NCBI RefSeq assembly: GCF_900185725.1
Contig: NZ_FYAU01000002.1
Span: forward strand, 1-59,358
Length of the DNA: 59,358 nucleotides
Direction: 5' to 3'
Origin: Stappia sp. TSB10P1A
GTDB taxonomy: Bacteria > Pseudomonadota > Alphaproteobacteria > Rhizobiales > Stappiaceae
Numbering within the stretch: the first letter of the stretch is position 1; each line of letters begins with the position of its first letter. This document shows positions 1-59,358 of this stretch, in pieces. The position numbers and the translations under genes are program-made. The notes below the pieces were generated by a model, which was given only the letters and a program-made list of their open reading frames with translations, made no database searches and was not told where the DNA came from.

Positions 1-1560
1 GACGCGCCGCGGCCGCTGGCCGGCGACCGCCGCGAGGGCCCGCGCGCCGACACGCCGCGCAGCCGCCGCGAGGACCTGGCGGAGGATCTGGCCGAGGACC
101 TGCGCGCCGACATGCGAGCCGCCGCTCCCGCCGAGGCGGATGCGGACGAGGCCGGCGCCAAGGGCGGCGGCAGGCTGTTTTCCGCCGGTGGCCGCCGCGC
201 CGTGATGCTGGCCGCCGCCGCCGTCATCATCGCCGTCGGCGCCCTGCAGATCTTCAAGCTGGTCTCGCCGGGTGACCGCGACGTTGCGGCGCTCGCCTCT
301 CCGCCGGCCATCGAGACGACGGCCGAGGCCCCCGCCGCCATCGCCGCCGACAAGCCGGCTGCGCAGATCGCGAGCGCCGAGGTGCTGGCGCGCGCGGCAA
401 CCGAGACATCGCCACCGAACGAGACGCCCGCTGCCCGTAGCGCCATGCCGCAGGCCGAGGCGCCCGCCGACGCGGACAGGCCGGCGGCGGCGGACGGCAG
501 CGGCATTGCCGGCGAGCCGACGCCCGATTTCGCCTTCGCGCCTCCCGCACTGTCGGGCGACGGGTTTTCGGCCGCGCCCGGCGCGCTTGCCGCGCCGCTT
601 CCCGGGTCGCAATTCCAGGCGCCGGGCAGCGCTCCGGCCTCGCTCGACATCGCGGCGCTGCCGCCCGCTTCGGTGCCGGGCGCTGCCATCGGCGGCATCC
701 CCGCGGAAGCCGGCCCGATCGCGCTGCGCCAGGCGGCGGCCAGCGGCGATCCGGCCGCGCTCTTCGCCATCGCCGTCAACTACACGGAAGGCACCGGCGT
801 GCAGCCGGACCTGAAACTGGCTGCCAGCTACTATCGCAAGGCCGCCGATGCAGGCCTTGCCCCCGCCCAGTACCGTCTCGGCAGCCTCTACGAGAAGGGG
901 CGCGGGGTGGAGAAGAACCTGGAGACGGCGCGCGACTGGTATCGCCGCGCCGCCGAGCAGGGCAACGCCAAGGCCGCGCACAACCTCGCCGTGCTCTATG
1001 CCGAGGGACCGTCCGGCACGCCGGAGTTCAACGACGCCGCCTACTGGTTCAAGAAGGCCGCCAATTTCGGCCTGGCCGACAGCCAGTACAATCTCGGCAT
1101 CCTCTATGCCCGGGGGCTCGGCCTCGAGAAGAACCTGGTGGAAAGCTACAAGTGGTTCGCCCTTGCCGCGCGCCAGGGCGACCGGGACGCCGGCAACAAG
1201 CGCGACGAACTGGCCAACATGCTCTCGCGCGAGCAACTGGCCGAGGCGCGCATCGCCGTCGAGACCTGGAAGGAAGCGCCCCGCGCCATGTCGGCCAACC
1301 AGGTGGAGTTCAACCCGGCCTGGAGCGTGCCGGCGGAGACCGAGGCCCCGCGCGCCAGCGTTGCGGCCGACCCGCGCGAACTGGTGATGAGCGTGCAGAA
1401 GCTGCTGGCCGAGCGGGGCTACGATCCGGGCACGCCGGACGGCCAGGCCGGACCGCGCACCCGAGAGGCGGTGCGCGCGTTCCAGGAGGCCAGCGGCCTG
1501 CCGGTGACCGGCACGATCTCGCCGGAACTGGTGAAGGCGCTGGCCGGGGAATCGATCTGA
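1..1560 (+). CDS. podJ: PodJ-like polar localization factor, C-terminal part (5' truncated by window)
   Basis: The frame is open from the first base of the window with no stop, so the true start lies upstream; the first in-window ATG is at 112. Counting from that ATG, one membrane segment sits at about residues 29-47 after a short charged stretch. An Ala/Pro-rich linker follows, then four Sel1/TPR-like repeats at about 206-360 and a peptidoglycan-binding_1 domain at about 424-478. The order membrane segment, periplasmic Sel1 repeats, peptidoglycan-binding domain is that of the PodJ C-terminus, which anchors polar organelle and division factors in alphaproteobacteria. The cytoplasmic coiled-coil half expected for PodJ would be upstream and is not visible. 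It could instead be another Sel1/peptidoglycan-binding protein; the PodJ assignment is inference from architecture. Confidence 0.75.
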   Translation, partial: DAPRPLAGDRREGPRADTPRSRREDLAEDLAEDLRADMRAAAPAEADADEAGAKGGGRLFSAGGRRAVMLAAAAVIIAVGALQIFKLVSPGDRDVAALASPPAIETTAEAPAAIAADKPAAQIASAEVLARAATETSPPNETPAARSAMPQAEAPADADRPAAADGSGIAGEPTPDFAFAPPALSGDGFSAAPGALAAPLPGSQFQAPGSAPASLDIAALPPASVPGAAIGGIPAEAGPIALRQAAASGDPAALFAIAVNYTEGTGVQPDLKLAASYYRKAADAGLAPAQYRLGSLYEKGRGVEKNLETARDWYRRAAEQGNAKAAHNLAVLYAEGPSGTPEFNDAAYWFKKAANFGLADSQYNLGILYARGLGLEKNLVESYKWFALAARQGDRDAGNKRDELANMLSREQLAEARIAVETWKEAPRAMSANQVEFNPAWSVPAETEAPRASVAADPRELVMSVQKLLAERGYDPGTPDGQAGPRTREAVRAFQEASGLPVTGTISPELVKALAGESI

Positions 1561-1568
1561 TCCGGCAC

Positions 1569-1591
1569 CTCCCGCCGCATCCAGGCGGGAG
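1569..1591. terminator. stem-loop after podJ-like gene
   Basis: An 8-bp perfect stem CTCCCGCC/GGCGGGAG with a 7-nt loop lies 8 bases after the podJ-like stop. There is no T-tract, so it is only a possible terminator or mRNA 3' stabiliser. Confidence 0.4.
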
Positions 1592-1639
1592 ACCGGACGG
1601 GGACGGGAAAGGGTGCGGCGCGCTTTTGCCCGTTTCACG

Positions 1640-1669
1640 TTGACACAAGGGAAGGTCGCAGGCTTTATC
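1640..1669 (+). promoter_or_regulatory. sigma70-like promoter for the TSUP/TIGR02186 pair
   Basis: TTGACA at 1640-1645 is followed after 17-18 bases by CTTTAT/TTTATC (1663-1669), the only good -35/-10 pair in the 234-base gap before the TSUP gene. The leader would be about 120 bases long. This is inferred from consensus only. Confidence 0.45.
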
Positions 1670-1794
1670 CTCTGGAAAAGCATGGGCTTCCGGGGGGCTG
1701 CGCGTTTGCCTGCCACGGGCAGCGGACGCAGCGGGTCATTTCGTCAATCTTCACGCCGCCGGTCGGGGACGGGCGGCCAATCCGCCGGTGTGCC

Positions 1795-2730
1795 GTGCAA
1801 GTTTACCTGCCCATCGCCGAATTGCCGATCAACATGTTCATGGTGTTCGGGATGGGCGGCGCCGTGGGGTTCCTGTCGGGCCTGTTCGGCATCGGCGGCG
1901 GCTTCCTGCTCACCCCGCTGCTGATCTTCTCAGGCATACCGCCGGCCATCTCCGTCGCCACCGTCGCCAGCCAGATCGTCGCCTCGTCGACCTCCGGGGT
2001 CGTCGCCTATTGGCGGCGCCAGATGATCGACTTCAAGCTCGCCTGGGTGCTGCTGATCGGCGGTGTGCTGGGCTCGGCGTTCGGCGTCTGGCTGTTCGGC
2101 ATCCTGCAGACGGTCGGCCAGCTCGACCTTGTCATCTCGCTGTCCTACGTCACCTTCCTCAGCACCATCGGCGGGCTGATGCTGTTCGAGTCGCTGCGCG
2201 CCATGGCCCGGCGGCGCTCGGGCGCCATCGTGACGGCGCGCCGGCCCGGCCAGCACAACTGGGTGCACGGCCTGCCGCTGAAGATGCGGTTCTACCGCTC
2301 GCGCCTCTATGTCAGCGTCATCCCGATCATCGGGCTCGGCGCGATCATCGGCTTCCTCGGCGCGGTGCTCGGCATCGGCGGCGGCTTCATGATGGTGCCG
2401 GCGCTGATCTATCTTCTGCGGGTGCCGACCAACATCGTCATCGGCACCTCGCTGCTGCAGGTCCTGGTGACCATGGCGGCGGCGACCGTGCTGCATGCGA
2501 TGTCGACCCAGTCGGTCGATATCGTGCTGGCCTTGCTGCTGATGGTCGGCGGCGTCATCGGCGCCCAGTTCGGCGCGCGCATGGGCCAGAAGCTGCGCGG
2601 CGACCAGTTGCGCCTGCTGCTGGCGCTGCTGGTGCTGAGCGTCGGTGTCCGCTTCGCGGTGAACCTGCTGGTCGAGCCCGACGAGCTCTATGCGGTCGAT
2701 GCGGCCCCGATCCTGGAGCCGGCGAAATGA
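1795..2730 (+). CDS. TSUP (TauE/SafE) family membrane permease
   Basis: A 311-residue polytopic membrane protein with two homologous halves. Each half opens with the TSUP signature: G-LFGIGGGF near residue 31 and G-VLGIGGGF near residue 197. The family exports or imports sulfite, sulfonates or other small organosulfur anions across the inner membrane; substrate cannot be read here. A GTG start at 1795 is chosen because the N-terminus MQVYLPIAELP is typical of the alphaproteobacterial subgroup; an ATG at 1834 would clip it. It overlaps the next gene by four bases (ATGA), so the two are translationally coupled and probably work together. Confidence 0.85.
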   Translation: MQVYLPIAELPINMFMVFGMGGAVGFLSGLFGIGGGFLLTPLLIFSGIPPAISVATVASQIVASSTSGVVAYWRRQMIDFKLAWVLLIGGVLGSAFGVWLFGILQTVGQLDLVISLSYVTFLSTIGGLMLFESLRAMARRRSGAIVTARRPGQHNWVHGLPLKMRFYRSRLYVSVIPIIGLGAIIGFLGAVLGIGGGFMMVPALIYLLRVPTNIVIGTSLLQVLVTMAAATVLHAMSTQSVDIVLALLLMVGGVIGAQFGARMGQKLRGDQLRLLLALLVLSVGVRFAVNLLVEPDELYAVDAAPILEPAK

Positions 2731-3539
2731 CCGGCCGCCGCCTCGCCCTGCCGCGCTTCGTCCTGCGCCTGGTTCCTGCGCTTGCAGTGCTGGCGGCGGC
2801 GCTGGCGCTGGCGGGCGGCGCCGTGCGGGCGGAGAGCCTGGTCTCGGCCCTGTCGGCCGATGTGGTGCGCATCGAGTCCAACTATACCGGTACCAACATC
2901 GTCGTCTTCGGCGAGATCGCCCGCGACGCGGCGACCGTCGGCCGGCCGGATGCCTACGACATCGCGGTGATCGTCTCCGGTCCGGAAACCGATGTCACGA
3001 CCCGCCGCAAGGGGCGCTTTCTCGGCATCTGGGTGAACCGGGATTCGGAGGTCTTCGCCGACGTGCCGAGCTTCCTCGCCGTGCACACGACCCGGCCCGC
3101 CCATGAACTGGCGCCGCGTCCGCTGCTGGAGGAGCACCGCATCGGCCTGCGCTACCTCAACCTGCGGATCGCGCGCGCCTCCAATGTGCCGATCGGCGAC
3201 CGCAGCAATTTCCGCGCCGCCTTCCTGCGCCTGCGCCTTGCCAGCGGGCTTTATGCGGAACGCTATGGCGTCATCGATTTCCTGAGCGAGTCGCTGTTCC
3301 GCACGTCGGTGCCGCTGCCGGCCAACATCCCGGTCGGCGACTACAGGGTGACGGTCTATCTGCTGCAGGGCGGTACCCTGCTGGCCGAGCAGGAACTGCC
3401 GCTGCGCGTCGCCAAGACCGGCTTCGAGCAGCACACCCACTGGTTCGCGCACCAGTATTCGGCGGCCTACGGCCTGCTGGCCGTGCTGCTGGCGGTGTTC
3501 ACCGGCTGGCTGGCCGGAGTGATCTTCCGCCGCGATTGA
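2727..3539 (+). CDS. TIGR02186-type envelope protein coupled to the TSUP permease
   Basis: A 270-residue protein starting at the ATGA overlap with the TSUP stop. It has a signal peptide (Arg-rich start, Ala/Leu core, cut near A-R-A), a soluble periplasmic domain of about 200 residues, and one C-terminal membrane anchor at about 240-262 ending in a short Arg-rich tail. This matches a conserved alphaproteobacterial family (TIGR02186) that sits next to TSUP permeases. The inferred role is an accessory periplasmic subunit of the permease; no catalytic motif is visible. The biochemical function is unknown. Confidence 0.75.
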   Translation: MTGRRLALPRFVLRLVPALAVLAAALALAGGAVRAESLVSALSADVVRIESNYTGTNIVVFGEIARDAATVGRPDAYDIAVIVSGPETDVTTRRKGRFLGIWVNRDSEVFADVPSFLAVHTTRPAHELAPRPLLEEHRIGLRYLNLRIARASNVPIGDRSNFRAAFLRLRLASGLYAERYGVIDFLSESLFRTSVPLPANIPVGDYRVTVYLLQGGTLLAEQELPLRVAKTGFEQHTHWFAHQYSAAYGLLAVLLAVFTGWLAGVIFRRD

Positions 3540-3563
3540 CGCGTATCCGCAGACAGGTGCCTT

Positions 3564-3615
3564 GAGCATATTCTCGTCGTTCAGGTCTTTCCACCTGATC
3601 GATAAGAAAGCGCTC
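3564..3615. repeat. imperfect intergenic palindrome of a Hyphomicrobiales dispersed-repeat type
   Basis: Arms 3564-3586 and 3593-3615 pair at about 17 of 23 positions around a 6-nt loop, beginning GAGC and centred on TCAGGT/ACCTGA. From memory it resembles the short palindromic elements scattered between genes in this order. No second copy was noticed in this window, so the repeat-family assignment is recall, not sequence evidence. Confidence 0.5.
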
Positions 3616-3644
3616 TAGGGCAACGCGAATGTGCGGAGGCGAAC

Positions 3645-4142
3645 GTGGCAGGGAGCAAACCCGATCTCACCCGCTTTGCGGCCCAGCCAGGTCCGGCCGT
3701 CGCCGTGCGGCTCGGCTATGCCGGGCTGCTCCCCTTCGTCTTCGGGGCCGCCTATCTCGGCCTTTCGGCCATTCCGGGCACCGAACTCCCGTTCGCCCGG
3801 ACGGTCGCCTACGCCACCGCTGTCTATGGCGCGGTCATCCTGTCGTTTCTCGGCGGAGTGCGCTGGGGGATCGCAATGGCGGGGCGTCAGCGCGGCATGC
3901 GGGAATTCGCATATTCCGTGCTGCCGTCGCTGGTGGGATGGGTCGCCGCCCTGCTGCCGCCGGTGGTGGCGATGGCGGTGCTGGCAGGCGGCTTCCTGAT
4001 GCAGGGGGGCGGAGACCAGAGAGCCGCGGCCAAAGGGGCACTGCCGCTATGGTACGCCGCCTTGCGACGGCGGCTGAGCGTGGCGGTGACGCTGTCCCTG
4101 CTGGTCGCGGCTGCCGGCCTGCTGCTCGGCGGCATTGCGTAA
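3645..4142 (+). CDS. DUF3429 family inner-membrane protein
   Basis: A 165-residue protein with about four or five hydrophobic segments and the conserved L-S-F-L-G-G-V-R-W-G stretch near residue 70 that marks the DUF3429 family. The GTG start at 3645 is preceded by GGAGG at 3634-3638 with good spacing. Family function is not established; members are small inner-membrane proteins. It stands alone between the dispersed palindrome and the convergent pdeM gene, whose stop is only four bases from its own. Confidence 0.7.
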   Translation: MAGSKPDLTRFAAQPGPAVAVRLGYAGLLPFVFGAAYLGLSAIPGTELPFARTVAYATAVYGAVILSFLGGVRWGIAMAGRQRGMREFAYSVLPSLVGWVAALLPPVVAMAVLAGGFLMQGGGDQRAAAKGALPLWYAALRRRLSVAVTLSLLVAAAGLLLGGIA

Positions 4143-4146
4143 CCGC

Positions 4147-4872
4147 TCAGTCGGCGACGAGGCGGGTGGCGGTGAAGGGGTAGAGCCGGCCTTCGCCGAG
4201 CATGAAGACCGAGAATTCGCGGGCCGGGAAATACGGCCCCCAAGCCTCGTCGAGGACGTTGAGGCCGCCGGTGAAGACGCCGAAGGCGGGCAGCACCAGC
4301 CGGGTGCCGTCGGTGGCGAAGCACGGCCGGCGCACGCTGCGGCCATAGCGGCGGATGCGGGCGGCCGGGTGCAGATGTCCGGCGATCTCGCCCAGCGGCG
4401 AGTCGCCGTGAGGTTCGTGGCGGAAGACAAGCCCGCCGAGCGCGACCTCGTCCACCGTCTCGCCGCACAGGCCGACCGGGGCGATGGGGTCGTGATTGCC
4501 GGTCACCCAGATCCACTCCCGCCCGAGCTGCAATGTCGTCAGCATCGCCCGGTAGGCGACCGGAAGCCGGTCGGAGCCTTCCCGGTCGTGGAAGCTGTCG
4601 CCGAGGGCGATCACCCGCGTCGGCTGGAAGGCATCGATGGCCTCGGCCAGTTTTTCCAGCGTCGCGGCCGTGTCGTAGGGGGGAAGCATCAGCCCCTTGC
4701 GGGCGAAGGAGGAGCCTTTCTCGAAGTGCAGATCGGCGACGACGAGCGTGTGCTCGTCCGGCCACCACATGGCACCGCTGTCGTGAAGGCCGACGATTTC
4801 GCCCGCGATGGAGATGTCGTGACACACGGGTGCAAAGCGTCGCGCTTCGTTGCGGGCAAGAAACGGCCTCAC
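4147..4872 (-). CDS. pdeM: ligase-associated metallophosphoesterase PdeM
   Basis: A 241-residue calcineurin-like phosphoesterase with the metal-binding motifs in order: VADLHF, ALGDSFHD and VTGNHDP, then late histidines (GHLH). This fits the ligase-associated DNA damage response endonuclease PdeM family (TIGR04123), a Mn-dependent phosphodiesterase acting on nucleic acid. Its ATG overlaps the lhr stop by four bases, so it is the second gene of an lhr-pdeM operon. The divergently placed exonuclease and ligase genes complete the known repair cluster. Confidence 0.9.
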   Translation of the reverse strand: MRPFLARNEARRFAPVCHDISIAGEIVGLHDSGAMWWPDEHTLVVADLHFEKGSSFARKGLMLPPYDTAATLEKLAEAIDAFQPTRVIALGDSFHDREGSDRLPVAYRAMLTTLQLGREWIWVTGNHDPIAPVGLCGETVDEVALGGLVFRHEPHGDSPLGEIAGHLHPAARIRRYGRSVRRPCFATDGTRLVLPAFGVFTGGLNVLDEAWGPYFPAREFSVFMLGEGRLYPFTATRLVAD

Positions 4873-7430
4873 TCCATAGCCTCCTTGACCAGATCGCCAG
4901 CGGCCCCTGCGAGAAGCGCTTCCTGCGCCTCGCCGAACACGGGTTCCTTGCCGATCTCCAGCATCACCGGAACGGCAAGCGGCGAAACCCGCGCAAGCGG
5001 AGTATGCGCGATTCGCCCCCGAATTCGGGCAAGAAGTTCGCCCAATCTGGAGATATCCAGAAGTCCTGTCGCCGCGTCCGCGAAGGTCGCCTGCAGCAGG
5101 ATGTGGTCCGGCTCGTGCCGACGCAGCACGTCATAGATCAGATCGGCGGAGACCGTAACCTGCCGGCCGCTCTTTTCCTGGCCCGGATGGCGCCGCTCGA
5201 TCAGCCCGGCGATCACCGCGCAGGTGCGGAAGGTGCGCTTCATCAGGCTCGATTCCGCCAGCCAGGCGTCGAGATCGTCGCCCAGCATGTCCTCGTCGAA
5301 AAGCTGGTCGAGCGACAATTGGCCGCGTGCGATCAGGGCGTCGAGATCGGCCAGCCCCCACACGGCCAGCGCGTAGTCATTGGCGACGAACCCCATGGGT
5401 TGGGCGCCGATCCGCTCCAGCCGCCGGGTCAGCAGCATGCCGAGCGTCTGGTGGGCGAGCCGCCCCTCGAACGGATAGCAGACGAGATAGTGCTTGTCCG
5501 CGCGCGGGAAGGTCTCGACCAGCAGCCCGTAGGGCTGCGGCAGGGCCGAGCGCAGCTTCTGGATCTCCAGCCACTCGCGCACCTGGTCCGGCAACTCCCG
5601 CCAGCTCGCCGGGTCGGCGAGCATCGCCCGCACCCCGGCGGCGAGATAGGTGGAGAGCGGAAACTTGCCGCCCTGGTAGGACGGGATCTTCGGCGCCTCG
5701 GCGCGGGCGCGCGAGACATAGGCCTCGTTCTCGCGCAGGCCCTCGAAACGCAGGATCTCGCCGGCGAAGAGGAAGGTGTCGCCGAGGGCGAGCTGTTCGA
5801 CGAACCATTCCTCGATCTCGCCGAGCATGCGCCCGCCGCGGCCGATCGGCGTGCGCCGGCCTTCCGACTTCGAGCGCACCAGGCGGACCTTGAGCATCGG
5901 CGCCTCGACGATGGTGCCGACATTGAGCCGGTATTGCTGGGCGACCTTGGGGTGCGACAGGCGAAAGCGCCCGTCCGGCTGCCGCTTCAGCCTTGCGTAG
6001 CGGTCATAGGTCCTGAGCGCATAGCCGCCGGTGGCGACGAAATCGACCACCTGCTCGAAGCGCTCCCAGGAAAGGTCGCGATAGGTCTCGGCCGAGCGGA
6101 TCTCGTCGAACAGCTCCAGCGGGTCGAACGGGCCGGCGCAGGCGCAGCCGAGCACGTGCTGGGCAAGCACGTCGAGCGCGCCCTTGCGCAAGGGGGGCGT
6201 GTCCTGCTTGCCGGCGCGCGAGGCATCGAGCGCGGCCTTGCACTCCAGCACCTCGAACCGGTTGGCCGGCACCAGGATGGCGCGCGAGGGCTCGTCCATG
6301 CGGTGATTGGCGCGGCCGATGCGCTGGGCAAGGCGGCTTGCCCCCTTGGGCGCGCCGACATTGATGACGAGATCGACATCGCCCCAGTCGATGCCAAGGT
6401 CGAGCGAGGAGGTGCAGACGATGGCGCGCAGGGCGCCGGAGGCCATCGCCGCCTCGACCTTGCGCCGCTGGCCGACATCGAGCGAGCCGTGATGCAGGGC
6501 GATCGGCAGGTTGTCCTCGTTGGCGTGCCACAGCGCCTGGAACAGCATTTCCGCCTGCGAGCGCGTGTTGACGAAGACCAGCGAGGTCCGGTGCCGCGCG
6601 ATGATCCGGTAGATGTCGGGCACCGCATGGCGGGCCGAGTGTCCCGACCAGGGCAGCCGCTCGTCGCTGTCGAGGATGGTGATGTCGGGCTCGGCCCCGC
6701 CCGCCACCGTGACGAGGTCGGAGAGCGCGCGGGGCGCGCCCTCGCGCTGCGGCACCAGCCAGGCGCGCAGGTCGTCCGGCTCGGCAACGGTCGCCGACAG
6801 GCCGATTGAGCGCAGGGACGGGGCGATCCGGCGCAGCGCCGCAAGCCCGAGGGCAAGCAGGTCGCCGCGCTTGGAGGTGACCAGCGCATGCAATTCGTCG
6901 AGGATCACCGTGTCGACGCTAGCCAGTATCTCGCGCCCCTGCGCATCCGACAGCAGCAGAGCGATCTGCTCCGGCGTCGTCAGCAGGATGTCGGGCGGGA
7001 CCTGTTTCTGCCGCTGCCGCTTGTGCGCGGGCGTGTCGCCGGTGCGGGTCTCGATGCGGATGTCGAGGCCGATCCCGGCGACGGGAGCCTCCAGGTTGCG
7101 GGCGATATCCACCGCCAGCGCCTTCAGCGGCGAGATATAGAGCGTGTGGACGCCTTGCCGCGCGCCGGCCGAGCCGGGCTTGCGGCGCGGGCGCTGCGAC
7201 AGGGCGACGAGGCTGGGCAGGAAGCCGGCCAGCGTCTTGCCGGCGCCGGTCGGGGCGATCAGGAGCACCGAGTGCCGCGTGCGCGCGGTTTCCAGAAGCT
7301 CGAGCTGATGCGCGCGCGGGCTCCAGCCGCGGCTTTCGAACCAGCGGGAGAAACGTTCCGGCAGCAGGGGCGGCGCGGTGGCATCCATCGGCTTCAGAGA
7401 TAGTTGTTCCGTGTCTGTTCGTCGAGCCAC
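4869..7430 (-). CDS. lhr: Lhr-core type DEXH helicase, ligase-associated
   Basis: An 853-residue superfamily 2 helicase: Walker A APTGAGKT at about 59-66, DELH box in VILDELHAL, motif VI near Q-R-x-G-R-A, then the Lhr winged-helix and core domains. The length fits Lhr-Core rather than the roughly 1,500-residue full Lhr. The family member TIGR04121 is a 3'-to-5' DNA translocase found with a ligase, an MBL exonuclease and PdeM. The start is GTG at 7430 with weak GGAA upstream; an ATG at 7388 is a less likely alternative. Only 41 bases separate it from the divergent exonuclease gene, so one short bidirectional promoter must serve both operons. Confidence 0.9.
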   Translation of the reverse strand: MARRTDTEQLSLKPMDATAPPLLPERFSRWFESRGWSPRAHQLELLETARTRHSVLLIAPTGAGKTLAGFLPSLVALSQRPRRKPGSAGARQGVHTLYISPLKALAVDIARNLEAPVAGIGLDIRIETRTGDTPAHKRQRQKQVPPDILLTTPEQIALLLSDAQGREILASVDTVILDELHALVTSKRGDLLALGLAALRRIAPSLRSIGLSATVAEPDDLRAWLVPQREGAPRALSDLVTVAGGAEPDITILDSDERLPWSGHSARHAVPDIYRIIARHRTSLVFVNTRSQAEMLFQALWHANEDNLPIALHHGSLDVGQRRKVEAAMASGALRAIVCTSSLDLGIDWGDVDLVINVGAPKGASRLAQRIGRANHRMDEPSRAILVPANRFEVLECKAALDASRAGKQDTPPLRKGALDVLAQHVLGCACAGPFDPLELFDEIRSAETYRDLSWERFEQVVDFVATGGYALRTYDRYARLKRQPDGRFRLSHPKVAQQYRLNVGTIVEAPMLKVRLVRSKSEGRRTPIGRGGRMLGEIEEWFVEQLALGDTFLFAGEILRFEGLRENEAYVSRARAEAPKIPSYQGGKFPLSTYLAAGVRAMLADPASWRELPDQVREWLEIQKLRSALPQPYGLLVETFPRADKHYLVCYPFEGRLAHQTLGMLLTRRLERIGAQPMGFVANDYALAVWGLADLDALIARGQLSLDQLFDEDMLGDDLDAWLAESSLMKRTFRTCAVIAGLIERRHPGQEKSGRQVTVSADLIYDVLRRHEPDHILLQATFADAATGLLDISRLGELLARIRGRIAHTPLARVSPLAVPVMLEIGKEPVFGEAQEALLAGAAGDLVKEAME

Positions 7431-7471
7431 GATCCATTCCCAACCGGCCCGAACGCCCCTACATAGGAAAG

Positions 7472-8569
7472 ATGATGCGTGAGGCTTCCTCTTCCGCCGG
7501 GACCGCCGGTGGCGACGTGCTGACCCTGACGGCGGAAGGGCTCTACTGTCCGGCCGGCGGGTTTCACATCGACCCGGTGCGTCCCGTCGAGCGCGCGCTG
7601 GTGACCCATGGCCATGCCGACCATGCGCGCCCGGGCAATGGCGCCGTCTTGGCCTCGCGCGAGACGCTGGACATCATGGCGATCCGCTATGGCGAGGACT
7701 TCGCCGGCAGGCGCCAGCAAGCCCGGCCGGGCGAGGTCCTGCGCATCGGCGAGGTGCGCGTCTCCTTTCATCCGGCCGGCCATGTGCTCGGCTCCATGCA
7801 GGTGAGGATCGAGACGGCGCAGGGCATGCGCACCGTCGTCTCCGGCGACTACAAGCGCCAGGCCGACCCGACCTGCGCCCCCTTCGAACTGCTGGCCTGC
7901 GAGGTCTTCGTCACCGAGGCGACCTTCGGCCTGCCGGTGTTCCGTCATCCGCCGGCCGCCGAGGAGATCGGCAAGCTGCTGAAGAGCCTGTCGCTGTTTC
8001 CGGAGCGGACGCATCTCGTCGGCGCCTATTCGCTGGGCAAGGCGCAGCGGGTGATTGCCGAACTGCGCGCTGCCGGTTACGGGCGCACGATCTACCTGCA
8101 CGGGGCGCTGGAGCGGCTTTGTGCCTATTATCAGGCGCAAGGGATCGACCTCGGCAGCCTCGAGCCGGTCGGGCGGCAGGCGAAGGAACTGGCCGGAGAG
8201 ATCGTGCTGTGCCCGCCGGGGCAGCTTGCCGACCGCTGGGCCCGGCGCTTCGGCGACCCGGTGACGGCGGTGGCCAGCGGCTGGGTGCGGGTGCGGGCGC
8301 GCGCCCGCCAGCGCGGCGCCGAACTGCCGCTGGTGATCTCCGATCATGCGGACTGGGACGGCCTGCGGGAGACGGTGGCGCAGACCGGGGCCGGCGAGAT
8401 ATGGGTTACGCATGGCGCCGAGGACGCTCTCGTCCACTGGTGCCGGCAGCAGGGGCTGGCCGCCCGTCCGCTCAACCTCCTCGGCTATGGCGACGAGGGC
8501 GATGCGGCGGAGCCGGCAGGCAAGGGCAAGGCGGCGGAAACGGCCGCCGGGATCGGGAGCGAGACATGA
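7472..8569 (+). CDS. ligase-associated MBL-fold exonuclease
   Basis: A 365-residue metallo-beta-lactamase/beta-CASP nuclease. The metal motif HGHADH is at residues 46-51 and further ligands follow in AGHVLGS, SGDYK and SDHADWDG. It matches the ligase-associated DNA damage response exonuclease family (TIGR04122), related to Artemis/SNM1 nucleases. AGGAAAG precedes two consecutive ATGs (7472 and 7475); the second has the better spacing. Its TGA overlaps the next gene's ATG (ATGA), linking it to the NTF2-like gene and then to the ligase. Confidence 0.9.
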   Translation: MMREASSSAGTAGGDVLTLTAEGLYCPAGGFHIDPVRPVERALVTHGHADHARPGNGAVLASRETLDIMAIRYGEDFAGRRQQARPGEVLRIGEVRVSFHPAGHVLGSMQVRIETAQGMRTVVSGDYKRQADPTCAPFELLACEVFVTEATFGLPVFRHPPAAEEIGKLLKSLSLFPERTHLVGAYSLGKAQRVIAELRAAGYGRTIYLHGALERLCAYYQAQGIDLGSLEPVGRQAKELAGEIVLCPPGQLADRWARRFGDPVTAVASGWVRVRARARQRGAELPLVISDHADWDGLRETVAQTGAGEIWVTHGAEDALVHWCRQQGLAARPLNLLGYGDEGDAAEPAGKGKAAETAAGIGSET

Positions 8570-8988
8570 GCGAAGAGCAGCGGGAACCGGACGGTCTGGC
8601 GGAGCCGGACGAGGGTTACGACGAGGATCTTCTCGATCTGTTCGACGACTATCGCGAGTCCTTCGAGGACTACGACGCGGAAGGGGTGGCCGACTGCTTC
8701 GCCTATCCGGCGGTGATCTGGCAGTTCGGCAAGGGCAATGTCTTCCAGGACGAGGAGGAACTGCTCGAGAATATCGAGACGCTGTTCGCCGCGCTGGAAA
8801 AGGAAGGGGTGGTGACCTCGGCCTTCGACATTCTCTCCGCCCATGTGGAGGGCGATGCCGCCATGGCGACGCTCACCTGGACCCAGTCGGACGCCGACGG
8901 CGAGCCGGTGATCGAGTTCACCTGCCACTACCATCTGATCTATGACGGCGATGCCTGGCGCATCGCCATGATCGTCAACGAGCCCTGA
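8566..8988 (+). CDS. NTF2-like/SnoaL-fold protein embedded in the repair operon
   Basis: A 140-residue acidic protein. The first 30 residues are a Glu/Asp-rich lead. The rest has the layout of a small NTF2-like cone fold (SnoaL/DUF4440 type): helix with F-x-D-Y, then D-C-F-A-Y-P, then strands ending H-Y-H-L-I-Y-D-G-D-A-W-R-I. No catalytic triad is evident. It overlaps the exonuclease stop by four bases and lies 19 bases before the ligase, so it is co-translated with repair enzymes. It is not one of the four canonical products of this cluster; its role is unknown. Confidence 0.75.
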   Translation: MSEEQREPDGLAEPDEGYDEDLLDLFDDYRESFEDYDAEGVADCFAYPAVIWQFGKGNVFQDEEELLENIETLFAALEKEGVVTSAFDILSAHVEGDAAMATLTWTQSDADGEPVIEFTCHYHLIYDGDAWRIAMIVNEP

Positions 8989-9007
8989 GGCGCTCCGGCG
9001 AGGGACG

Positions 9008-10660
9008 ATGCAGCGTTTCGCCGCCCTGCTGGACAGGCTGTCCTTCGAGCCGCGCCGGTCCGCCAAGCTCGCGCTGATGGCGGACTATTTCCGCAGCGAG
9101 AGCGATCCGGCGCGGGGCCTGGCGCTCGCCGCGCTGACCGGCGGTCTCAGCTTCCGCCATGCCAAGCCGGCGATGCTGCGGGCGCTGGTGGCCGAGCGGG
9201 TCGATCCGCATCTGTTCGAGCTCTCCTACGACTTCGTCGGCGACCTTTCGGAGACCATCGCGCTGATCTGGCCGGCGGCGGAAGGTGGGGAGATCGCGCC
9301 GCCGGAATTGCCCGAGGTGGTGCAGCGGCTGCAGCAGGCCGGGCGCGGCGAGGCGCCCGGCATGATCGCCGGATGGCTCGATGCGCTCGACGAGACCGGC
9401 CGCTGGGCGCTGCTGAAGCTGGTGACCGGGGGCCTGCGCGTCGGCGTCTCCGCGCGCCTTGCCAAGACGGCGGTCGCCGCGCTCGGCCCATTGCAGGCGG
9501 ACGATATCGAACAGGTCTGGCATGGGATGTCGCCGCCCTATGACGGCCTGTTCGCCTGGGCGCTGGGCGAGGGGGAGCCGCCGCAAACCGACGATCCGGT
9601 GCCGTTCCGCCCGGCGATGCTGGCGCATCCGCTGGAGCCGCGCGACATCGAGGCGCTGGATACGGCCGACTTCGCAGCCGAGTGGAAATGGGACGGCATC
9701 CGCGTGCAGGCCGCCGCGTCGAAGGGGCAGGACGGGCGCCTGCGCCGGCGGCTCTACAGCCGGACGGGCGACGACATTTCGGCCGCCTTTCCGGATCTGG
9801 TGGAGACGCTCGACTTCGATGCCGCGCTCGACGGCGAACTGCTGGTGGTGATCGACGGCATCGCCCAGAGCTTCAACGCCCTGCAGCAGCGCCTCAACCG
9901 CAAGACCGTCTCGGCGAAGCTGATGCGCGAACTGCCGGCGGCGATCCGGGCCTATGATCTGCTGGCGCTCGGCGGCGAAGATCTGCGCGAGCGGCCCTTC
10001 CGCGAGCGCCGGGCGCTGCTGGAGCGGTTTCTCGGGCAACTTGACCATCCGCGCATCGATCTGTCGCCGCTGGTGCCCTCGCCGGACTGGGAGGCATTGG
10101 CCAAAGCCCGCGAGGCGCCGGCCGACCATCACGAGGGCGAGGATGCGGCGGCGATCGAAGGCCTGATGCTGAAGCGCTGGGACGCAGCCTATGTGCCGGG
10201 CCGGCCCAAGGGCCAGTGGTACAAGTGGAAGCGCGACCCCTTCCGCGTCGATGCGGTGCTGATGTATGCGCAGCGCGGCCACGGCAAGCGTTCCTCCTAT
10301 TATTCCGACTACACGTTCGGGGTCTGGCGGGAGGGGGAGGAGGGGGCCGAGCTCGTGCCGGTCGGCAAGGCCTATTTCGGCTTCACCGACGAGGAACTGC
10401 TGGAGATCGACCGCTTCGTGCGCCAGAACACGATCAACCGCTTCGGCCCGGTGCGCGAGGTTCGCCACGAGCCGCAGGCGGGGCTGGTGATCGAGGTCGC
10501 CTTCGAAGGGCTCAACCGCCCCCCCCGCCACAAGTCCGGCCTGGCGATGCGCTTTCCCCGCGTGGCGCGGCTGCGCTGGGACAAGCCGCCGGCGGAAGCC
10601 GACCGGATCGAGACGCTGCTGGCCCTGCTGCCGCAGGACGAGGTCTCTGCCGCAACTTGA
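9008..10660 (+). CDS. ATP-dependent DNA ligase of the Lhr/Exo cluster
   Basis: A 550-residue ATP-dependent ligase. Motif I is KWDGIR with the adenylated lysine at K227. An N-terminal DNA-binding domain occupies about 1-200, the nucleotidyl transferase core about 205-405 (DGELLV, EGLMLKRWD, KWKRDP), and an OB fold the C-terminus. It corresponds to the PP_1105/TIGR04120 family (cisplatin-resistance ATP-dependent ligase) and seals nicks after processing by the neighbouring helicase and nucleases. This is a pathway inference from the cluster. Confidence 0.9.
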   Translation: MQRFAALLDRLSFEPRRSAKLALMADYFRSESDPARGLALAALTGGLSFRHAKPAMLRALVAERVDPHLFELSYDFVGDLSETIALIWPAAEGGEIAPPELPEVVQRLQQAGRGEAPGMIAGWLDALDETGRWALLKLVTGGLRVGVSARLAKTAVAALGPLQADDIEQVWHGMSPPYDGLFAWALGEGEPPQTDDPVPFRPAMLAHPLEPRDIEALDTADFAAEWKWDGIRVQAAASKGQDGRLRRRLYSRTGDDISAAFPDLVETLDFDAALDGELLVVIDGIAQSFNALQQRLNRKTVSAKLMRELPAAIRAYDLLALGGEDLRERPFRERRALLERFLGQLDHPRIDLSPLVPSPDWEALAKAREAPADHHEGEDAAAIEGLMLKRWDAAYVPGRPKGQWYKWKRDPFRVDAVLMYAQRGHGKRSSYYSDYTFGVWREGEEGAELVPVGKAYFGFTDEELLEIDRFVRQNTINRFGPVREVRHEPQAGLVIEVAFEGLNRPPRHKSGLAMRFPRVARLRWDKPPAEADRIETLLALLPQDEVSAAT

Positions 10661-10751
10661 TATTCCCGCGGCGTGGCCCGAGGTCACTTGATTGCCGGAC
10701 CGTCCCGTCGCAGGGTGCCTCGCAACGAGTCCCGAGCGAGGTCCGCAGCGC

Positions 10752-11372
10752 ATGCAACGTGTCATCGACTATTACTACACCCACGCCTCTCCCTGGGCCT
10801 ATCTGGGCCACACGACCTTTCTGGAGATGGCGGACAGGCTCGGCCATGCGGTGCGCTTTCGGCCGGTGTCGCTGGCTGCCGTCTTTCCCGAGAGCGGCGG
10901 CCTGCCGCTGGCCCGGCGCCACCCGATGCGACAGGCCTACCGGCTCATCGAACTGCAGCGCTGGCGCGCCCATCGCAAGCTGCCGCTGACGCTGCAGCCG
11001 GCGTATTTTCCGGTCAACCCGGAGCTAGCCGACAGGATTGCCGTGGCGCTGGCCGTCGATGGCGGGCCGGTTGCCGCCTATTCGCAGGCCGCGTTCGAAG
11101 CGCTGTGGGTGAACGAGAAGGACATTGCCGAGGAAGCGGTGCATGTCGAGATTCTCGCCGGCCTCGGGCTCGATCCGGAGCGGGTGATCGGCCAGGCGGG
11201 CGAGAAGACGACCGTCGAGCGCTATGAAGCGCACCATGCCCAGGCCCTTGCCGAGGGCGTGTTCGGGTCGCCGAGCTATGTGCTGAACGGCGAAGTGTTC
11301 TGGGGACAGGACCGGCTGGGCCTGCTGGAGGAGGCCCTGGAGAGCGGCCGGCCGCCCTTCGAACTGCCGTGA
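10752..11372 (+). CDS. DsbA-fold 2-hydroxychromene-2-carboxylate isomerase family protein
   Basis: A 206-residue thioredoxin-like protein of the HCCA isomerase/GST-kappa group. The SPWAYLG loop at residues 12-18 replaces a CXXC motif, a helical insert occupies the middle, and the cis-Pro region VFGSPSYV lies near the C-terminus. Family members isomerise glutathione-dependent aromatic intermediates in naphthalene breakdown, but many act on unknown substrates, and no aromatic-degradation genes are nearby. The ATG at 10752 is chosen because the fold begins at once (RVIDYYYTHAS); the frame is open further upstream. Confidence 0.8.
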   Translation: MQRVIDYYYTHASPWAYLGHTTFLEMADRLGHAVRFRPVSLAAVFPESGGLPLARRHPMRQAYRLIELQRWRAHRKLPLTLQPAYFPVNPELADRIAVALAVDGGPVAAYSQAAFEALWVNEKDIAEEAVHVEILAGLGLDPERVIGQAGEKTTVERYEAHHAQALAEGVFGSPSYVLNGEVFWGQDRLGLLEEALESGRPPFELP

Positions 11373-11448
11373 TCGCGCGGCCTGCTGCCGCGCTTTCGCC
11401 ATGCCGGTCCGCTACCACGCTACTCGGTTCCGACCCGCGGAGAGCGAT

Positions 11449-11931
11449 ATGAAGAGGATAGCATTCTGCCTGGCATTCGGTTTCGCCGTCAGTCCTCTTG
11501 TGGCGCTGGCGCAGTCCGGTGACCGGCCCGATGTCGACCCCGACCGCTACGTGCTGTCGCCGGCCGGCGACAGCTTCCTGCGGCTCGACCGCCAGAGCGG
11601 GCGCATCGCCCAATGCCTCAAGCGCGAGGAGGGCTGGCGCTGCGTTCTGGTGCCCGATGCCCAGATCGTTCTGGAACAGGAGATCGCGCGCCTGTCCGAC
11701 GAGGTGGCGAGCCTGCGCGCGGAAAACCGGCGCCTGGCCGAAAAGGCCGGCGAGCCGGCGCTGGAGGAGGGCAAGCCACGCGCGGCCCCCGGCGGCAGCG
11801 GCAGACACGCCCTGACCCCGGAGGAGGAGAAGGAGATCGACCGGGCGATGGACTTCACCGAACGGGCGATGCGCCGCTTCTTCGGGCTGATGAAGACCCT
11901 GCGCGAGGAATATGACAGCTTCGCCCGATGA
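11449..11931 (+). CDS. secreted coiled-coil hypothetical protein
   Basis: A 160-residue protein with a clear signal peptide (MKRIAFCL to LVALAQS, cut near residue 22). A small domain with two cysteines (about 45-75) follows, then a heptad-rich coiled coil at about 78-103 (ILEQEIARLSDEVASLRAEN, one per turn of the helix). After a Gly/Pro break comes a charged helix near the C-terminus. It is probably periplasmic. The ATG at 11449 follows GGAGAG; the frame stays open upstream but would mask the signal peptide. I do not recognise the family. Confidence 0.65.
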   Translation: MKRIAFCLAFGFAVSPLVALAQSGDRPDVDPDRYVLSPAGDSFLRLDRQSGRIAQCLKREEGWRCVLVPDAQIVLEQEIARLSDEVASLRAENRRLAEKAGEPALEEGKPRAAPGGSGRHALTPEEEKEIDRAMDFTERAMRRFFGLMKTLREEYDSFAR

Positions 11932-11932
11932 A

Positions 11933-11952
11933 GCGGCCGCGGAGGCGGCCGC
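11933..11952. terminator. GCGGCCGC stem-loop between convergent genes
   Basis: GCGGCCGC (11933-11940) and its complement (11945-11952) form an 8-bp stem with a GGAG loop, placed between the secreted-protein stop and the thioesterase stop. There is no T-tract on either strand; a bidirectional terminator role is plausible but weak. Confidence 0.35.
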
Positions 11953-11967
11953 GCCATCGTCGGGCCG

Positions 11968-12840
11968 TCATCTCTTCATCGCGTCCTTGACGATGGCGCC
12001 GCGCACCTGATCCTCGAGCCGGACGGCCCGCCGCGTCTTCAGGCTCATGGTCAGCGCGACCACGTCGCAGATCAGTGCCAGCCGGTTTGTGCGCGCCTCG
12101 AACAGATAGTGGCGGAACGAGAAGGTCGAGGCCGCCGCGCCGGTGACCCCGCTGAGCGTCATCACCGTGTCGCCGAGCTTCAGCGGGCTGGTCCAGACGA
12201 GCTTCATCTCGACGGCGACGCGGCCGAGGTCGCGCGCCTCGAGCCAGGCCTCGGTCATCGGCGTGCGGTTCCACAGATGCGGGGCGGCCTCGCTGAAGCA
12301 GGCGAGGGCAAAGGCGTCCTCGGCGCGTCCGTCCGGCCCGATATGGCGCGGCAGAACCGTCGCCCGATGGGTGAGGGCGCCGCCGGCGGCCTCGACCTGG
12401 CGGGCGGTGAGCGAGGTCGCCTCGGGCGTCGTCGCCAGGCCGCGCGGCAGGGCGGCATCGGGCATCGGCGCGGCGGCGGCGTCGAAGCGTTTGCGCAACT
12501 CGCGCGCCATCTGGTCTGATGGAGCATAGCCGTCGACCGCGGTTGCCGCGAGGGCACCGTCGATGGTGCGCCGCAATTCGTGCACCACCGTGAGCATGTA
12601 GGGGCCATCGAAGGCAATGTGGCTGGTCATGACCAGCGTGTCGCCGGAATAGAGTTCTGCGTGATAGCGCACATGCCGGGCGCGGCGGACGCCGGCGAGC
12701 GCGTCGCTCAAGCCCGTCAGCAGGCGAAACTGGCGGTCGGCCTCATCGAAGCGCGCCAGGTAGAACTGGACGTTGAGATGGTCGTTCTCATCGCATTCCC
12801 AGCAGTTCACGAAAGAAAACAATGTCTCGAAGGCAGGCAT
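11968..12840 (-). CDS. acyl-CoA thioesterase-like protein with two hotdog domains
   Basis: A 290-residue protein of two hotdog-like halves. The first has the 4HBT-type lead (VNCWECDENDHLNVQFYLARFDEA, residues about 10-33, with Asp/His typical of the active loop). The second begins near residue 190 with M-T-E-A-W-L-E-A-R-D. The expected reaction is hydrolysis of an acyl-CoA thioester; the substrate is unknown. AGGAG precedes the ATG at 12840. It lies 41 bases after the esterase gene on the same strand and is likely co-transcribed with it. Confidence 0.75.
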   Translation of the reverse strand: MPAFETLFSFVNCWECDENDHLNVQFYLARFDEADRQFRLLTGLSDALAGVRRARHVRYHAELYSGDTLVMTSHIAFDGPYMLTVVHELRRTIDGALAATAVDGYAPSDQMARELRKRFDAAAAPMPDAALPRGLATTPEATSLTARQVEAAGGALTHRATVLPRHIGPDGRAEDAFALACFSEAAPHLWNRTPMTEAWLEARDLGRVAVEMKLVWTSPLKLGDTVMTLSGVTGAAASTFSFRHYLFEARTNRLALICDVVALTMSLKTRRAVRLEDQVRGAIVKDAMKR

Positions 12841-12881
12841 GATCGGCTCCTCGGGAGCATGTGGGACTGGATGGAAAGGGG

Positions 12882-13850
12882 TCAGGCCAGGGCAAGGCTG
12901 CGGACGAGGAAGTCCTCGACCGCCCGGTTGCTCGCCCGGGCGATCTCCAGATCGAAATGCTGGAAGACGTGGCAGCCTCCCGGATGGACGGCGAGTTCGG
13001 CCGGGTTGCCGGCCGCCGTCCAGCGGGCCTGCATGAACAGCGTGTCGTCGAGCAGGGGATCGGCGCTGCCGACGACGAAATGCGCCGGCATCAGCCCGGA
13101 CAGATCGGCGAGCAGCGGCGAGATGTCGGGATCCGCCGGGTCGTCGCCCTGCGCCAGATAGTGGCGGACGAACATCTTCAGGTCGCGGGTGTTGAGCACC
13201 AGCTTGTCGTCGCCCCAGGCGCGGGCGCTCGGTGTCAGCCGCAGGTCGAAGCAGCCGCAGGCGAACACGGCGGCACCGAAGCGCGAGGGCAGGCCGGTGT
13301 GTCCGCGCAGCCGCAGCAGCACGGTGGCGGCAAGGTGCGCGCCGGCCGATTCGCCGCCGATGGCAAAGCGGTTGCCGCCGAACAGCTTTTCTCCCTCGCG
13401 CAGCAGCCAGGCCGCCGCCGCCTCGCAGTCGTCCGGCCCTTGCGGATAGGGGTGCTCCGGCGCCAGCCGGTAGTCGCAGGAGACGGCGGTGAGGCCCGTC
13501 GCCTCGGCGATCTCGGCAAGGCGCGGGTCCTGCTCGTCGGCCGCGCCCAAGGTCCAGCCGCCGCCATGCAGGTGCAGATAGGCGCCGGTGGACGGACGCG
13601 TCCTCGGCTCCAGGATGCGCAGGCGCACCTCGCCATGGGGACCGGGAATCGCGATGTCGCGCGCATGCGGCGAGCGGGGCGGCCGCGGGAAGGGGCCAAG
13701 CCCTTCCGCCCGTCGTTCGCGGATCACCGAGGGCGGGTAGGACCATTGGTCCGGCAACAGGCTCAGGCGCCGCAGCAGGTCGCGGTTGAAGGCCCGCGTC
13801 TGCTCGGAGACCTCTCCGAAGGGCGTGGTGCAAGATTGGTCTGCGGCCAT
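12882..13850 (-). CDS. HSL-family alpha/beta hydrolase (esterase)
   Basis: A 322-residue alpha/beta hydrolase of the hormone-sensitive-lipase group. It has the oxyanion motif HGGGW at 95-99, the nucleophile motif GESAG with Ser168, the acid Asp264 in SADPLLDD, and His294 in GGCHVF. It probably hydrolyses short-chain carboxyl esters in the cytosol. The ATG at 13850 is preferred over a longer open frame because the N-terminal extension upstream lacks conserved character. It leads a two-gene unit with the thioesterase, suggesting joint ester/thioester turnover. Confidence 0.85.
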   Translation of the reverse strand: MAADQSCTTPFGEVSEQTRAFNRDLLRRLSLLPDQWSYPPSVIRERRAEGLGPFPRPPRSPHARDIAIPGPHGEVRLRILEPRTRPSTGAYLHLHGGGWTLGAADEQDPRLAEIAEATGLTAVSCDYRLAPEHPYPQGPDDCEAAAAWLLREGEKLFGGNRFAIGGESAGAHLAATVLLRLRGHTGLPSRFGAAVFACGCFDLRLTPSARAWGDDKLVLNTRDLKMFVRHYLAQGDDPADPDISPLLADLSGLMPAHFVVGSADPLLDDTLFMQARWTAAGNPAELAVHPGGCHVFQHFDLEIARASNRAVEDFLVRSLALA

Positions 13851-14064
13851 GTCGCCTGGCGCCCCGTCTGCCTGTCGTGCCTGAAGGAAGATTCCAACGC
13901 GCAGGCTACTGGCATGACACCCCCCTGCCAAGCCCCAACCCGTTAAAGCCATTGATCTATCGGCAGGTCCGACGAGAGAGGGGGCGGCTACCGCCGATTT
14001 GCCCGCCTTGCGTGCGACAGGCACTGACTGCATACTCCGTCCCCGTGGTGAGGCAGGCGGAACC

Positions 14065-14544
14065 ATGCGGCAGAGCTATCGCAACCCGACCTTTGAAACC
14101 TGGACCTTCGAGGACGACGGGCTCGACCTGCGCCAGCGCATGGGGCGGCTGATGGTGGCGACCACGGGACAGCGCTTCTACGGCATCGGCCGCAGCCTCG
14201 GAGCCTGGCTGGCCGAGCAGAATGCCCGCGACGGCGAGCTGTCGGTGTTTCTCCGGCACACCTCGGCCTCTCTGACCATCCAGGAGAACGCCGATCCGGA
14301 CGTGCAGGCCGACCTGCTCGACGCCTTGGCGCGCCTTGCCCCGGAGGATGCCGGCTGGCGTCACCGCTCGGAAGGACCCGACGACATGCCGGCGCATGTG
14401 AAGACCATGCTGACCGGCGTCAGCCTGCGGGTGCCGGTGGTGGCCGGGCGGCTGGACCTCGGCACCTGGCAGGAGGTCTATCTGGTGGAGCACCGGCGCG
14501 ACAGCCAGCAGCGCAGCCTGACGCTGCGCTACCTGGGCACCTGA
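14065..14544 (+). CDS. yjbQ: UPF0047 (YjbQ) family protein
   Basis: A 159-residue protein with the UPF0047 signature HTSASLTIQENADP at about residues 68-81 and the closing W-Q-E-V-Y-L-V-E-H stretch. E. coli YjbQ has weak thiamin-phosphate-synthase-like activity, but the physiological role is unsettled. GGCGGA precedes the ATG. It faces the proline iminopeptidase gene tail-to-tail with 13 bases between stops. Confidence 0.85.
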   Translation: MRQSYRNPTFETWTFEDDGLDLRQRMGRLMVATTGQRFYGIGRSLGAWLAEQNARDGELSVFLRHTSASLTIQENADPDVQADLLDALARLAPEDAGWRHRSEGPDDMPAHVKTMLTGVSLRVPVVAGRLDLGTWQEVYLVEHRRDSQQRSLTLRYLGT

Positions 14545-14557
14545 GCCGGCTCCGCCG

Positions 14558-15508
14558 TCAACCGTCCGCGAACTTGCGGCAAGCCTCGACCAGGGCCGCG
14601 ACGATGCCCGGCTCGCTGGCCGCGTGGCCCGCATCCTCGATGATCTTCAATTCCGCCTCGGGCCAGACGGCGGCAAGGTCGACGGCATTCTTCGCCGGCG
14701 TCACCACGTCATGCCGGCCGTGCACGATGACCGCCGGAATATGGCGGATCCGCCCGACATCGCGCAGCAACTGGTCGTCATGGGTCAGGAAGCCGCCATT
14801 GACGAAGTAATGCGTCTCGATGCGGGCGAAGGCATGGGCATAGTGCGGTTCGGAGAAGGCCGCCTCGCGCGCCGGGTCGCGCAGGACCGAGAGGGTGGAG
14901 CCCTCCCAGCGGGCCCAGCGTGTCGCCGCCTCGAATTGCATCGCCTCGTCCGGACCGGTGAGGCGCCGGTGATAGGCGGAGATCATGTCGTTGCGCTCGT
15001 CCTCGGGGATCAGATCGCGGAACGGCGCGAACAGGTCCGGATAGAGCCAGCTTGCGCCCTCCTGGTAGAACCACAGCAATTCCGCCCTGCGGAGCAGGAA
15101 GATGCCGCGCAGAACCAGCGAGGTGACCCGCTCGGGATGGGTCTGCGCATAGGCGAGTGCCAGCGTCGATCCCCAGGAGCCGCCGAACACCTGCCAGCGG
15201 TCGATGCCCAGATGCTCGCGCAGCTTCTCGATATCGGCGACGAGATCCCAGGTGGTGTTCTCGCGCAGCTCCGAATGCGGCGTCGAACGGCCGCAGCCGC
15301 GCTGGTCGAACAGGACGATCCGGTAGCGGGAGGGATCGTGAAAGCGGCGCATGATCTCGCCTGCGCCCCCACCGGGCCCGCCATGCAGCATCACCACGGG
15401 GATGCCCTGCGGATTGCCGCATTCCTCGAAATACAGCGTGTGCAGCTCGCTGACGGCAAGCTGTCCGGTGCGATAGGGGTCGATGGGCGGAAAAAGCGCG
15501 TCGGTCAT
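14558..15508 (-). CDS. pip: proline iminopeptidase
   Basis: A 316-residue alpha/beta hydrolase of peptidase family S33. It has HGGPGGG at 42-48, the DQRGCGRS stretch at 68-75, the nucleophile in GGSWG (Ser111), and a late Asp and His in HGRHDVV and EDAGHAA. It removes N-terminal proline from peptides in the cytosol. The length and the short helical cap are normal for Pip. The gene stands alone, 121 bases upstream-facing from the symporter stop. Confidence 0.9.
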   Translation of the reverse strand: MTDALFPPIDPYRTGQLAVSELHTLYFEECGNPQGIPVVMLHGGPGGGAGEIMRRFHDPSRYRIVLFDQRGCGRSTPHSELRENTTWDLVADIEKLREHLGIDRWQVFGGSWGSTLALAYAQTHPERVTSLVLRGIFLLRRAELLWFYQEGASWLYPDLFAPFRDLIPEDERNDMISAYHRRLTGPDEAMQFEAATRWARWEGSTLSVLRDPAREAAFSEPHYAHAFARIETHYFVNGGFLTHDDQLLRDVGRIRHIPAVIVHGRHDVVTPAKNAVDLAAVWPEAELKIIEDAGHAASEPGIVAALVEACRKFADG

Positions 15509-15629
15509 GGTCGGGTCCGTCTGCACGGGTCGTGTGGGGAGGGGAAGGTAGCGCGAAGTCCTGCGGCTGTCGCCTGTGGCATGGGGTGGCCTCGGCACTG
15601 TCCCCCGGAACTCGCCGGGGCGCTGGAGC

Positions 15630-17453
15630 TTACGGCGCGCCGTCAAGCATTCCCGGGCGGCCGGCGGGCTTGCGGAACTCCTCCACCATCGCCTGGACGT
15701 GGCGCGAGGGGGCGGGGGTGAGCAGGCTGACGAGGATGGTGACCGCGAAGCCGACCGGCAGGCCGAAGATCGCCGCCGACGTGTTGCGGATGCCGAACCA
15801 CTCGGCCATGCCGCCATATTGCGTCAGCACCAGATAGGCGAGCGTCAGGCCGAACCCGGCGAGCATGCCGCTGACCGCGCCCGCCGCCGTGCAGCGCTTC
15901 CACCAGATGCCGAGCACCAGGGCCGGGAAGAACCCGGCGGCGGCCAGCGAGAAGGCCCAGGCGACCATCGACAGCAGGTCCGAGGGGCGGCTCGCGGCAA
16001 GGACGGCTGCCAGGGTGGCGGATGCCAGCAGGAACAGGCGAGCGACCAGCAGGCGGCGGCTCGCCGGGGCGCGGGCATCGACCACCCGGTAATAGACGTC
16101 GTGGCCGAGCGCGTTGCCGATCGCCAGCAGCAGCCCGTTGGCGGTGGACAAGGTGGCGGCCAGCGCGCCGGCGGCGACGAGCCCGGCGATCACATAGGGC
16201 AGCCCGGCGATCTCCGGCAGCGCCAGCACGATGACGTCGCGGTCGATGGCAAGGTCGCCGAGGCGCAGCACGCCGGTGTTCTCCGGCATGGCGGCGCAGG
16301 CCTCGCGCACCGCCGCCGCCGAGGCTGCGGCGCGGCCGCAGATCTCGACAAGCCCGAGCCGGCCATAGCTGTAGATCCAGTCGGGCAGCGCCTGCAGGCC
16401 GGCGCCGATGACATTCTGGTAGACCTCCAGCTTGGCGAAGGCCGCATAGGCCGGCGCGGTCAGATAGAGCAGGAGGATGAAGCCGAGGCTCCAGCCGGCG
16501 GAACGGCGGGCATCGCGCACGCTCGACGTGGTGAGGAAGCGCATCAGCAGATGCGGCAGGGAGGCGGTGCCGATCATCAGGCAGACGATGAGGGCGGTGA
16601 AGTTCAGCCGGTCGAGCGCCTCTCCCGGCACGAGGTGCCGCACCAGCGTGGCGGGATCGGCAAGGCCGCTGGCGAGCATCTGCTGTTCCAGCGCGGCGAT
16701 CCGCGCCAGCGCCTCGCCATAGGCGAACTGGACCACCGGCACGCCGAAATGCTGGGCGGACAGGATCGCCACCGGCAGCATGAAGGCAATGATCAGCACC
16801 AGATACTGGGCGGCCTGGGTCCAGGTGACCGACCGCATGCCGCCGAGCAGCGAGCACACCAGCACCGTGCCGAGGCCGACATAGACGCCGGTCTCGAAGG
16901 AGATGCCGAGGAAGCGCGAGGCGATCAGGCCGGTGGCATAGAACTGCGCCACCACATAGGTGAAGGAACAGGCGAACAGCACGACGACGCCGGTGAGCCG
17001 TGCCGCGTGGCCGCCGAAGCGCGCCGCCAGGAAGTCGGGAATGGTGAAGGCGCCGAACTTGCGCAGATAGGGCGCGATGAGCACGGCGATGAGGACGAAG
17101 CCGCCGACCCAGCCGAGCAGGTAGGCGAGGCCGTCGAAGCCGAGCATGTAGAGCGTGCCGGCAAGGCCGATGAACGAGGCGCCGCTCATCCAGTCGGCGG
17201 CGGTCGCCATGCCGTTGTAGAGCGCGGGAACCTGGCGCCCCGCCACATAGTAGTCGGCAACGTGCACCGTGCGGCTGGCGACAGCGATGCCGGCATAGAG
17301 CGCAAGGGTCGCGGTCACCAGCAGGAAGCCGATGATCGGGCCGGGGACGCCGATCTGCTCCAGGACGATCAGCCCGGCGATGAAGACGGCCAGCAGGGCG
17401 GCAATGATCCCGTAGAGCTGCCCGGCATGGCTTGCGAACTTGTCCGTCCTCAC
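15630..17453 (-). CDS. Na+/solute symporter large subunit (VC_2705/ActP-like SSS family)
   Basis: A 607-residue SSS-family transporter with about 13 membrane helices. The core contains ADWMSGASFIGLAGTLY near residue 80 and TQAAQYLVLIIAF near 220. It fits the VC_2705 subgroup (TIGR03648), which pairs with a DUF4212 small subunit and is related to acetate permease ActP. The GTG start at 17453 overlaps the small-subunit stop (GTGA), showing translational coupling. Its place beside a CrbS/CrbR-like two-component system suggests uptake of acetate or another short carboxylate; that substrate is inference. Confidence 0.85.
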   Translation of the reverse strand: MRTDKFASHAGQLYGIIAALLAVFIAGLIVLEQIGVPGPIIGFLLVTATLALYAGIAVASRTVHVADYYVAGRQVPALYNGMATAADWMSGASFIGLAGTLYMLGFDGLAYLLGWVGGFVLIAVLIAPYLRKFGAFTIPDFLAARFGGHAARLTGVVVLFACSFTYVVAQFYATGLIASRFLGISFETGVYVGLGTVLVCSLLGGMRSVTWTQAAQYLVLIIAFMLPVAILSAQHFGVPVVQFAYGEALARIAALEQQMLASGLADPATLVRHLVPGEALDRLNFTALIVCLMIGTASLPHLLMRFLTTSSVRDARRSAGWSLGFILLLYLTAPAYAAFAKLEVYQNVIGAGLQALPDWIYSYGRLGLVEICGRAAASAAAVREACAAMPENTGVLRLGDLAIDRDVIVLALPEIAGLPYVIAGLVAAGALAATLSTANGLLLAIGNALGHDVYYRVVDARAPASRRLLVARLFLLASATLAAVLAASRPSDLLSMVAWAFSLAAAGFFPALVLGIWWKRCTAAGAVSGMLAGFGLTLAYLVLTQYGGMAEWFGIRNTSAAIFGLPVGFAVTILVSLLTPAPSRHVQAMVEEFRKPAGRPGMLDGAP

Positions 17454-17752
17454 CGGATATCCTCCCCGGCGTCGAACGGTTCGGGCTCGGCAACGCCTCC
17501 CTCGCGGTCGAGGCGTTCCTGGCGGAAAATGAACCAGACGGTCAGCAGCAGGACGAGGAGGAGCGAGCCTTGCGCCGCCATGAAATAGCCGAGCGGAAAG
17601 CCGGCGATGACCACGGCGTTGAGGCGGTCGGCAAAGGCGGGCACGACGAGAACGAGAACCGCGAGCAGGACGATCGTGACGGCCGCAAGGCCGACCGTGC
17701 GCCGCCAGCGGCGCGCCGGCAGGTCCCTTGCCTGCTTTCCGTATCCGATCAT
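17450..17752 (-). CDS. DUF4212 small subunit of the sodium/solute symporter
   Basis: A 100-residue protein with two membrane helices (about 19-40 and 48-72), Arg-rich before the first, and an acidic C-terminal tail. This is the standard DUF4212 (TIGR03647) partner of VC_2705-type symporters. GGAGGG lies six bases before the ATG at 17752. Its TGA overlaps the large-subunit GTG by four bases. Confidence 0.85.
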   Translation of the reverse strand: MIGYGKQARDLPARRWRRTVGLAAVTIVLLAVLVLVVPAFADRLNAVVIAGFPLGYFMAAQGSLLLVLLLTVWFIFRQERLDREGGVAEPEPFDAGEDIR

Positions 17753-18081
17753 TCGAGCCCTCCGGCGCCGCGACAGGCGTTCGCTTCTGGATATGCGATT
17801 CGTGGGGCGGCCGGTATGGGCGCCCCGACATCTTGCAGGATTGCCCGTGGACCGCAAAAGCGCCAGCGGCAAACGCTGTTTGCAGGTGTCCGCAACCGTC
17901 GCTTGATGCGGAGCGGGCCTGTGGCGATAATGTCCGTGAATGCCGGTCAGCCGCAGGCGCCGGTCGGGGGGAGCGGTGCCGCGATCTCGCTGGAGGAAAG
18001 TGGCGCGCCCATCGGGTCGAGGAGGGCCTGACGGGGGCGATGCACGATGACTCGCGGTCAGCGTTTATGGAGGAAACCGGC
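17753..18081. promoter_or_regulatory. divergent control region between symporter and CrbR-like genes
   Basis: This 329-base gap carries no convincing gene. It holds a perfect short dyad GCAAAC-GCT-GTTTGC at 17869-17883, flanked by related TTGCAGG (17833) and TTGCAGG (17880) words. Position and symmetry make it a candidate operator for the LuxR-type regulator. Both the symporter operon (minus) and the regulator gene (plus) start from this region. Confidence 0.45.
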
Positions 18082-18750
18082 GTGCCGGACAACGCGACGT
18101 ATCACTTCGTGGTTGCGGACGATCATCCCTTGTTTCGCGGCGCGCTGCGCCAGACCATCGAGCTTCTGTATCCCGGAGCGGGGATCGCCGAGGTGGGAAC
18201 GCTCGAGGATGCGGCCGCCGAACTCGAACGCCACGGCGAGGTCGACCTGCTGCTGCTTGACCTCGCGATGCCGGGCATGCGCGGATTTTCCGGGCTGATG
18301 TACCTGCGCGCGCAATACCAGAGCGTGCCCGTGGTCGTCGTCTCCGCCAGCGAGGATGCGGGAACGATCCGCCGCTGCATGGAACTGGGCGCGTCCGGGT
18401 TCATCCCGAAATCGCTCGGCATCGAGGTGATCCGCGAGGCGGTGTCGCAGGTGATGGCCGGCGGAAGCTGGACGCCGCCCGACGTGGATCTCGGTGAGGC
18501 CGACAGCGAGGCCAGCGCCATGGCGCAGCGCCTGTCGACCCTGACGCCGCAGCAGGTCCGTGTGCTGATGATGCTCTCCGAAGGGCTGCTGAACAAGCAG
18601 ATCGCCTATGAACTCGCCGTCTCCGAGGCGACGGTAAAGGCGCATGTCTCGGCGATCCTGCAGAAGCTCGGCGTCGAAAGCCGGACGCAGGCGGTTATTG
18701 CGGCGGCCAAGATCGAGCAGGGACAGTGGCTGACGGCGGAGGCGCGGTGA
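18082..18750 (+). CDS. crbR: CrbR-like LuxR-type response regulator
   Basis: A 222-residue NarL/FixJ-type response regulator. The receiver carries the acidic pair ADDH at 12-15, phospho-acceptor Asp60 in LLLLDLAMPG, and the conserved Lys in FIPKS. A LuxR-type helix-turn-helix occupies about 155-215 (LTPQQVRVLMMLSEG, SEATVKAHVSAILQKL). The GTG at 18082 is chosen because GGAGGA sits seven bases upstream; in-frame ATGs at 18040 and 18067 lack such a site. Next to an SSF-domain hybrid kinase and an ActP-like symporter it matches CrbR, the acetate-switch regulator of Vibrio and Pseudomonas. The symbol is inferred from synteny. Confidence 0.75.
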   Translation: MPDNATYHFVVADDHPLFRGALRQTIELLYPGAGIAEVGTLEDAAAELERHGEVDLLLLDLAMPGMRGFSGLMYLRAQYQSVPVVVVSASEDAGTIRRCMELGASGFIPKSLGIEVIREAVSQVMAGGSWTPPDVDLGEADSEASAMAQRLSTLTPQQVRVLMMLSEGLLNKQIAYELAVSEATVKAHVSAILQKLGVESRTQAVIAAAKIEQGQWLTAEAR

Positions 18751-18789
18751 CGGGTCCGGCAGGGCAATCCTGGCGGGGCGGGCCGCAGT

Positions 18790-19389
18790 TCAGGGCGTGA
18801 CGCGGGCCCTGGGACTCGGATAGCCGACCCCGCCCTGATGGCCGTAGCTCTTCTGATGGCAGTCGCTGCAGGCGGAGATCACGTCCATCGCCATCGGCGA
18901 TCCGTTCGGCGAGACCGCCATGTAGAACCAGTCGTCGGTTTGCGGCGAGCGGCCCGCCTCGACCTTTTCCATCAGGAAGAGTGGTCCGGGCTGGGTGCGG
19001 CCCTGCTCGTCGATGGCGAAGGATTCCAGGGCAAGCAAGCTGCCGGCGGGCATGACCACACCCGTTTCCTTGAACTGCAGGTATTCGTCCGCGCCGATCT
19101 CGTTCACATAGGTGACGAGCAGGCGCTCGCCGTGAAAGCCGGACGCGGCCGGATAGGCGCTGGCGGGGACCCAGGACCGGTAGGTTTCGACATAGTCGGC
19201 AGGGATCCAGCGCTTGTCGCCCTGCCGGTAGCCTTCGAGCAGGGCGTCCTTGAGACAGTCATAGACATCGGCCAACTCCTCCGGGCTCAGAGCCCGTCCG
19301 GCCTTGCCCGCCTCGCAGGCCGCCTGCGCGGCCGCGCCGGCCAAGAGCAGGGCCGTTGCAGCGAGCAGGGGCGTCAGCAGTCTCGTCAT
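18790..19389 (-). CDS. cytochrome P460 family protein
   Basis: A 199-residue secreted protein: signal peptide MTRLLTPLLAAT to AQAA, a P460-type domain with VTYVNEIGADEYLQF and M-P-A-G-S, then a c-type heme site CSDCH at 174-178 near the C-terminus. It should be a periplasmic mono-heme protein. Known P460 cytochromes oxidise hydroxylamine or bind NO, but most family members are uncharacterised. AGGAAG lies six bases before the ATG at 19389; an ATG 15 bases upstream is the alternative. It sits between the crbR-like and crbS-like genes on the kinase strand, so it may be co-transcribed with the kinase. Confidence 0.75.
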   Translation of the reverse strand: MTRLLTPLLAATALLLAGAAAQAACEAGKAGRALSPEELADVYDCLKDALLEGYRQGDKRWIPADYVETYRSWVPASAYPAASGFHGERLLVTYVNEIGADEYLQFKETGVVMPAGSLLALESFAIDEQGRTQPGPLFLMEKVEAGRSPQTDDWFYMAVSPNGSPMAMDVISACSDCHQKSYGHQGGVGYPSPRARVTP

Positions 19390-19524
19390 CTGGGTCTTCC
19401 TCATGCGTTCCCGGGGGGGCGGACCGGGGCCCCTGGTGCCGGGCCGGGAGCAACCTGCAGCCACAATATCGGCGTGGATGAGGCAAGCCTTTGCACGGAT
19501 GCAGGAGCGCGGGCGTGACGCGGA

Positions 19525-22500
19525 TCACTCGGCGGCGGCCGGACGCCCGGCGCTGCGCACGCGAGACAGAAAGGCCCTGAGGGCCGCCGGCTTCACCGGC
19601 TTGTTGAGCATCTCGATGTCCTTGCCCGCCGCTTCCGCGCGCACGCCCTGGCTCCGGTCGGCGGTGACCAGTAGGGCCGGGATCTCGATGCCGAAGCGCC
19701 AGCGAAGCTGCACGACGGCTTCGACGCCCGTGCCCTCGTCCAGGTGATAGTCGACGACCAGCACGTCGGGCCGCTCGCCCGCCTCGAAGGTCTTGCGGGC
19801 GGCCTCGCGCGCGTCGAGCGCCGTCGTCACCTTGCAGCCCCAGCCGGTGAGCAGCACCCGCATGCCGTCGAGGATCTGCGGCTCGTTGTCGATCGCCAGC
19901 ACATGCAGCCCCTGGAGCGGAGCGTTCTGCGGGGCGGGAGCAGGGTGGGACGCCAGTGCGGGAACGGTGGCGGCCATCGGCAGTTCGATGGAGAAGCGCG
20001 AGCCGCGCCCGGCATCGGACACCAGCGCCACCGGATGGTCGAGCACCCGCGCGATGCGCTCGACGATCGACAGGCCGAGACCGAGGCCGCGTGCCTCGCG
20101 GGCGCCGTCGTCGAGCCGGTGAAACTCCATGAAGATCAGCTTCTGCTTCGATTGCGGAATGCCGATGCCGGTGTCGAACACCTCCAGTACCACCTTGCCG
20201 CGCCGGCGCCTGACGCCCACCAGCACCTTGCCGCTGCGGGTGTATTTGATCGCGTTTGAGATGAGGTTCTGGAGCAGCCGGCGCAGCAGCCGGCGGTCGG
20301 AGCGGACGCTGAGGCTGGTCGGAAGGACCACGAGGCGCAGGTTCTTCTCCTCCGCCACCGGCTCGAATTCGGTGCGCAGCGGGCTGAGGATTTCCTCCAG
20401 CCGGAAGACCGTGATCTCCGGCTTCAGGGCGCCGGTGTCGAGACGCGAGATGTCGAGCACAGCGCCGATGATCTCCTCCACCGATTCCAGCGAGGCGCCG
20501 ACATTCTGAACGAGATGCTTGAGTTCGCCTTCCGTGAAGCGCTCCGTCAGGCTGGAGGCATAGAGCCGGGCGGCGTTGAGCGGCTGCAGGATGTCGTGGC
20601 CGGCGGCGGCGAGGAAGCGGGTCTTGCCGATATTGGCTTCCTCGGCCAGCGCCTTCGCCTGGGTCAGTTCCTCGTTGACGCGGGTGAGTTCGAGCGTGCG
20701 CTCGCGCACCCGCCGCTCCAGCGTCTCGTTGGCCTTTGCCAGCGCCTCCTCGCCGAGCACCCGTTCGGTGATGTCGGTATAGGTGGTGACGATGCCCCCG
20801 TCCGGCATCGGGCTGGTGCGCACTTCCAGCACGAGACTGCTACCGGTCAGGTGCTCCTGGAAGGTCTCGTGCCGCACCGCCAGCTTGTCGAGGCGGTCGC
20901 CGACGATCACTTCCACGGGATCGCTGCCGAACTCGCCGCGCTTTGCATTGAAGCGGATGATCGCATCGAGCGGCGTGCCGACCTGGCCGTATTCCGCCGG
21001 CAGGCCGAGCAGCTCGCGGAACTGCCGGTTCCAGCAGATCAGCCTGAGGTCGCGGTCGAACACCGAGATGCCCTGGCGCACCTGGTCGAGCGCGGTCTGC
21101 AACAGGTCGCGGTTGTACTGGATGGCGACGGTGGCATCGTCGAGCAGCTTCAGCGCGCCCTTGCCGCTGGGGTCGCGGCGCTTGACCAGCAGCGACAGGA
21201 CCAGCCGCGAGGAGGCGGCGCCGATGGCACTGGCCAGCAGTTGTTCGGAAAACCGCAGGATCTGCGCGTCAGCGGTGGCGTTGGGGTCGAAGTCGCGGCC
21301 GCGCTCGCGGGCGAAGCTCTGGAACGAGCGGTCGGTGCGCTCCTCCCCCAGATAGCGCGCGATCGTCGATTTCAGGTCGCCGACGGTGACCGACGTGCGC
21401 CACAGGCGCAGGCCCGGCGTCGGCGACAGCTCGGACGGCACGAAGATATTGGCCTGCAGCCGCTCGACCGGTTCGGGCGCGCGGGCCAGCGAGACGATGA
21501 CATAGGCGGCGATATTGGCCGCAAGGCTCCAGAACACGCCATGGGTGAGCGGGTCGAAGGCGAGCGAGAACAGCGCCTGCGGCCGCAGCAGCCAGATGCC
21601 GAAGGGACCGTCGTTGATCAGCGTGACCGGGATCAGGCCCGACTGAGCGAAGGTCGGCAGCAGCAGGGTATAGACCCACAGGGCGAAGCCCGACAGCATG
21701 CCGGCGATGGCGCCGCGCGCAGTCCCCCGCCGCCAGACGAGCCCGCCGAAGAAGGCCGGGGCGAACTGGGCGATGGCCGCGAAGGACAGCAGGCCGATGG
21801 AGGTCAGCGCCGCCGTGTCTCCGGCCGCCCGGTAGTAGGCATAGGCGAGAAGCAGGGTCACGAAGATCGCCGCGCGGCGGGTGAGCAGCAGCAGCCGGCT
21901 CATGTCCTCGCCATGCGAGGCGATGATCGAATCCTCGCTGGAGCGGCGCAGCACCATCGGCATGACGAGGTCGTTGGAGATCATGATGGCGAGCGCGACG
22001 CTGGCGACGATCACCATGGCGGTCGCCGCCGACAGGCCGCCGATGAAGGCGAAGAGCGCCAGCCAGGGGTGGTGGCCGGCCAGCGGCAGGGCGAGCACGT
22101 AGGAGTCCGGGTTGACCGACGGATCCAGCATGATCATGCCGGCGGCGGCGATCGGCACGACGAACAGGTTGATCGCGACCAGGTAGAGCGGGAACAGCCA
22201 GGTGGCGCGGCGCAGCTCCGCGCTGGAATTGTTCTCGGTCACCGTGACGTGAAACTGCCGCGGCAGCAGAATGACGGCGATGCTCGACAGCAGCGTCATC
22301 ACCACCCAGTTGCCGCCGGACAGCTCGCCGGACATGGCCTCCACCACCCTGGGATCGGCCGCCATTGCGGCGAACAGGTCGCCCGGTCCGTCATAGAGCG
22401 AATAGGTGACCCAGACCCCGACCGCGAGGAAGGCCACCAGCTTGACCACCGCTTCGGCGGCAATGGCGAGCATCAGGCCTTCCTGGTGCTCCGTCGCGTC

Positions 22501-23055
22501 GATATGCCGGGTGCCGAAGGCCCAGGCGAAGATCACCATGCCGATGGCGATCATCAAGGTGATGTCGTTGAAGAAGGGCAGGCCCGTCTCGCCGGTCTTG
22601 AGGTCGAGATGGGAGATCAGCGTGGTCACCGACAGCGACACCGCCTTCAACTGCAGCGCGATATAGGGGACGATGCCGACGACCGCGATGATCGCGACGA
22701 CGGCGGCGACCGGCTGGCTCTTGCCGTAGCGCGCGCCGATGAAGTCGGCGACGGAGGTGATGCGCTCGCTCTTGGCGAGCCGGATGATCCGCCGCAGCAG
22801 CGGATAGCCGAGCGCGAAGACCAGGATCGGGCCGATATAGATCGTCAGGAATTCCAGTCCGCTGCGGGTCGCCGTCCCGACCGAGCCGAAGAAGGTCCAG
22901 GACGTGCAGTAGACCGAGATCGACAGGGCATAGATCATCGGCCGGCCATTGCCGGATGCGGTGAAGCGCGCCTTGCGGTCGCCATAGCTGGCAATGGCGA
23001 ACAGCAGAAGCACGTAGCCGAGCGCCGCGACGACGACGACCCACCCTTCGACCAT
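19525..23055 (-). CDS. crbS: CrbS-like hybrid histidine kinase with SSF transporter domain
   Basis: A 1,176-residue hybrid kinase. Residues 1 to about 520 form an SSF-type membrane domain with about 13 helices. A cytoplasmic STAC-like linker follows (about 545-625), then a PAS domain (about 650-770), a coiled coil, HisKA with His820 in AAGHDILQP, HATPase (N-box near 930, [15 protein letters not shown]) and a C-terminal receiver from about 1049 with Asp1102. The receiver has IDNEP where most have a double Asp; one acidic residue is replaced by Asn. CrbS kinases sense short-chain carboxylate status and control acs and actP through CrbR. The start is ATG 23055 after GGGAGGA; an ATG at 23064 is too close to that site. 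Confidence 0.85.
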
Positions 23056-23260
23056 GCGGTGCATTCCTCCCAATCTGCTGCGCCGATCCGATCATGTTTG
23101 CCGGCTGCTGTCCATTGACCGCTTGTCGGGGACGCCTCGGCCGGCGCGCCGGCAATACGGAGATTTCCGGGGGCGGCGGGCCGTGCTAAACCGACTGCTG
23201 CAACCTGACACGCCTCGGCCGCCGCTTCCGCGGTGCCGGCAGCCACGGGATGGAGCCAGC

Positions 23261-23689
23261 ATGCTGAAGGAATTCAAGGAGTTCGCCGTCAAGGGGAACA
23301 TGATCGACATGGCGGTGGGCATCGTCATCGGCGCGGCCTTCGGAGCGATCGTGTCCTCGCTCGTCGACGACGTGATCATGCCGCCGATCGGCCTGCTGAT
23401 CGGCGGCGTCGATTTCTCCCAGCTTTTCCTGGTCTTGAGCGAGGGCGCGGCGCCCGGACCCTATCTGACCATCGAGGCCGCCACGGCGGCCGGCGCGGTG
23501 ACCTGGAACCTCGGCCTCTTCATCAACGCCATCATCAAGTTCCTGATCATCGCCTTTGCCCTGTTCATGGTGGTCAAGGTGGTCAACCGGCTGCGCAACG
23601 AGAAGCCCGCCGCACCGCCGGAGCCGCCGGCACCGAGCCGCGAGGAAGTGCTGCTGACCGAGATCCGCGACCTGCTGAAGACGCGCTGA
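23261..23689 (+). CDS. mscL: large-conductance mechanosensitive channel MscL
   Basis: A 142-residue Msc[21 protein letters not shown] start, first helix with [18 protein letters not shown], periplasmic loop, second helix (about 78-100) and a charged C-terminal helix after a Pro-rich hinge. It opens under membrane tension to release solutes during osmotic downshock. GGAG precedes the ATG at 23261. The gene is divergent from the CrbS-like gene across a 205-base gap with no obvious operator. Confidence 0.95.
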
Positions 23690-23696
23690 CACCCCG

Positions 23697-23718
23697 GGCG
23701 GGCGCGCAGGCGCCCGCC
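23697..23718 (+). terminator. GC-rich stem-loop after mscL
   Basis: GGCGGGCGC and GCGCCCGCC form a perfect 9-bp stem around GCAG, seven bases after the mscL stop and followed by GTCCCCTTT. It is a likely terminator with a poor T-tract. Confidence 0.5.
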
Positions 23719-23748
23719 GTCCCCTTTCCGGAAGAGACTGATCCCGTC

Positions 23749-24918
23749 ATGATCGATGCGATGTCCGCGCTGCGGCCGGAGGCGCGCGAGGCGCCCGAAA
23801 GCGGCATTGTCGAGGTGGTGAATTTCGCGCGCGAGCGCGGCGACCTGATCCCGCTCTGGGTCGGCGAGGGCGACCTGCCGACGCCGGACTTCATTCGCGT
23901 GGCCGCCAACGCCTCGCTGGCACGGGGCGAAACCTTCTACACCTATCAGCGCGGCATCCCGGCCCTGCGCGAGGCGCTGGCCCGCTATCACCTGCGGCAT
24001 TTCGGGCGCGACTGGGGCGCGGAGCGCCATTTCGTCACCGGTTCGGGGATGCAGGCGATCCAACTGGCGGTGCAGGCGGTGGCCGGCGCCGGCGACGAGG
24101 TGATCTATCCCGAGCCGGCCTGGCCCAATTTTCCGGCGGCGATCGGCATCATGGGAGCCCGGGCGATCCCGGTGCCGCTCGACTTCTCGCCCAACGGCTG
24201 GACGCTCGACATCGACCGGCTGTTTGCCGCGGTCACCCCGCGCACCCGGGCGATCTACCTGAATTCGCCGTCCAATCCGACCGGCTGGATGGCCGACAAG
24301 GAGACGCTTGCCGCCATCCTCGAAGAAGCCCGCCGCCGTGGCCTGTGGATCGTCGCCGACGAGGTCTACAGCCGCTTCGTCGAGGGGGAGGCTGCACGCG
24401 CGCCGTCCTTCATGGACGTGTCGGACCCGGACGATCTGATCCTCTACGTCAACACCTTCTCCAAGAACTGGGCGATGACCGGCTGGCGAATCGGCTGGCT
24501 GTCCGCACCGCCCGCGATGGGCCAGGTGGTGGAGAACCTGATCCAGTATTCCACCTCGGGCGTTGCCCAGTTCATGCAGCATGCGGCGCTCGCAGCGCTC
24601 GACGAGGGCGAGGAGTTCCTGGCGTTGCAGCGCCAGCGCGCCAGCGCCGGCCGGGCCATCGTCGAGGCGCGGCTGGCGGCGACCGGGCGTATCCGCTACG
24701 CCCCGCCGCAAGGGGCGTTCTACCTGTTCTTCGGCATCGATGGACAGTCCGACAGCCGCGACACGGCGAAGCGGATCGTTGCCGAGACCGGTGTCGGCCT
24801 GGCACCGGGGATTGCCTTCGGCGCGGCAGGCGAGGGCTTCCTGCGGCTCTGCTTCGCCCGCTCCGCGCGGCAGTTGGAGACCGCCGCCGACCGACTCGCC
24901 GACTGGATAGCGCGTTGA
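23749..24918 (+). CDS. PLP-dependent aminotransferase (class I/II, aspartate aminotransferase fold)
   Basis: A 389-residue fold-type I aminotransferase. It has the substrate-contact motif WVGEGD near 38-43, NSPSNPTG near 180, the Asp of VADEVYS, and the Schiff-base lysine K239 in FSKNWAMTGWR with the following conserved arginine. It transfers an amino group between an amino acid and a 2-oxo acid; the exact substrate cannot be told. The ATG at 23749 is used; a second in-frame ATG at 23761 is possible. It precedes fixL by 102 bases with a dyad between them, and is probably not part of the oxygen regulon. Confidence 0.85.
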   Translation: MIDAMSALRPEAREAPESGIVEVVNFARERGDLIPLWVGEGDLPTPDFIRVAANASLARGETFYTYQRGIPALREALARYHLRHFGRDWGAERHFVTGSGMQAIQLAVQAVAGAGDEVIYPEPAWPNFPAAIGIMGARAIPVPLDFSPNGWTLDIDRLFAAVTPRTRAIYLNSPSNPTGWMADKETLAAILEEARRRGLWIVADEVYSRFVEGEAARAPSFMDVSDPDDLILYVNTFSKNWAMTGWRIGWLSAPPAMGQVVENLIQYSTSGVAQFMQHAALAALDEGEEFLALQRQRASAGRAIVEARLAATGRIRYAPPQGAFYLFFGIDGQSDSRDTAKRIVAETGVGLAPGIAFGAAGEGFLRLCFARSARQLETAADRLADWIAR

Positions 24919-24936
24919 CGACACACGCGACTCTGC

Positions 24937-24956
24937 GCTACGGATTTTTGCGTAGC
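24937..24956. promoter_or_regulatory. GCTACG/CGTAGC dyad before fixL
   Basis: GCTACG (24937-24942) and CGTAGC (24951-24956) are perfect inverted repeats around GATTTTTG, in the 102-base gap before fixL. It could end transcription of the aminotransferase gene or bind a regulator; the T-run lies in the loop, not after the stem, which argues against a terminator. Confidence 0.35.
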
Positions 24957-25020
24957 AGATCGGAAACGGTCACATCTGGTTCGCCTCCCGGGTCGGACAC
25001 CGCGTCGTATCGGGCCGGAC

Positions 25021-26205
25021 ATGCATGAAGAGCATAATCCCAGGGTATTAGCAGTGCCCAGTGTATCCGAGGCGCGCCTTGAGAGCGTGCTGGGCACCGC
25101 GGTGGACGGCATCGTCGTGATGGACGAGCGCGCCCGGATCCTGCTTTTCAACAAGGCCTGCGAAACCCTGTTCGGCTACAGCGCCGAGGAGGTGCGTGGG
25201 CGCAACGTCAAGGTGCTGATGCCGGCCGACTACGCGCACGCCCATGACGGCTATGTCCACAACTACCTGGAGACCGGAGAGAAGCGCATCATCGGCATCG
25301 GCCGCGAGGTGCGCGGCATGCATCGCGACGGCACCGAGTTTCCCATCGAGCTCTCCGTCGGCGAGGCGGCGACCCCGGAAGGGCGCCAGTTCATCGGCAT
25401 CATCCGCGACCTGCGCCAGCGCAAGGCGGTGGAACGGCGGCTGGCCGAGGCGCAGGCGCAACTGGTCAGCATGACCCGGATCAGCGCGCTGGACGAAATG
25501 GGCGCGGCGATCGCCCATGAGCTGAACCAGCCGCTGACCGCGATCATGCTCTATCTGCAGGCGGCCAAGCGCAAGGTCGGCGACGACCATCGCGACACCA
25601 AGCTGATCGAGATCGTCGACAAGGGCGTGCGCGAGGCGGAGCGGGCCAGCCAGATCATCCAGCGCATGCGGCGCTTCGTGGAAAAGCGCGATCCGGAGCG
25701 GCGTCCGGTATGTGTCTCGCGGCTGGTCGGCGAGTGCCTCGAACTGGTGACGCTCGGCATCGACTGCCGGGACGTCGAGATCGTGAATGAAGTCGGCGAG
25801 GACCTCCCGGACCTCAGCGTCGATCCTGTGCAGATCCAGCAGATCCTGGTCAATCTGATAAGGAATGCGCTCGACGCGGTGCGACAGGCTCCGGTAAAGC
25901 GTGTCGGGATAACGGCGGCTGCGGCCGGCGAGGACATGCTGATTCGGATCACCGATTCCGGTGGCGGCGTTCCGGCGGAAGTCGTGCCGACCCTGTTCAG
26001 GGCGTTTTCCGGCGCCAAGAAGGGTGGGTTGGGCCTCGGCCTGACGATCTCCCGCTCGATCGCTCAGAATCACGGCGGCGATCTTGCCGTCGAACCCAAT
26101 GGTGGAGAAGGGGGAGCTGCCTTCGTGTTGCGCCTGCCGGTAGTCACGCCACCGCGTGATGGCCAGGCGGACGCGCCCCCTGGCAGAAGAGGACAGACGG
26201 CATGA
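25021..26205 (+). CDS. fixL: FixL oxygen-sensing histidine kinase
   Basis: A 394-residue soluble sensor kinase without membrane segments. A single PAS domain (about 17-132) carries the FixL heme signature: the proximal histidine aligns with His75 in AHDGY and the distal arginine with Arg95 in IIGIGR. HisKA follows with His166 in IAHELNQPL, then HATPase (NLIRNALDAV, DSGGGVP, GGLGLGL). When oxygen leaves the heme the kinase phosphorylates FixJ. The position matching Arg206 of Bradyrhizobium FixL is Asn81 here. The stop overlaps the fixJ ATG by four bases. Confidence 0.92.
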   Translation: MHEEHNPRVLAVPSVSEARLESVLGTAVDGIVVMDERARILLFNKACETLFGYSAEEVRGRNVKVLMPADYAHAHDGYVHNYLETGEKRIIGIGREVRGMHRDGTEFPIELSVGEAATPEGRQFIGIIRDLRQRKAVERRLAEAQAQLVSMTRISALDEMGAAIAHELNQPLTAIMLYLQAAKRKVGDDHRDTKLIEIVDKGVREAERASQIIQRMRRFVEKRDPERRPVCVSRLVGECLELVTLGIDCRDVEIVNEVGEDLPDLSVDPVQIQQILVNLIRNALDAVRQAPVKRVGITAAAAGEDMLIRITDSGGGVPAEVVPTLFRAFSGAKKGGLGLGLTISRSIAQNHGGDLAVEPNGGEGGAAFVLRLPVVTPPRDGQADAPPGRRGQTA

Positions 26206-26819
26206 GTGCCACTGCGCATCTGATCCATATCGTCGACGACGATCCGGCGATTCGTGACGCGTTGACTCTCGTCTTCGAGTTGGAAGGCTACAGCGTGGCC
26301 TCGTTCGAGACCGGCGAGGCGTTCCTGGATCAGGTCGCGCGACCGAGCTCCCGGCCCGGATGCGTGATCCTCGATGTGCACATGCCCGGACAGTCCGGCA
26401 TCGAGATCCTGCGCCGTCTCCATGCGGAGCGGTTCGCCCCCCCGGTCTTCGTGATCTCCGGCCAGGGCGACATCCCCATGGCGGTCGAGGCGATCAAGCA
26501 GGGCGCGCACGATTTCATCGAGAAGCCGTTCGATGCCGAGACCGTGGTGACGCGGGTTCGCGAGGCGATCGAAGTGAGCGAGCGCAAGCAGGCGGACGCC
26601 GGCAGCCCGCCGCTGCGCAGCTTTCCGGGCAACGAGACGCTGACCCCCCGCGAACGGGAGGTGCTGGAGGAGATCACCGCCGGCGCCTCCAACAAGGAGG
26701 CGGGCCGCACGCTGGGCATCAGCCCGCGGACCATCGAGGTGCACCGGGCCCGCATCATGGAGAAGCTCGGCGCGCGCAACGCAGCCGATCTGGTGCGCAT
26801 CGTTCTCTCCCACGAATAG
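26202..26819 (+). CDS. fixJ: FixJ response regulator
   Basis: A 205-residue two-domain regulator: receiver with VDDD at 11-14, phospho-acceptor Asp58 in VILDVHMPG, and Lys in FIEKPF; C-terminal LuxR-type helix-turn-helix (LTPREREVLEEI, SPRTIEVHRARIMEKL). The start overlaps the fixL stop (ATGA), so stoichiometry is translationally coupled. Phospho-FixJ is expected to activate fixK, which lies 0.9 kb downstream. Confidence 0.93.
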   Translation: MSATAHLIHIVDDDPAIRDALTLVFELEGYSVASFETGEAFLDQVARPSSRPGCVILDVHMPGQSGIEILRRLHAERFAPPVFVISGQGDIPMAVEAIKQGAHDFIEKPFDAETVVTRVREAIEVSERKQADAGSPPLRSFPGNETLTPREREVLEEITAGASNKEAGRTLGISPRTIEVHRARIMEKLGARNAADLVRIVLSHE

Positions 26820-26833
26820 CTTGCCCGAACAGA

Positions 26834-26888
26834 CAGGGGACTTGGCCGCGGCGCTTCCGTATTCCGCCGGAGTTTCGCCAAGCCCCTG
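26834..26888. other. long-loop inverted repeat between fixJ and receiver gene
   Basis: CAGGGG-A-CTTGGC (26834-26846) pairs with GCCAAG-CCCCTG (26877-26888) apart from one bulged A, across a 30-base loop, starting 15 bases after the fixJ stop. No T-tract follows. It may attenuate read-through into the receiver gene. Confidence 0.35.
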
Positions 26889-26962
26889 AAGAACTATAGT
26901 CGCCCATCGGCGGCTCATTCCGGGCCGCGTATCGGAGCTGCCAGGGCGGCGGGAATGGACCG

Positions 26963-27301
26963 GTGACTATCCATATCGTCGAAGACGATCCGGGGGTGGG
27001 CGATTCGCTCGCAATGCTGCTCAGGGAGATCGGGCACCAGGTGGAGGTGTATCCGGACGCCGAGAGCTTTTTCGAGCACACCCCTCCGGGACCGCAGGAC
27101 ACCGTCATCGTCGACCTCGTCCTGCCGGGCGTGAGTGGCGTCCAGCTCATTCGCTGGCTTGCGCGCCTGGCGACACCGCCGAGGTTGATCGCCATCAGCG
27201 GGCAGTCGCGCCGCGCCATCGATGATCTGTTCGGCAACGACCTGCCCCCTGTGTTGCTGCGCAAGCCGCTGACGGAAGAATCTCTCGTCGCGCTGCTTTA
27301 G
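26963..27301 (+). CDS. stand-alone receiver (REC) protein next to fixLJ
   Basis: A 112-residue single receiver domain with all phosphorylation residues: acidic pair in VEDDP (7-9), Asp51 in IVDLVLPG, Ser79 in AISGQ, Lys101 in LRKPL, and nothing after it. The GTG start at 26963 begins the fold directly. With no output domain it could be a phosphate sink, a phosphorelay carrier or a FixT-like brake on FixL. It lies between fixJ and fixK, the natural place for a modulator of this cascade. Function is inference. Confidence 0.75.
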   Translation: MTIHIVEDDPGVGDSLAMLLREIGHQVEVYPDAESFFEHTPPGPQDTVIVDLVLPGVSGVQLIRWLARLATPPRLIAISGQSRRAIDDLFGNDLPPVLLRKPLTEESLVALL

Positions 27302-27701
27302 GGGCCTGACCTAAGATTTCGGGGCAAGGTTTTCTGGCCGATGGAATGCGTTGTTTTGTCGCTGGTTCGGAGCGGCTGTGACGTTTTCTCCCCTTTGCGG
27401 CAGTCGTCCGGCTCGACGAAAAATCCAAAATATCGATTGAAATCAGGTATTTTCCGTAGGTTCTCTTGAGTTTTACGGAAACTTTCGGACTTTCACGCCA
27501 GGCTGTAAATGTCGGCGCCGAGCCTCTAGGTACAACGTCGTACGAAAACCACCGAAGTTTCCCCCGGCAGCCGCCGCATCTAGATTTTCTCCAAGTTGAC
27601 GGAGAGCTGTTTTCGGACGGAACACGGCTCCGGTTGGCCGGGCGGACGGGCCCGCGAACCGAAATCCCACCGGCAACGCGAGGCAGCAGGAGGAGGGGGC
27701 G
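27302..27701 (+). promoter_or_regulatory. fixK upstream region with 31-bp dyad (candidate FixJ target)
   Basis: This 400-base gene-free stretch is clearly richer in A+T than its flanks near 27410-27520. It holds a perfect dyad TTTCCGTA-N15-TACGGAAA (27451-27481). A -10-like GTAAAT follows at 27505-27510, which would place the dyad centre near -51, inside the zone where FixJ binds the Sinorhizobium fixK promoter. A second weak palindrome, GTACAACGTCGTAC, lies at about 27530. AGGAGGAGG precedes the fixK ATG. The FixJ assignment is inference. Confidence 0.5.
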
Positions 27702-28400
27702 ATGGCCTACCTGGATCGGACTTCCGAGACTATAGGGCAGCAGCGGGTCACGGGACGCGCTGTGCGCGAGGTCGCCAAGACGCCGACGGCGCGTGTGCAG
27801 CGGCACGAACAGCACCATGTCATTTTCTATGAGGGCGATCAGGCCGAGCGGATCTTCGAGCTGCAGGACGGTATCGTCATGCTCTACAAGCTTCTGCCGG
27901 ACGGTCGCCGTCAGGTGGTCGAGATCCTCAACCGCGGCATGATCTTCGGGACGGCGGGGGGCGAGCGCTACGACTGCTCGGCCGAGACGCTGACGCCCGT
28001 GCGGCTGGCGGTTCACGACCGCCGCGAGGTCGACGCCTCGGCCGTGCTGCAGAGCCATGTGGCGAAGTGCCTGATGTCGCAGATGGAGCGCCTGCACGAG
28101 CATGCGATGCTGCTCGGCCGCAAGTCCGCGATGGAGCGGGTCGCCAGCTATCTCATCCGCATGGTGCCGAACCGCGGCGGCGAGGGCTGCACCGGCCCGC
28201 TCTCCGAGACCTGCGACCCGCACGACCTGGTGCTCACCATGACGCGCCAGGAAATCGCCGACTATCTCGGCCTGACCATCGAGACGGTCAGCCGGGTGAT
28301 CTCCGAATTGAAGCGTCGCGGTGTGATCCGCCTGGAGCGGCAGGACCGTATTCATGTGACCCGTGTCTGCGGCCTGTGCCAGTTGACCGGAATCCACTGA
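27702..28400 (+). CDS. fixK: FixK-type Crp/Fnr family transcription regulator
   Basis: A 232-residue Crp/Fnr protein: cyclic-nucleotide-like beta barrel (about 35-130), dimer helix, and winged helix (about 165-225) with the Fnr-type recognition helix ETVSRVISELKR, whose Glu-Ser-Arg pattern reads TTGA half-sites. It lacks the N-terminal cysteine cluster of oxygen-labile Fnr, so it fits FixK, controlled through FixLJ, rather than FnrL. Cysteines do occur in GEGC, ETC and the C-terminal CGLCQ. Matching TTGA-N6-TCAA boxes lie before hemN, ccoN, ccoG and the HlyD-type gene in this window. Confidence 0.88.
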   Translation: MAYLDRTSETIGQQRVTGRAVREVAKTPTARVQRHEQHHVIFYEGDQAERIFELQDGIVMLYKLLPDGRRQVVEILNRGMIFGTAGGERYDCSAETLTPVRLAVHDRREVDASAVLQSHVAKCLMSQMERLHEHAMLLGRKSAMERVASYLIRMVPNRGGEGCTGPLSETCDPHDLVLTMTRQEIADYLGLTIETVSRVISELKRRGVIRLERQDRIHVTRVCGLCQLTGIH

Positions 28401-28467
28401 CGCCTGCACCGATGTCGGCGGGCTCCTGCCGACGAACGGTCCGTTGTCCTCCCACACGGACCTCATA

Positions 28468-28498
28468 GCCCCGGGCTTCGCCAGCCCGGGGCCTTTTT
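28468..28498 (+). terminator. rho-independent terminator after fixK
   Basis: GCCCCGGGCT and AGCCCGGGGC form a perfect 10-bp stem with a TCGCC loop, followed by C and five Ts. It sits 68 bases after fixK and 34 before the convergent hemN stop. This is the clearest intrinsic terminator in the window. Confidence 0.85.
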
Positions 28499-28531
28499 GT
28501 TCGCCCTCGCTCTGAAGGGCGAGGGGAGGCG

Positions 28532-29881
28532 TCAGACGGCCACCGAATGGCGGGCCAGCCCGCTCTGCAGGTAGATGTCGAACGCGGCGGCCGCGATCCG
28601 GGCATACGGTGCCCCGCGCGGCGTCACCCGGATGCGGGCGCCGTCGATCTCCACCAGCCCGTCCTCGACCAATTCGCCAAGATCGGCCATGCTGCCGGAG
28701 AAATGCGCCAGCGGCAGGCCGTGGGCGGCCGCGATCTCGCCGATATCGGCCGCATGCTCGGTCATCAGCCGTTCGATGATGTCGGCGCGGGCGCGGTCGT
28801 CGGCATCGAGAGCGATGCCGCGCGCCACCGGCAGCAGTCCGTCGGCGATCGCCCGGCTCCAACCGCCGGTGTCCGGCATGTTCTGGATGTATCCCTGGGG
28901 CAGGCGGCCGATCGAGGAGGCGCCGAAGCCGATCAGCGTGTCGGCGGTGTCGGTGGTGTAGCCCTGGAAGTTGCGGCGCAGGCGGCCGGCATCGAGCGCC
29001 TGTGCCATCGTGTCGTCGGGCATGGCGAAATGATCGAGGCCGATGGCCCTGTAGCCGGCCTCGATCAGGTGGGCGCGGGCGTGATCGGCCATGGCGATGC
29101 GCTCGCGCGAGTCCGGCAGCCGGCTCTCGTCGATCAGCCGCTGGTGCTTCTTCATCCAGGGCACATGGGCATAGCCGAACAGGGCGATGCGTCCCGGCGC
29201 GAGATCCCGCGTCAGCCGGATCGTCTCGGTGACCGTTTCCAGCGTCTGGAACGGCAGGCCGTACATCAGGTCGAAATTCAGTGCGTCGATGCCGACCGCG
29301 CGCAACCGCTCGACGGCGCTTGCCACCTGCTCGAACGGCTGCACCCGGCCGATGGCCTTCTGCACCACCGGGTCGAAGTCCTGCACGCCGAGGCTGGCGC
29401 GGGTGATGCCGGCCTCGCGCAGCGTCTCCGCCAGTTCCTCCGTCACCGTGCGCGGGTCGAGCTCGATCGCGTGCTCGTGGGCGGGATCGAAGACGAAATG
29501 TCTATGCAGCCGCTCGACCACGGACAGGAACTGGGCGCGCGGAAGCAGGCTCGGCGTGCCGCCGCCCCAGTGGATGTGCACGGTCCGGCTGCGCTGCGGC
29601 AGCCGCTCGGCGACCAGGTCGATTTCCGCCAGCAGCGCGTCCGTATAGTCGAGCAGCGGCTCGTCGCGCCGCGCCGCCTTGGTGTGGCAGCCGCAATAGG
29701 AGCAGATCACCCGGCAATAGGGGACATGCAGATAGAGGGACAGCGGCGTATCGGCTGGCAGTCCCGCCAGCCAGTCGCCATAGGTCGCCCCGGTGACGCC
29801 GGCATGGAAATGCGGCGCGGTCGGGTAGCTGGTGTAGCGCGGCACGGAACGTGTCGCATAGCGGTGGTCAAGGTTGCTCAT
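28532..29881 (-). CDS. hemN: oxygen-independent coproporphyrinogen III oxidase HemN
   Basis: A 449-residue radical-SAM enzyme. Cys56, Cys60 and Cys63 form the [4Fe-4S] motif C-x3-C-x2-C in VPYCRVICSYCGCH, followed by GGGTPS and the HemN C-terminal domain. The N-terminal VPRYTSYPTAPHF is diagnostic for true HemN, not HemW. It converts coproporphyrinogen III to protoporphyrinogen IX without oxygen, supplying heme for cbb3 oxidase when oxygen is low. A perfect FixK/Fnr box lies just upstream. Confidence 0.93.
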   Translation of the reverse strand: MSNLDHRYATRSVPRYTSYPTAPHFHAGVTGATYGDWLAGLPADTPLSLYLHVPYCRVICSYCGCHTKAARRDEPLLDYTDALLAEIDLVAERLPQRSRTVHIHWGGGTPSLLPRAQFLSVVERLHRHFVFDPAHEHAIELDPRTVTEELAETLREAGITRASLGVQDFDPVVQKAIGRVQPFEQVASAVERLRAVGIDALNFDLMYGLPFQTLETVTETIRLTRDLAPGRIALFGYAHVPWMKKHQRLIDESRLPDSRERIAMADHARAHLIEAGYRAIGLDHFAMPDDTMAQALDAGRLRRNFQGYTTDTADTLIGFGASSIGRLPQGYIQNMPDTGGWSRAIADGLLPVARGIALDADDRARADIIERLMTEHAADIGEIAAAHGLPLAHFSGSMADLGELVEDGLVEIDGARIRVTPRGAPYARIAAAAFDIYLQSGLARHSVAV

Positions 29882-29915
29882 GCGGCGACCTTGCCAGCTT
29901 CGCGCCGGGCGAACC

Positions 29916-29929
29916 TTGATCCTGCTCAA
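29916..29929 (-). promoter_or_regulatory. FixK/Fnr box upstream of hemN
   Basis: A perfect TTGA-TCCTGC-TCAA. Its centre is 41.5 bases from the hemN ATG, so a class II arrangement would start the transcript at the start codon itself. No good -10 is visible on the hemN strand. It could also serve the divergent AbrB-type gene. Confidence 0.75.
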
Positions 29930-30055
29930 CGTCGCGGACATGCGATTATGCATGGCAGGCTTGCAGAGAACGCATGCCGGCCCGACGCGTTTCTTGGTCT
30001 ATTGCCCAATCACTCACCCAGTTTCCGGATCCGCTCGGGTCCGCGGCGGATTCCC

Positions 30056-31096
30056 ATGCACACACTGCGGCAGGTCCTCACGACGCTGGCGATCGGCGCT
30101 CTCGGCGGCGGCGCGTTTCATCTCGTGGGCCTGCCGGCGGCGTGGCTGGCCGGCGCGATGGTCGCCACCGCCGCCGCCGTCCTGTCCGGTGTGTCCTGCA
30201 AGGTTCCCGACCGCTTCCGCGACCTGCTCTTCGTGATTCTCGGCCTGACCATGGGCGCCGGCGTGACGCCGGAAACGGTGGATCGGATCGGCGAGTGGCC
30301 GCTCACCATGGCACTGGTTCTCGTCTCCGTGGCCGCCGTGCTCGGCGCCACCTATCTGTTCCAGCGCCGGATCGCCGGCTGGGACCGCCACACGGCCTAT
30401 TTCGCCGCGATTCCCGGCGCCCTGTCCTATGTGATGATCCTCTCGCTCTCCTATCCGCGCGCCGACACGATGCGGGTGGCGATCGCCCAGACGCTGAGGG
30501 TGTTCATCCTGGTCTCGCTGCTGCCGCCGATCATCGCGGGGAGCGACCCCGGCGGGGGTGGCGCCGTTGCCTCGGCCGTGCCGCTCGAATTGCTGCCGGT
30601 CTCTCTCGTGGCGGGCGTCGGGCTCGTCGCCGGCTACCTGTTCCAGCGGCTCGGCGTGCCGGCCGGCTGGCTGACCGGCCCGTTCTTCGTCAGCGCCGCG
30701 CTCAACGCCAGCGGCGCGCTGGTGGTGCAGTTGCCGGACTGGCTGATCGTGCCCGCGCTCATCGGCCTCGGCTGTCTGATCGGCTGCCGTTTCACCAATA
30801 TCGGGCTGCGCGATCTGCTGCGCCTGCTTCTGGTCAGTCTCGGCGCCTTTGCCGTCGGCATGAGCATCGCCGTCGCCATCTCGCTGCTGGCCTGGGGCGT
30901 GCTCGGTCTGCCGCTCGGCCAGTTGCTGCTGGCCTATGCGCCCGGCGGGCTGGAGGCGATGACCCTGCTTGCCTTCCTGCTCGACCTCGATCCGGCCTTT
31001 GTCGCCGCGCACCAGCTCGCCCGCTATATCGGCATGGTGCTGATCCTGCCCTTCGTCACGCGCCGCATTCTCGGGCCGCCGGACAGGACCGTCTGA
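30056..31096 (+). CDS. AbrB-type membrane protein (TIGR03082 duplication family)
   Basis: A 346-residue inner-membrane protein with about ten helices in two related halves, each opening with a G-L-P-A-A/G-W-L motif (LVGLPAAWLAGAM near 24 and LGVPAGWLTGPFF near 200). This is the AbrB family (once called ammonia monooxygenase-like), named after E. coli AbrB, whose substrate is unknown. The ATG at 30056 begins MHTLRQVLTTLA. It is divergent from hemN and shares the FixK/Fnr box region; about 250 bases separate it from ccoN. Confidence 0.75.
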   Translation: MHTLRQVLTTLAIGALGGGAFHLVGLPAAWLAGAMVATAAAVLSGVSCKVPDRFRDLLFVILGLTMGAGVTPETVDRIGEWPLTMALVLVSVAAVLGATYLFQRRIAGWDRHTAYFAAIPGALSYVMILSLSYPRADTMRVAIAQTLRVFILVSLLPPIIAGSDPGGGGAVASAVPLELLPVSLVAGVGLVAGYLFQRLGVPAGWLTGPFFVSAALNASGALVVQLPDWLIVPALIGLGCLIGCRFTNIGLRDLLRLLLVSLGAFAVGMSIAVAISLLAWGVLGLPLGQLLLAYAPGGLEAMTLLAFLLDLDPAFVAAHQLARYIGMVLILPFVTRRILGPPDRTV

Positions 31097-31249
31097 GAGG
31101 CGGATACGGCCGGTCTCCAAGGCTCGACGGCCTCGGTATGGCGGCTCGGGGCGGCCGGAAAAGGGGTGCAACGGCAGGAAAATCCAAAAACAAAACGTCG
31201 CAGACGTGCTTTTGCGGATGTTCTTGTCGCGACTTTCCCGCAAGCTGTG

Positions 31250-31290
31250 TTGACCTGGATCAAGGCGGCTTCGAGCCAATCGGCGATACC
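31250..31290 (+). promoter_or_regulatory. FixK/Fnr-dependent promoter of ccoNOQP
   Basis: A perfect box TTGA-CCTGGA-TCAA at 31250-31263 is followed by a -10-like GATACC at 31285-31290. The box centre is then near -41.5, the class II activator position, with a leader of about 45 bases before the ccoN ATG at 31344. Promoter geometry is inferred. Confidence 0.85.
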
Positions 31291-31343
31291 TGCGCCTTGA
31301 CCCTGTGGGGTTTGGATCATCAAGAGACTCGGGGCGCGCACCA

Positions 31344-32996
31344 ATGGCTCAAGCTCAAGCCAAGTACATCACGATGGAGGAAGGCTTCTTCGCCGCATTC
31401 CTCGTTGTGATTGCCTTCGCCTGTCTGATCATCGCCGGCAAGACGTATGATCAGGTCATGGCCTTCCACACCGCAATCGGCTCGCTCGCTGCAGCCGTTG
31501 GCGCCTTCCTTATCTTCAAGAAGTTCTTCGAGGGCCGCGCACCGGTCCCGCAGGAAATCAACGGCAAGCCGAACTACAACCTCGGCCCGATCAAGTTCGG
31601 CGCCTGGGCGGCGGTGTTCTGGGGCGTCGCCGGGTTCACCGTCGGCCTTATCATCGCGCTGCAGCTTGCCTATCCGGTGCTGAATTTCGACCTTCCCTGG
31701 ACGAATTTCGGCCGGCTGCGCCCGCTGCACACCTCGGCCGTGATCTTCGCCTTCGGCGGCAACGTGCTGCTCGCCACGTCCTTCTACGTGGTCCAGCGCA
31801 CCAGCCGCGCCCGCATGCCGGGCACGATCGCACCCTGGTTCGTGATACTCGGCTACAACATGTTCATCGTCATCGCCGGCACGGGCTACCTGCTGGGTGC
31901 AACCCAGTCGAAGGAATATGCCGAGCCGGAGTGGTACGCCGATCTGTGGCTGACCATCGTCTGGGTAGCCTACCTGCTGGTCTTCCTCGGGACTTTGTGG
32001 AAGCGCAAGGAACCGCACATCTACGTGGCCAACTGGTTCTACCTGGCCTTCATCGTCACCATCGCGATGCTGCACATCGTCAACAACCTGACGGTTCCGG
32101 TGACGATCTATGGCACCAAGTCCTACATCCTGTGGGCGGGTGTCCAGGACGCCATGGTGCAGTGGTGGTACGGCCACAACGCGGTCGGCTTCTTCCTGAC
32201 CGCCGGCTTCCTCGCCATCATGTACTACTTCGTGCCCAAGCGCGCCGAGCGGCCGGTCTATTCCTACCGCCTGTCGATCGTGCACTTCTGGGCGCTGATC
32301 TTCCTGTACATCTGGGCCGGTCCGCATCACCTCCACTACACGGCGCTGCCGCAATGGGCCTCGACGCTGGGTGCCACCTTCTCGATCATCCTGTGGATGC
32401 CTTCGTGGGGCGGCATGATCAACGGCCTGATGACCCTGTCGGGCGCCTGGGACAAGCTCCGCACCGATCCGGTGCTGCGCATGATGGTTGTCTCCATCGC
32501 CTTCTACGGCATGTCGACCTTCGAAGGTCCGTTGATGAGCCTGCGTGCCGTCAACTCGCTGTCGCACTACACGGACTGGACCATCGGTCACGTCCACTCG
32601 GGTGCGCTCGGCTGGGTCGGCTACATCTCCTTCGGCGCCCTCTACTGCCTGATCCCCTGGCTGTGGAACAAGAAGCAGGTCTACTCGCTGAAGCTGGTGA
32701 ACTGGCACTTCTGGATCTCCACGATCGGCATCGTGCTCTACATCTGCGCGATGTGGGTGTCCGGCATCATGCAGGGCCTGATGTGGCGTGCCTATGACAG
32801 CATGGGCTTCCTCGAGTACTCGTTCATCGAGACCGTCGAGGCGATGCATCCCTTCTATGTCATCCGCGCCCTTGGCGGTGCCCTCTTCGTCGCGGGCTCG
32901 CTGATCATGGCCTACAACCTCTGGATGACCGTACGGCATGGCGAGGCTGAAGAGGCCGAAACCGCTCCCGTCGGCACCATGGCTCCGGCCGAGTAA
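31344..32996 (+). CDS. ccoN: cbb3-type cytochrome c oxidase subunit I
   Basis: A 550-residue heme-copper oxidase catalytic subunit with about 12-14 membrane helices. Heme and CuB ligands are seen in [34 protein letters not shown] and [14 protein letters not shown]. It reduces oxygen to water with high affinity and pumps protons in the inner membrane. The ATG at 31344 ([16 protein letters not shown]) is preferred to an upstream in-frame start. It is the first gene of ccoNOQP, spaced 12 bases from ccoO. Confidence 0.96.
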
Positions 32997-33008
32997 GGGG
33001 AGAGCAAG

Positions 33009-33743
33009 ATGTCCATTTGGAAAAAACACGAAATCCTCGAGAAGCGCTCCCTGGTTCTCGTCATCGCAATTCTGGTCGTTGTCTCCATCGGCGGCATCGT
33101 CGAGATTGCCCCGCTCTTCTACCTGAAGAGCACCATCGAGAAGGTGGAGGGCATGCGGCCCTACACCCCGCTCGAACTGGCCGGGCGCAACATCTACATC
33201 CGCGAGGGCTGCTACCTGTGCCATTCGCAGATGGTGCGCCCGATGCGGGACGAACTGGAGCGCTATGGTCACTTCAGCCTGGCGGCCGAGAGCATGTATG
33301 ACCACCCGTTCCAATGGGGGTCGAAGCGGACCGGACCGGATCTCGCCCGCGTCGGCGGCAAGTATTCGGACGAGTGGCACCGCGACCACCTGGTCGATCC
33401 GCGGTCGGTGGTGCCGGAATCGATCATGCCCGGCTACCCCTTCCTGCTCAACGCCAGGGTGGAGACCCGGGGCATCTCGGATCACCTGAAGGCCAATGCC
33501 ATCGTCGGCGTGCCGTATGACGAGGCGCAGATTTCGGAGGCTGCACGCGATCTGATCGCCCAGGCCACGCCCGACAGCGATGCGGTCGACAGCTTCCTGG
33601 AACGTTACCCCAACGCCATCGTCCGCGACTTCGACGGCGATCCGAGCAAGGTGACGGAGATGGACGCCCTGATCGCCTATCTCCAGATGCTCGGCACCCT
33701 TGTCGACTTCTCGATCTACGACAACAAGGCCAACCTGCGCTGA
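33009..33743 (+). CDS. ccoO: cbb3-type cytochrome c oxidase subunit II (mono-heme)
   Basis: A 244-residue membrane-anchored cytochrome c: one N-terminal helix (about 14-36) and a periplasmic domain with heme site CYLCH at 68-72; the distal Met is probably in SIMPGYPFL. It passes electrons to CcoN. GGGGAGAG precedes the ATG. Length and layout are normal for CcoO. Confidence 0.96.
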
Positions 33744-33753
33744 GGAGGCGGTG

Positions 33754-33909
33754 ATGAACGAGACATACGAGGCCGTCGCCAGCTTCGCCCAGACATGGGG
33801 GCTGATCTACTTCGTGGTGCTTTTCGCAGGTGTCGTCGCCTATGCGCTGTGGCCCAAAAATGCCAAGCGCTTCGACGACGCGGCACAGATCCCCTTGCGG
33901 GAGGATTGA
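33754..33909 (+). CDS. ccoQ: cbb3-type oxidase subunit CcoQ
   Basis: A 51-residue protein with one membrane helix (about 15-35) and the typical W-P-K-N motif after it. GAGGAGG lies six bases before the ATG at 33754; an in-frame GTG at 33751 is less well spaced. CcoQ stabilises the oxidase, especially the CcoP association. It is the third gene of the operon, three bases before ccoP. Confidence 0.92.
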   Translation: MNETYEAVASFAQTWGLIYFVVLFAGVVAYALWPKNAKRFDDAAQIPLRED

Positions 33910-33912
33910 GAC

Positions 33913-34791
33913 ATGGCTGACGGGTACAAGAAAGAGGTCGACCACATCTCCGGCGTCGAAACGACCGGGCACGAGTGGGATGGTCTGAAGGAACTGAACA
34001 ATCCGCTGCCGAAGTGGTGGCTCTACATCTTCTACGCCACGATCGTCTGGGCGATCGGCTACTGGGTGGTCTATCCGTCCTGGCCGCTGATTTCCGGCTA
34101 CACCGCCGGTGTCCTCGGCGACAGCCAGCGCGCCAATGCGCTGGCCGCCTACGAGGCCGGCATGGCAGAGCGGGCACAGATCGGCGAGAAGCTGATCGAC
34201 GCCTCGCTGGAAGAGATCGAGTCGACCCAGTCCCTGCTGGAATTCGCCATGGCCAACGGCCGTGCGGCCTTCGGCGACAACTGCGCTCCGTGCCATGGTA
34301 CCGGCGCGGTGGGTGGCGTCGGCTATCCCAACCTGCAGGACGACAACTGGATCTGGGGCGGGTCGCTCGAAGACATCCATCTGACGCTGCAGTACGGCAT
34401 CCGCTCGGGTCATGACGAGACCCGCGTCGGCGACATGCCGTCCTTCGGCACCGATGGCCTGCTCGACAAGGAGCAGATCATCCAGGTGGCGAACTTCGTC
34501 GGCAGCCGTGTCGGCCTCGAGCCGGAGGCGGGCGTCGATCTTGCGGCCGGCGAGGAAGTCTATGCCGAGAACTGTGCCTCCTGCCACGGCGACGACCTGA
34601 AGGGGATGCGGGAGGTCGGCGCTCCCGATCTGACCGCCAACAACTACCTTTACGGCAAGTCGATCCAGGCGATCGCGGCGCAGGTGACCAATGCCCGCAA
34701 CAGCGTGATGCCCGCCTGGGCGCCGCGTCTCGATCCGGCGACGGTGAAGTCGCTCGCGGTCTATGTCCACGCCCTTGGCGGCGGCGAATGA
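33913..34791 (+). CDS. ccoP: cbb3-type cytochrome c oxidase subunit III (di-heme)
   Basis: A 292-residue di-heme cytochrome c. One membrane helix lies at about 35-57 after a cytosolic lead with the conserved E-W-D-G-L-K-E-L-N-N-P-L-P. Heme sites are CAPCH (124-128) and CASCH (221-225), each with a downstream Met ligand (MPSFG, MPAWAP). It accepts electrons from soluble cytochrome c or the bc1 complex and passes them to CcoO. It is the last gene of ccoNOQP. Confidence 0.96.
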   Translation: MADGYKKEVDHISGVETTGHEWDGLKELNNPLPKWWLYIFYATIVWAIGYWVVYPSWPLISGYTAGVLGDSQRANALAAYEAGMAERAQIGEKLIDASLEEIESTQSLLEFAMANGRAAFGDNCAPCHGTGAVGGVGYPNLQDDNWIWGGSLEDIHLTLQYGIRSGHDETRVGDMPSFGTDGLLDKEQIIQVANFVGSRVGLEPEAGVDLAAGEEVYAENCASCHGDDLKGMREVGAPDLTANNYLYGKSIQAIAAQVTNARNSVMPAWAPRLDPATVKSLAVYVHALGGGE

Positions 34792-34820
34792 GCCGCTGAA
34801 CAGGCAAGGACTGAGCTTCG

Positions 34821-34845
34821 AAAGGCGCCCCTAGCGGGCGCCTTT
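34821..34845. terminator. terminator after ccoP
   Basis: AAAGGCGCCC and GGGCGCCTTT form a 10-bp stem around CTAGC. The A and T ends make it usable in both directions, and it separates ccoP from the convergent AraC-family gene that ends seven bases later. Confidence 0.75.
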
Positions 34846-34851
34846 CCCGTT

Positions 34852-35994
34852 TCAGGCCGGAGTGCGGTCGCCGCCGCGAACCTCCTGCCGATCCCCGCTC
34901 GCTTCCGGATCGTGGGGCCTGCTGCGGACCTGCGAGGGCGTCTGCCCGGTCAGCCGGCGAAAGGCGCGAGAAAACGCGCCCTGGTCGTCGTAGCCGAGGC
35001 GCCAGGCAATCTCGCCGACGGCAAGCGTGGTGCGTCGCAGCGCCCAGAGCGCATAGTCGAGGCGCGCCTCTTCCGCCATCGCCCGGAAGGTCGAGCCCTC
35101 GCCATCCAGCAGCCGGCGCAGGCTGCGTCCCGACATGCCGAGATCGGCGGCGATGTCGCCTTGCGAGAACGGACCCTGCCCGACGCGCCGGCGGATCGCC
35201 TCGGCGATGTCATGGCCTGGGGCGCGGTCGCCGCGCGGCGGCTGCGGGGGCGTCTGTGGCGCGGCCGCGGGCATCAGCGCGCCCGGGTCGACGATACGGT
35301 CGAGAAGCCGGGCCGGGAAGGCAAGCATGTTGAGCGGCTGGCCGTAGAGCGGCACGCTGCGCGCCTGTCGCGACAGCGCGGCGCTGCTGCCGTCCTGTTC
35401 GTGCTCCAGCGTCAGGTGCGCCGGCAGGTCCGGTCCGGCGGAACGCTCGACGATCGCATGCAGAAAGCCGAGGGTGAACTCCGCATCGCGCGAGCGCGGC
35501 CAGATCCGCGGATCATGGATGCGGTAGGCGAGGATGCAGGTGTCGTCCTGCACCCGGCACTCGAAGGTCGTCCCCTCCTGCATGGCCTGCAGGTCGCAGA
35601 GCACCCCGGCGAGGAGCCCGCCGAGCCGGGCCTCGCCGAGGCCGGAGGGAAACAGCGTGGCCAGTGCCGGCTCGGCGATCCGCCGGCCGCAGGACCACAG
35701 GCAGGCGTCGTTCGCGGCCTGGAGGCCGGCGTTTTGCAGCAGCGCGGTGAAGCGGTCGAGCGGGATCGGCTGCGCGCCGGGACGGGACGGGCTCAGGCCG
35801 GTCTCGGCCAGCGCGCGCGACACATCGAGCCCGGCCTCGTCGAAGACGTCGCAGATCAGCGGCAGGGTCGCGGCGGAGATCGTCGCTTTGAACATGAGCG
35901 AAGCGGGAGCCGATGCGCAGGAGGATGTGGGGGCCGCCGGGGAGGGGCGATGTGGGGGCAGGGCGCGTGGCGTGGCATGGGGCAGGGCATCCAT
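34852..35994 (-). CDS. AraC-family transcription regulator
   Basis: A 380-residue regulator. A Pro/Ala-rich lead (1-33) precedes an arabinose-binding-domain-like sensor region (about 35-230). The C-terminal AraC DNA-binding domain (about 270-360) has FSQGDIAADLGMSGRSLRR and VGEIAWRLGYDDQGAFSRAFRRLTGQTPSQVR. GGAG lies before the ATG at 35994; an internal ATG at 35895, where conservation begins, is an alternative. It follows the amine oxidase gene by 71 bases on the same strand. By analogy with FeaR/TynA of E. coli it may control that gene in response to an amine; this is inference. Confidence 0.85.
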   Translation of the reverse strand: MDALPHATPRALPPHRPSPAAPTSSCASAPASLMFKATISAATLPLICDVFDEAGLDVSRALAETGLSPSRPGAQPIPLDRFTALLQNAGLQAANDACLWSCGRRIAEPALATLFPSGLGEARLGGLLAGVLCDLQAMQEGTTFECRVQDDTCILAYRIHDPRIWPRSRDAEFTLGFLHAIVERSAGPDLPAHLTLEHEQDGSSAALSRQARSVPLYGQPLNMLAFPARLLDRIVDPGALMPAAAPQTPPQPPRGDRAPGHDIAEAIRRRVGQGPFSQGDIAADLGMSGRSLRRLLDGEGSTFRAMAEEARLDYALWALRRTTLAVGEIAWRLGYDDQGAFSRAFRRLTGQTPSQVRSRPHDPEASGDRQEVRGGDRTPA

Positions 35995-36065
35995 GGCCGT
36001 CTCCGGATCCGTCGCCCGATGGTGGGCGGCGGATCCGGGACTGTCAATCACGGGTGCGGACCGCG

Positions 36066-38060
36066 CTATTCCGGCAGGCGGATCGTGAGTGCCGGATTGT
36101 AGGGGAAGAAGTTGAAGGGGCGCAGTGTGAAGCCCTTCCACATGGTCGACATCACCGGCCAGTCTTCCATGTGCGGTACATGGTGGAAGCCCATCGTGTA
36201 CCAGGTGACAATGTCGGTGTTGTCGATCGGCCGGTCCTGTCTCGTCCAGGCCGCCAGCGTGTCGGACCCGTCGCTCTGGAAGGCAAACCGGCCGCCCGCA
36301 TAACGCTCACCAGCGTTGTAGGGCGTGTTCCACAGCGTGTACTCGACATAGGCGTTGCGCTTCATCGGCATGTCGCCCTCATAGTCGAAGGGCGCGTAGG
36401 CGACGCTGTTGCCCGGCACGATCATGTAGCCGGGATGATGGCCGAGCGGGCCGTGCGCGTCCATGTTCATCACATGATACATGGCCGGCGTGGCGGGGGT
36501 GATCTTGTAGCGCCCTTCCAGCTCCGTCCTTGCCGTCGTGTTCTCGGTGACCCAGAACGAGCGTCGCGGCGCGCCGTCTTCCGGCTTGCCCGGAACGAGC
36601 GCCGTACGCATGAAGCTGTTCGCCTGGCCGTCGATGTCGAAGTCGAGGCGGAAGTTGAAATAGTGGTCGTGATTGGGGGCGATCAGGTTGGGCGCGACCA
36701 GCGTGCCGTAGCGTGTTTCCTCGGCCGCGCCCTCGTCATGCATCGACTTGATGGCGGCGCCTTTCACTGCGTCGAGGCCCGTCGAGCCGACCATCACGTC
36801 GATCCGGCCATCCTGATGGAAGACATAGTCGACGAGGTAGTCGTAGTTGCCGACTTCGGAGGCCGAGCGAAGGACGAGCTGCGTCGCCGGGCGTCCCTCG
36901 GCCGGGACCTGCTCGTTTTCGCCTTGCGCGAAGATCTCGAAATGCCGCCAGGCGGGATCGCCGATGCTGCGCTCGAAGATACAGATCGCGTCGGGAATTG
37001 AGAGGGGCGCGCCCTCGTCGGTATGCACCACCGCCGGCAGGAAGGTGGCATGGGCCGGGCAGTCGACGCCCGCGCGCAGCGGCGACAGGAAGATGCCGAA
37101 GCCGTACTCGCCGCTGTCCATGTAGGTGCGCCAGTACCAGCCGTCGTCCGGATCCATATACGGAACGAAGACCTCGGACAGATGCGCCTGGTAGAGGACG
37201 GACCGCCAGCGGTCGCGGTCGCGCACCTCGATATTGGACAGCACCACGCCCGGACGTTTGTCGACGCGGGCGCGGAAGCGCCAGATGTCCCAGGAGATCA
37301 GCCCGTTCTCGATGGTGATGTTGGTGCCGCCGGGCTGCGACAAGGTGACCGGATTGCCTCTGGGGCGCAGCGCGCCGGTGCGCGCCTCGACCTCGGCTTC
37401 CGTATAGCCCCAGCCGTCCTCGGGGATCGGCCGCACGCCGGTGTCGAACACCTGGACCACCGCTCCGGCATTGAGGTCGACGACCGCGTAGAGCCCCTCG
37501 ATCGGCTTGGCATAGAAGTTGGAGCCCTCGGGCAGCACGTAGCAGGGCACTTTCATCAGCCTGCGGCCGTCTTCCTCGGGCAGGCCGAAGCGCCCGGCGG
37601 TGAGCGGCAGGCAGAAGACCTGTTCGGCCGTCAGTCCGCGCTTTTCGAGGCCGGCGACGAAGTCCGGATCCGATGTCGCGAGATCCATCGCGGTCATGAA
37701 TTCGGCGACCAGGATCATCGTCTCGGCGGGAGCCGGCTCGACCGAGACGACCGCCCCGCCGGCAAGGTCGACCTCGGCGATGAAGACCCCGTCCCCCGTC
37801 TTGAAATGCACCTCGACGGCACGGGGCTCCGGATCGCCCTCGCGCCAGCCGAGGACCACGGATTTTTCCGGCTCTTTCAGCGAGATATAGGGAAAGAGCG
37901 TGCCGTCGCCGGCATGGCCGGCCTGGGTCAGCAGCGCCACTGCCTCGGTGATTTCCGCCTCGGTCAAGGCATCGAGCGGATGGCTTGCGGCCGGCATCGC
38001 GGCGGATGCCAGCAGCCCGGCGGCCACGCAGGCGGCCGCCACGGATCGAATATGCGACAT
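36066..38060 (-). CDS. tynA: copper-containing primary amine oxidase
   Basis: A 664-residue secreted quinoprotein. The signal peptide ends near residue 26 (AMPAASH). Tyr406 in the N-Y-D motif is the topaquinone precursor. Asp315 in YMDSG is the catalytic base. His464 and His466 (PNHDH) and His627 (GFHHVPH, before EDWP) bind copper. It oxidises a primary amine to an aldehyde with release of NH3 and H2O2 in the periplasm. The length fits bacterial enzymes lacking the large N-terminal D1 domain. It separates ccoNOQP from ccoGHIS and is divergent from ccoG. The symbol is by similarity only. Confidence 0.92.
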   Translation of the reverse strand: MSHIRSVAAACVAAGLLASAAMPAASHPLDALTEAEITEAVALLTQAGHAGDGTLFPYISLKEPEKSVVLGWREGDPEPRAVEVHFKTGDGVFIAEVDLAGGAVVSVEPAPAETMILVAEFMTAMDLATSDPDFVAGLEKRGLTAEQVFCLPLTAGRFGLPEEDGRRLMKVPCYVLPEGSNFYAKPIEGLYAVVDLNAGAVVQVFDTGVRPIPEDGWGYTEAEVEARTGALRPRGNPVTLSQPGGTNITIENGLISWDIWRFRARVDKRPGVVLSNIEVRDRDRWRSVLYQAHLSEVFVPYMDPDDGWYWRTYMDSGEYGFGIFLSPLRAGVDCPAHATFLPAVVHTDEGAPLSIPDAICIFERSIGDPAWRHFEIFAQGENEQVPAEGRPATQLVLRSASEVGNYDYLVDYVFHQDGRIDVMVGSTGLDAVKGAAIKSMHDEGAAEETRYGTLVAPNLIAPNHDHYFNFRLDFDIDGQANSFMRTALVPGKPEDGAPRRSFWVTENTTARTELEGRYKITPATPAMYHVMNMDAHGPLGHHPGYMIVPGNSVAYAPFDYEGDMPMKRNAYVEYTLWNTPYNAGERYAGGRFAFQSDGSDTLAAWTRQDRPIDNTDIVTWYTMGFHHVPHMEDWPVMSTMWKGFTLRPFNFFPYNPALTIRLPE

Positions 38061-38444
38061 GGAAGTGTCCCTCCTCGAAGTCTACCCGTCTGGAAGCGGT
38101 GCCGGATCTGCCGTCCGGTCGTGCCCGCCGATCGGAAAGGATAGCGGCGGGCGGCGGAAGAGGTTGTGCAATTGTGGCCAGAGGCGCAGGATCGAGGACG
38201 GTTTTCCGGCGCCGCATCGCTTGACGCCGATCAAGGCGGCGGGCTGCCGCGTCGGATAGTGTCGTCGGCACAGGCTGCGGAGCCGGTCCCGGCTGCCGGC
38301 GGCGGATTGTCGCGGAGCTGACGTGTCGCAATCCGCTCGTTGGCGGCGGGCGGTAGACTCGCGCCGAAACGGGCGCCTCCGCCGGAACCCGACAGCATCC
38401 CGAATTCGGGACGGCGGAACCCATAGAGATGGGAGCCCACTGAG
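38061..38444. promoter_or_regulatory. divergent amine oxidase/ccoG control region
   Basis: No gene is visible in these 384 bases. It contains the FixK/Fnr box at 38221-38234 and, toward ccoG, a -10-like GATAGT. GAGGAGGGACAC lies before the amine oxidase ATG, and GGGAG before ccoG. No clear sigma70 promoter was found for the amine oxidase. Confidence 0.5.
38221..38260 (+). promoter_or_regulatory. FixK/Fnr-dependent promoter of ccoGHIS
   Basis: A perfect TTGA-CGCCGA-TCAA at 38221-38234 is followed by GATAGT at 38255-38260, the same spacing as in the ccoN promoter. The leader would be about 175 bases. The box is also 160 bases from the divergent amine oxidase start. Confidence 0.85.
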
Positions 38445-39914
38445 ATGGACGGAACAATGCGCGCAGAATCGGATCCCTCCGGCGCCGGTGGACAGCCGGA
38501 AGAATGGTTCGCCTCGGCCAAGAAGATCTACCCGATGGCGGTGCACGGCACCTTCCGCAAGATCAAGTGGGCGGTGCTCTTCGCAACCCTTGGCATCTAC
38601 TACTTCCTGCCCTTCCTGCGCTGGGACCGTGGACCCGATGCTCCGGACCAGGCGGTGCTGATCGATCTTGCCGGCCGGCGCGCGTATTTCTTCTTCATCG
38701 AGATCTGGCCGCAGGAGGTCTATTACCTCACCGGTCTCCTGATCCTCGCGGCGATGGTGCTGTTCCTGATGAACGCGGTCGCCGGCCGCATCTGGTGCGG
38801 CTATCTCTGTCCGCAGACCGTGTGGACCGACCTGTTCCTGTGGGTCGAGCGGGTGGTCGAGGGCGACCGGCGCGAGCGGATCCTGCTCGACGCCGAGCCC
38901 TGGACCGCCACCAAGGTCATGCAGAAATTCTCCAAACACACGCTGTGGCTGATGATTGCCTGGTGGACGGGCGGCGCCTGGGTGCTCTACTTCGCCGACG
39001 CGCCGAGCCTGGTGAAGTCGCTGGCGACCGGCGAGGCGCCATTCTCCGCCTATCTGTGGATCGGCATCCTCACCTTCACCACCTATGCCCTTGCCGGCCA
39101 CATGCGCGAGCAGGTCTGCATCTTCCTGTGCCCGTGGCCGCGCATCCAGGCGGCGCTGACCGACGAGGAGGCGCTCAACGTCACCTATCGCTACGACCGC
39201 GGCGAGCCGCGCGGCTCGCTGAAGCAGAACCGCAAGCGCGAGGAGGAGGGGCTGCCGGCGGGCGATTGCATCGACTGCCAATTGTGCGTCCACGCCTGCC
39301 CGACCGGCGTCGACATCCGTCAGGGCACCCAGCTCGGCTGCATCCAGTGCGGATTGTGCATCGACGCCTGCGACACGGTGATGGACAAGGTCGGCAAGCC
39401 GCACGGGCTGATCGCCTACGATACCGACGAGAACATCAAGCGGCGCATGGAGGGCCGGGAGACCGTGGTGCGGATGATCCGGCCGCGCACCATCATCTAT
39501 GCCTGTATCATCGTCGCGGTCACCGCGATCATGGCCTATGCGCTGGTGACCCGCGAACACGAGGGCATGAGCGTTCTGCACGACCGCAACCCGATCTATG
39601 TGGAACTGTCCGACGGCAGCGTGCGCAACGGCTACACCATCCGGATGCTGAACAAGCGCCTGGCCGCGCGCGAGTTCGCCCTGTCGGTGGAAGGCATGCC
39701 GGAGGGCACCCGCATCGAGGTGGTCGGCATCAGCGAGGCGGTGGAGGGCCATCCCCTGGTGCCGATCGGTCCGGACACCACCCGCGAGTTGCGCGTGCTG
39801 GTGTTTTCGCCGGTCGGTGCGGAGCTTGCAAAGTCGACCCCCGTCACCTTCCGCCTGCGCGACATGGCAAGCGGCGACATGGCGACGTCGAGCGACTTCT
39901 TCAAGGCGCCGTAA
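38445..39914 (+). CDS. ccoG: cytochrome c oxidase accessory protein CcoG (FixG/RdxA)
   Basis: A 489-residue membrane iron-sulfur protein: five helices (including WCGYLCPQTVW after the second), two [4Fe-4S] ferredoxin motifs (Cys275, 278, 281, 285 and Cys299, 302, 305, 309), and a C-terminal periplasmic Ig-like domain (about 375-489). CcoG reduces Cu(II) to Cu(I) for cbb3 assembly. GGGAG precedes the ATG; an in-frame ATG at 38457 is also possible. It starts the ccoGHIS operon. Confidence 0.95.
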   Translation: MDGTMRAESDPSGAGGQPEEWFASAKKIYPMAVHGTFRKIKWAVLFATLGIYYFLPFLRWDRGPDAPDQAVLIDLAGRRAYFFFIEIWPQEVYYLTGLLILAAMVLFLMNAVAGRIWCGYLCPQTVWTDLFLWVERVVEGDRRERILLDAEPWTATKVMQKFSKHTLWLMIAWWTGGAWVLYFADAPSLVKSLATGEAPFSAYLWIGILTFTTYALAGHMREQVCIFLCPWPRIQAALTDEEALNVTYRYDRGEPRGSLKQNRKREEEGLPAGDCIDCQLCVHACPTGVDIRQGTQLGCIQCGLCIDACDTVMDKVGKPHGLIAYDTDENIKRRMEGRETVVRMIRPRTIIYACIIVAVTAIMAYALVTREHEGMSVLHDRNPIYVELSDGSVRNGYTIRMLNKRLAAREFALSVEGMPEGTRIEVVGISEAVEGHPLVPIGPDTTRELRVLVFSPVGAELAKSTPVTFRLRDMASGDMATSSDFFKAP

Positions 39915-39946
39915 GCAGCGGCTGTCGACACGTACTAACCCGGATC

Positions 39947-39973
39947 GGAGGCTTGCGGCTGTCGCGAGCCTCC
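39947..39973. other. stem-loop between ccoG and ccoH
   Basis: GGAGGCTTGCG and CGCGAGCCTCC pair over 11 positions including one G-T, around GCTGT, in the 111-base ccoG-ccoH gap. Without a T-tract it more likely tunes mRNA processing or read-through than ends transcription. Confidence 0.45.
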
Positions 39974-40025
39974 CCCATCCGTTAAAATCGCCCCCAATGG
40001 AAACAGCATCGACCAGGAGTTGAAG

Positions 40026-40550
40026 ATGGCCGGAACCGCCGCTGGAGCGCAGCACCAGACAACCGAGCGCAAGATGACCGGGCGAACGGTCCTTGCATGG
40101 CTTGGCGGTTTCTTCTTCGTGATGCTGGTCGCCAACATCTTCTTCGTCTATTTCGCCCTGAGCACCTTCCCCGGCGTGGTGACGGACCGCGTCTACGAGG
40201 CGGGACAGGCCTATAACGGGGAAATCGCGGCCTCCCGTGCCCAGAAAGCGCTGAACTGGGATGTTGCCGGCAATGTCACCCGCGACGACAACGGCGTCGC
40301 GCGGATCGAGGTGACGGCGCGCGACAGCAATGGTGCGCCGCTGTCGGGGCTGGCGGTCGAGGCGACGCTGCAGCGCCCCGCGAGCCCGGAGCCGGCCCGC
40401 AAGCTGGTGCTGAGCGAAGGCGAACTTGGCCGTTATTCGGCCGAGGCGGAAGAAATCGCGCCGGGCCGCTGGATACTGCAACTCGACGCAAGGTCCGGAG
40501 AGGACGGGGAGGCCTTCCGTTCGCAGAACCGGATCTTCTTTGCCGAATAG
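40026..40550 (+). CDS. ccoH: cbb3 oxidase assembly protein CcoH (FixH)
   Basis: A 174-residue single-pass membrane protein: helix at about 21-45, conserved F-P-G-V-V-T-D-R-V-Y-E-A-G-Q-A-Y-N just after it, then a periplasmic FixH domain. It binds CcoN/CcoP intermediates during cbb3 assembly. AGGAG is six bases before the ATG at 40026; a TTG at 40020 abuts that site and is rejected. Confidence 0.92.
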   Translation: MAGTAAGAQHQTTERKMTGRTVLAWLGGFFFVMLVANIFFVYFALSTFPGVVTDRVYEAGQAYNGEIAASRAQKALNWDVAGNVTRDDNGVARIEVTARDSNGAPLSGLAVEATLQRPASPEPARKLVLSEGELGRYSAEAEEIAPGRWILQLDARSGEDGEAFRSQNRIFFAE

Positions 40551-40580
40551 ACGGCGGGAAGAGGAGGAGCGGCGACCGAC

Positions 40581-42863
40581 ATGACCGTGCATGAGCGCGA
40601 CTGGGATGCCTTCGTCACCCTGAAGGACGACGGCAAGGCCCATATGGATCTCGCCGTCGAGGGGGTGACCTGTGCCGCCTGCATGGTGGAGATCGAGCAG
40701 GGGCTCGGCCTGGAGCCGGGCGTCGAACGGGCCCGCCTCAACCTGACCAGCCACCGGCTTGCCGTGGAGTGGTGCCAGGAGACGACGAGCGCCGAGCGGA
40801 TCATCGAGGTGCTGACGCAGCTCGGCTACCGGGCCCATCCCTTCGATCCGGCGGATGTGCGCGAGCGCTCCGACGCGGCCGGGCGGGAGCTCTTGCGCGC
40901 GCTGGCCGTCTCCGGCTTCGCGATGATGAACATCATGCTGCTGTCTGTCTCGGTCTGGTCGGGCAATGTCAGCGGCATTGATGCCGAGACGCGCGACTTC
41001 TTCCACTGGGTGTCTGCCCTGATCGCGCTGCCGGCCGCCGTCTATGCCGGCCGGCCGTTCCTGCGTTCGGCCTTTGCGGCGCTGCGGGCGGGGCGGCTCA
41101 ACATGGACGTGCCGATCGTCATCGGCGTGACGCTGGCCCTGTTCCTGTCGGTGATGCAGACGGTCCAGTCGGCCCACCACGCCTATTTCGAATCCGCCGT
41201 CATGCTGCTGTTCTTCCTGCTGATCGGCCGCTATCTCGATCATATGATGCGCCGCCGCACCCGGGCCTTCGCCGAGAACATCGCGGCGCTGAAGGCGGAG
41301 ACGGCGGTGATCCAGCGCCCGGACGGATCCTTGCGCGAGGTGCCGCTGTCGCGGGTCGAGCCGGGCGCCCTGATCCATGTGCGCGCCGGCGAGCGCGTGC
41401 CGCTCGACGGGCGCGTCGTCGCCGGCCATTCGGAGATCGACCAGAGCCTGGTGACCGGCGAGACCGCGCTCGCCGGCGTCGGGCCGGGAGATGCGGTCTA
41501 TGCGGGCACGACCAACGCCTCCGCCAGCCTGACCGTGCAGGTGACCGTCGCCTCCGGCGCGACGCTGCTGGACGAGGTGACGCGCTTGCTGGAAACCGCC
41601 GCCCAGGCCCGCTCGCGCTATGTCCAACTCGCCGACCGGGTCGCCAAGCACTATTCGCCGGTGGTGCATCTGGCCGCCCTGCTGACCTTCGCCGGCTGGT
41701 ATCTGGCCGGCAGCGGCTGGCAGCCGGCGCTGGTGATTTCCATCTCCGTGCTGATCATCACCTGCCCCTGCGCGCTCGGCCTTGCGGTGCCGGCGGTGCA
41801 GGTGGTGACCTCCGGCCTGTTGTTCCGCGCCGGCGTTCTGCTGCATTCGGGCGATGCCATCGAGCGCCTCGCCGAGGCCGACACCATCGTCTTCGACAAG
41901 ACCGGCACGCTGACGCTGCCGTTGCCGGAAGTCGCCGGGGCCAGCGATATCGCCCCCGACACCCTGCATCTGGCCGGCCGGCTGGCACTGGCAAGTCGCC
42001 ACCCGCTGGCGACCGCGCTGGCGCGCGCCGCCGATGCCGCGGTGCCGTTGGACGAGGTGCGCGAGACGCCGGGCGAGGGCATCGCCGCCCTGTTCGAGGG
42101 GCGCGAATTGCGGCTCGGCAGCGCCCGTTTCTGCGGGATGGACGAGGCCGAGGTGGCGGCCTTCGCCGCGCGGCATCCGGGCAGTTCGCTGATCGCCTTC
42201 CGCGATGGCGATGCCCCGGCGGTACCGTTCGCGGTCGGCCAGCGGCTGCGGCCGGATGCGGTGGAGACGGTGGCGCGGCTGCGCCGCGACGGCTACCGGC
42301 TGGCCATCCTGTCCGGCGACCGCACGGCTCCGGTCGAGCAGGTTGCGCGGGACCTCGGCATCGACGACTGGTCGGCCGAACTCACCCCGACGGCCAAGAT
42401 CGCCCGGCTGGAGCATCTGGCCGGCGAGGGGCGCAAGGTGCTGATGGCCGGCGACGGGCTCAACGATGCGCCGGCGCTGGCCGCCGCCCATGTGTCGATC
42501 TCGCCGGTGACGGCGGTGCATGTCGCGCAGGCCGCGGCCGATGCCGTCTTCCTCGGCGACAAGCTGGCGCCGGTCGCCGACGCGCTCGGTCATGCCCGGC
42601 GGGCGCACCGGGCGATGGTGCAGAACCTGCGCTTTTCGGTGCTCTACAATTTCGTCGCCGTTCCCTTCGCGGTGGCCGGCTTCGTCACCCCGCTCTGGGC
42701 GGCGCTGGCGATGTCCTCGTCTTCGCTGGTGGTGACGCTGAACGCGCTGCGGCTGCGGCTTGGCGATCCGCATGCGGCGCAGGCCCATTCCGCGCCCGCC
42801 CCGGCGCCCGCTTCCCCGAAGCGGGACCGCGGCGCGGCCCGGCCGGCAGTGGAGGCCGCCTGA
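40581..42863 (+). CDS. ccoI: copper-transporting P1B-type ATPase CcoI (FixI)
   Basis: A 760-residue heavy-metal ATPase. The N-terminal HMA domain has GVTCAACM (Cys31, Cys34), the membrane metal site is C-P-C at 395-397, the phosphorylated Asp439 is in DKTGT, and GDGLNDAPAL closes the P domain. In this operon it delivers copper across the inner membrane for the CcoN CuB centre, rather than conferring bulk copper tolerance. The C-terminal 30 residues are Pro/Ala-rich and unconserved. The stop overlaps ccoS by one base. Confidence 0.95.
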   Translation: MTVHERDWDAFVTLKDDGKAHMDLAVEGVTCAACMVEIEQGLGLEPGVERARLNLTSHRLAVEWCQETTSAERIIEVLTQLGYRAHPFDPADVRERSDAAGRELLRALAVSGFAMMNIMLLSVSVWSGNVSGIDAETRDFFHWVSALIALPAAVYAGRPFLRSAFAALRAGRLNMDVPIVIGVTLALFLSVMQTVQSAHHAYFESAVMLLFFLLIGRYLDHMMRRRTRAFAENIAALKAETAVIQRPDGSLREVPLSRVEPGALIHVRAGERVPLDGRVVAGHSEIDQSLVTGETALAGVGPGDAVYAGTTNASASLTVQVTVASGATLLDEVTRLLETAAQARSRYVQLADRVAKHYSPVVHLAALLTFAGWYLAGSGWQPALVISISVLIITCPCALGLAVPAVQVVTSGLLFRAGVLLHSGDAIERLAEADTIVFDKTGTLTLPLPEVAGASDIAPDTLHLAGRLALASRHPLATALARAADAAVPLDEVRETPGEGIAALFEGRELRLGSARFCGMDEAEVAAFAARHPGSSLIAFRDGDAPAVPFAVGQRLRPDAVETVARLRRDGYRLAILSGDRTAPVEQVARDLGIDDWSAELTPTAKIARLEHLAGEGRKVLMAGDGLNDAPALAAAHVSISPVTAVHVAQAAADAVFLGDKLAPVADALGHARRAHRAMVQNLRFSVLYNFVAVPFAVAGFVTPLWAALAMSSSSLVVTLNALRLRLGDPHAAQAHSAPAPAPASPKRDRGAARPAVEAA

Positions 42864-43039
42864 TGGACGTCCTGATCTATCTCATTCCGGCGGCGCTGGC
42901 GCTCGGGCTGCTCGGTCTGATCGGGTTCCTCTGGTCGCTGAAGTCCGGCCAGTACGAGGACCTGGAGGGCGCCAAGTACCGGATCCTGCAGGATGACGAC
43001 CTGCCGGAGGATGAGCGAAAAAACGATCGGCCGGGCTAA
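42863..43039 (+). CDS. ccoS: cbb3 oxidase maturation protein CcoS
   Basis: A 58-residue protein: one membrane helix (about 4-24) followed by L-W-S-L-K-S-G-Q-Y-E-D-L-E-G-A-K-Y-R-I-L, the standard CcoS motif, and an acidic tail. GGAGG lies seven bases before the ATG, which overlaps the ccoI TGA. CcoS is needed to insert heme b and CuB into CcoN. It ends ccoGHIS. Confidence 0.93.
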   Translation: MDVLIYLIPAALALGLLGLIGFLWSLKSGQYEDLEGAKYRILQDDDLPEDERKNDRPG

Positions 43040-43089
43040 CCGATATTTCAGATTTCCCGTGCCATATGAAGGGGCACCGGAGGTTCAAC

Positions 43090-43590
43090 GTGTCGCTTGA
43101 TCTGGCATCCCTGACCTTTCTTCTCGTCGAGGACAGCGCTTACATGCGCACCATCCTGCGCACGATGCTGCAGGGATTCGGCGCGCGGCGTATCGTCGAG
43201 GCGGAAGATGGCGCCTCGGGCCTCGAGGCCATGGAACGCGCCAATCCGGACATCCTGATCCTCGACTGGGTGATGCCGATCCTCGACGGCGCCGACATGG
43301 TGCGGATGATCCGCAATCCGCATAATCCCTTCGCCTATATCCCGATCATCATGGTGACGGGCCACACCGAACGCAGCCGCATCATCGAGGCGCGCCGGCT
43401 CGGCGTGCACGAACTGCTGTCCAAGCCGATTTCCGCCAAGGCGCTCTATCAGCGGGTCAGCAGCGTCATCATGCAGCCGCGCGATTTCGTCAAGACGCCG
43501 AGCTATTTCGGTCCCGCGCCGCGCGAGATCCGCAACCGGCAGAAGATCTGGCAGGGCATGGACAACGGCGAGAACGGCAAGGCCGCCTGA
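43090..43590 (+). CDS. CheY-like response regulator with conserved C-terminal tail
   Basis: A 166-residue protein: receiver domain (about 8-128) with VEDS at 13-16, phospho-acceptor Asp59 in LILDWVMP, Thr90 and Lys112 in LSKPI, then a 35-residue tail with F-V-K-T-x-S-Y-F-G-P. That tail is recurrent in alphaproteobacterial single-receiver proteins (from memory). The GTG at 43090 has GGAGG six bases upstream; the ATG at 43066 does not. It is 50 bases after ccoS and could be co-transcribed. Output partner unknown. Confidence 0.75.
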   Translation: MSLDLASLTFLLVEDSAYMRTILRTMLQGFGARRIVEAEDGASGLEAMERANPDILILDWVMPILDGADMVRMIRNPHNPFAYIPIIMVTGHTERSRIIEARRLGVHELLSKPISAKALYQRVSSVIMQPRDFVKTPSYFGPAPREIRNRQKIWQGMDNGENGKAA

Positions 43591-43689
43591 GCCCATCGGG
43601 ACCGCCTGAGCCGGCCGTCATCGCCGCAATTTCCACCTCTTTCCGCCGTCCCCGCAACGCCCCTGGAACTCGTCAGGCCTGACCCTCGA

Positions 43690-43974
43690 TCAGTCCTCGT
43701 CGGGCCCCCGCACGGACGGGCCGGCCGGATCCTCGGCATCATGGTCCTCGGACGGGGCGGGGTCGCGCTGTGCCGCCGCCTTGCGCCGGCGAAGGTTGGC
43801 GCGCAGGGCCGCGGCCAGACGCGCCGCGCGGTCTTCCTCGCGGTTGGCCGACTTGCCGCTCCTGGCGGTGTCGCTGCCAGAGACGCTGCCAGAGACGCTG
43901 CCAGAGACGCTGCCGGCGTTCTTGCCGCTGTCGGGCGCTGCGCTCTTGCTGATGTGTCGCGGACGATCCGTCAC
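43690..43974 (-). CDS. small hypothetical protein with SGSV tandem repeat
   Basis: A 94-residue hydrophilic protein. Residues about 21-34 are a Gly/Ser/Val repeat (S-G-S-V four times) encoded by a 12-bp DNA tandem repeat. A basic helix follows (R-L-A-A-A-L-R-A-N-L-R-R-R-K) and then an acidic tail. The Arg-rich helix resembles small conserved Hyphomicrobiales proteins of unknown function. The start is GTG with GGGGA upstream. No function can be assigned. Confidence 0.55.
   Translation of the reverse strand: MTDRPRHISKSAAPDSGKNAGSVSGSVSGSVSGSDTARSGKSANREEDRAARLAAALRANLRRRKAAAQRDPAPSEDHDAEDPAGPSVRGPDED
43873..43914. repeat. 12-bp tandem repeat, 3.5 copies
   Basis: The unit GCTGCCAGAGAC occurs three times exactly plus a half unit, in frame inside the small hypothetical gene, giving the S-G-S-V protein repeat. 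The unit length is a multiple of three, so copy-number change would not shift the frame. Confidence 0.9.
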
Positions 43975-44177
43975 GCCAATCCCCGTGCATGGTGAGGCTT
44001 GTCGACGCGCCGCGCTGGGGATTTGCCTGCCCGGTGCGCGGTGCGGCTTTCAGGATATGCCGCAAAACCGGGGCGGATCGCAAGGACTCCGAGGGCGCGC
44101 CGGGACGGCCGCGCCTGGCCGTTGCCGGCCTGGCGGAGCGGGACGTGGATTGCGATGTCAAAACCCGTGAACCCCTC

Positions 44178-44204
44178 TTGACCATGCCGGAATTTGCGCA
44201 TACA
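44178..44204 (+). promoter_or_regulatory. promoter of tRNA-Thr
   Basis: TTGACC at 44178-44183 and CATACA at 44199-44204 lie 12 bases before the tRNA, in the expected places for a stable-RNA promoter. Confidence 0.5.
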
Positions 44205-44216
44205 CCCGCGCTCATC

Positions 44217-44291
<75 letters not shown>

Positions 44292-44332
44292 TCCATCCCC
44301 TTGAAATCGTTATTCTCCCTTGCTTTTTGGCC

Positions 44333-44400
44333 GCTGTTCGCAAGTCTCCAGTCGATCTGCGTGCAGGAACACGCAGATCGACTGGAGACTTGCGAACAGC
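44333..44400. repeat. perfect 31-bp inverted repeat (hairpin) downstream of tRNA-Thr
   Basis: Arms 44333-44363 and 44370-44400 are exact complements over 31 bases with a 6-nt CAGGAA loop. The left arm begins GCTGTTCGCAAGTC. No T-tract or coding frame accompanies it, and no transposase lies between or beside the arms. Confidence 0.9.
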
Positions 44401-44716
44401 TGCGGGATCTGGCGCCAGTTTATGCCCGGATTGGTGCAGGTGACGGGTAGGTGGCCGATGTGAAGGCGATTGCCGTCGGCGCCGCCAATGATCTCGTCTG
44501 CGCTGACTGGGGTCGTGTTGCTCAGTCGATTGCTGCGATCGGAAAGCGTTGCTTCCTGTCGGTGCGGCTCGGCTCACGCTGCCCAACGGCCTCAAGATCC
44601 GTGCCTTGCAAGCAAGATGCAGCACCGATCAGGCTGTGATGCCGCAATAGTATGCAAGTCCTGCGGTCAAGGCTCGATGGCGGCAGGCAAAATTTACCCT
44701 TTACGATGACCCACCT

Positions 44717-44758
44717 TTGACTGACATCAAATGGTTGTGCACGCGGGTGCCCTAAGCG
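44717..44758 (+). promoter_or_regulatory. FixK/Fnr-type promoter before the HlyD/RbbA operon
   Basis: A perfect TTGA-CTGACA-TCAA at 44717-44730 with a -10-like TAAGCG at 44753-44758. The box-to-(-10) spacing is within one base or so of that at ccoN and ccoG. The leader before ATG 44841 would be about 75 bases. Confidence 0.7.
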
Positions 44759-44840
44759 TGCATTATGCAAAGCATGATCGGCGCTGTGCAGGCGCAGGCC
44801 GACATGACGCCATGCATTTTCTGTTTGCAAGGGACTTTCG

Positions 44841-45821
44841 ATGAAGTGGAAACAGGTCATCGCCGTGACGGCTCTGATCGCGGCCGTCGCGGGCGGGTTC
44901 TATCTGTGGCGCACGATGAACACCGAGACGCTGCCCCACGGCATCGCCGCTTCGAACGGCAGGATCGAAGCCGAGCGCGTCGACGTTGCCACCAAGATGG
45001 CCGGGCGCGTGACGGAGGTCCTGGTCAGCGAGGGCGAGATGGTCGAGGCAGGGCAACTCGTCGCGCGCATGGATGTGTCGGAACTCAACGCCCGGCTCGC
45101 CCAGGCCCGCGCCACGGTCGCCCAGGCCGAGCAGGGTCTGCGCCAGTCCGAAGCGCAGGTCGCCTTGTACGAGGCCAAGCGCGACCTCGCCGAAAAGGAG
45201 CATCAGCGCACCGTCGCGCTGGTTGAGCGGCAGGTGAGCTCGCAGGAGCTGGCCGACCAGCGGCGCACCGCGTTCGACACCGCCGTGGCGGGGGTGGAAG
45301 CGGCCAAGGCCGGCGTCGGACTTGCCAAGGCCACCATCGAGTCGGCCAAGGCAGCAGTCGCCCAGCTCGAAGCCATTCTCGACGACACCCAGTTGCGCGC
45401 GCCCCGCGGCGGCCGGGTCCAGTACCTTTTGGCCCGCGAAGGCGAGGTGCTCGGCGCCGGCGGCAAGGTGCTCACCCTCACCGATCTGACCGACATCTAC
45501 ATGACCATTTTCCTGCCGGCACGCGATGCCGGTCTGCTGCAGGTCGGCAGCGAAGCGCGCCTGATCCTCGACCCCATTCCCGACTACGTCATCCCGGCGA
45601 ATGTCACCTTCGTCGCCAGCAATGCCCAGTTCACACCGAAGTCGGTGGAAACGTCGGATGAGCGCGAGAACCTGATGTTCCGGGTGAAGCTGTCCATCCC
45701 GAAGGATCTTCTGACCCGGTACCAGGACCGCGCCAAGGCCGGTGTCGCAGGCGTCGGTTATGTGCGGACCGACCCTGCCATCGCCTGGCCGGGCTTCCTG
45801 GAGGTCAAGCTGCCGCAATGA
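44841..45821 (+). CDS. HlyD-family membrane fusion protein (YhiI/YbhG-like)
   Basis: A 326-residue periplasmic adaptor: N-terminal membrane anchor (about 5-23), lipoyl half-motif (GRIEAERVDVATKMAGRV, about 40-57), a coiled-coil hairpin (about 75-180), the second lipoyl half (L-R-A-P-R-G-G-R-V), and a beta-barrel domain. It would link the inner-membrane ABC transporter to an outer-membrane channel such as TolC. Its stop overlaps the next gene by four bases, so it is a subunit of the following ABC exporter. Confidence 0.88.
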   Translation: MKWKQVIAVTALIAAVAGGFYLWRTMNTETLPHGIAASNGRIEAERVDVATKMAGRVTEVLVSEGEMVEAGQLVARMDVSELNARLAQARATVAQAEQGLRQSEAQVALYEAKRDLAEKEHQRTVALVERQVSSQELADQRRTAFDTAVAGVEAAKAGVGLAKATIESAKAAVAQLEAILDDTQLRAPRGGRVQYLLAREGEVLGAGGKVLTLTDLTDIYMTIFLPARDAGLLQVGSEARLILDPIPDYVIPANVTFVASNAQFTPKSVETSDERENLMFRVKLSIPKDLLTRYQDRAKAGVAGVGYVRTDPAIAWPGFLEVKLPQ

Positions 45822-48574
45822 CGGGAGAACCGGCCGCCAGGCTGCAGGGCGTCACGCATCGCTATGGCGAGGTCGCAGCCCTCTGCGATGTCACGCTCGA
45901 CATTCCGGCCGGCTGCATGGCCGGCCTGATCGGCCCGGACGGGGTTGGCAAGTCGACCCTGCTGGCGATCGTCTCCGGCGTGCGCCGCATCCAGTCGGGT
46001 TCGGTAACGGTGTTCGGCGGCGATATGGCCAGCGCGGCCCATCGCCGGGCCTGCAGCCGGCGCGTCGCCTATATGCCGCAGGGGCTCGGCCGCAACCTCT
46101 ACCCAACCCTGTCGGTCCGCGAGAATCTCGATTTCTTCGGACGTCTGTTCGCACAGTCGGAGGCGGAGCGCGCGGAGCGGATCCACGCGCTGCTGGAAGC
46201 CACCGGCCTTGCGCCGTTTCCCGATCGCCCGGCCGGCAAGCTTTCCGGCGGCATGAAGCAGAAATTGTCGCTCTGCTCCGCCCTCATCCACGATCCGGAC
46301 CTTCTGATCCTTGATGAACCCACCACCGGCATCGATCCGCTCTCGCGCGAGCAGTTCTGGGAGCTGATCGCCAGCATCCGGCGCGACCGCCCGCACATGA
46401 GCGTCATCGTCGCCACCGCCTATATGGAGGAGGCCGAACGCTTCGACTGGCTGGCCGCCATGATGGATGGGCGGATCATCGCTGAGGGCACGCCCGAGGC
46501 GCTGCGGCAGGCTGCCGGCGTCTCGACGCTGGAAGCTGCGTTCGTTGCCATGCTGCCGGAAGCCGAGCGGCGCGGACACCGTGCCGTCGAGGTGCCGCCG
46601 CGCGTGCCGATGGAGGGACCGCCGGCGATCGAGGCGCACGGCCTGACCTGCCGCTTCGGCGACTTCACCGCCGTCGACCATGTGAGTTTCGAAATCGAGC
46701 GCGGCGAAATCTTCGGTTTTCTGGGATCGAATGGCTGCGGCAAGTCGACCACGATGAAGATGCTGACCGGGCTTTTGCCGGCAAGCGAGGGCGATGCGCT
46801 GCTGTTCGGCGAGACGCTGAACGCCAACGACATGGCCACCCGGCGCCGCGTCGGCTACATGTCGCAGTCCTTCTCGCTCTATTCCGAGCTGACGGTGCGC
46901 CAGAACCTGGAGCTGCACGCAGCCCTCTACCGTCTCGCCCCCGAAACGCGCGCGGCCCGCATCGAGGAAATGCTGAGCACCTTCGACCTGCGGGGCGAGG
47001 CGGACATGCGGCCAAACGGGCTGCCGCTCGGCATCAGGCAGCGGCTGCAGCTTGCCGTGGCGCTGATCCACAAGCCGGAAGTGCTTATTCTCGATGAGCC
47101 GACCTCCGGCGTCGATCCGGTCGCACGGGACATTTTCTGGCAGTACCTGATCGACCTGTCGCGCAATCAGGGCGTGACGATCTTCATCTCGACCCATTTC
47201 ATGAACGAGGCGGAGCGGTGCGACCGCATCTCGCTGATGCATGCGGGCAGGGTGCTGGCCGTCGGCGCGCCCGACGAACTGACCCGCAGCAAGGGCGCGG
47301 CCAGCCTGAACGACGCCTTCATCGAGATTCTGCGCGAGGCGTCCGGGCAGGACGTCTCACCCGAACCGGTCAGGGCAGCTCCGGTTTCGGAACCCGAAGT
47401 TCCAGCCCCGCGGCCGGCTCCGGCGTCCATCGCGGATACAGGCGGATTTTTCAGCCCGTCGCGCCTTTGGGCGTTTGCCCGCCGCGAGACGATGGAACTG
47501 CTGCGCGATCCCATGCGGCTGGTCTTTGCCTTTCTCGGACCGGTCATCCTCATGCTGACCTTCGGTTACGGCATTTCGCTGGACGTCCAGAACCTGCCCT
47601 ATGCCGTGCTGGACCGCGACCGGTCCATGGAGAGCAGGACGCTGCTGGAGAGCTTCTCCGGCTCTCGCTATTTCGAGGAGCACGCGCCGGCGACCGGCAG
47701 GCGGGATCTGCAACAGCGCATGGTCGACGGCGAAATCAGCATCGGCATCGAGATTCCGCCCGGGTTTGGGCGCCAGCTCCTGCGCGGCGATACCCCGGAG
47801 ATCGATGTGCTGATCGACGGTGCGATGCCGTTCCGTGCAGAGACGGCGCGCGGCTATCTGCAGGGCCTGGCCCTTGGCTATTACACTGACCAGATCGAGC
47901 GGCAGTATGGCGAGGTGATCTCGCCCTATGCCACCGAGGTGGTCACCCGTTTCCGCTACAATCAGTCCTTCAAGAGCGTGTTCGCCATCGTGCCCTCGGT
48001 GATGATGCTGATGCTCGTCCTCATCCCCGCCATCATGACGGCAATGGGCGTGGTGCGCGAAAAGGAAACCGGTTCGATCGCCAATTTCCGCTCGACGCCG
48101 GTCACGCGCAGCGAGTTCCTGCTCGGCAAGCAGCTTCCCTATGTCGTCATCGCCCTGATCAGCTTCGCCAGCCTCGTCGCCATCGGCTATGTGGTGTTCG
48201 GTGTTCCCCTGAAGGGCTCTGCTCCGGCGCTCATTGTCGGAACCCTGTTCTACATCCTGGCAACAACGGCCTTCGGCCTTTTGGTGTCGACCTTCACCAG
48301 GACGCAGGTGGCCGCCACCTTCGCCGCCGCGATCATCGCCATCATTCCCGCCGTCAACTTTTCCGGCCTGATCGTGCCGGTCTCCTCGCTGTCGGGGAGC
48401 GGCCGCCTGCTTGGCCTGGCCTTCCCGTCCTCCTGGTATCAGCAGGTCAGCGTGGGCACCTTCACCAAGGGGCTGGGGTTCGCCGAGCTTTGGCACAATC
48501 ACCTGGCGCTGGCCGGTTTCGCGCTGTTCTTCACCGTCCTGTCGATCGCCATTCTGGACAAGCAGGAGACATAG
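45818..48574 (+). CDS. rbbA: RbbA-like fusion: two ABC ATPase domains plus ABC-2 permease
   Basis: A 918-residue protein, close to E. coli RbbA (about 911). ABC domain 1 (about 5-240) has Walker A GPDGVGKST (39-47) and signature LSGGMKQ (from 142). ABC domain 2 (about 265-490) has Walker A with K309 and DEPTSG, but its signature is degenerate (LPLGIRQ at 402-408). An Ala/Pro linker precedes an ABC-2 permease (about 560-918) with six helices and a large periplasmic loop. RbbA has been described as ribosome-associated, but gene order (HlyD, RbbA, YhhJ) points to an exporter. Substrate unknown. Confidence 0.88.
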   Translation: MTGEPAARLQGVTHRYGEVAALCDVTLDIPAGCMAGLIGPDGVGKSTLLAIVSGVRRIQSGSVTVFGGDMASAAHRRACSRRVAYMPQGLGRNLYPTLSVRENLDFFGRLFAQSEAERAERIHALLEATGLAPFPDRPAGKLSGGMKQKLSLCSALIHDPDLLILDEPTTGIDPLSREQFWELIASIRRDRPHMSVIVATAYMEEAERFDWLAAMMDGRIIAEGTPEALRQAAGVSTLEAAFVAMLPEAERRGHRAVEVPPRVPMEGPPAIEAHGLTCRFGDFTAVDHVSFEIERGEIFGFLGSNGCGKSTTMKMLTGLLPASEGDALLFGETLNANDMATRRRVGYMSQSFSLYSELTVRQNLELHAALYRLAPETRAARIEEMLSTFDLRGEADMRPNGLPLGIRQRLQLAVALIHKPEVLILDEPTSGVDPVARDIFWQYLIDLSRNQGVTIFISTHFMNEAERCDRISLMHAGRVLAVGAPDELTRSKGAASLNDAFIEILREASGQDVSPEPVRAAPVSEPEVPAPRPAPASIADTGGFFSPSRLWAFARRETMELLRDPMRLVFAFLGPVILMLTFGYGISLDVQNLPYAVLDRDRSMESRTLLESFSGSRYFEEHAPATGRRDLQQRMVDGEISIGIEIPPGFGRQLLRGDTPEIDVLIDGAMPFRAETARGYLQGLALGYYTDQIERQYGEVISPYATEVVTRFRYNQSFKSVFAIVPSVMMLMLVLIPAIMTAMGVVREKETGSIANFRSTPVTRSEFLLGKQLPYVVIALISFASLVAIGYVVFGVPLKGSAPALIVGTLFYILATTAFGLLVSTFTRTQVAATFAAAIIAIIPAVNFSGLIVPVSSLSGSGRLLGLAFPSSWYQQVSVGTFTKGLGFAELWHNHLALAGFALFFTVLSIAILDKQET

Positions 48575-48575
48575 A

Positions 48576-49703
48576 ATGCTTCTGTGGCTCGCCAATGTCT
48601 ATCGCCTGGGGGTCAAGGAACTCAGAAGCCTCGTCTTCGATCCCGTCCTGCTGCTGCTGATCGTCTATGTCTTCACGCTGGCGATCTATGCCGTTGCGAC
48701 AGGCGCCAAGCTCGAGGTGCTGAACGCGTCCGTCGCCTATGTCGACGAGGACCGTTCCGCCCTGTCCGGACGCATCATCAGCGCCATTCTGCCGCCGGAA
48801 TTCGATACCCCCGTCGAGATCTCCGCCGACCGGATCGACGCGAGCATGAACAGCGGCGCCTTTGTTTTCGTGCTGCGCTTTCCGCCGAATTTCGAAGCCG
48901 ATCTGCTGGCCGGTCGCAAGTCCGAGATCCAGCTCAATGTCGACGCGACCGCCATGGCCCAGGCGGGCAACGGTACGGTGTTCCTGCAGTCGATCATCCA
49001 GGCCGAGACCGCGAAGTTCCTGAGCGGCAACGAAAACGCCGCGGCGCTGCCGATCAACCTCGTCGTCCGTGCCATGTTCAACCCGAACCTCGACTCGAGC
49101 TGGTTCAACGCGGTGATGCAGGTGATCAACAACGTCACCCTCCTGTCGGTGCTTCTGACCGGGGCCGCGCTGATCCGCGAACGCGAGCACGGCACCATCG
49201 AGCATCTTCTGGTGATGCCGGTGAAGCCCTCCGAGATCATGGTGGCGAAGATCTGGGCGAACGGACTGGTCATCGTACTGGCCGCCGTTCTGTCGCTGGT
49301 CTTCGTGGTGCAGGGTCTGCTCGGCGTGCCGATCCACGGGTCGATTGCCCTGTTCGTCTTCGGGGCCCTGATCTACATGATCTCGGTAACGGGGCTCGGC
49401 ATCCTGATCGCCACCTTCACGACCTCGATGCCGCAGTTCGGCCTTCTCGCACTGCCGGTTCTGGTCATCATGAACCTGCTTTCCGGCAGCACCACGCCGA
49501 TGGAAAGCATGCCCGCATGGCTTCAGGCGATCATGCAGGCATCGCCCTCGACCCATTTCGTTGCCTTTGCCCAGGCCATTCTCTACCGCGGCGCAGGGCT
49601 GACGACCGTGTGGCCGTCACTCGTCGCGATGTCGGTTCTGAGCGCGGTTTTCTTCGTCATTGCCCTGTCGCGCTTCCGCACGACCATGGCCGGTGCGCGC
49701 TGA
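48576..49703 (+). CDS. yhhJ: ABC-2 type permease (YhhJ-like)
   Basis: A 375-residue ABC-2 permease: one N-terminal helix (about 22-42), a periplasmic domain (about 45-175), then five helices, with the charged E-R-E-H-G-T-I-E-H-L coupling helix near residue 210. AGGAG precedes the ATG, one base after the upstream stop. It forms the second membrane half for the RbbA-like protein. The operon ends here, 22 bases before the degenerate tRNA-end repeat. Confidence 0.88.
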   Translation: MLLWLANVYRLGVKELRSLVFDPVLLLLIVYVFTLAIYAVATGAKLEVLNASVAYVDEDRSALSGRIISAILPPEFDTPVEISADRIDASMNSGAFVFVLRFPPNFEADLLAGRKSEIQLNVDATAMAQAGNGTVFLQSIIQAETAKFLSGNENAAALPINLVVRAMFNPNLDSSWFNAVMQVINNVTLLSVLLTGAALIREREHGTIEHLLVMPVKPSEIMVAKIWANGLVIVLAAVLSLVFVVQGLLGVPIHGSIALFVFGALIYMISVTGLGILIATFTTSMPQFGLLALPVLVIMNLLSGSTTPMESMPAWLQAIMQASPSTHFVAFAQAILYRGAGLTTVWPSLVAMSVLSAVFFVIALSRFRTTMAGAR

Positions 49704-49725
49704 CCGCAACGCCAGAGTGGGCAGG

Positions 49726-49752
49726 GAGTTCAAGTCTCTCCAACGGCACCAT
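49726..49752. repeat. degenerate copy of the tRNA-Thr 3' end (candidate attR)
   Basis: The 27 bases match tRNA-Thr positions 44266-44292 at 23 sites, including GAGTTCAA, TCTCTCC and the final CACCAT with CCA. No intact tRNA surrounds it. Such a copy at the far end of a cargo operon is what site-specific integration into a tRNA gene leaves behind; no integrase remains in between. Confidence 0.55.
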
Positions 49753-50674
49753 TCTCCTGCATTTTCCGATGGTTCAGCGCCTCTTCGCCCGGCACTCGGC
49801 TTTCGTGCCGGGCGAGGTGCCGCTCTGCCGCATCTCGCAGGATCGCACAAAGGTCAGCTGCGGCTGATGTGGGGGCCTCCGCGCTGAGCAGTCTCACCTC
49901 TATCGGCGGCAGAGGGGGCAATCCGTGCGCGTGAGGGTCGATCTCCCGCAGGTCGTCAGGGATGCGGTGCCGTGTCCGCGCCGTGAGCCCATGGCCGGTG
50001 CGCAGCGCCGCCCACAGCCCTGGGAGGCTCGGCGTGGTCAACGCCAGCCGCCAGGCTCGCCCCGCCTCGTCGAGGCCGCGCAGCGCCGACCGGCGAAACA
50101 GGCAGGGATGGTCGAACAGCGCCAGCGGCAACGGATCTTCGATCGCTTGCGCCGCACCCGTGCCGATCCACACCAGCGGCAGGGTGGCGATGCGCTCGCC
50201 GTGCCCGTCCGAGCCGGCCGGAAAGAAGGCGAGGGCGGCATCCAGCCGCCCGGCGCGCACCTCCTGCGCCAGCACGTGGTTGCGGCCCGCGCGCACCTCC
50301 GCATGGGTGCCGGGATGCCGTTTGGCGAAGGCCCGCAGCGCGTCCGGCATCACGTCCTCGAAGAAGTCCTGCGGCAGTCCGAGCCGGACCGCGGCCGGCT
50401 GCGCCGCGGCGCCCAGCCGGTCGAGCGCCGCGTCGTTCAGCGCCAGGATGCGCCTTGCATGGCCGAGCAGCGTCTCGCCGGCCTCGGTCGGCACCAGGCC
50501 GCGGCCGCTGCGCCGGAACAGGACCTGGCCGGTCTGCTGCTCCAGCTTTTTCAGATGCATGCTGATCGCCGATTGCGAACGGCCGAGCTGGGAGGCGGCC
50601 CGGGCGAAGCTGCCGAGTTCGATGCCGGCGACCATGCTGCGCAGCGCGTCCATGTCGAGATTGGCTCTGATCAT
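49730..50674 (-). CDS. LysR-family transcription regulator
   Basis: A 314-residue LysR regulator. The winged helix-turn-helix (about 8-65) has FARAASQLGRSQSAISMHLKKLE, followed by an effector domain (about 92-300). The ATG at 50674 is preceded by AGGA; an internal ATG at 50653 is possible. The last residues (E-N-G-A-V-G-E-T) are encoded within the tRNA-end repeat, so its C-terminus may have been reshaped by integration. It is divergent from a 3-hydroxyisobutyrate-dehydrogenase-like gene, its probable target. Confidence 0.88.
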   Translation of the reverse strand: MIRANLDMDALRSMVAGIELGSFARAASQLGRSQSAISMHLKKLEQQTGQVLFRRSGRGLVPTEAGETLLGHARRILALNDAALDRLGAAAQPAAVRLGLPQDFFEDVMPDALRAFAKRHPGTHAEVRAGRNHVLAQEVRAGRLDAALAFFPAGSDGHGERIATLPLVWIGTGAAQAIEDPLPLALFDHPCLFRRSALRGLDEAGRAWRLALTTPSLPGLWAALRTGHGLTARTRHRIPDDLREIDPHAHGLPPLPPIEVRLLSAEAPTSAAADLCAILRDAAERHLARHESRVPGEEALNHRKMQENGAVGET

Positions 50675-50692
50675 CCCGAAATCCTGAAGTCG

Positions 50693-50713
50693 ATATCCTG
50701 AATTATCCGATAT
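50693..50713. promoter_or_regulatory. LysR-type operator ATATC-N11-GATAT
   Basis: A perfect 5-bp dyad with an 11-base centre, the usual size of a LysR T-N11-A recognition box, in the 94-base gap between the divergent LysR and dehydrogenase genes. Confidence 0.6.
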
Positions 50714-50768
50714 TCGAAAGATCATGGCCGCGCTAGCCTTCGCGCAGGTCCGACAAAGGAGGGTGGGA

Positions 50769-51656
50769 ATGCGTATCGGGTTCATCGGTCTTGGCGTGAT
50801 GGGGCAGCCGATGGCGCTCAATCTGGCGCGGGCGGGCGCCGATCTGCTGGTGTGGAACCGCACGGCCGAGCGCTGCGAACCCTTGCGCGAGGCCGGCGCG
50901 AGCGTTGCGGCGAGCGCGGCCGAGGTGTTTCGGAACGCGCAGGTGGTCATCCTGATGATGGCGAACGGGGCGGCCAGCGATGCGGTGCTCGGCCGCGGCA
51001 CGGAGCGCTTCGCCGCCAATGTCGGCGGGCGGCTGATCGTGTCGATGGGCACCAGCGCGCCGGAGTGGTCGCGCGGGCTGGACGCCGACATCCGCGCGAC
51101 CGGAGGGCGCTATGTCGAGGCGCCGGTCTCCGGCTCCCGCGTGCCGGCGGAGGAAGGGCAGCTCGTCGGCATGCTGGCGGGCGCTGCCGACGATGTCGCG
51201 ATGCTGCGCGAGCTGCTGCGGCCGGTCTGCCGCGAGACGGTTGCCTGCGGCGCGGTGCCGGGCGCCCTCACCATGAAACTGTCGGTCAATCTGTTCCTGG
51301 TCACCATGGTCGCGGGCCTTGCCGAGGCCTTCCATTTCGCCGAGCGACAGGGCGCGGATCTGCAGTGTTTTCAAGCGGTTCTGGACGCCGGGCCGATGGC
51401 CAGCGCCGTCTCCCGGATCAAGCTCGCCAAGCTGTGCGCCAGCGACTTCTCGGTGCAGGCGGCGATCTCCGACGTGAAGATGAACAGCCGGCTGATCGCC
51501 GAGGCGGCGCGCGGCGCCGGGATCGCCGCGCCGCTGCTCGATGTCGCGGACGCGCTGTTCGGCGAGGCGGAGGGGCTGGGCCTCGGGACGCAGGACATGG
51601 CCGCCGTGGTCAAGGCGATCGCGGCCCGCAGCGACGGCGGGCCGCACGGCGCCTGA
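50769..51656 (+). CDS. 3-hydroxyisobutyrate dehydrogenase-like NAD(P) oxidoreductase
   Basis: A 295-residue beta-hydroxyacid dehydrogenase: Rossmann motif [16 protein letters not shown] at 4-19, substrate motif APVSGSR near 120, and the catalytic-Lys region M-K-L-S-V-N near 172. It oxidises a 3-hydroxy acid (3-hydroxyisobutyrate, tartronate semialdehyde or similar) with NAD(P). AAAGGAGGG precedes the ATG at 50769. Its stop directly abuts the stop of the convergent enoyl-CoA hydratase gene. Confidence 0.85.
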
Positions 51657-52448
51657 TCAGGTGCCGGAATAGGCCGGCACCCGCCGCTCGATCCAGGCAT
51701 CGAGCCCTTCGTGGATGTCGTTCGTCGCGACCATCCGGGCGAACTGCTCGCCCTCCGCGACCAGGCCTTCGGCGATGGTCATGTTGAGGCCGCGGGTGAC
51801 GGCTGCGATGATGCCGGCGGCCGCCAGCGGCGAGTGGCGCAGGATCCGGCGGGCAAGGGCGCGGGCGCGGTCCATCACCTCGCCGGGCGGCACGACGGCG
51901 TTGATGAGGCCCAGTTCCAGCGCCCGCTCGGGGGTGAAGGGATCGCCGGTCAGGAGCAGCTCCAAAGCGCGTTTTCGCCCGGAAAGCCTAGGCAAACGCT
52001 GGGTTCCGCCGAAGGTCGGCGGGATGCCGATGGCGATTTCCGGCTTGGCGAAACGGGCCTCCGAACTGGCGACGGCGAGATGCGCGGCCTCGGTGATCTC
52101 GCAGCCGCCGCCATAGGCAAGGCCGTTGACGGCGACGATCACCGGCTTCGGAAAGGCCTCCAGCCGGGCGGTCATCGCCTGGCCGCGGCGGACGAAATCG
52201 CGCACCGCGCGGGCCGGGCCGAGCCGGACGCTCTCGCGGAACTGCGGAATGTCGCCGCCGGCGGAGAAGGCGCGCTCGCCGGCGCCGGTCAGGATCACCG
52301 CGCCAACGCGGGCGTCGAACTCGATCTCCTCCAGCCGTTCGAGCAGCCGGTCGGCCATCTCGTAATTGATCGCGTTGAGCTTGTCAGGCCGGTTCAGGGT
52401 CAAGGTGGCGATGCCGCCGTCGATCTCGCAAAGCACGGTGTCGGACAT
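51657..52448 (-). CDS. enoyl-CoA hydratase/isomerase family protein
   Basis: A 263-residue crotonase-fold protein with the oxyanion-hole motifs AFSAGGDIPQF near 69 and VNGLAYGGGCE near 107, and the acidic catalytic region F-A-K-P-E-I-A-I-G-I-P-P near 130-142. It probably hydrates or isomerises an enoyl-CoA in fatty or amino acid breakdown. GGAGACCCCC lies before the ATG at 52448. With the neighbouring hydroxyacid dehydrogenase it could serve valine-type degradation; this is inference. Confidence 0.88.
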   Translation of the reverse strand: MSDTVLCEIDGGIATLTLNRPDKLNAINYEMADRLLERLEEIEFDARVGAVILTGAGERAFSAGGDIPQFRESVRLGPARAVRDFVRRGQAMTARLEAFPKPVIVAVNGLAYGGGCEITEAAHLAVASSEARFAKPEIAIGIPPTFGGTQRLPRLSGRKRALELLLTGDPFTPERALELGLINAVVPPGEVMDRARALARRILRHSPLAAAGIIAAVTRGLNMTIAEGLVAEGEQFARMVATNDIHEGLDAWIERRVPAYSGT

Positions 52449-52537
52449 GGGGGTCTCCTCGTCGGTCCAGTCACGCCATGCTGGCCCGATGACCTGCCGG
52501 ACACAAACGAGGAAACCTCGCCTCAAGTGAACAGAAT

Positions 52538-53548
52538 TCATGTTCGGAAAACCGAGCTCTCGCCCTTCAGCCAGCGCAGGAAGGCAGCGATCTCGCGCCG
52601 CGGCTCGTGGCCGGAGGGCAGCAGGGCCCAATAGCCGGTGCGCACCGGCACGGGCGGGCAGCCGGCCAGCGGCGAGAGGACGGGGGAGGCAGGAGAAGAC
52701 GGGGCGGGGGTGGCAGGAGCAGGAGAGGAGGGCGTGGGAGAGGAAGCTGCGGAAGGCGGGGACGCGGGCGAAGAAGACGCCGGGGAAGCGAGCGCGCCGG
52801 CACAGAGCGGCAGGCGGGCAAGGGCGACGCCGAGCCCCTGCGCGGCGGCTTCCAGCGCCAGATCGACCGTATCGACATGCAGCCCCCGGCCGGGCGGCGG
52901 CAGCGTCTTGCCCGTCGCCGACGCTGCGGCCGCGACCCACGCCGCCCAGTCGTTCTCGACCGACGCCACATGAATGAGCGGCGCGCGCGCCCAGTCGATC
53001 CGCCCGTCGCGCCGGGGCAGGCGGGCGGCAAGGTCGGGATGCGCGACCGGCTGCAACGCCTCGCGGAACAGCAGTTCGGAGCGCGCCGACGGCCAGGGCG
53101 CCGGCCCCATGCGGATGGCGAGATCGACGCCGTCGAGCGGAAACACCGCCTGCCGGTGGCTGGTGTCGATATGCAGGTCGATCTCCGGATGGCGGCCGGC
53201 AAACCGGCCGAGCCGCGGCACCAGCCAGCGGCGGGCGAAGGTCGGGGCGACGCTGACGCGGATGCGGCGGGCGCCGAGCAGCGGCGACACCCGGTGCGCG
53301 CCGGTGGCGATCATCGACAGGCCCTCGCTGACATAAGGCAGCAGATCCTCGCCGGCGGCGGTCAGCGTCACCGCACGGCCCGAGCGGTCGAACAGCGGCG
53401 CGCCGAGCCAGGTCTCCAGCGTGTCGATGCCGTGGCTGACGGCCGACGGGGTGAGGCCAAGCTCCTCGGCCGCCAGCTTGAAACTGGCATGGCGGGCGGC
53501 GGCCTCGAACAGGCGGAGCGAGGCAAGCGGCGGCAGGCGCAGGCTCAT
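52538..53548 (-). CDS. GcvA-like LysR regulator with low-complexity insertion
   Basis: A 336-residue LysR protein of the GcvA group: helix-turn-helix (about 8-65, with FKLAAEELGLTPSAVSHGIDTLE) and an effector domain from about 95. Residues about 254-289 are almost only Ala, Ser and Pro, inserted between VALARLPLCAG and the normal last strand GYWALLPSG. GcvA proteins are usually near 300 residues, so this insert accounts for the extra length. The corresponding plus-strand DNA (52680-52790) is strongly purine-rich. It ends 89 bases upstream of the enoyl-CoA hydratase start on the same strand. Confidence 0.85.
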   Translation of the reverse strand: MSLRLPPLASLRLFEAAARHASFKLAAEELGLTPSAVSHGIDTLETWLGAPLFDRSGRAVTLTAAGEDLLPYVSEGLSMIATGAHRVSPLLGARRIRVSVAPTFARRWLVPRLGRFAGRHPEIDLHIDTSHRQAVFPLDGVDLAIRMGPAPWPSARSELLFREALQPVAHPDLAARLPRRDGRIDWARAPLIHVASVENDWAAWVAAAASATGKTLPPPGRGLHVDTVDLALEAAAQGLGVALARLPLCAGALASPASSSPASPPSAASSPTPSSPAPATPAPSSPASPVLSPLAGCPPVPVRTGYWALLPSGHEPRREIAAFLRWLKGESSVFRT

Positions 53549-54080
53549 CGGCGGGTCCCCATGAAATGAGTTTTGCTCTTTTAAACGCGGAAAACGGGTG
53601 CCGGGCAAAGCAAAATCGGCGGGGCCGGCCCGCCGTGCCGGCCGGGTCCTCCGGCGGCCTTGTCCCCGGTTGCGAGACTTGCGACGGATTTTGCGAAATT
53701 CCGTCTCAATTTCCGCGAAAATTGACGCAAGGCGTCGCAATTTCGCGAAATCGTCGCGCCGCCCGGTCGGCGGGGTAGGGGCGCTGCTCAACCCATGCCA
53801 ATCGGACGGTATCTCGTAAAAAATAACCGGGGTGAGCCGCGTCGCCGAAAGACCCGACGCCGGGCCGGTACCATGGCGCGCCGGGTGCGCCCGCAAAACC
53901 GGGGATAAGGTTTTTGGGGAGGGGCGGCGCTGTCAGGCGATCAGGCAGGCAGGAAAGCCGTTTGTCCGCACGGCTGATCGCCCCACAATCCTCGACCGTC
54001 AAGCCTGGTCTTCGTGGGTCTTGCCGGCAAGGGTCCGGTTCGCGAAAGGCCGGCGCCTTTCGCGAACCGCAATGGCGAGG
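53549..54080. other. gene-free stretch upstream of the GcvA-like regulator
   Basis: No convincing gene is present in 532 bases. A lower-G+C part (53675-53760) contains several overlapping GCGAAATT, AATTTCGCG and GACGC-AAG-GCGTC words that can form alternative hairpins, probably the control region of the minus-strand LysR gene. A strong hairpin lies at 54037-54068. Confidence 0.5.
54037..54068 (-). terminator. 14-bp stem-loop after the DUF6428 gene
   Basis: GGTTCGCGAAAGGC and GCCTTTCGCGAACC pair exactly around CGGC, 12 bases beyond the DUF6428 stop on its strand. There is no T-tract, so it may be a factor-dependent terminator or 3' stabiliser. Confidence 0.55.
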
Positions 54081-54626
54081 TCAGGCGCAGCCGCCGCCCG
54101 GCGTCCGCGCCTCGGCCGAGGGCGTGCAGCAGGCCGCCGCGGCCATATGGGCCTCCGACACGGCGGCAGTGCCGCAGCAGGCCGCCTGCTCGCCCGGCGC
54201 CCGTGCGGCGGCACTGCGTTCGGCCGGCTTGCACACCGCCCGCGTCTCGTTGAGGCGCAGCACCAGGCGGCCATCCTCGGCCTGCGGGGCATCGGGAAGC
54301 ATCAGGCGCAGGCCCCGGTTGCCAGGGGCGAACTCCACGATCACCGGTGCCTGCGCCAGCGCGGGCAGCGCCTTCAGGCTCCTTTCGAGAATGCCGACAA
54401 ACTTGCCGGCCGGCATGTGGGTGCGGCCCGTCCCGTCGAGCAGTTGCAGGCGCACCTCGGGCCAGGCCTCGATGGTGCCGCCGCAATCGATGCCGGTCGA
54501 GGCGGAATGGCGCAGTTCGGTGACGTGATATCCAGGGCCGATGTCGCCGGCCTCGCTGGCGAAGACCAGCGGCATGTCGTCAGGATGGGCGCGCAGCAGG
54601 GCGATGAGGTCGGGAAGGGTGATCAT
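54081..54626 (-). CDS. DUF6428 family protein with Cys-rich tail
   Basis: A 181-residue protein. The first 130 residues resemble DUF6428, small cytosolic proteins often found beside ArsR regulators (from memory). The tail (about 150-181) has paired cysteines (ACCGT, ACCTP) and a final GGGCA, which could hold a thiophilic metal or metalloid. AAAGG precedes the ATG at 54626. It is divergent from an ArsR gene, with matching dyads in between, so it is very likely the regulator's target. Function unknown. Confidence 0.7.
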   Translation of the reverse strand: MITLPDLIALLRAHPDDMPLVFASEAGDIGPGYHVTELRHSASTGIDCGGTIEAWPEVRLQLLDGTGRTHMPAGKFVGILERSLKALPALAQAPVIVEFAPGNRGLRLMLPDAPQAEDGRLVLRLNETRAVCKPAERSAAARAPGEQAACCGTAAVSEAHMAAAACCTPSAEARTPGGGCA

Positions 54627-54639
54627 GGTCGGGCCTTTC

Positions 54640-54659
54640 ATTTCAAACTATGTTGAAAT
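54640..54659. promoter_or_regulatory. ArsR operator 1: ATTTCAA-N6-TTGAAAT
   Basis: A perfect 7-bp dyad with a 6-base centre, 14 bases upstream of the DUF6428 ATG. It is repeated 44 bases away as operator 2, which makes a chance dyad unlikely. Confidence 0.75.
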
Positions 54660-54683
54660 AATATCTGCCACAGCGACTCTGAC

Positions 54684-54703
54684 ATTTCAAGAGGAATTGA
54701 ATT
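54684..54703. promoter_or_regulatory. ArsR operator 2: ATTTCAA-N6-TTGAATT
   Basis: The same 20-base pattern as operator 1 with one changed base in the right arm. It covers the GAGGAA ribosome site and ends at the base before the arsR GTG, so bound protein would block arsR expression. Confidence 0.7.
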
Positions 54704-55018
54704 GTGAACGAGCAGGAAGCTGCCACGCTTTTCGGGGCCCTGTCGAATGACGACCGGTTGCGGGTGATCAGGGCCTTGGTGCGGGCGGGGCCGGCGGGCC
54801 TTGCCGCCGGAGAGATTGCCGAGGCGATCGGCGCCAGCCCGTCGCGCGCCTCGTTCCATCTTTCGACATTGTCGGAAGCCGGCTTCGTCCATGCCGAGCG
54901 GCAGGCGCGCAGCCTGCGCTACCGGGTCGACTTCGACCGGATCGGCGCGCTGATGCGCTTCCTTCTGGAGGAGTGCTGCGCCGGCCACCCGGACCTGCGG
55001 TCGTGCTGCGGGTCGTGA
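54704..55018 (+). CDS. arsR: ArsR-family metalloregulator with C-terminal vicinal cysteines
   Basis: A 104-residue winged-helix repressor: LSNDDRLRVIRALVRAG (13-29), recognition helix S-P-S-R-A-S-F-H-L-S-T-L (45-56), and a C-terminal metal site with Cys91-Cys92 and Cys101-Cys102. Placing paired cysteines at the C-terminus is typical of the As(III)-sensing branch that differs from the E. coli CVC type. GTG start with GAGGAA upstream. It likely represses itself and the divergent DUF6428 gene until arsenite or a similar soft metal binds. Confidence 0.85.
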   Translation: MNEQEAATLFGALSNDDRLRVIRALVRAGPAGLAAGEIAEAIGASPSRASFHLSTLSEAGFVHAERQARSLRYRVDFDRIGALMRFLLEECCAGHPDLRSCCGS

Positions 55019-55138
55019 TCAAGGTGGGGCCAACACCCACCGCGCGGCTGATCTAATCCTCGTCCTCGCGGCCGAGGCCGAACGCCATGGATTCCGACAG
55101 GGCCGAGATTGTCACGCACCCGGTCCTGGATTATCGCC

Positions 55139-56362
55139 TCATCCGCGCTTGTGCGCGCCCAGCCGCCGGCGCAGCGGGTAGAGGCCGATGATCGTCAGAC
55201 CGGAGAAGGCGGCGCCGGCGAGGAAGGTGCCTTGCGGGCCGACACTGTCCCACAGCGCGCCGGCGATGACGCTGGCCGCGAGCAGGGCGATGCCGGTGAC
55301 GAGATTGAACATGCCAAAGGCGGTCCCGCGCAGTTCGGCCGGCGCCGCATCGGCGATCAGCGTCGCCAGCAGACCCTGCGTGAACCCCATATGCAGGCCC
55401 CACAGCACGACGCCGCAGGCGATGCCGAAAAGGCCGGGGGCGAAGGCGAGGACGAGGTCGGCGGCGATGAGCAACCCCAGGCCGATAACGAGGATGGTGA
55501 CACGGTCCATCCGGTCCGAGAGCGCGCCGGCGGGATAGGCCGACAGGGCGTAGGCGACATTCATCACCACCAGGACGGCGGGCACCAGCATCAGCGGCAG
55601 GCCGGTGCCTTCGGCGCGCAGGATCAGAAATGCTTCGCTGAACCGGGCGAGCGTGAAGACCGCCGCAACGGCGACCACCCACCAGTAGGTCGTCCCCAGC
55701 AGTGCCAGTTCGCGCCGGCTCAGCGGATTGCGTACCTGCCGAAGCCCCTCCTGGCGCTTGGGTTCGCGAACGGCGAAGACGATCAGCCCGAAGGCGAGGA
55801 AAGCCGGGATCACGGCGACCCAGAAGACCGAGACGAAATCGTCGGCGAAGAGCCACATCAGGCCGATCGCCAGCAGCGGGCCGAGGAAGGCGCCGACCGT
55901 GTCGAGGGACTGGCGCAGGCCGAAGCTCGCACCGCGCAACTCGGGCGGGCTGATGTCGGCAACCAGCGCATCCCTCGGCGCGCCGCGAATGCCCTTGCCG
56001 ATCCGGTCGACGAAGCGGGCGGTGACCAGCCAGCCGACGGTCGGCGCCAGCGGGAAGATCGGCTTGGTGACGGCGGCGAGCCCATAGCCGAGCGCCGCCA
56101 GCTCCTTGCGCCGGCCGATCCGGTCGCTGAGCGCCCCGGAGAAGATCTTGGTGATCGAGGCTGTCGCCTCGGCGATGCCCTCGATGATGCCGACGGTGAG
56201 CGCGGTGGCGCCGAGCCCGACGACCAGATAGACCGGCAGCAGGGCATGGATCATCTCGGACGAAACATCCATCAGCAGCGAGACGAAGCCGAGTGCCCAG
56301 ATGCCGGAGGGAATCCGGCGCCACACCGGACCTGAATTGGCCGTCGGCCCGACATTGCTCAT
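55139..56362 (-). CDS. MFS transporter
   Basis: A 407-residue major facilitator with 12 helices. The loop 2-3 motif appears as G-A-L-S-D-R-I-G-R-R-K near residue 67, its second-half counterpart as G-A-L-S-D-R-M-D-R near 275, and FVSLLMDVSSEMIHALLP marks the first helix. It probably exports a small molecule or anion by proton exchange; the substrate is not evident. It is downstream of the ChrB-N gene on the same strand (152-base gap containing the minisatellite), and convergent with arsR. A role in chromate or arsenic efflux is possible but not shown. Confidence 0.85.
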   Translation of the reverse strand: MSNVGPTANSGPVWRRIPSGIWALGFVSLLMDVSSEMIHALLPVYLVVGLGATALTVGIIEGIAEATASITKIFSGALSDRIGRRKELAALGYGLAAVTKPIFPLAPTVGWLVTARFVDRIGKGIRGAPRDALVADISPPELRGASFGLRQSLDTVGAFLGPLLAIGLMWLFADDFVSVFWVAVIPAFLAFGLIVFAVREPKRQEGLRQVRNPLSRRELALLGTTYWWVVAVAAVFTLARFSEAFLILRAEGTGLPLMLVPAVLVVMNVAYALSAYPAGALSDRMDRVTILVIGLGLLIAADLVLAFAPGLFGIACGVVLWGLHMGFTQGLLATLIADAAPAELRGTAFGMFNLVTGIALLAASVIAGALWDSVGPQGTFLAGAAFSGLTIIGLYPLRRRLGAHKRG

Positions 56363-56426
56363 GCGATGCCCCCTGTGATCATCGTGCCCAACGTGACCAT
56401 GCCGCTCAACTCCAATGATGCCGTCG

Positions 56427-56510
56427 GTGTGGTGGCCCCGGTGTGGTGGCCCCGATGTGGTGGCCCCGGCGTGGTGGCCCCTGGGTGGTGGCCCCGGTAT
56501 GGTGGCCCGG
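56427..56510. repeat. 14-bp minisatellite, six copies
   Basis: Six head-to-tail units of consensus GTGTGGTGGCCCCG; units 1 and 2 are identical and each other differs from it by one to three bases. The array fills the gap between the ChrB-N gene stop and the MFS gene start. There are no spacers, so it is not CRISPR. Confidence 0.92.
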
Positions 56511-56514
56511 TTCG

Positions 56515-57054
56515 TTACTTGTTCTCGTCGTGAGCCTCGAAGACGCGCTGGGCATAGGCGTCCAGGATCGTCTCGCACTTTTTCAGGCGGCTCTCGGCCT
56601 CGGCGCGCAAGGGGGCGCCGTAGAAGTCGAGCTTCCTGATCTTCTCCAGCCAGCCCTGGAGCTTCTTCAGGTCGACATCGTTCTCTTCGAGTTCGGCGTA
56701 GGTGTAGTGATTGGCCGCCTCTTCCTTGGCGACTTCGCGCTCGAAGTCGTCGCACTTGTCGAGGAATTCCTTGTATTCCTCGTCGCGGTCGGCCTTGAAA
56801 CGCGACAGCACCTTGTCCTCCTGGCTGCGGTCGAGTCCGACGGTCTGCAGGAGGACCGACTCGCCATTCATCTCGGCGACATCGTTCTCCAGCATCTTGA
56901 GCCGGCGGAGATGGTCGTCCGTCTTCGGCAGCAGGCAGACGCCGCTTTGCAGGTAGACGGCGCCCATGCCCTTGAGCCGGCGCCACAGCGCGACGCGCTT
57001 CCTGGCGGGCTCGGGGGGAACCTTGTAGGTCAGCAGCAACCAGGATGTTGTCAT
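56515..57054 (-). CDS. ChrB N-terminal domain protein
   Basis: A 179-residue soluble protein starting MTTSWLLLTYKVPPEPARKRVALWRRLKGMGAVYLQSGVC in outline, the hallmark of the ChrB N-terminal domain. It is highly charged and helical afterwards, and lacks the C-terminal domain of full ChrB (about 300 residues). ChrB regulates chromate efflux genes, and the lone N-domain form may be regulatory too. It leads a likely operon with the MFS transporter. Direct GTTACA repeats lie just upstream of its ATG. Confidence 0.8.
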   Translation of the reverse strand: MTTSWLLLTYKVPPEPARKRVALWRRLKGMGAVYLQSGVCLLPKTDDHLRRLKMLENDVAEMNGESVLLQTVGLDRSQEDKVLSRFKADRDEEYKEFLDKCDDFEREVAKEEAANHYTYAELEENDVDLKKLQGWLEKIRKLDFYGAPLRAEAESRLKKCETILDAYAQRVFEAHDENK

Positions 57055-57068
57055 GGTTCGATGTTGAT

Positions 57069-57083
57069 GTTACAGCCGTTACA
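57069..57083 (-). promoter_or_regulatory. direct repeat before the ChrB-N gene
   Basis: On the gene's strand TGTAAC-GGC-TGTAAC: two 6-bp direct repeats nine bases apart, about 15-29 bases upstream of the ATG. The spacing is near one helical turn, as for a protein binding one face of DNA. Confidence 0.45.
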
Positions 57084-57146
57084 TGTCAATGGGCGAATTC
57101 GCACAGGACGGTCGTAACGTATCGAAAGTGACGGCCGTCGCGCCCC

Positions 57147-57965
57147 TCACGCGCCCTTGCGGATGACGACGGCGTCTTCCCAGTCGGGGTCGAGGCGCGG
57201 GTAGAGGGTGAGGACGTCGGGGTCATGGCCGGGCAGGATCTCGCAGCCGGCCTCGATCAGCTCTTGCAGCACGCGGTAACCCTCGACCGTGCGGAAATAG
57301 TCGGCGAAGACCGGAAAGATCTGGCCGTCGGTCAGGTAGCGGCGCAGATGCAGCGCGTCGGAGGCGATGACCAGCGGCGTTTCGCCGTCGACGACGAGGA
57401 TCTGCAGCCCCTGCGAATGGCCGCCGACGAGACGGGCGGTGAGGCCCGGCAGCAGCGTGTAATCCCCCTCGTGGAAGCGCACGCGGTCGCGAAAGACCAT
57501 CTCCACCGCCGTCTTGACGTCCTCGACCGCGAAGGGCTTGCGCATGCGGGCATGGCACATGCAGCGGCCGGTCGCATAGGCCATCTCCGCATCCTGCAAG
57601 TGGATGGTCGCATTGGGGAAATGGCGCAGGTTGCCGGCATGGTCGTAATGCAGGTGGGTGATGAAGACGTCGGTGACATCCTGCGGCGCAACGCCGATGC
57701 GCTTCAAGGCCTCGACCGGATGGGTCAGCAGGATCCGCTGGCGGGCCGCGCCTTCCTCCGGCGCAAAGCCGGTATCGACCAGCACGGTCCTCTCCCCGTT
57801 GCGGCACAGCCAGATATAATAGTCGAGACGGGCCTCGCCCTCGTGCGGGTCGGGGTCGAGAACGGCATGGCCGGGCGGCAGGTCCTTGGTGGCATAGCGC
57901 AGCGCGATCACCTGCCACGGCGCGGCGGGGGAGGAGGAGGCCTTGCGGAGGCTGGGAATGGTCAC
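57147..57965 (-). CDS. metallo-beta-lactamase-fold lactonase-like hydrolase
   Basis: A 272-residue MBL-fold enzyme of the N-acyl-homoserine-lactonase-like group. The metal motif HLHYDHAGN lies near residue 120; further ligands are the His of GGHSQG, the Asp of ASDALH and a late His in LPGHDP. It may open a lactone ring or cleave another ester; an AHL substrate is not proven. The GTG at 57965 has GGGAGA eight bases upstream; a TTG further upstream at 58034 would overlap the operator and is rejected. It is divergent from a GntR regulator. Confidence 0.82.
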   Translation of the reverse strand: MTIPSLRKASSSPAAPWQVIALRYATKDLPPGHAVLDPDPHEGEARLDYYIWLCRNGERTVLVDTGFAPEEGAARQRILLTHPVEALKRIGVAPQDVTDVFITHLHYDHAGNLRHFPNATIHLQDAEMAYATGRCMCHARMRKPFAVEDVKTAVEMVFRDRVRFHEGDYTLLPGLTARLVGGHSQGLQILVVDGETPLVIASDALHLRRYLTDGQIFPVFADYFRTVEGYRVLQELIEAGCEILPGHDPDVLTLYPRLDPDWEDAVVIRKGA

Positions 57966-58023
57966 GGAACGGTCTCCCTGAAGCGGACGGTCGGCCGTTG
58001 CCTGGCGGCCCGGCGCTGGCGGT

Positions 58024-58041
58024 TTGTCTGACAATCTGTCA
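58024..58041. promoter_or_regulatory. GntR/FCD-type operator between lactonase and GntR genes
   Basis: TTGTCTGACAA (58024-58034) is a perfect palindrome that fits the FadR-subfamily pattern TNGTNNNACNA. It overlaps a second dyad TGACA-ATC-TGTCA (58029-58041). Both lie between the divergent starts. Confidence 0.65.
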
Positions 58042-58157
58042 TTCTAGCTCTATACCTGCCGGACCACGGGATGTCCAACAAGCAGCGCGCGCGGCGCGGG
58101 ATGTGTTATTCAACGCCGAGCAACCGGAGCCCGGCCGGCTCGGAGAAAGTGGACTCG

Positions 58158-58841
58158 ATGGAACAGCCGAGACTGAGAATCTCGAAAGAGCGCGCGACGA
58201 TCCGCCATCTGGTGGAAGAGAAGATGCGCGAACTGATCGCCACCGGCCATTTCAAGCCGGGCGACCGTCTCATCGAACGCGAACTCTGCGAGACTTTCGA
58301 CGTCGGCCGCACCTCGGTGCGCGAGGCCCTGCGGCAGCTCGAGGCGGAAGGCCTGATCCGCACCGAGCCGCATCGCGGCCCGATCGTCACCAAGGTCTCC
58401 TTCGGGGAGGCCCGGCAGCTCTACCAGCTTCGCGCGCTGCTGGAAGGGTTCTGCGGTGCCGAATTCGCCGTCAAGGGCACCGACGAGGAACACCGGCGGC
58501 TGTTTGCGGCCTGCGAGGCCTTCGCCGCGGCGGCGGAAGGCAAGGCGCCGACCGAGCAGCTCGTCGCGCGCAAGGCGGAGTTCTATCGCTGCCTGATCGC
58601 GGGGGCGCGCAACATCTATGTCGAGGACATGCTGACCTCGCTGCACAACCGCGTCTCGATGCTGCGCGCAACGACGATGACCCAGCCGCACCGGCTGCCG
58701 AAAAGCGTCGAGGAAATCCGCGACATCACCCGCGCGATCTGCGCCCGCGATGCCGACTGGGCGCGCCGGGCCAGCATCACCCATGTGGAAGAAAGCAGCA
58801 AGATCGCCCTGCAACTGCTCAGCGACGCGGAAGTCGCCTGA
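58158..58841 (+). CDS. GntR-family (FCD) transcription regulator
   Basis: A 227-residue regulator: GntR winged helix (about 10-75) with I-E-R-E-L-C-E-T-F-D-V-G-R-T-S-V-R-E-A-L-R-Q-L spread over 40-62, and an all-helical FCD effector domain (about 85-215) with an Asp/His-type metal-ligand pattern. GGAGAAAG precedes the ATG at 58158; a GTG at 58149 is the alternative. It probably represses itself and the divergent lactonase gene, released by a carboxylate ligand. Confidence 0.87.
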   Translation: MEQPRLRISKERATIRHLVEEKMRELIATGHFKPGDRLIERELCETFDVGRTSVREALRQLEAEGLIRTEPHRGPIVTKVSFGEARQLYQLRALLEGFCGAEFAVKGTDEEHRRLFAACEAFAAAAEGKAPTEQLVARKAEFYRCLIAGARNIYVEDMLTSLHNRVSMLRATTMTQPHRLPKSVEEIRDITRAICARDADWARRASITHVEESSKIALQLLSDAEVA

Positions 58842-59358
58842 GGGGGATACCACTTTCTCAGGACGTCATCCCGGCCGCAGGCGAAGCCGGAGAGCCGGGA
58901 GCCATTGGCAACCTCGGCCGGCGTGAGGCGGGACGGCGTGTCGCTCCTCTCCCTGCTGCCGTCTTGTTCGCTCCATCCTCTCCTTGGCGTCCTCCCGGAC
59001 GAGGCCGAAGGCCGAAGATCCGGGACCGGGGAGGCACGGCGGTCGGGGCGTCGTTCGGGGGGGCCTCGTGAGGCTCTCGGCTCGCCGGTCCCGCATCTTC
59101 GCTGCGCTGCGTGCGGGATGACGCGGGGAGGGATTGGCGCGTCCCCGCCGCCGCTCTGGCAGCCAATGGCCCCCGGCTCTGCGCTGGCGCGCGGCCGGGG
59201 TGACGGCCGTGGGGATGCGAGGTCGTGCTTCGGTGACGGCCGAGAGGATGCGGGGTCGGGCCACTTTCTCGGGGTGACGGCGGTGGGGATGCAAGGCACC
59301 GCCTCCGTCTCGGAGGTCATCCCGGCCGCAGGCGAAGCCGGAGAGCCGGGACCCATTC
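58842..59358. repeat. non-coding repetitive tail
   Basis: No gene is credible in these 517 bases. A 42-base element occurs at 58865-58906 and 59316-59357, identical at 41 sites (it starts GTCATCCCGGCCGCAGG). A diverged copy begins near 58988. Three short GTGACGGCC-GTGGGGATGC-type units lie at about 59199, 59231 and 59275. This is a dense cluster of intergenic repeats, open in several frames only because of its base composition. Confidence 0.7.

Follow-up and report, generated by a model that had tools for sequence, protein, structure and literature searches.

The hlyD-rbbA-yhhJ operon of Stappia sp. TSB10P1A very probably encodes a tripartite exporter that is induced at low oxygen from a class II FNR/FixK-type promoter, under the control of a FixLJ-FixK-like cascade, a reading drawn from sequence comparisons. 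The operon lies in a stretch of 59,358 nucleotides, analyzed here as a whole and called the window, about 2 kb past ccoG and copper P-type ATPase genes. Regulon links of this kind are already in print for other bacteria, and the Stappia operon is a well-supported new example.

The exporter operon

The first gene, hlyD (44841..45821, forward strand, as are the other two), encodes a periplasmic adaptor or membrane fusion protein (Pfam HlyD_3 and HlyD_D23), rbbA (45818..48574) encodes a fusion of two ABC ATPase domains with an ABC-2 membrane domain (NF033858), and yhhJ (48576..49703) encodes a second ABC-2 permease (Pfam ABC2_membrane_3). RbbA scores 1463 bits against NF033858, for which the curated equivalog cut-off is 1050, with residues 7-917 of 918 aligned, and its two ATPase domains and ABC-2 membrane domain are the domain make-up that defines the family. 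Walker A and B motifs are present in both ATPase domains, and the signature motif, LSGG in the first domain, is degenerate (LPLG) in the other. In a tripartite exporter, the two ATPase domains would come from RbbA, the halves of the membrane part from RbbA and YhhJ, and the periplasmic adaptor would be HlyD. Sequence searches of the PDB gave no substrate hint of weight, since the best-matching stretch of RbbA fell within an ATPase domain in 17/17 rows (ABCA1, ABCA3, ABCA4, ABCA7, and others; E up to 1e-40) and HlyD had no match at E up to 1e-8.

The operon could also be under low-oxygen control and yet encode an RbbA whose main work is at the ribosome rather than as a pump. Escherichia coli RbbA is associated with the ribosome both by its biochemistry and by its name, and NCBIfam names NF033858 a ribosome-associated ATPase/putative transporter; a literature search on RbbA as an ABC transporter or ribosome-associated ATPase returned nothing on its action or substrate, judged by titles and the opening lines of abstracts. 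We consider a chiefly ribosomal role unlikely here: RbbA itself includes an ABC-2 membrane domain, the genes on either side of it encode an HlyD adaptor and a further ABC-2 permease, and this hlyD-rbbA-yhhJ arrangement is also annotated in the plasmid relatives for which gene tables exist (L224, L226, L227, and L228).

A predicted class II promoter and its candidate regulator

A perfect FNR/FixK-type palindrome, TTGACTGACATCAA (TTGA-N6-TCAA), lies on the forward strand at 44717..44730, 110 nt 5' of hlyD. It is followed on the same strand by a predicted −10 element, TAAGCG (44753..44758), the TA of which begins 23 nt past the end of the box. At class II FNR/FixK promoters the activator is centered at −41.5, and by this rule the transcript of the exporter operon would start at about 44765. 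A further palindrome, TGCATTATGCA at 44759-44769, is centered on the predicted transcript start; its pattern, TGCA-N3-TGCA, is kept in 5/5 close genus members and absent from all others of the 115 upstream regions described below, and it may possibly be a repressor site.

The window contains four perfect TTGA-N6-TCAA boxes (at 29916, 31250, 38221, and 44717), all at the places before hemN, ccoN, ccoG, and the exporter where the first-pass annotation had put them. That annotation had estimated about 0.1 such boxes by chance, and their rarity holds up in shuffles of the window, which have a mean of 0.20 and reach four in 0/100 cases. The boxes before ccoN (31250..31263) and ccoG (38221..38234) are on the forward strand, and the one before hemN (29916..29929; hemN at 28532-29881 on the minus strand) is intergenic only if hemN starts at the inner ATG at 29881 and not at 29953, the start of the longest open reading frame. 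The inner start fits, since the alignment of the hemN model begins at residue 34 of the long open reading frame. The TA of a −10-like element follows the box by 23 nt at the exporter, 24 nt at ccoN, and 23 nt at ccoG, so the near-equal box-to-(−10) distance that had been claimed for the exporter and the two cco promoters is right.

The same window holds fixLJK-like genes on the forward strand: a FixL-like PAS histidine kinase (25021..26205; 325.6 bits, equivalog cut-off 850), a FixJ-like response regulator (26202..26819; 212.7 bits, cut-off 255), and a FixK-like Crp/Fnr regulator with an ETVSR helix (27702..28400). For the last of these, the FixK model is the best match at 119 bits, followed by FnrL at 102, both below the 300-bit equivalog cut-off, and inspected by eye, the N terminus of the protein shows no FNR-like set of Fe-S cysteines. 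With all three proteins under their cut-offs, the FixK-like gene and its fixLJ-like neighbors provide a candidate for the cognate regulator of the box. We infer that a drop in oxygen would lead the FixLJ-like pair to raise the level of the FixK-like regulator; bound to the box centered at about −41.5, this regulator would recruit polymerase and activate the operon, as at ccoN and ccoG.

It is also conceivable that the box is used mainly by another Crp/Fnr protein, for example a DNR/NnrR-like one, in which case the operon would respond to nitrogen oxides and not to low oxygen. A second Crp/Fnr-like protein is encoded on contig C14 (L184), and no NCBIfam model separates its type; its HTVSR helix, which we take to be a variant of NnrR-type proteins, is the reason that we leave nitrogen-oxide control some weight. 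The companion boxes, however, precede cco and hemN, and the FixK-like gene sits with fixLJ-like genes in the window. In passages of Dufour et al., 2010 (PMC2908626), FNR, FixK, and DNR are described as recognizing very similar sites, but an HlyD/ABC set is assigned there to FixK and not to DNR. Taken with the companion boxes, this makes a nitrogen-oxide regulator a quite improbable main user of the site, and the FixK-like protein remains our preferred candidate.

Conservation of the box upstream of orthologous operons

We collected 128 hlyD upstream regions: that of the window, 47 from loci found in a search of 121 genomes, and 80 from named loci (the best 80 of 581 confirmed). After two were dropped (L088 and L174), 126 were usable, and merging 11 near-duplicate pairs left 115, which still include five near relatives from the window's genus. 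A perfect site occurs within 300 bp in 28/115 regions (29 sites), compared to 0.56 on average and never more than 3 in 200 dinucleotide shuffles; the reversed pattern occurs in 1/115 regions and the perfect site in 0/112 coding control regions. The relaxed core NTGA-N6-TCAN is found in 47/115 regions against 7.6 in shuffled sequence and 4/112 in the coding control, and is absent within 300 bp in the other 68/115. The motif was not picked to fit, since TTGA-N6 ranked first (28 versus 0.62 in 60 shuffles) in an unbiased scan of all 4-base dyads with spacers of 0-12, the lower ranks of which are mostly pieces of the same site. The position of the −10-like TA recurs as well: of the 29 perfect sites, 21 are followed by a TA that begins at +23 (14 sites) or +22 (7 sites), each other position having 0 to 4, and the background chance of a TA at +22 or +23 in these regions is 0.055.

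To follow the box along the phylogeny, we used a FastTree of 119 RbbA proteins, 29 of them with a perfect box; six duplicate rows were left out, as was L081, where RbbA was not found, which removes genome G083 altogether. The box requires 16 changes on this tree compared to 26 when shuffled (0/500 as low), and 16 changes mean that it has often been gained or lost. The clade holding the window has a perfect box in 12/15 rows; of the exceptions, L053 and L103 have one mismatch with TA at 23, and L106 has no site. Variant sites appear elsewhere: a Rhizobium group (L117, L123, L125, L126, L137, and L139) has ATGA-N6-TCAA with TA at 22/23, and two Pseudomonas operons (L169 and L178) have CTGA-N6-TCAA with no TA at 22/23. 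Searching farther upstream where no box lies near hlyD gained little (7/54 named loci versus 2/54 for the reversed pattern), and TA stands at 22/23 in just one of the seven (L152). As an out-of-sample check, we examined five of 152 plasmid records, namely the four best matches and Paracoccus denitrificans. A perfect box with TA at 22/23 is present in 4/5 (Aestuarium zhoushanense, Pseudorhodobacter turbinis, Paracoccus seriniphilus, and Ancylobacter polymorphus), and no core site turned up within 400 bp in P. denitrificans PD1222.

Among 14 genomes of the same genus, that of the window included, eight have a near full-length RbbA match, and in the other six the best RbbA match has an E between 1.6e-36 and 1.4e-41. 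The nearest of the named loci (the best 80 of 581) is that of Stappia sp. WLB 29, at 96% identity. A perfect box precedes hlyD in 7/8 of the RbbA-bearing genomes. The eighth, G001, has two RbbA operons: the one on contig C29 (L053) has a box with one mismatch, in the last base, and for the one on contig C19 (L084) the last 300 bp hold no box, the only perfect one lying at −487. In the five closest genus upstream regions, 8/8 half-site columns and 3/6 spacer columns are invariant, as is the TA of the −10-like element, compared to 22/77 columns upstream of the box and 73/110 between the box and the start codon; since so many of the box-to-start columns are invariant anyway, the half-site invariance within the genus is modest evidence only.

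Within its own genome (5.13 Mb, 64 contigs), the pattern has 35 perfect matches compared to 8 for the reversed pattern. With so many sites, a lone perfect match is no proof, and it is the comparative data that carry the case. By rough codon-score gene calls, which wrongly place the hemN box inside a gene, 17/35 sites are intergenic, and a TA at 22/23 on either side accompanies 6/17 of these and 3/18 of the others, so perfect matches also occur without class II geometry. The remaining perfect boxes could help to define the wider low-oxygen regulon. That the exporter palindrome is itself a chance match without function, as the 18 of 35 sites inside predicted genes (by the same calls) might lead one to suspect, is extremely improbable and we reject it, given the 28/115 regions against a shuffle mean of 0.56, the top-ranked dyad at 28 versus 0.62, the promoter-like spacing, the recurrence in other genera, and the out-of-sample matches.

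Conservation upstream of orthologues had been named beforehand as a test on which the first-pass annotation could fail, and the claim survived it, with half-sites at 8/8 in the genus and recurrence in other genera. Its placement of the exporter in the low-oxygen (FixK/Fnr) regulon is thus supported by the motif and spacing tests as a prediction, with patchy presence as the main counter-result.

Related systems

The E. coli operon yhiI-rbbA-yhhJ presumably has the same three-gene order and the same families as the exporter operon, and we know of no low-oxygen control for it. The closest precedents come from other bacteria. Dufour et al., 2010 (PMC2908626), predicted an alphaproteobacterial FixK core regulon from this same shared motif. 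Their Table 1 counts RSP3160 (an HlyD family secretion protein), RSP3157 (an ABC permease), and RSP3159 (an ABC subunit) among the FixK targets. We liken these genes to hlyD-rbbA-yhhJ by description, RSP3158 not being listed in the table; the passages of that paper considered here mention neither Stappia nor a −10 spacing test for such an operon. In Pseudomonas aeruginosa, a passage of PMC13086522 places PA5231 (an 'ATP-binding/permease fusion ABC transporter') and PA5232 under Anr regulation with reference to Trunk et al., 2010, and a passage of PMC8575079 gives PA5232 as an HlyD family protein that is up under 'Anr' and 'Low O2', citing Trunk 2010 and Tribelli 2019; PMC6588701, in the part considered, is a further paper on PA5232-PA5231 and the Anr regulon. 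By these descriptions, PA5232-PA5231 are likely the P. aeruginosa counterparts of the exporter genes. The regulators differ, in that Anr is an Fe-S FNR-type protein and the Stappia candidate is a FixK-like protein. A literature search joining RbbA, Anr, and anaerobic growth found nothing, and the sole HlyD passage of PMC3751524 concerns a gene pair annotated as type I secretion. Relative to the passages of these papers, the additions made here are a case of the Stappia type, statistics on the spacing, and a dyad test across species.

Gene neighbors and a possible role

Gene neighborhoods may hint at what the exporter does. We counted neighbors in the 80 named loci (the best 80 of 581), using our own gene calls and up to five genes per side, with families assigned by blastp to one representative each at E up to 1e-15, a threshold that may also catch short-chain dehydrogenase kin of FabI; the expected frequency of such neighbors has no control. 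The families include acetate kinase (10 loci); phosphotransacetylase, enoyl-ACP reductase, and PHA synthase (9 each); Zn-alcohol dehydrogenase (5); and phosphoketolase, DUF3141, and beta-CASP hydrolase (4 each). At least one of them is present in 31/80 loci and none in 49/80, and of the ten gene calls that flank the operon in the window, none matches these families. The neighbors in the 31 relatives suggest a role for the exporter in low-oxygen carbon overflow. A broader reading, which we offer tentatively and think will more probably fail than hold, is that the exporter built on RbbA is in essence low-oxygen machinery coupled to overflow carbon metabolism. Across Proteobacteria it would accompany the genes of phosphotransacetylase, acetate kinase, phosphoketolase, enoyl-ACP reductase, and PHA synthase, under the control of FNR/FixK/Anr, and would export a fermentation- or lipid-related product. 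If this reading were true, the ribosome-ATPase label of RbbA would be secondary. We found no literature joining phosphoketolase, FixK, acetate kinase, and microoxic growth. Placement in a low-oxygen regulon, together with Pta, AckA, phosphoketolase, or PHA synthase neighbors in some of the relatives, indicates that a phenotype should be sought in microaerobic growth, a cue with which screening a deletion strain for the substrate becomes practical.

Four loci (L102, L103, L106, and L133) have CTGC-N3-GCAG 5' of hlyD, a pattern that we take to resemble the PhaR operator, and L102, L103, and L106 also have PHA synthase neighbors. As a general second control, a PhaR-type site was rejected (4/115 regions versus 0.83). 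Passages of two papers touch on HlyD genes in this setting: Bradyrhizobium blr7872 has a PhaR site and a 3.27-fold change in a phaR mutant (PMC6201568), and Sinorhizobium meliloti SMa0669 lies in a region responding to PHB-cycle mutations (PMC5596199). Both are HlyD genes by annotation.

tRNA-like sequences, repeats, and possible insertions around the operon

The only Rfam match over the window is a tRNA. A tRNA-Thr gene precedes the exporter at 44217-44291, and sequence resembling the 3' end of tRNA-Thr, in degenerate form, follows it closely at 49714-49751. Genome G002 has a further diverged tRNA-Thr-like copy after the exporter (L093, about 14247-14286), and G008 has a similar tRNA 3' end about 500 bp before it (L095, about 8943-8971); G005 and G012 gave the tRNA gene itself as their best match, with no copy seen after the exporter. 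Given the tRNA-like copies and the patchy presence of the exporter (8/14 same-genus genomes), an old tRNA-targeted insertion is possible. Between the tRNA gene and the exporter, at 44330-44403, lies an inverted repeat with 34-nt arms that are 97% complementary and 6 nt apart; it has no other copy in its own genome at E up to 0.001. At the site corresponding to 44336-44621 of the window, G002 has about 5.4 kb that is absent from the window (L093, 3736-9155), encoding an alpha/beta hydrolase, a LuxR-type regulator, an acyl-CoA dehydrogenase-like protein, and a cupin, and distances at this place in G005 and G012 are similar to those in G002.
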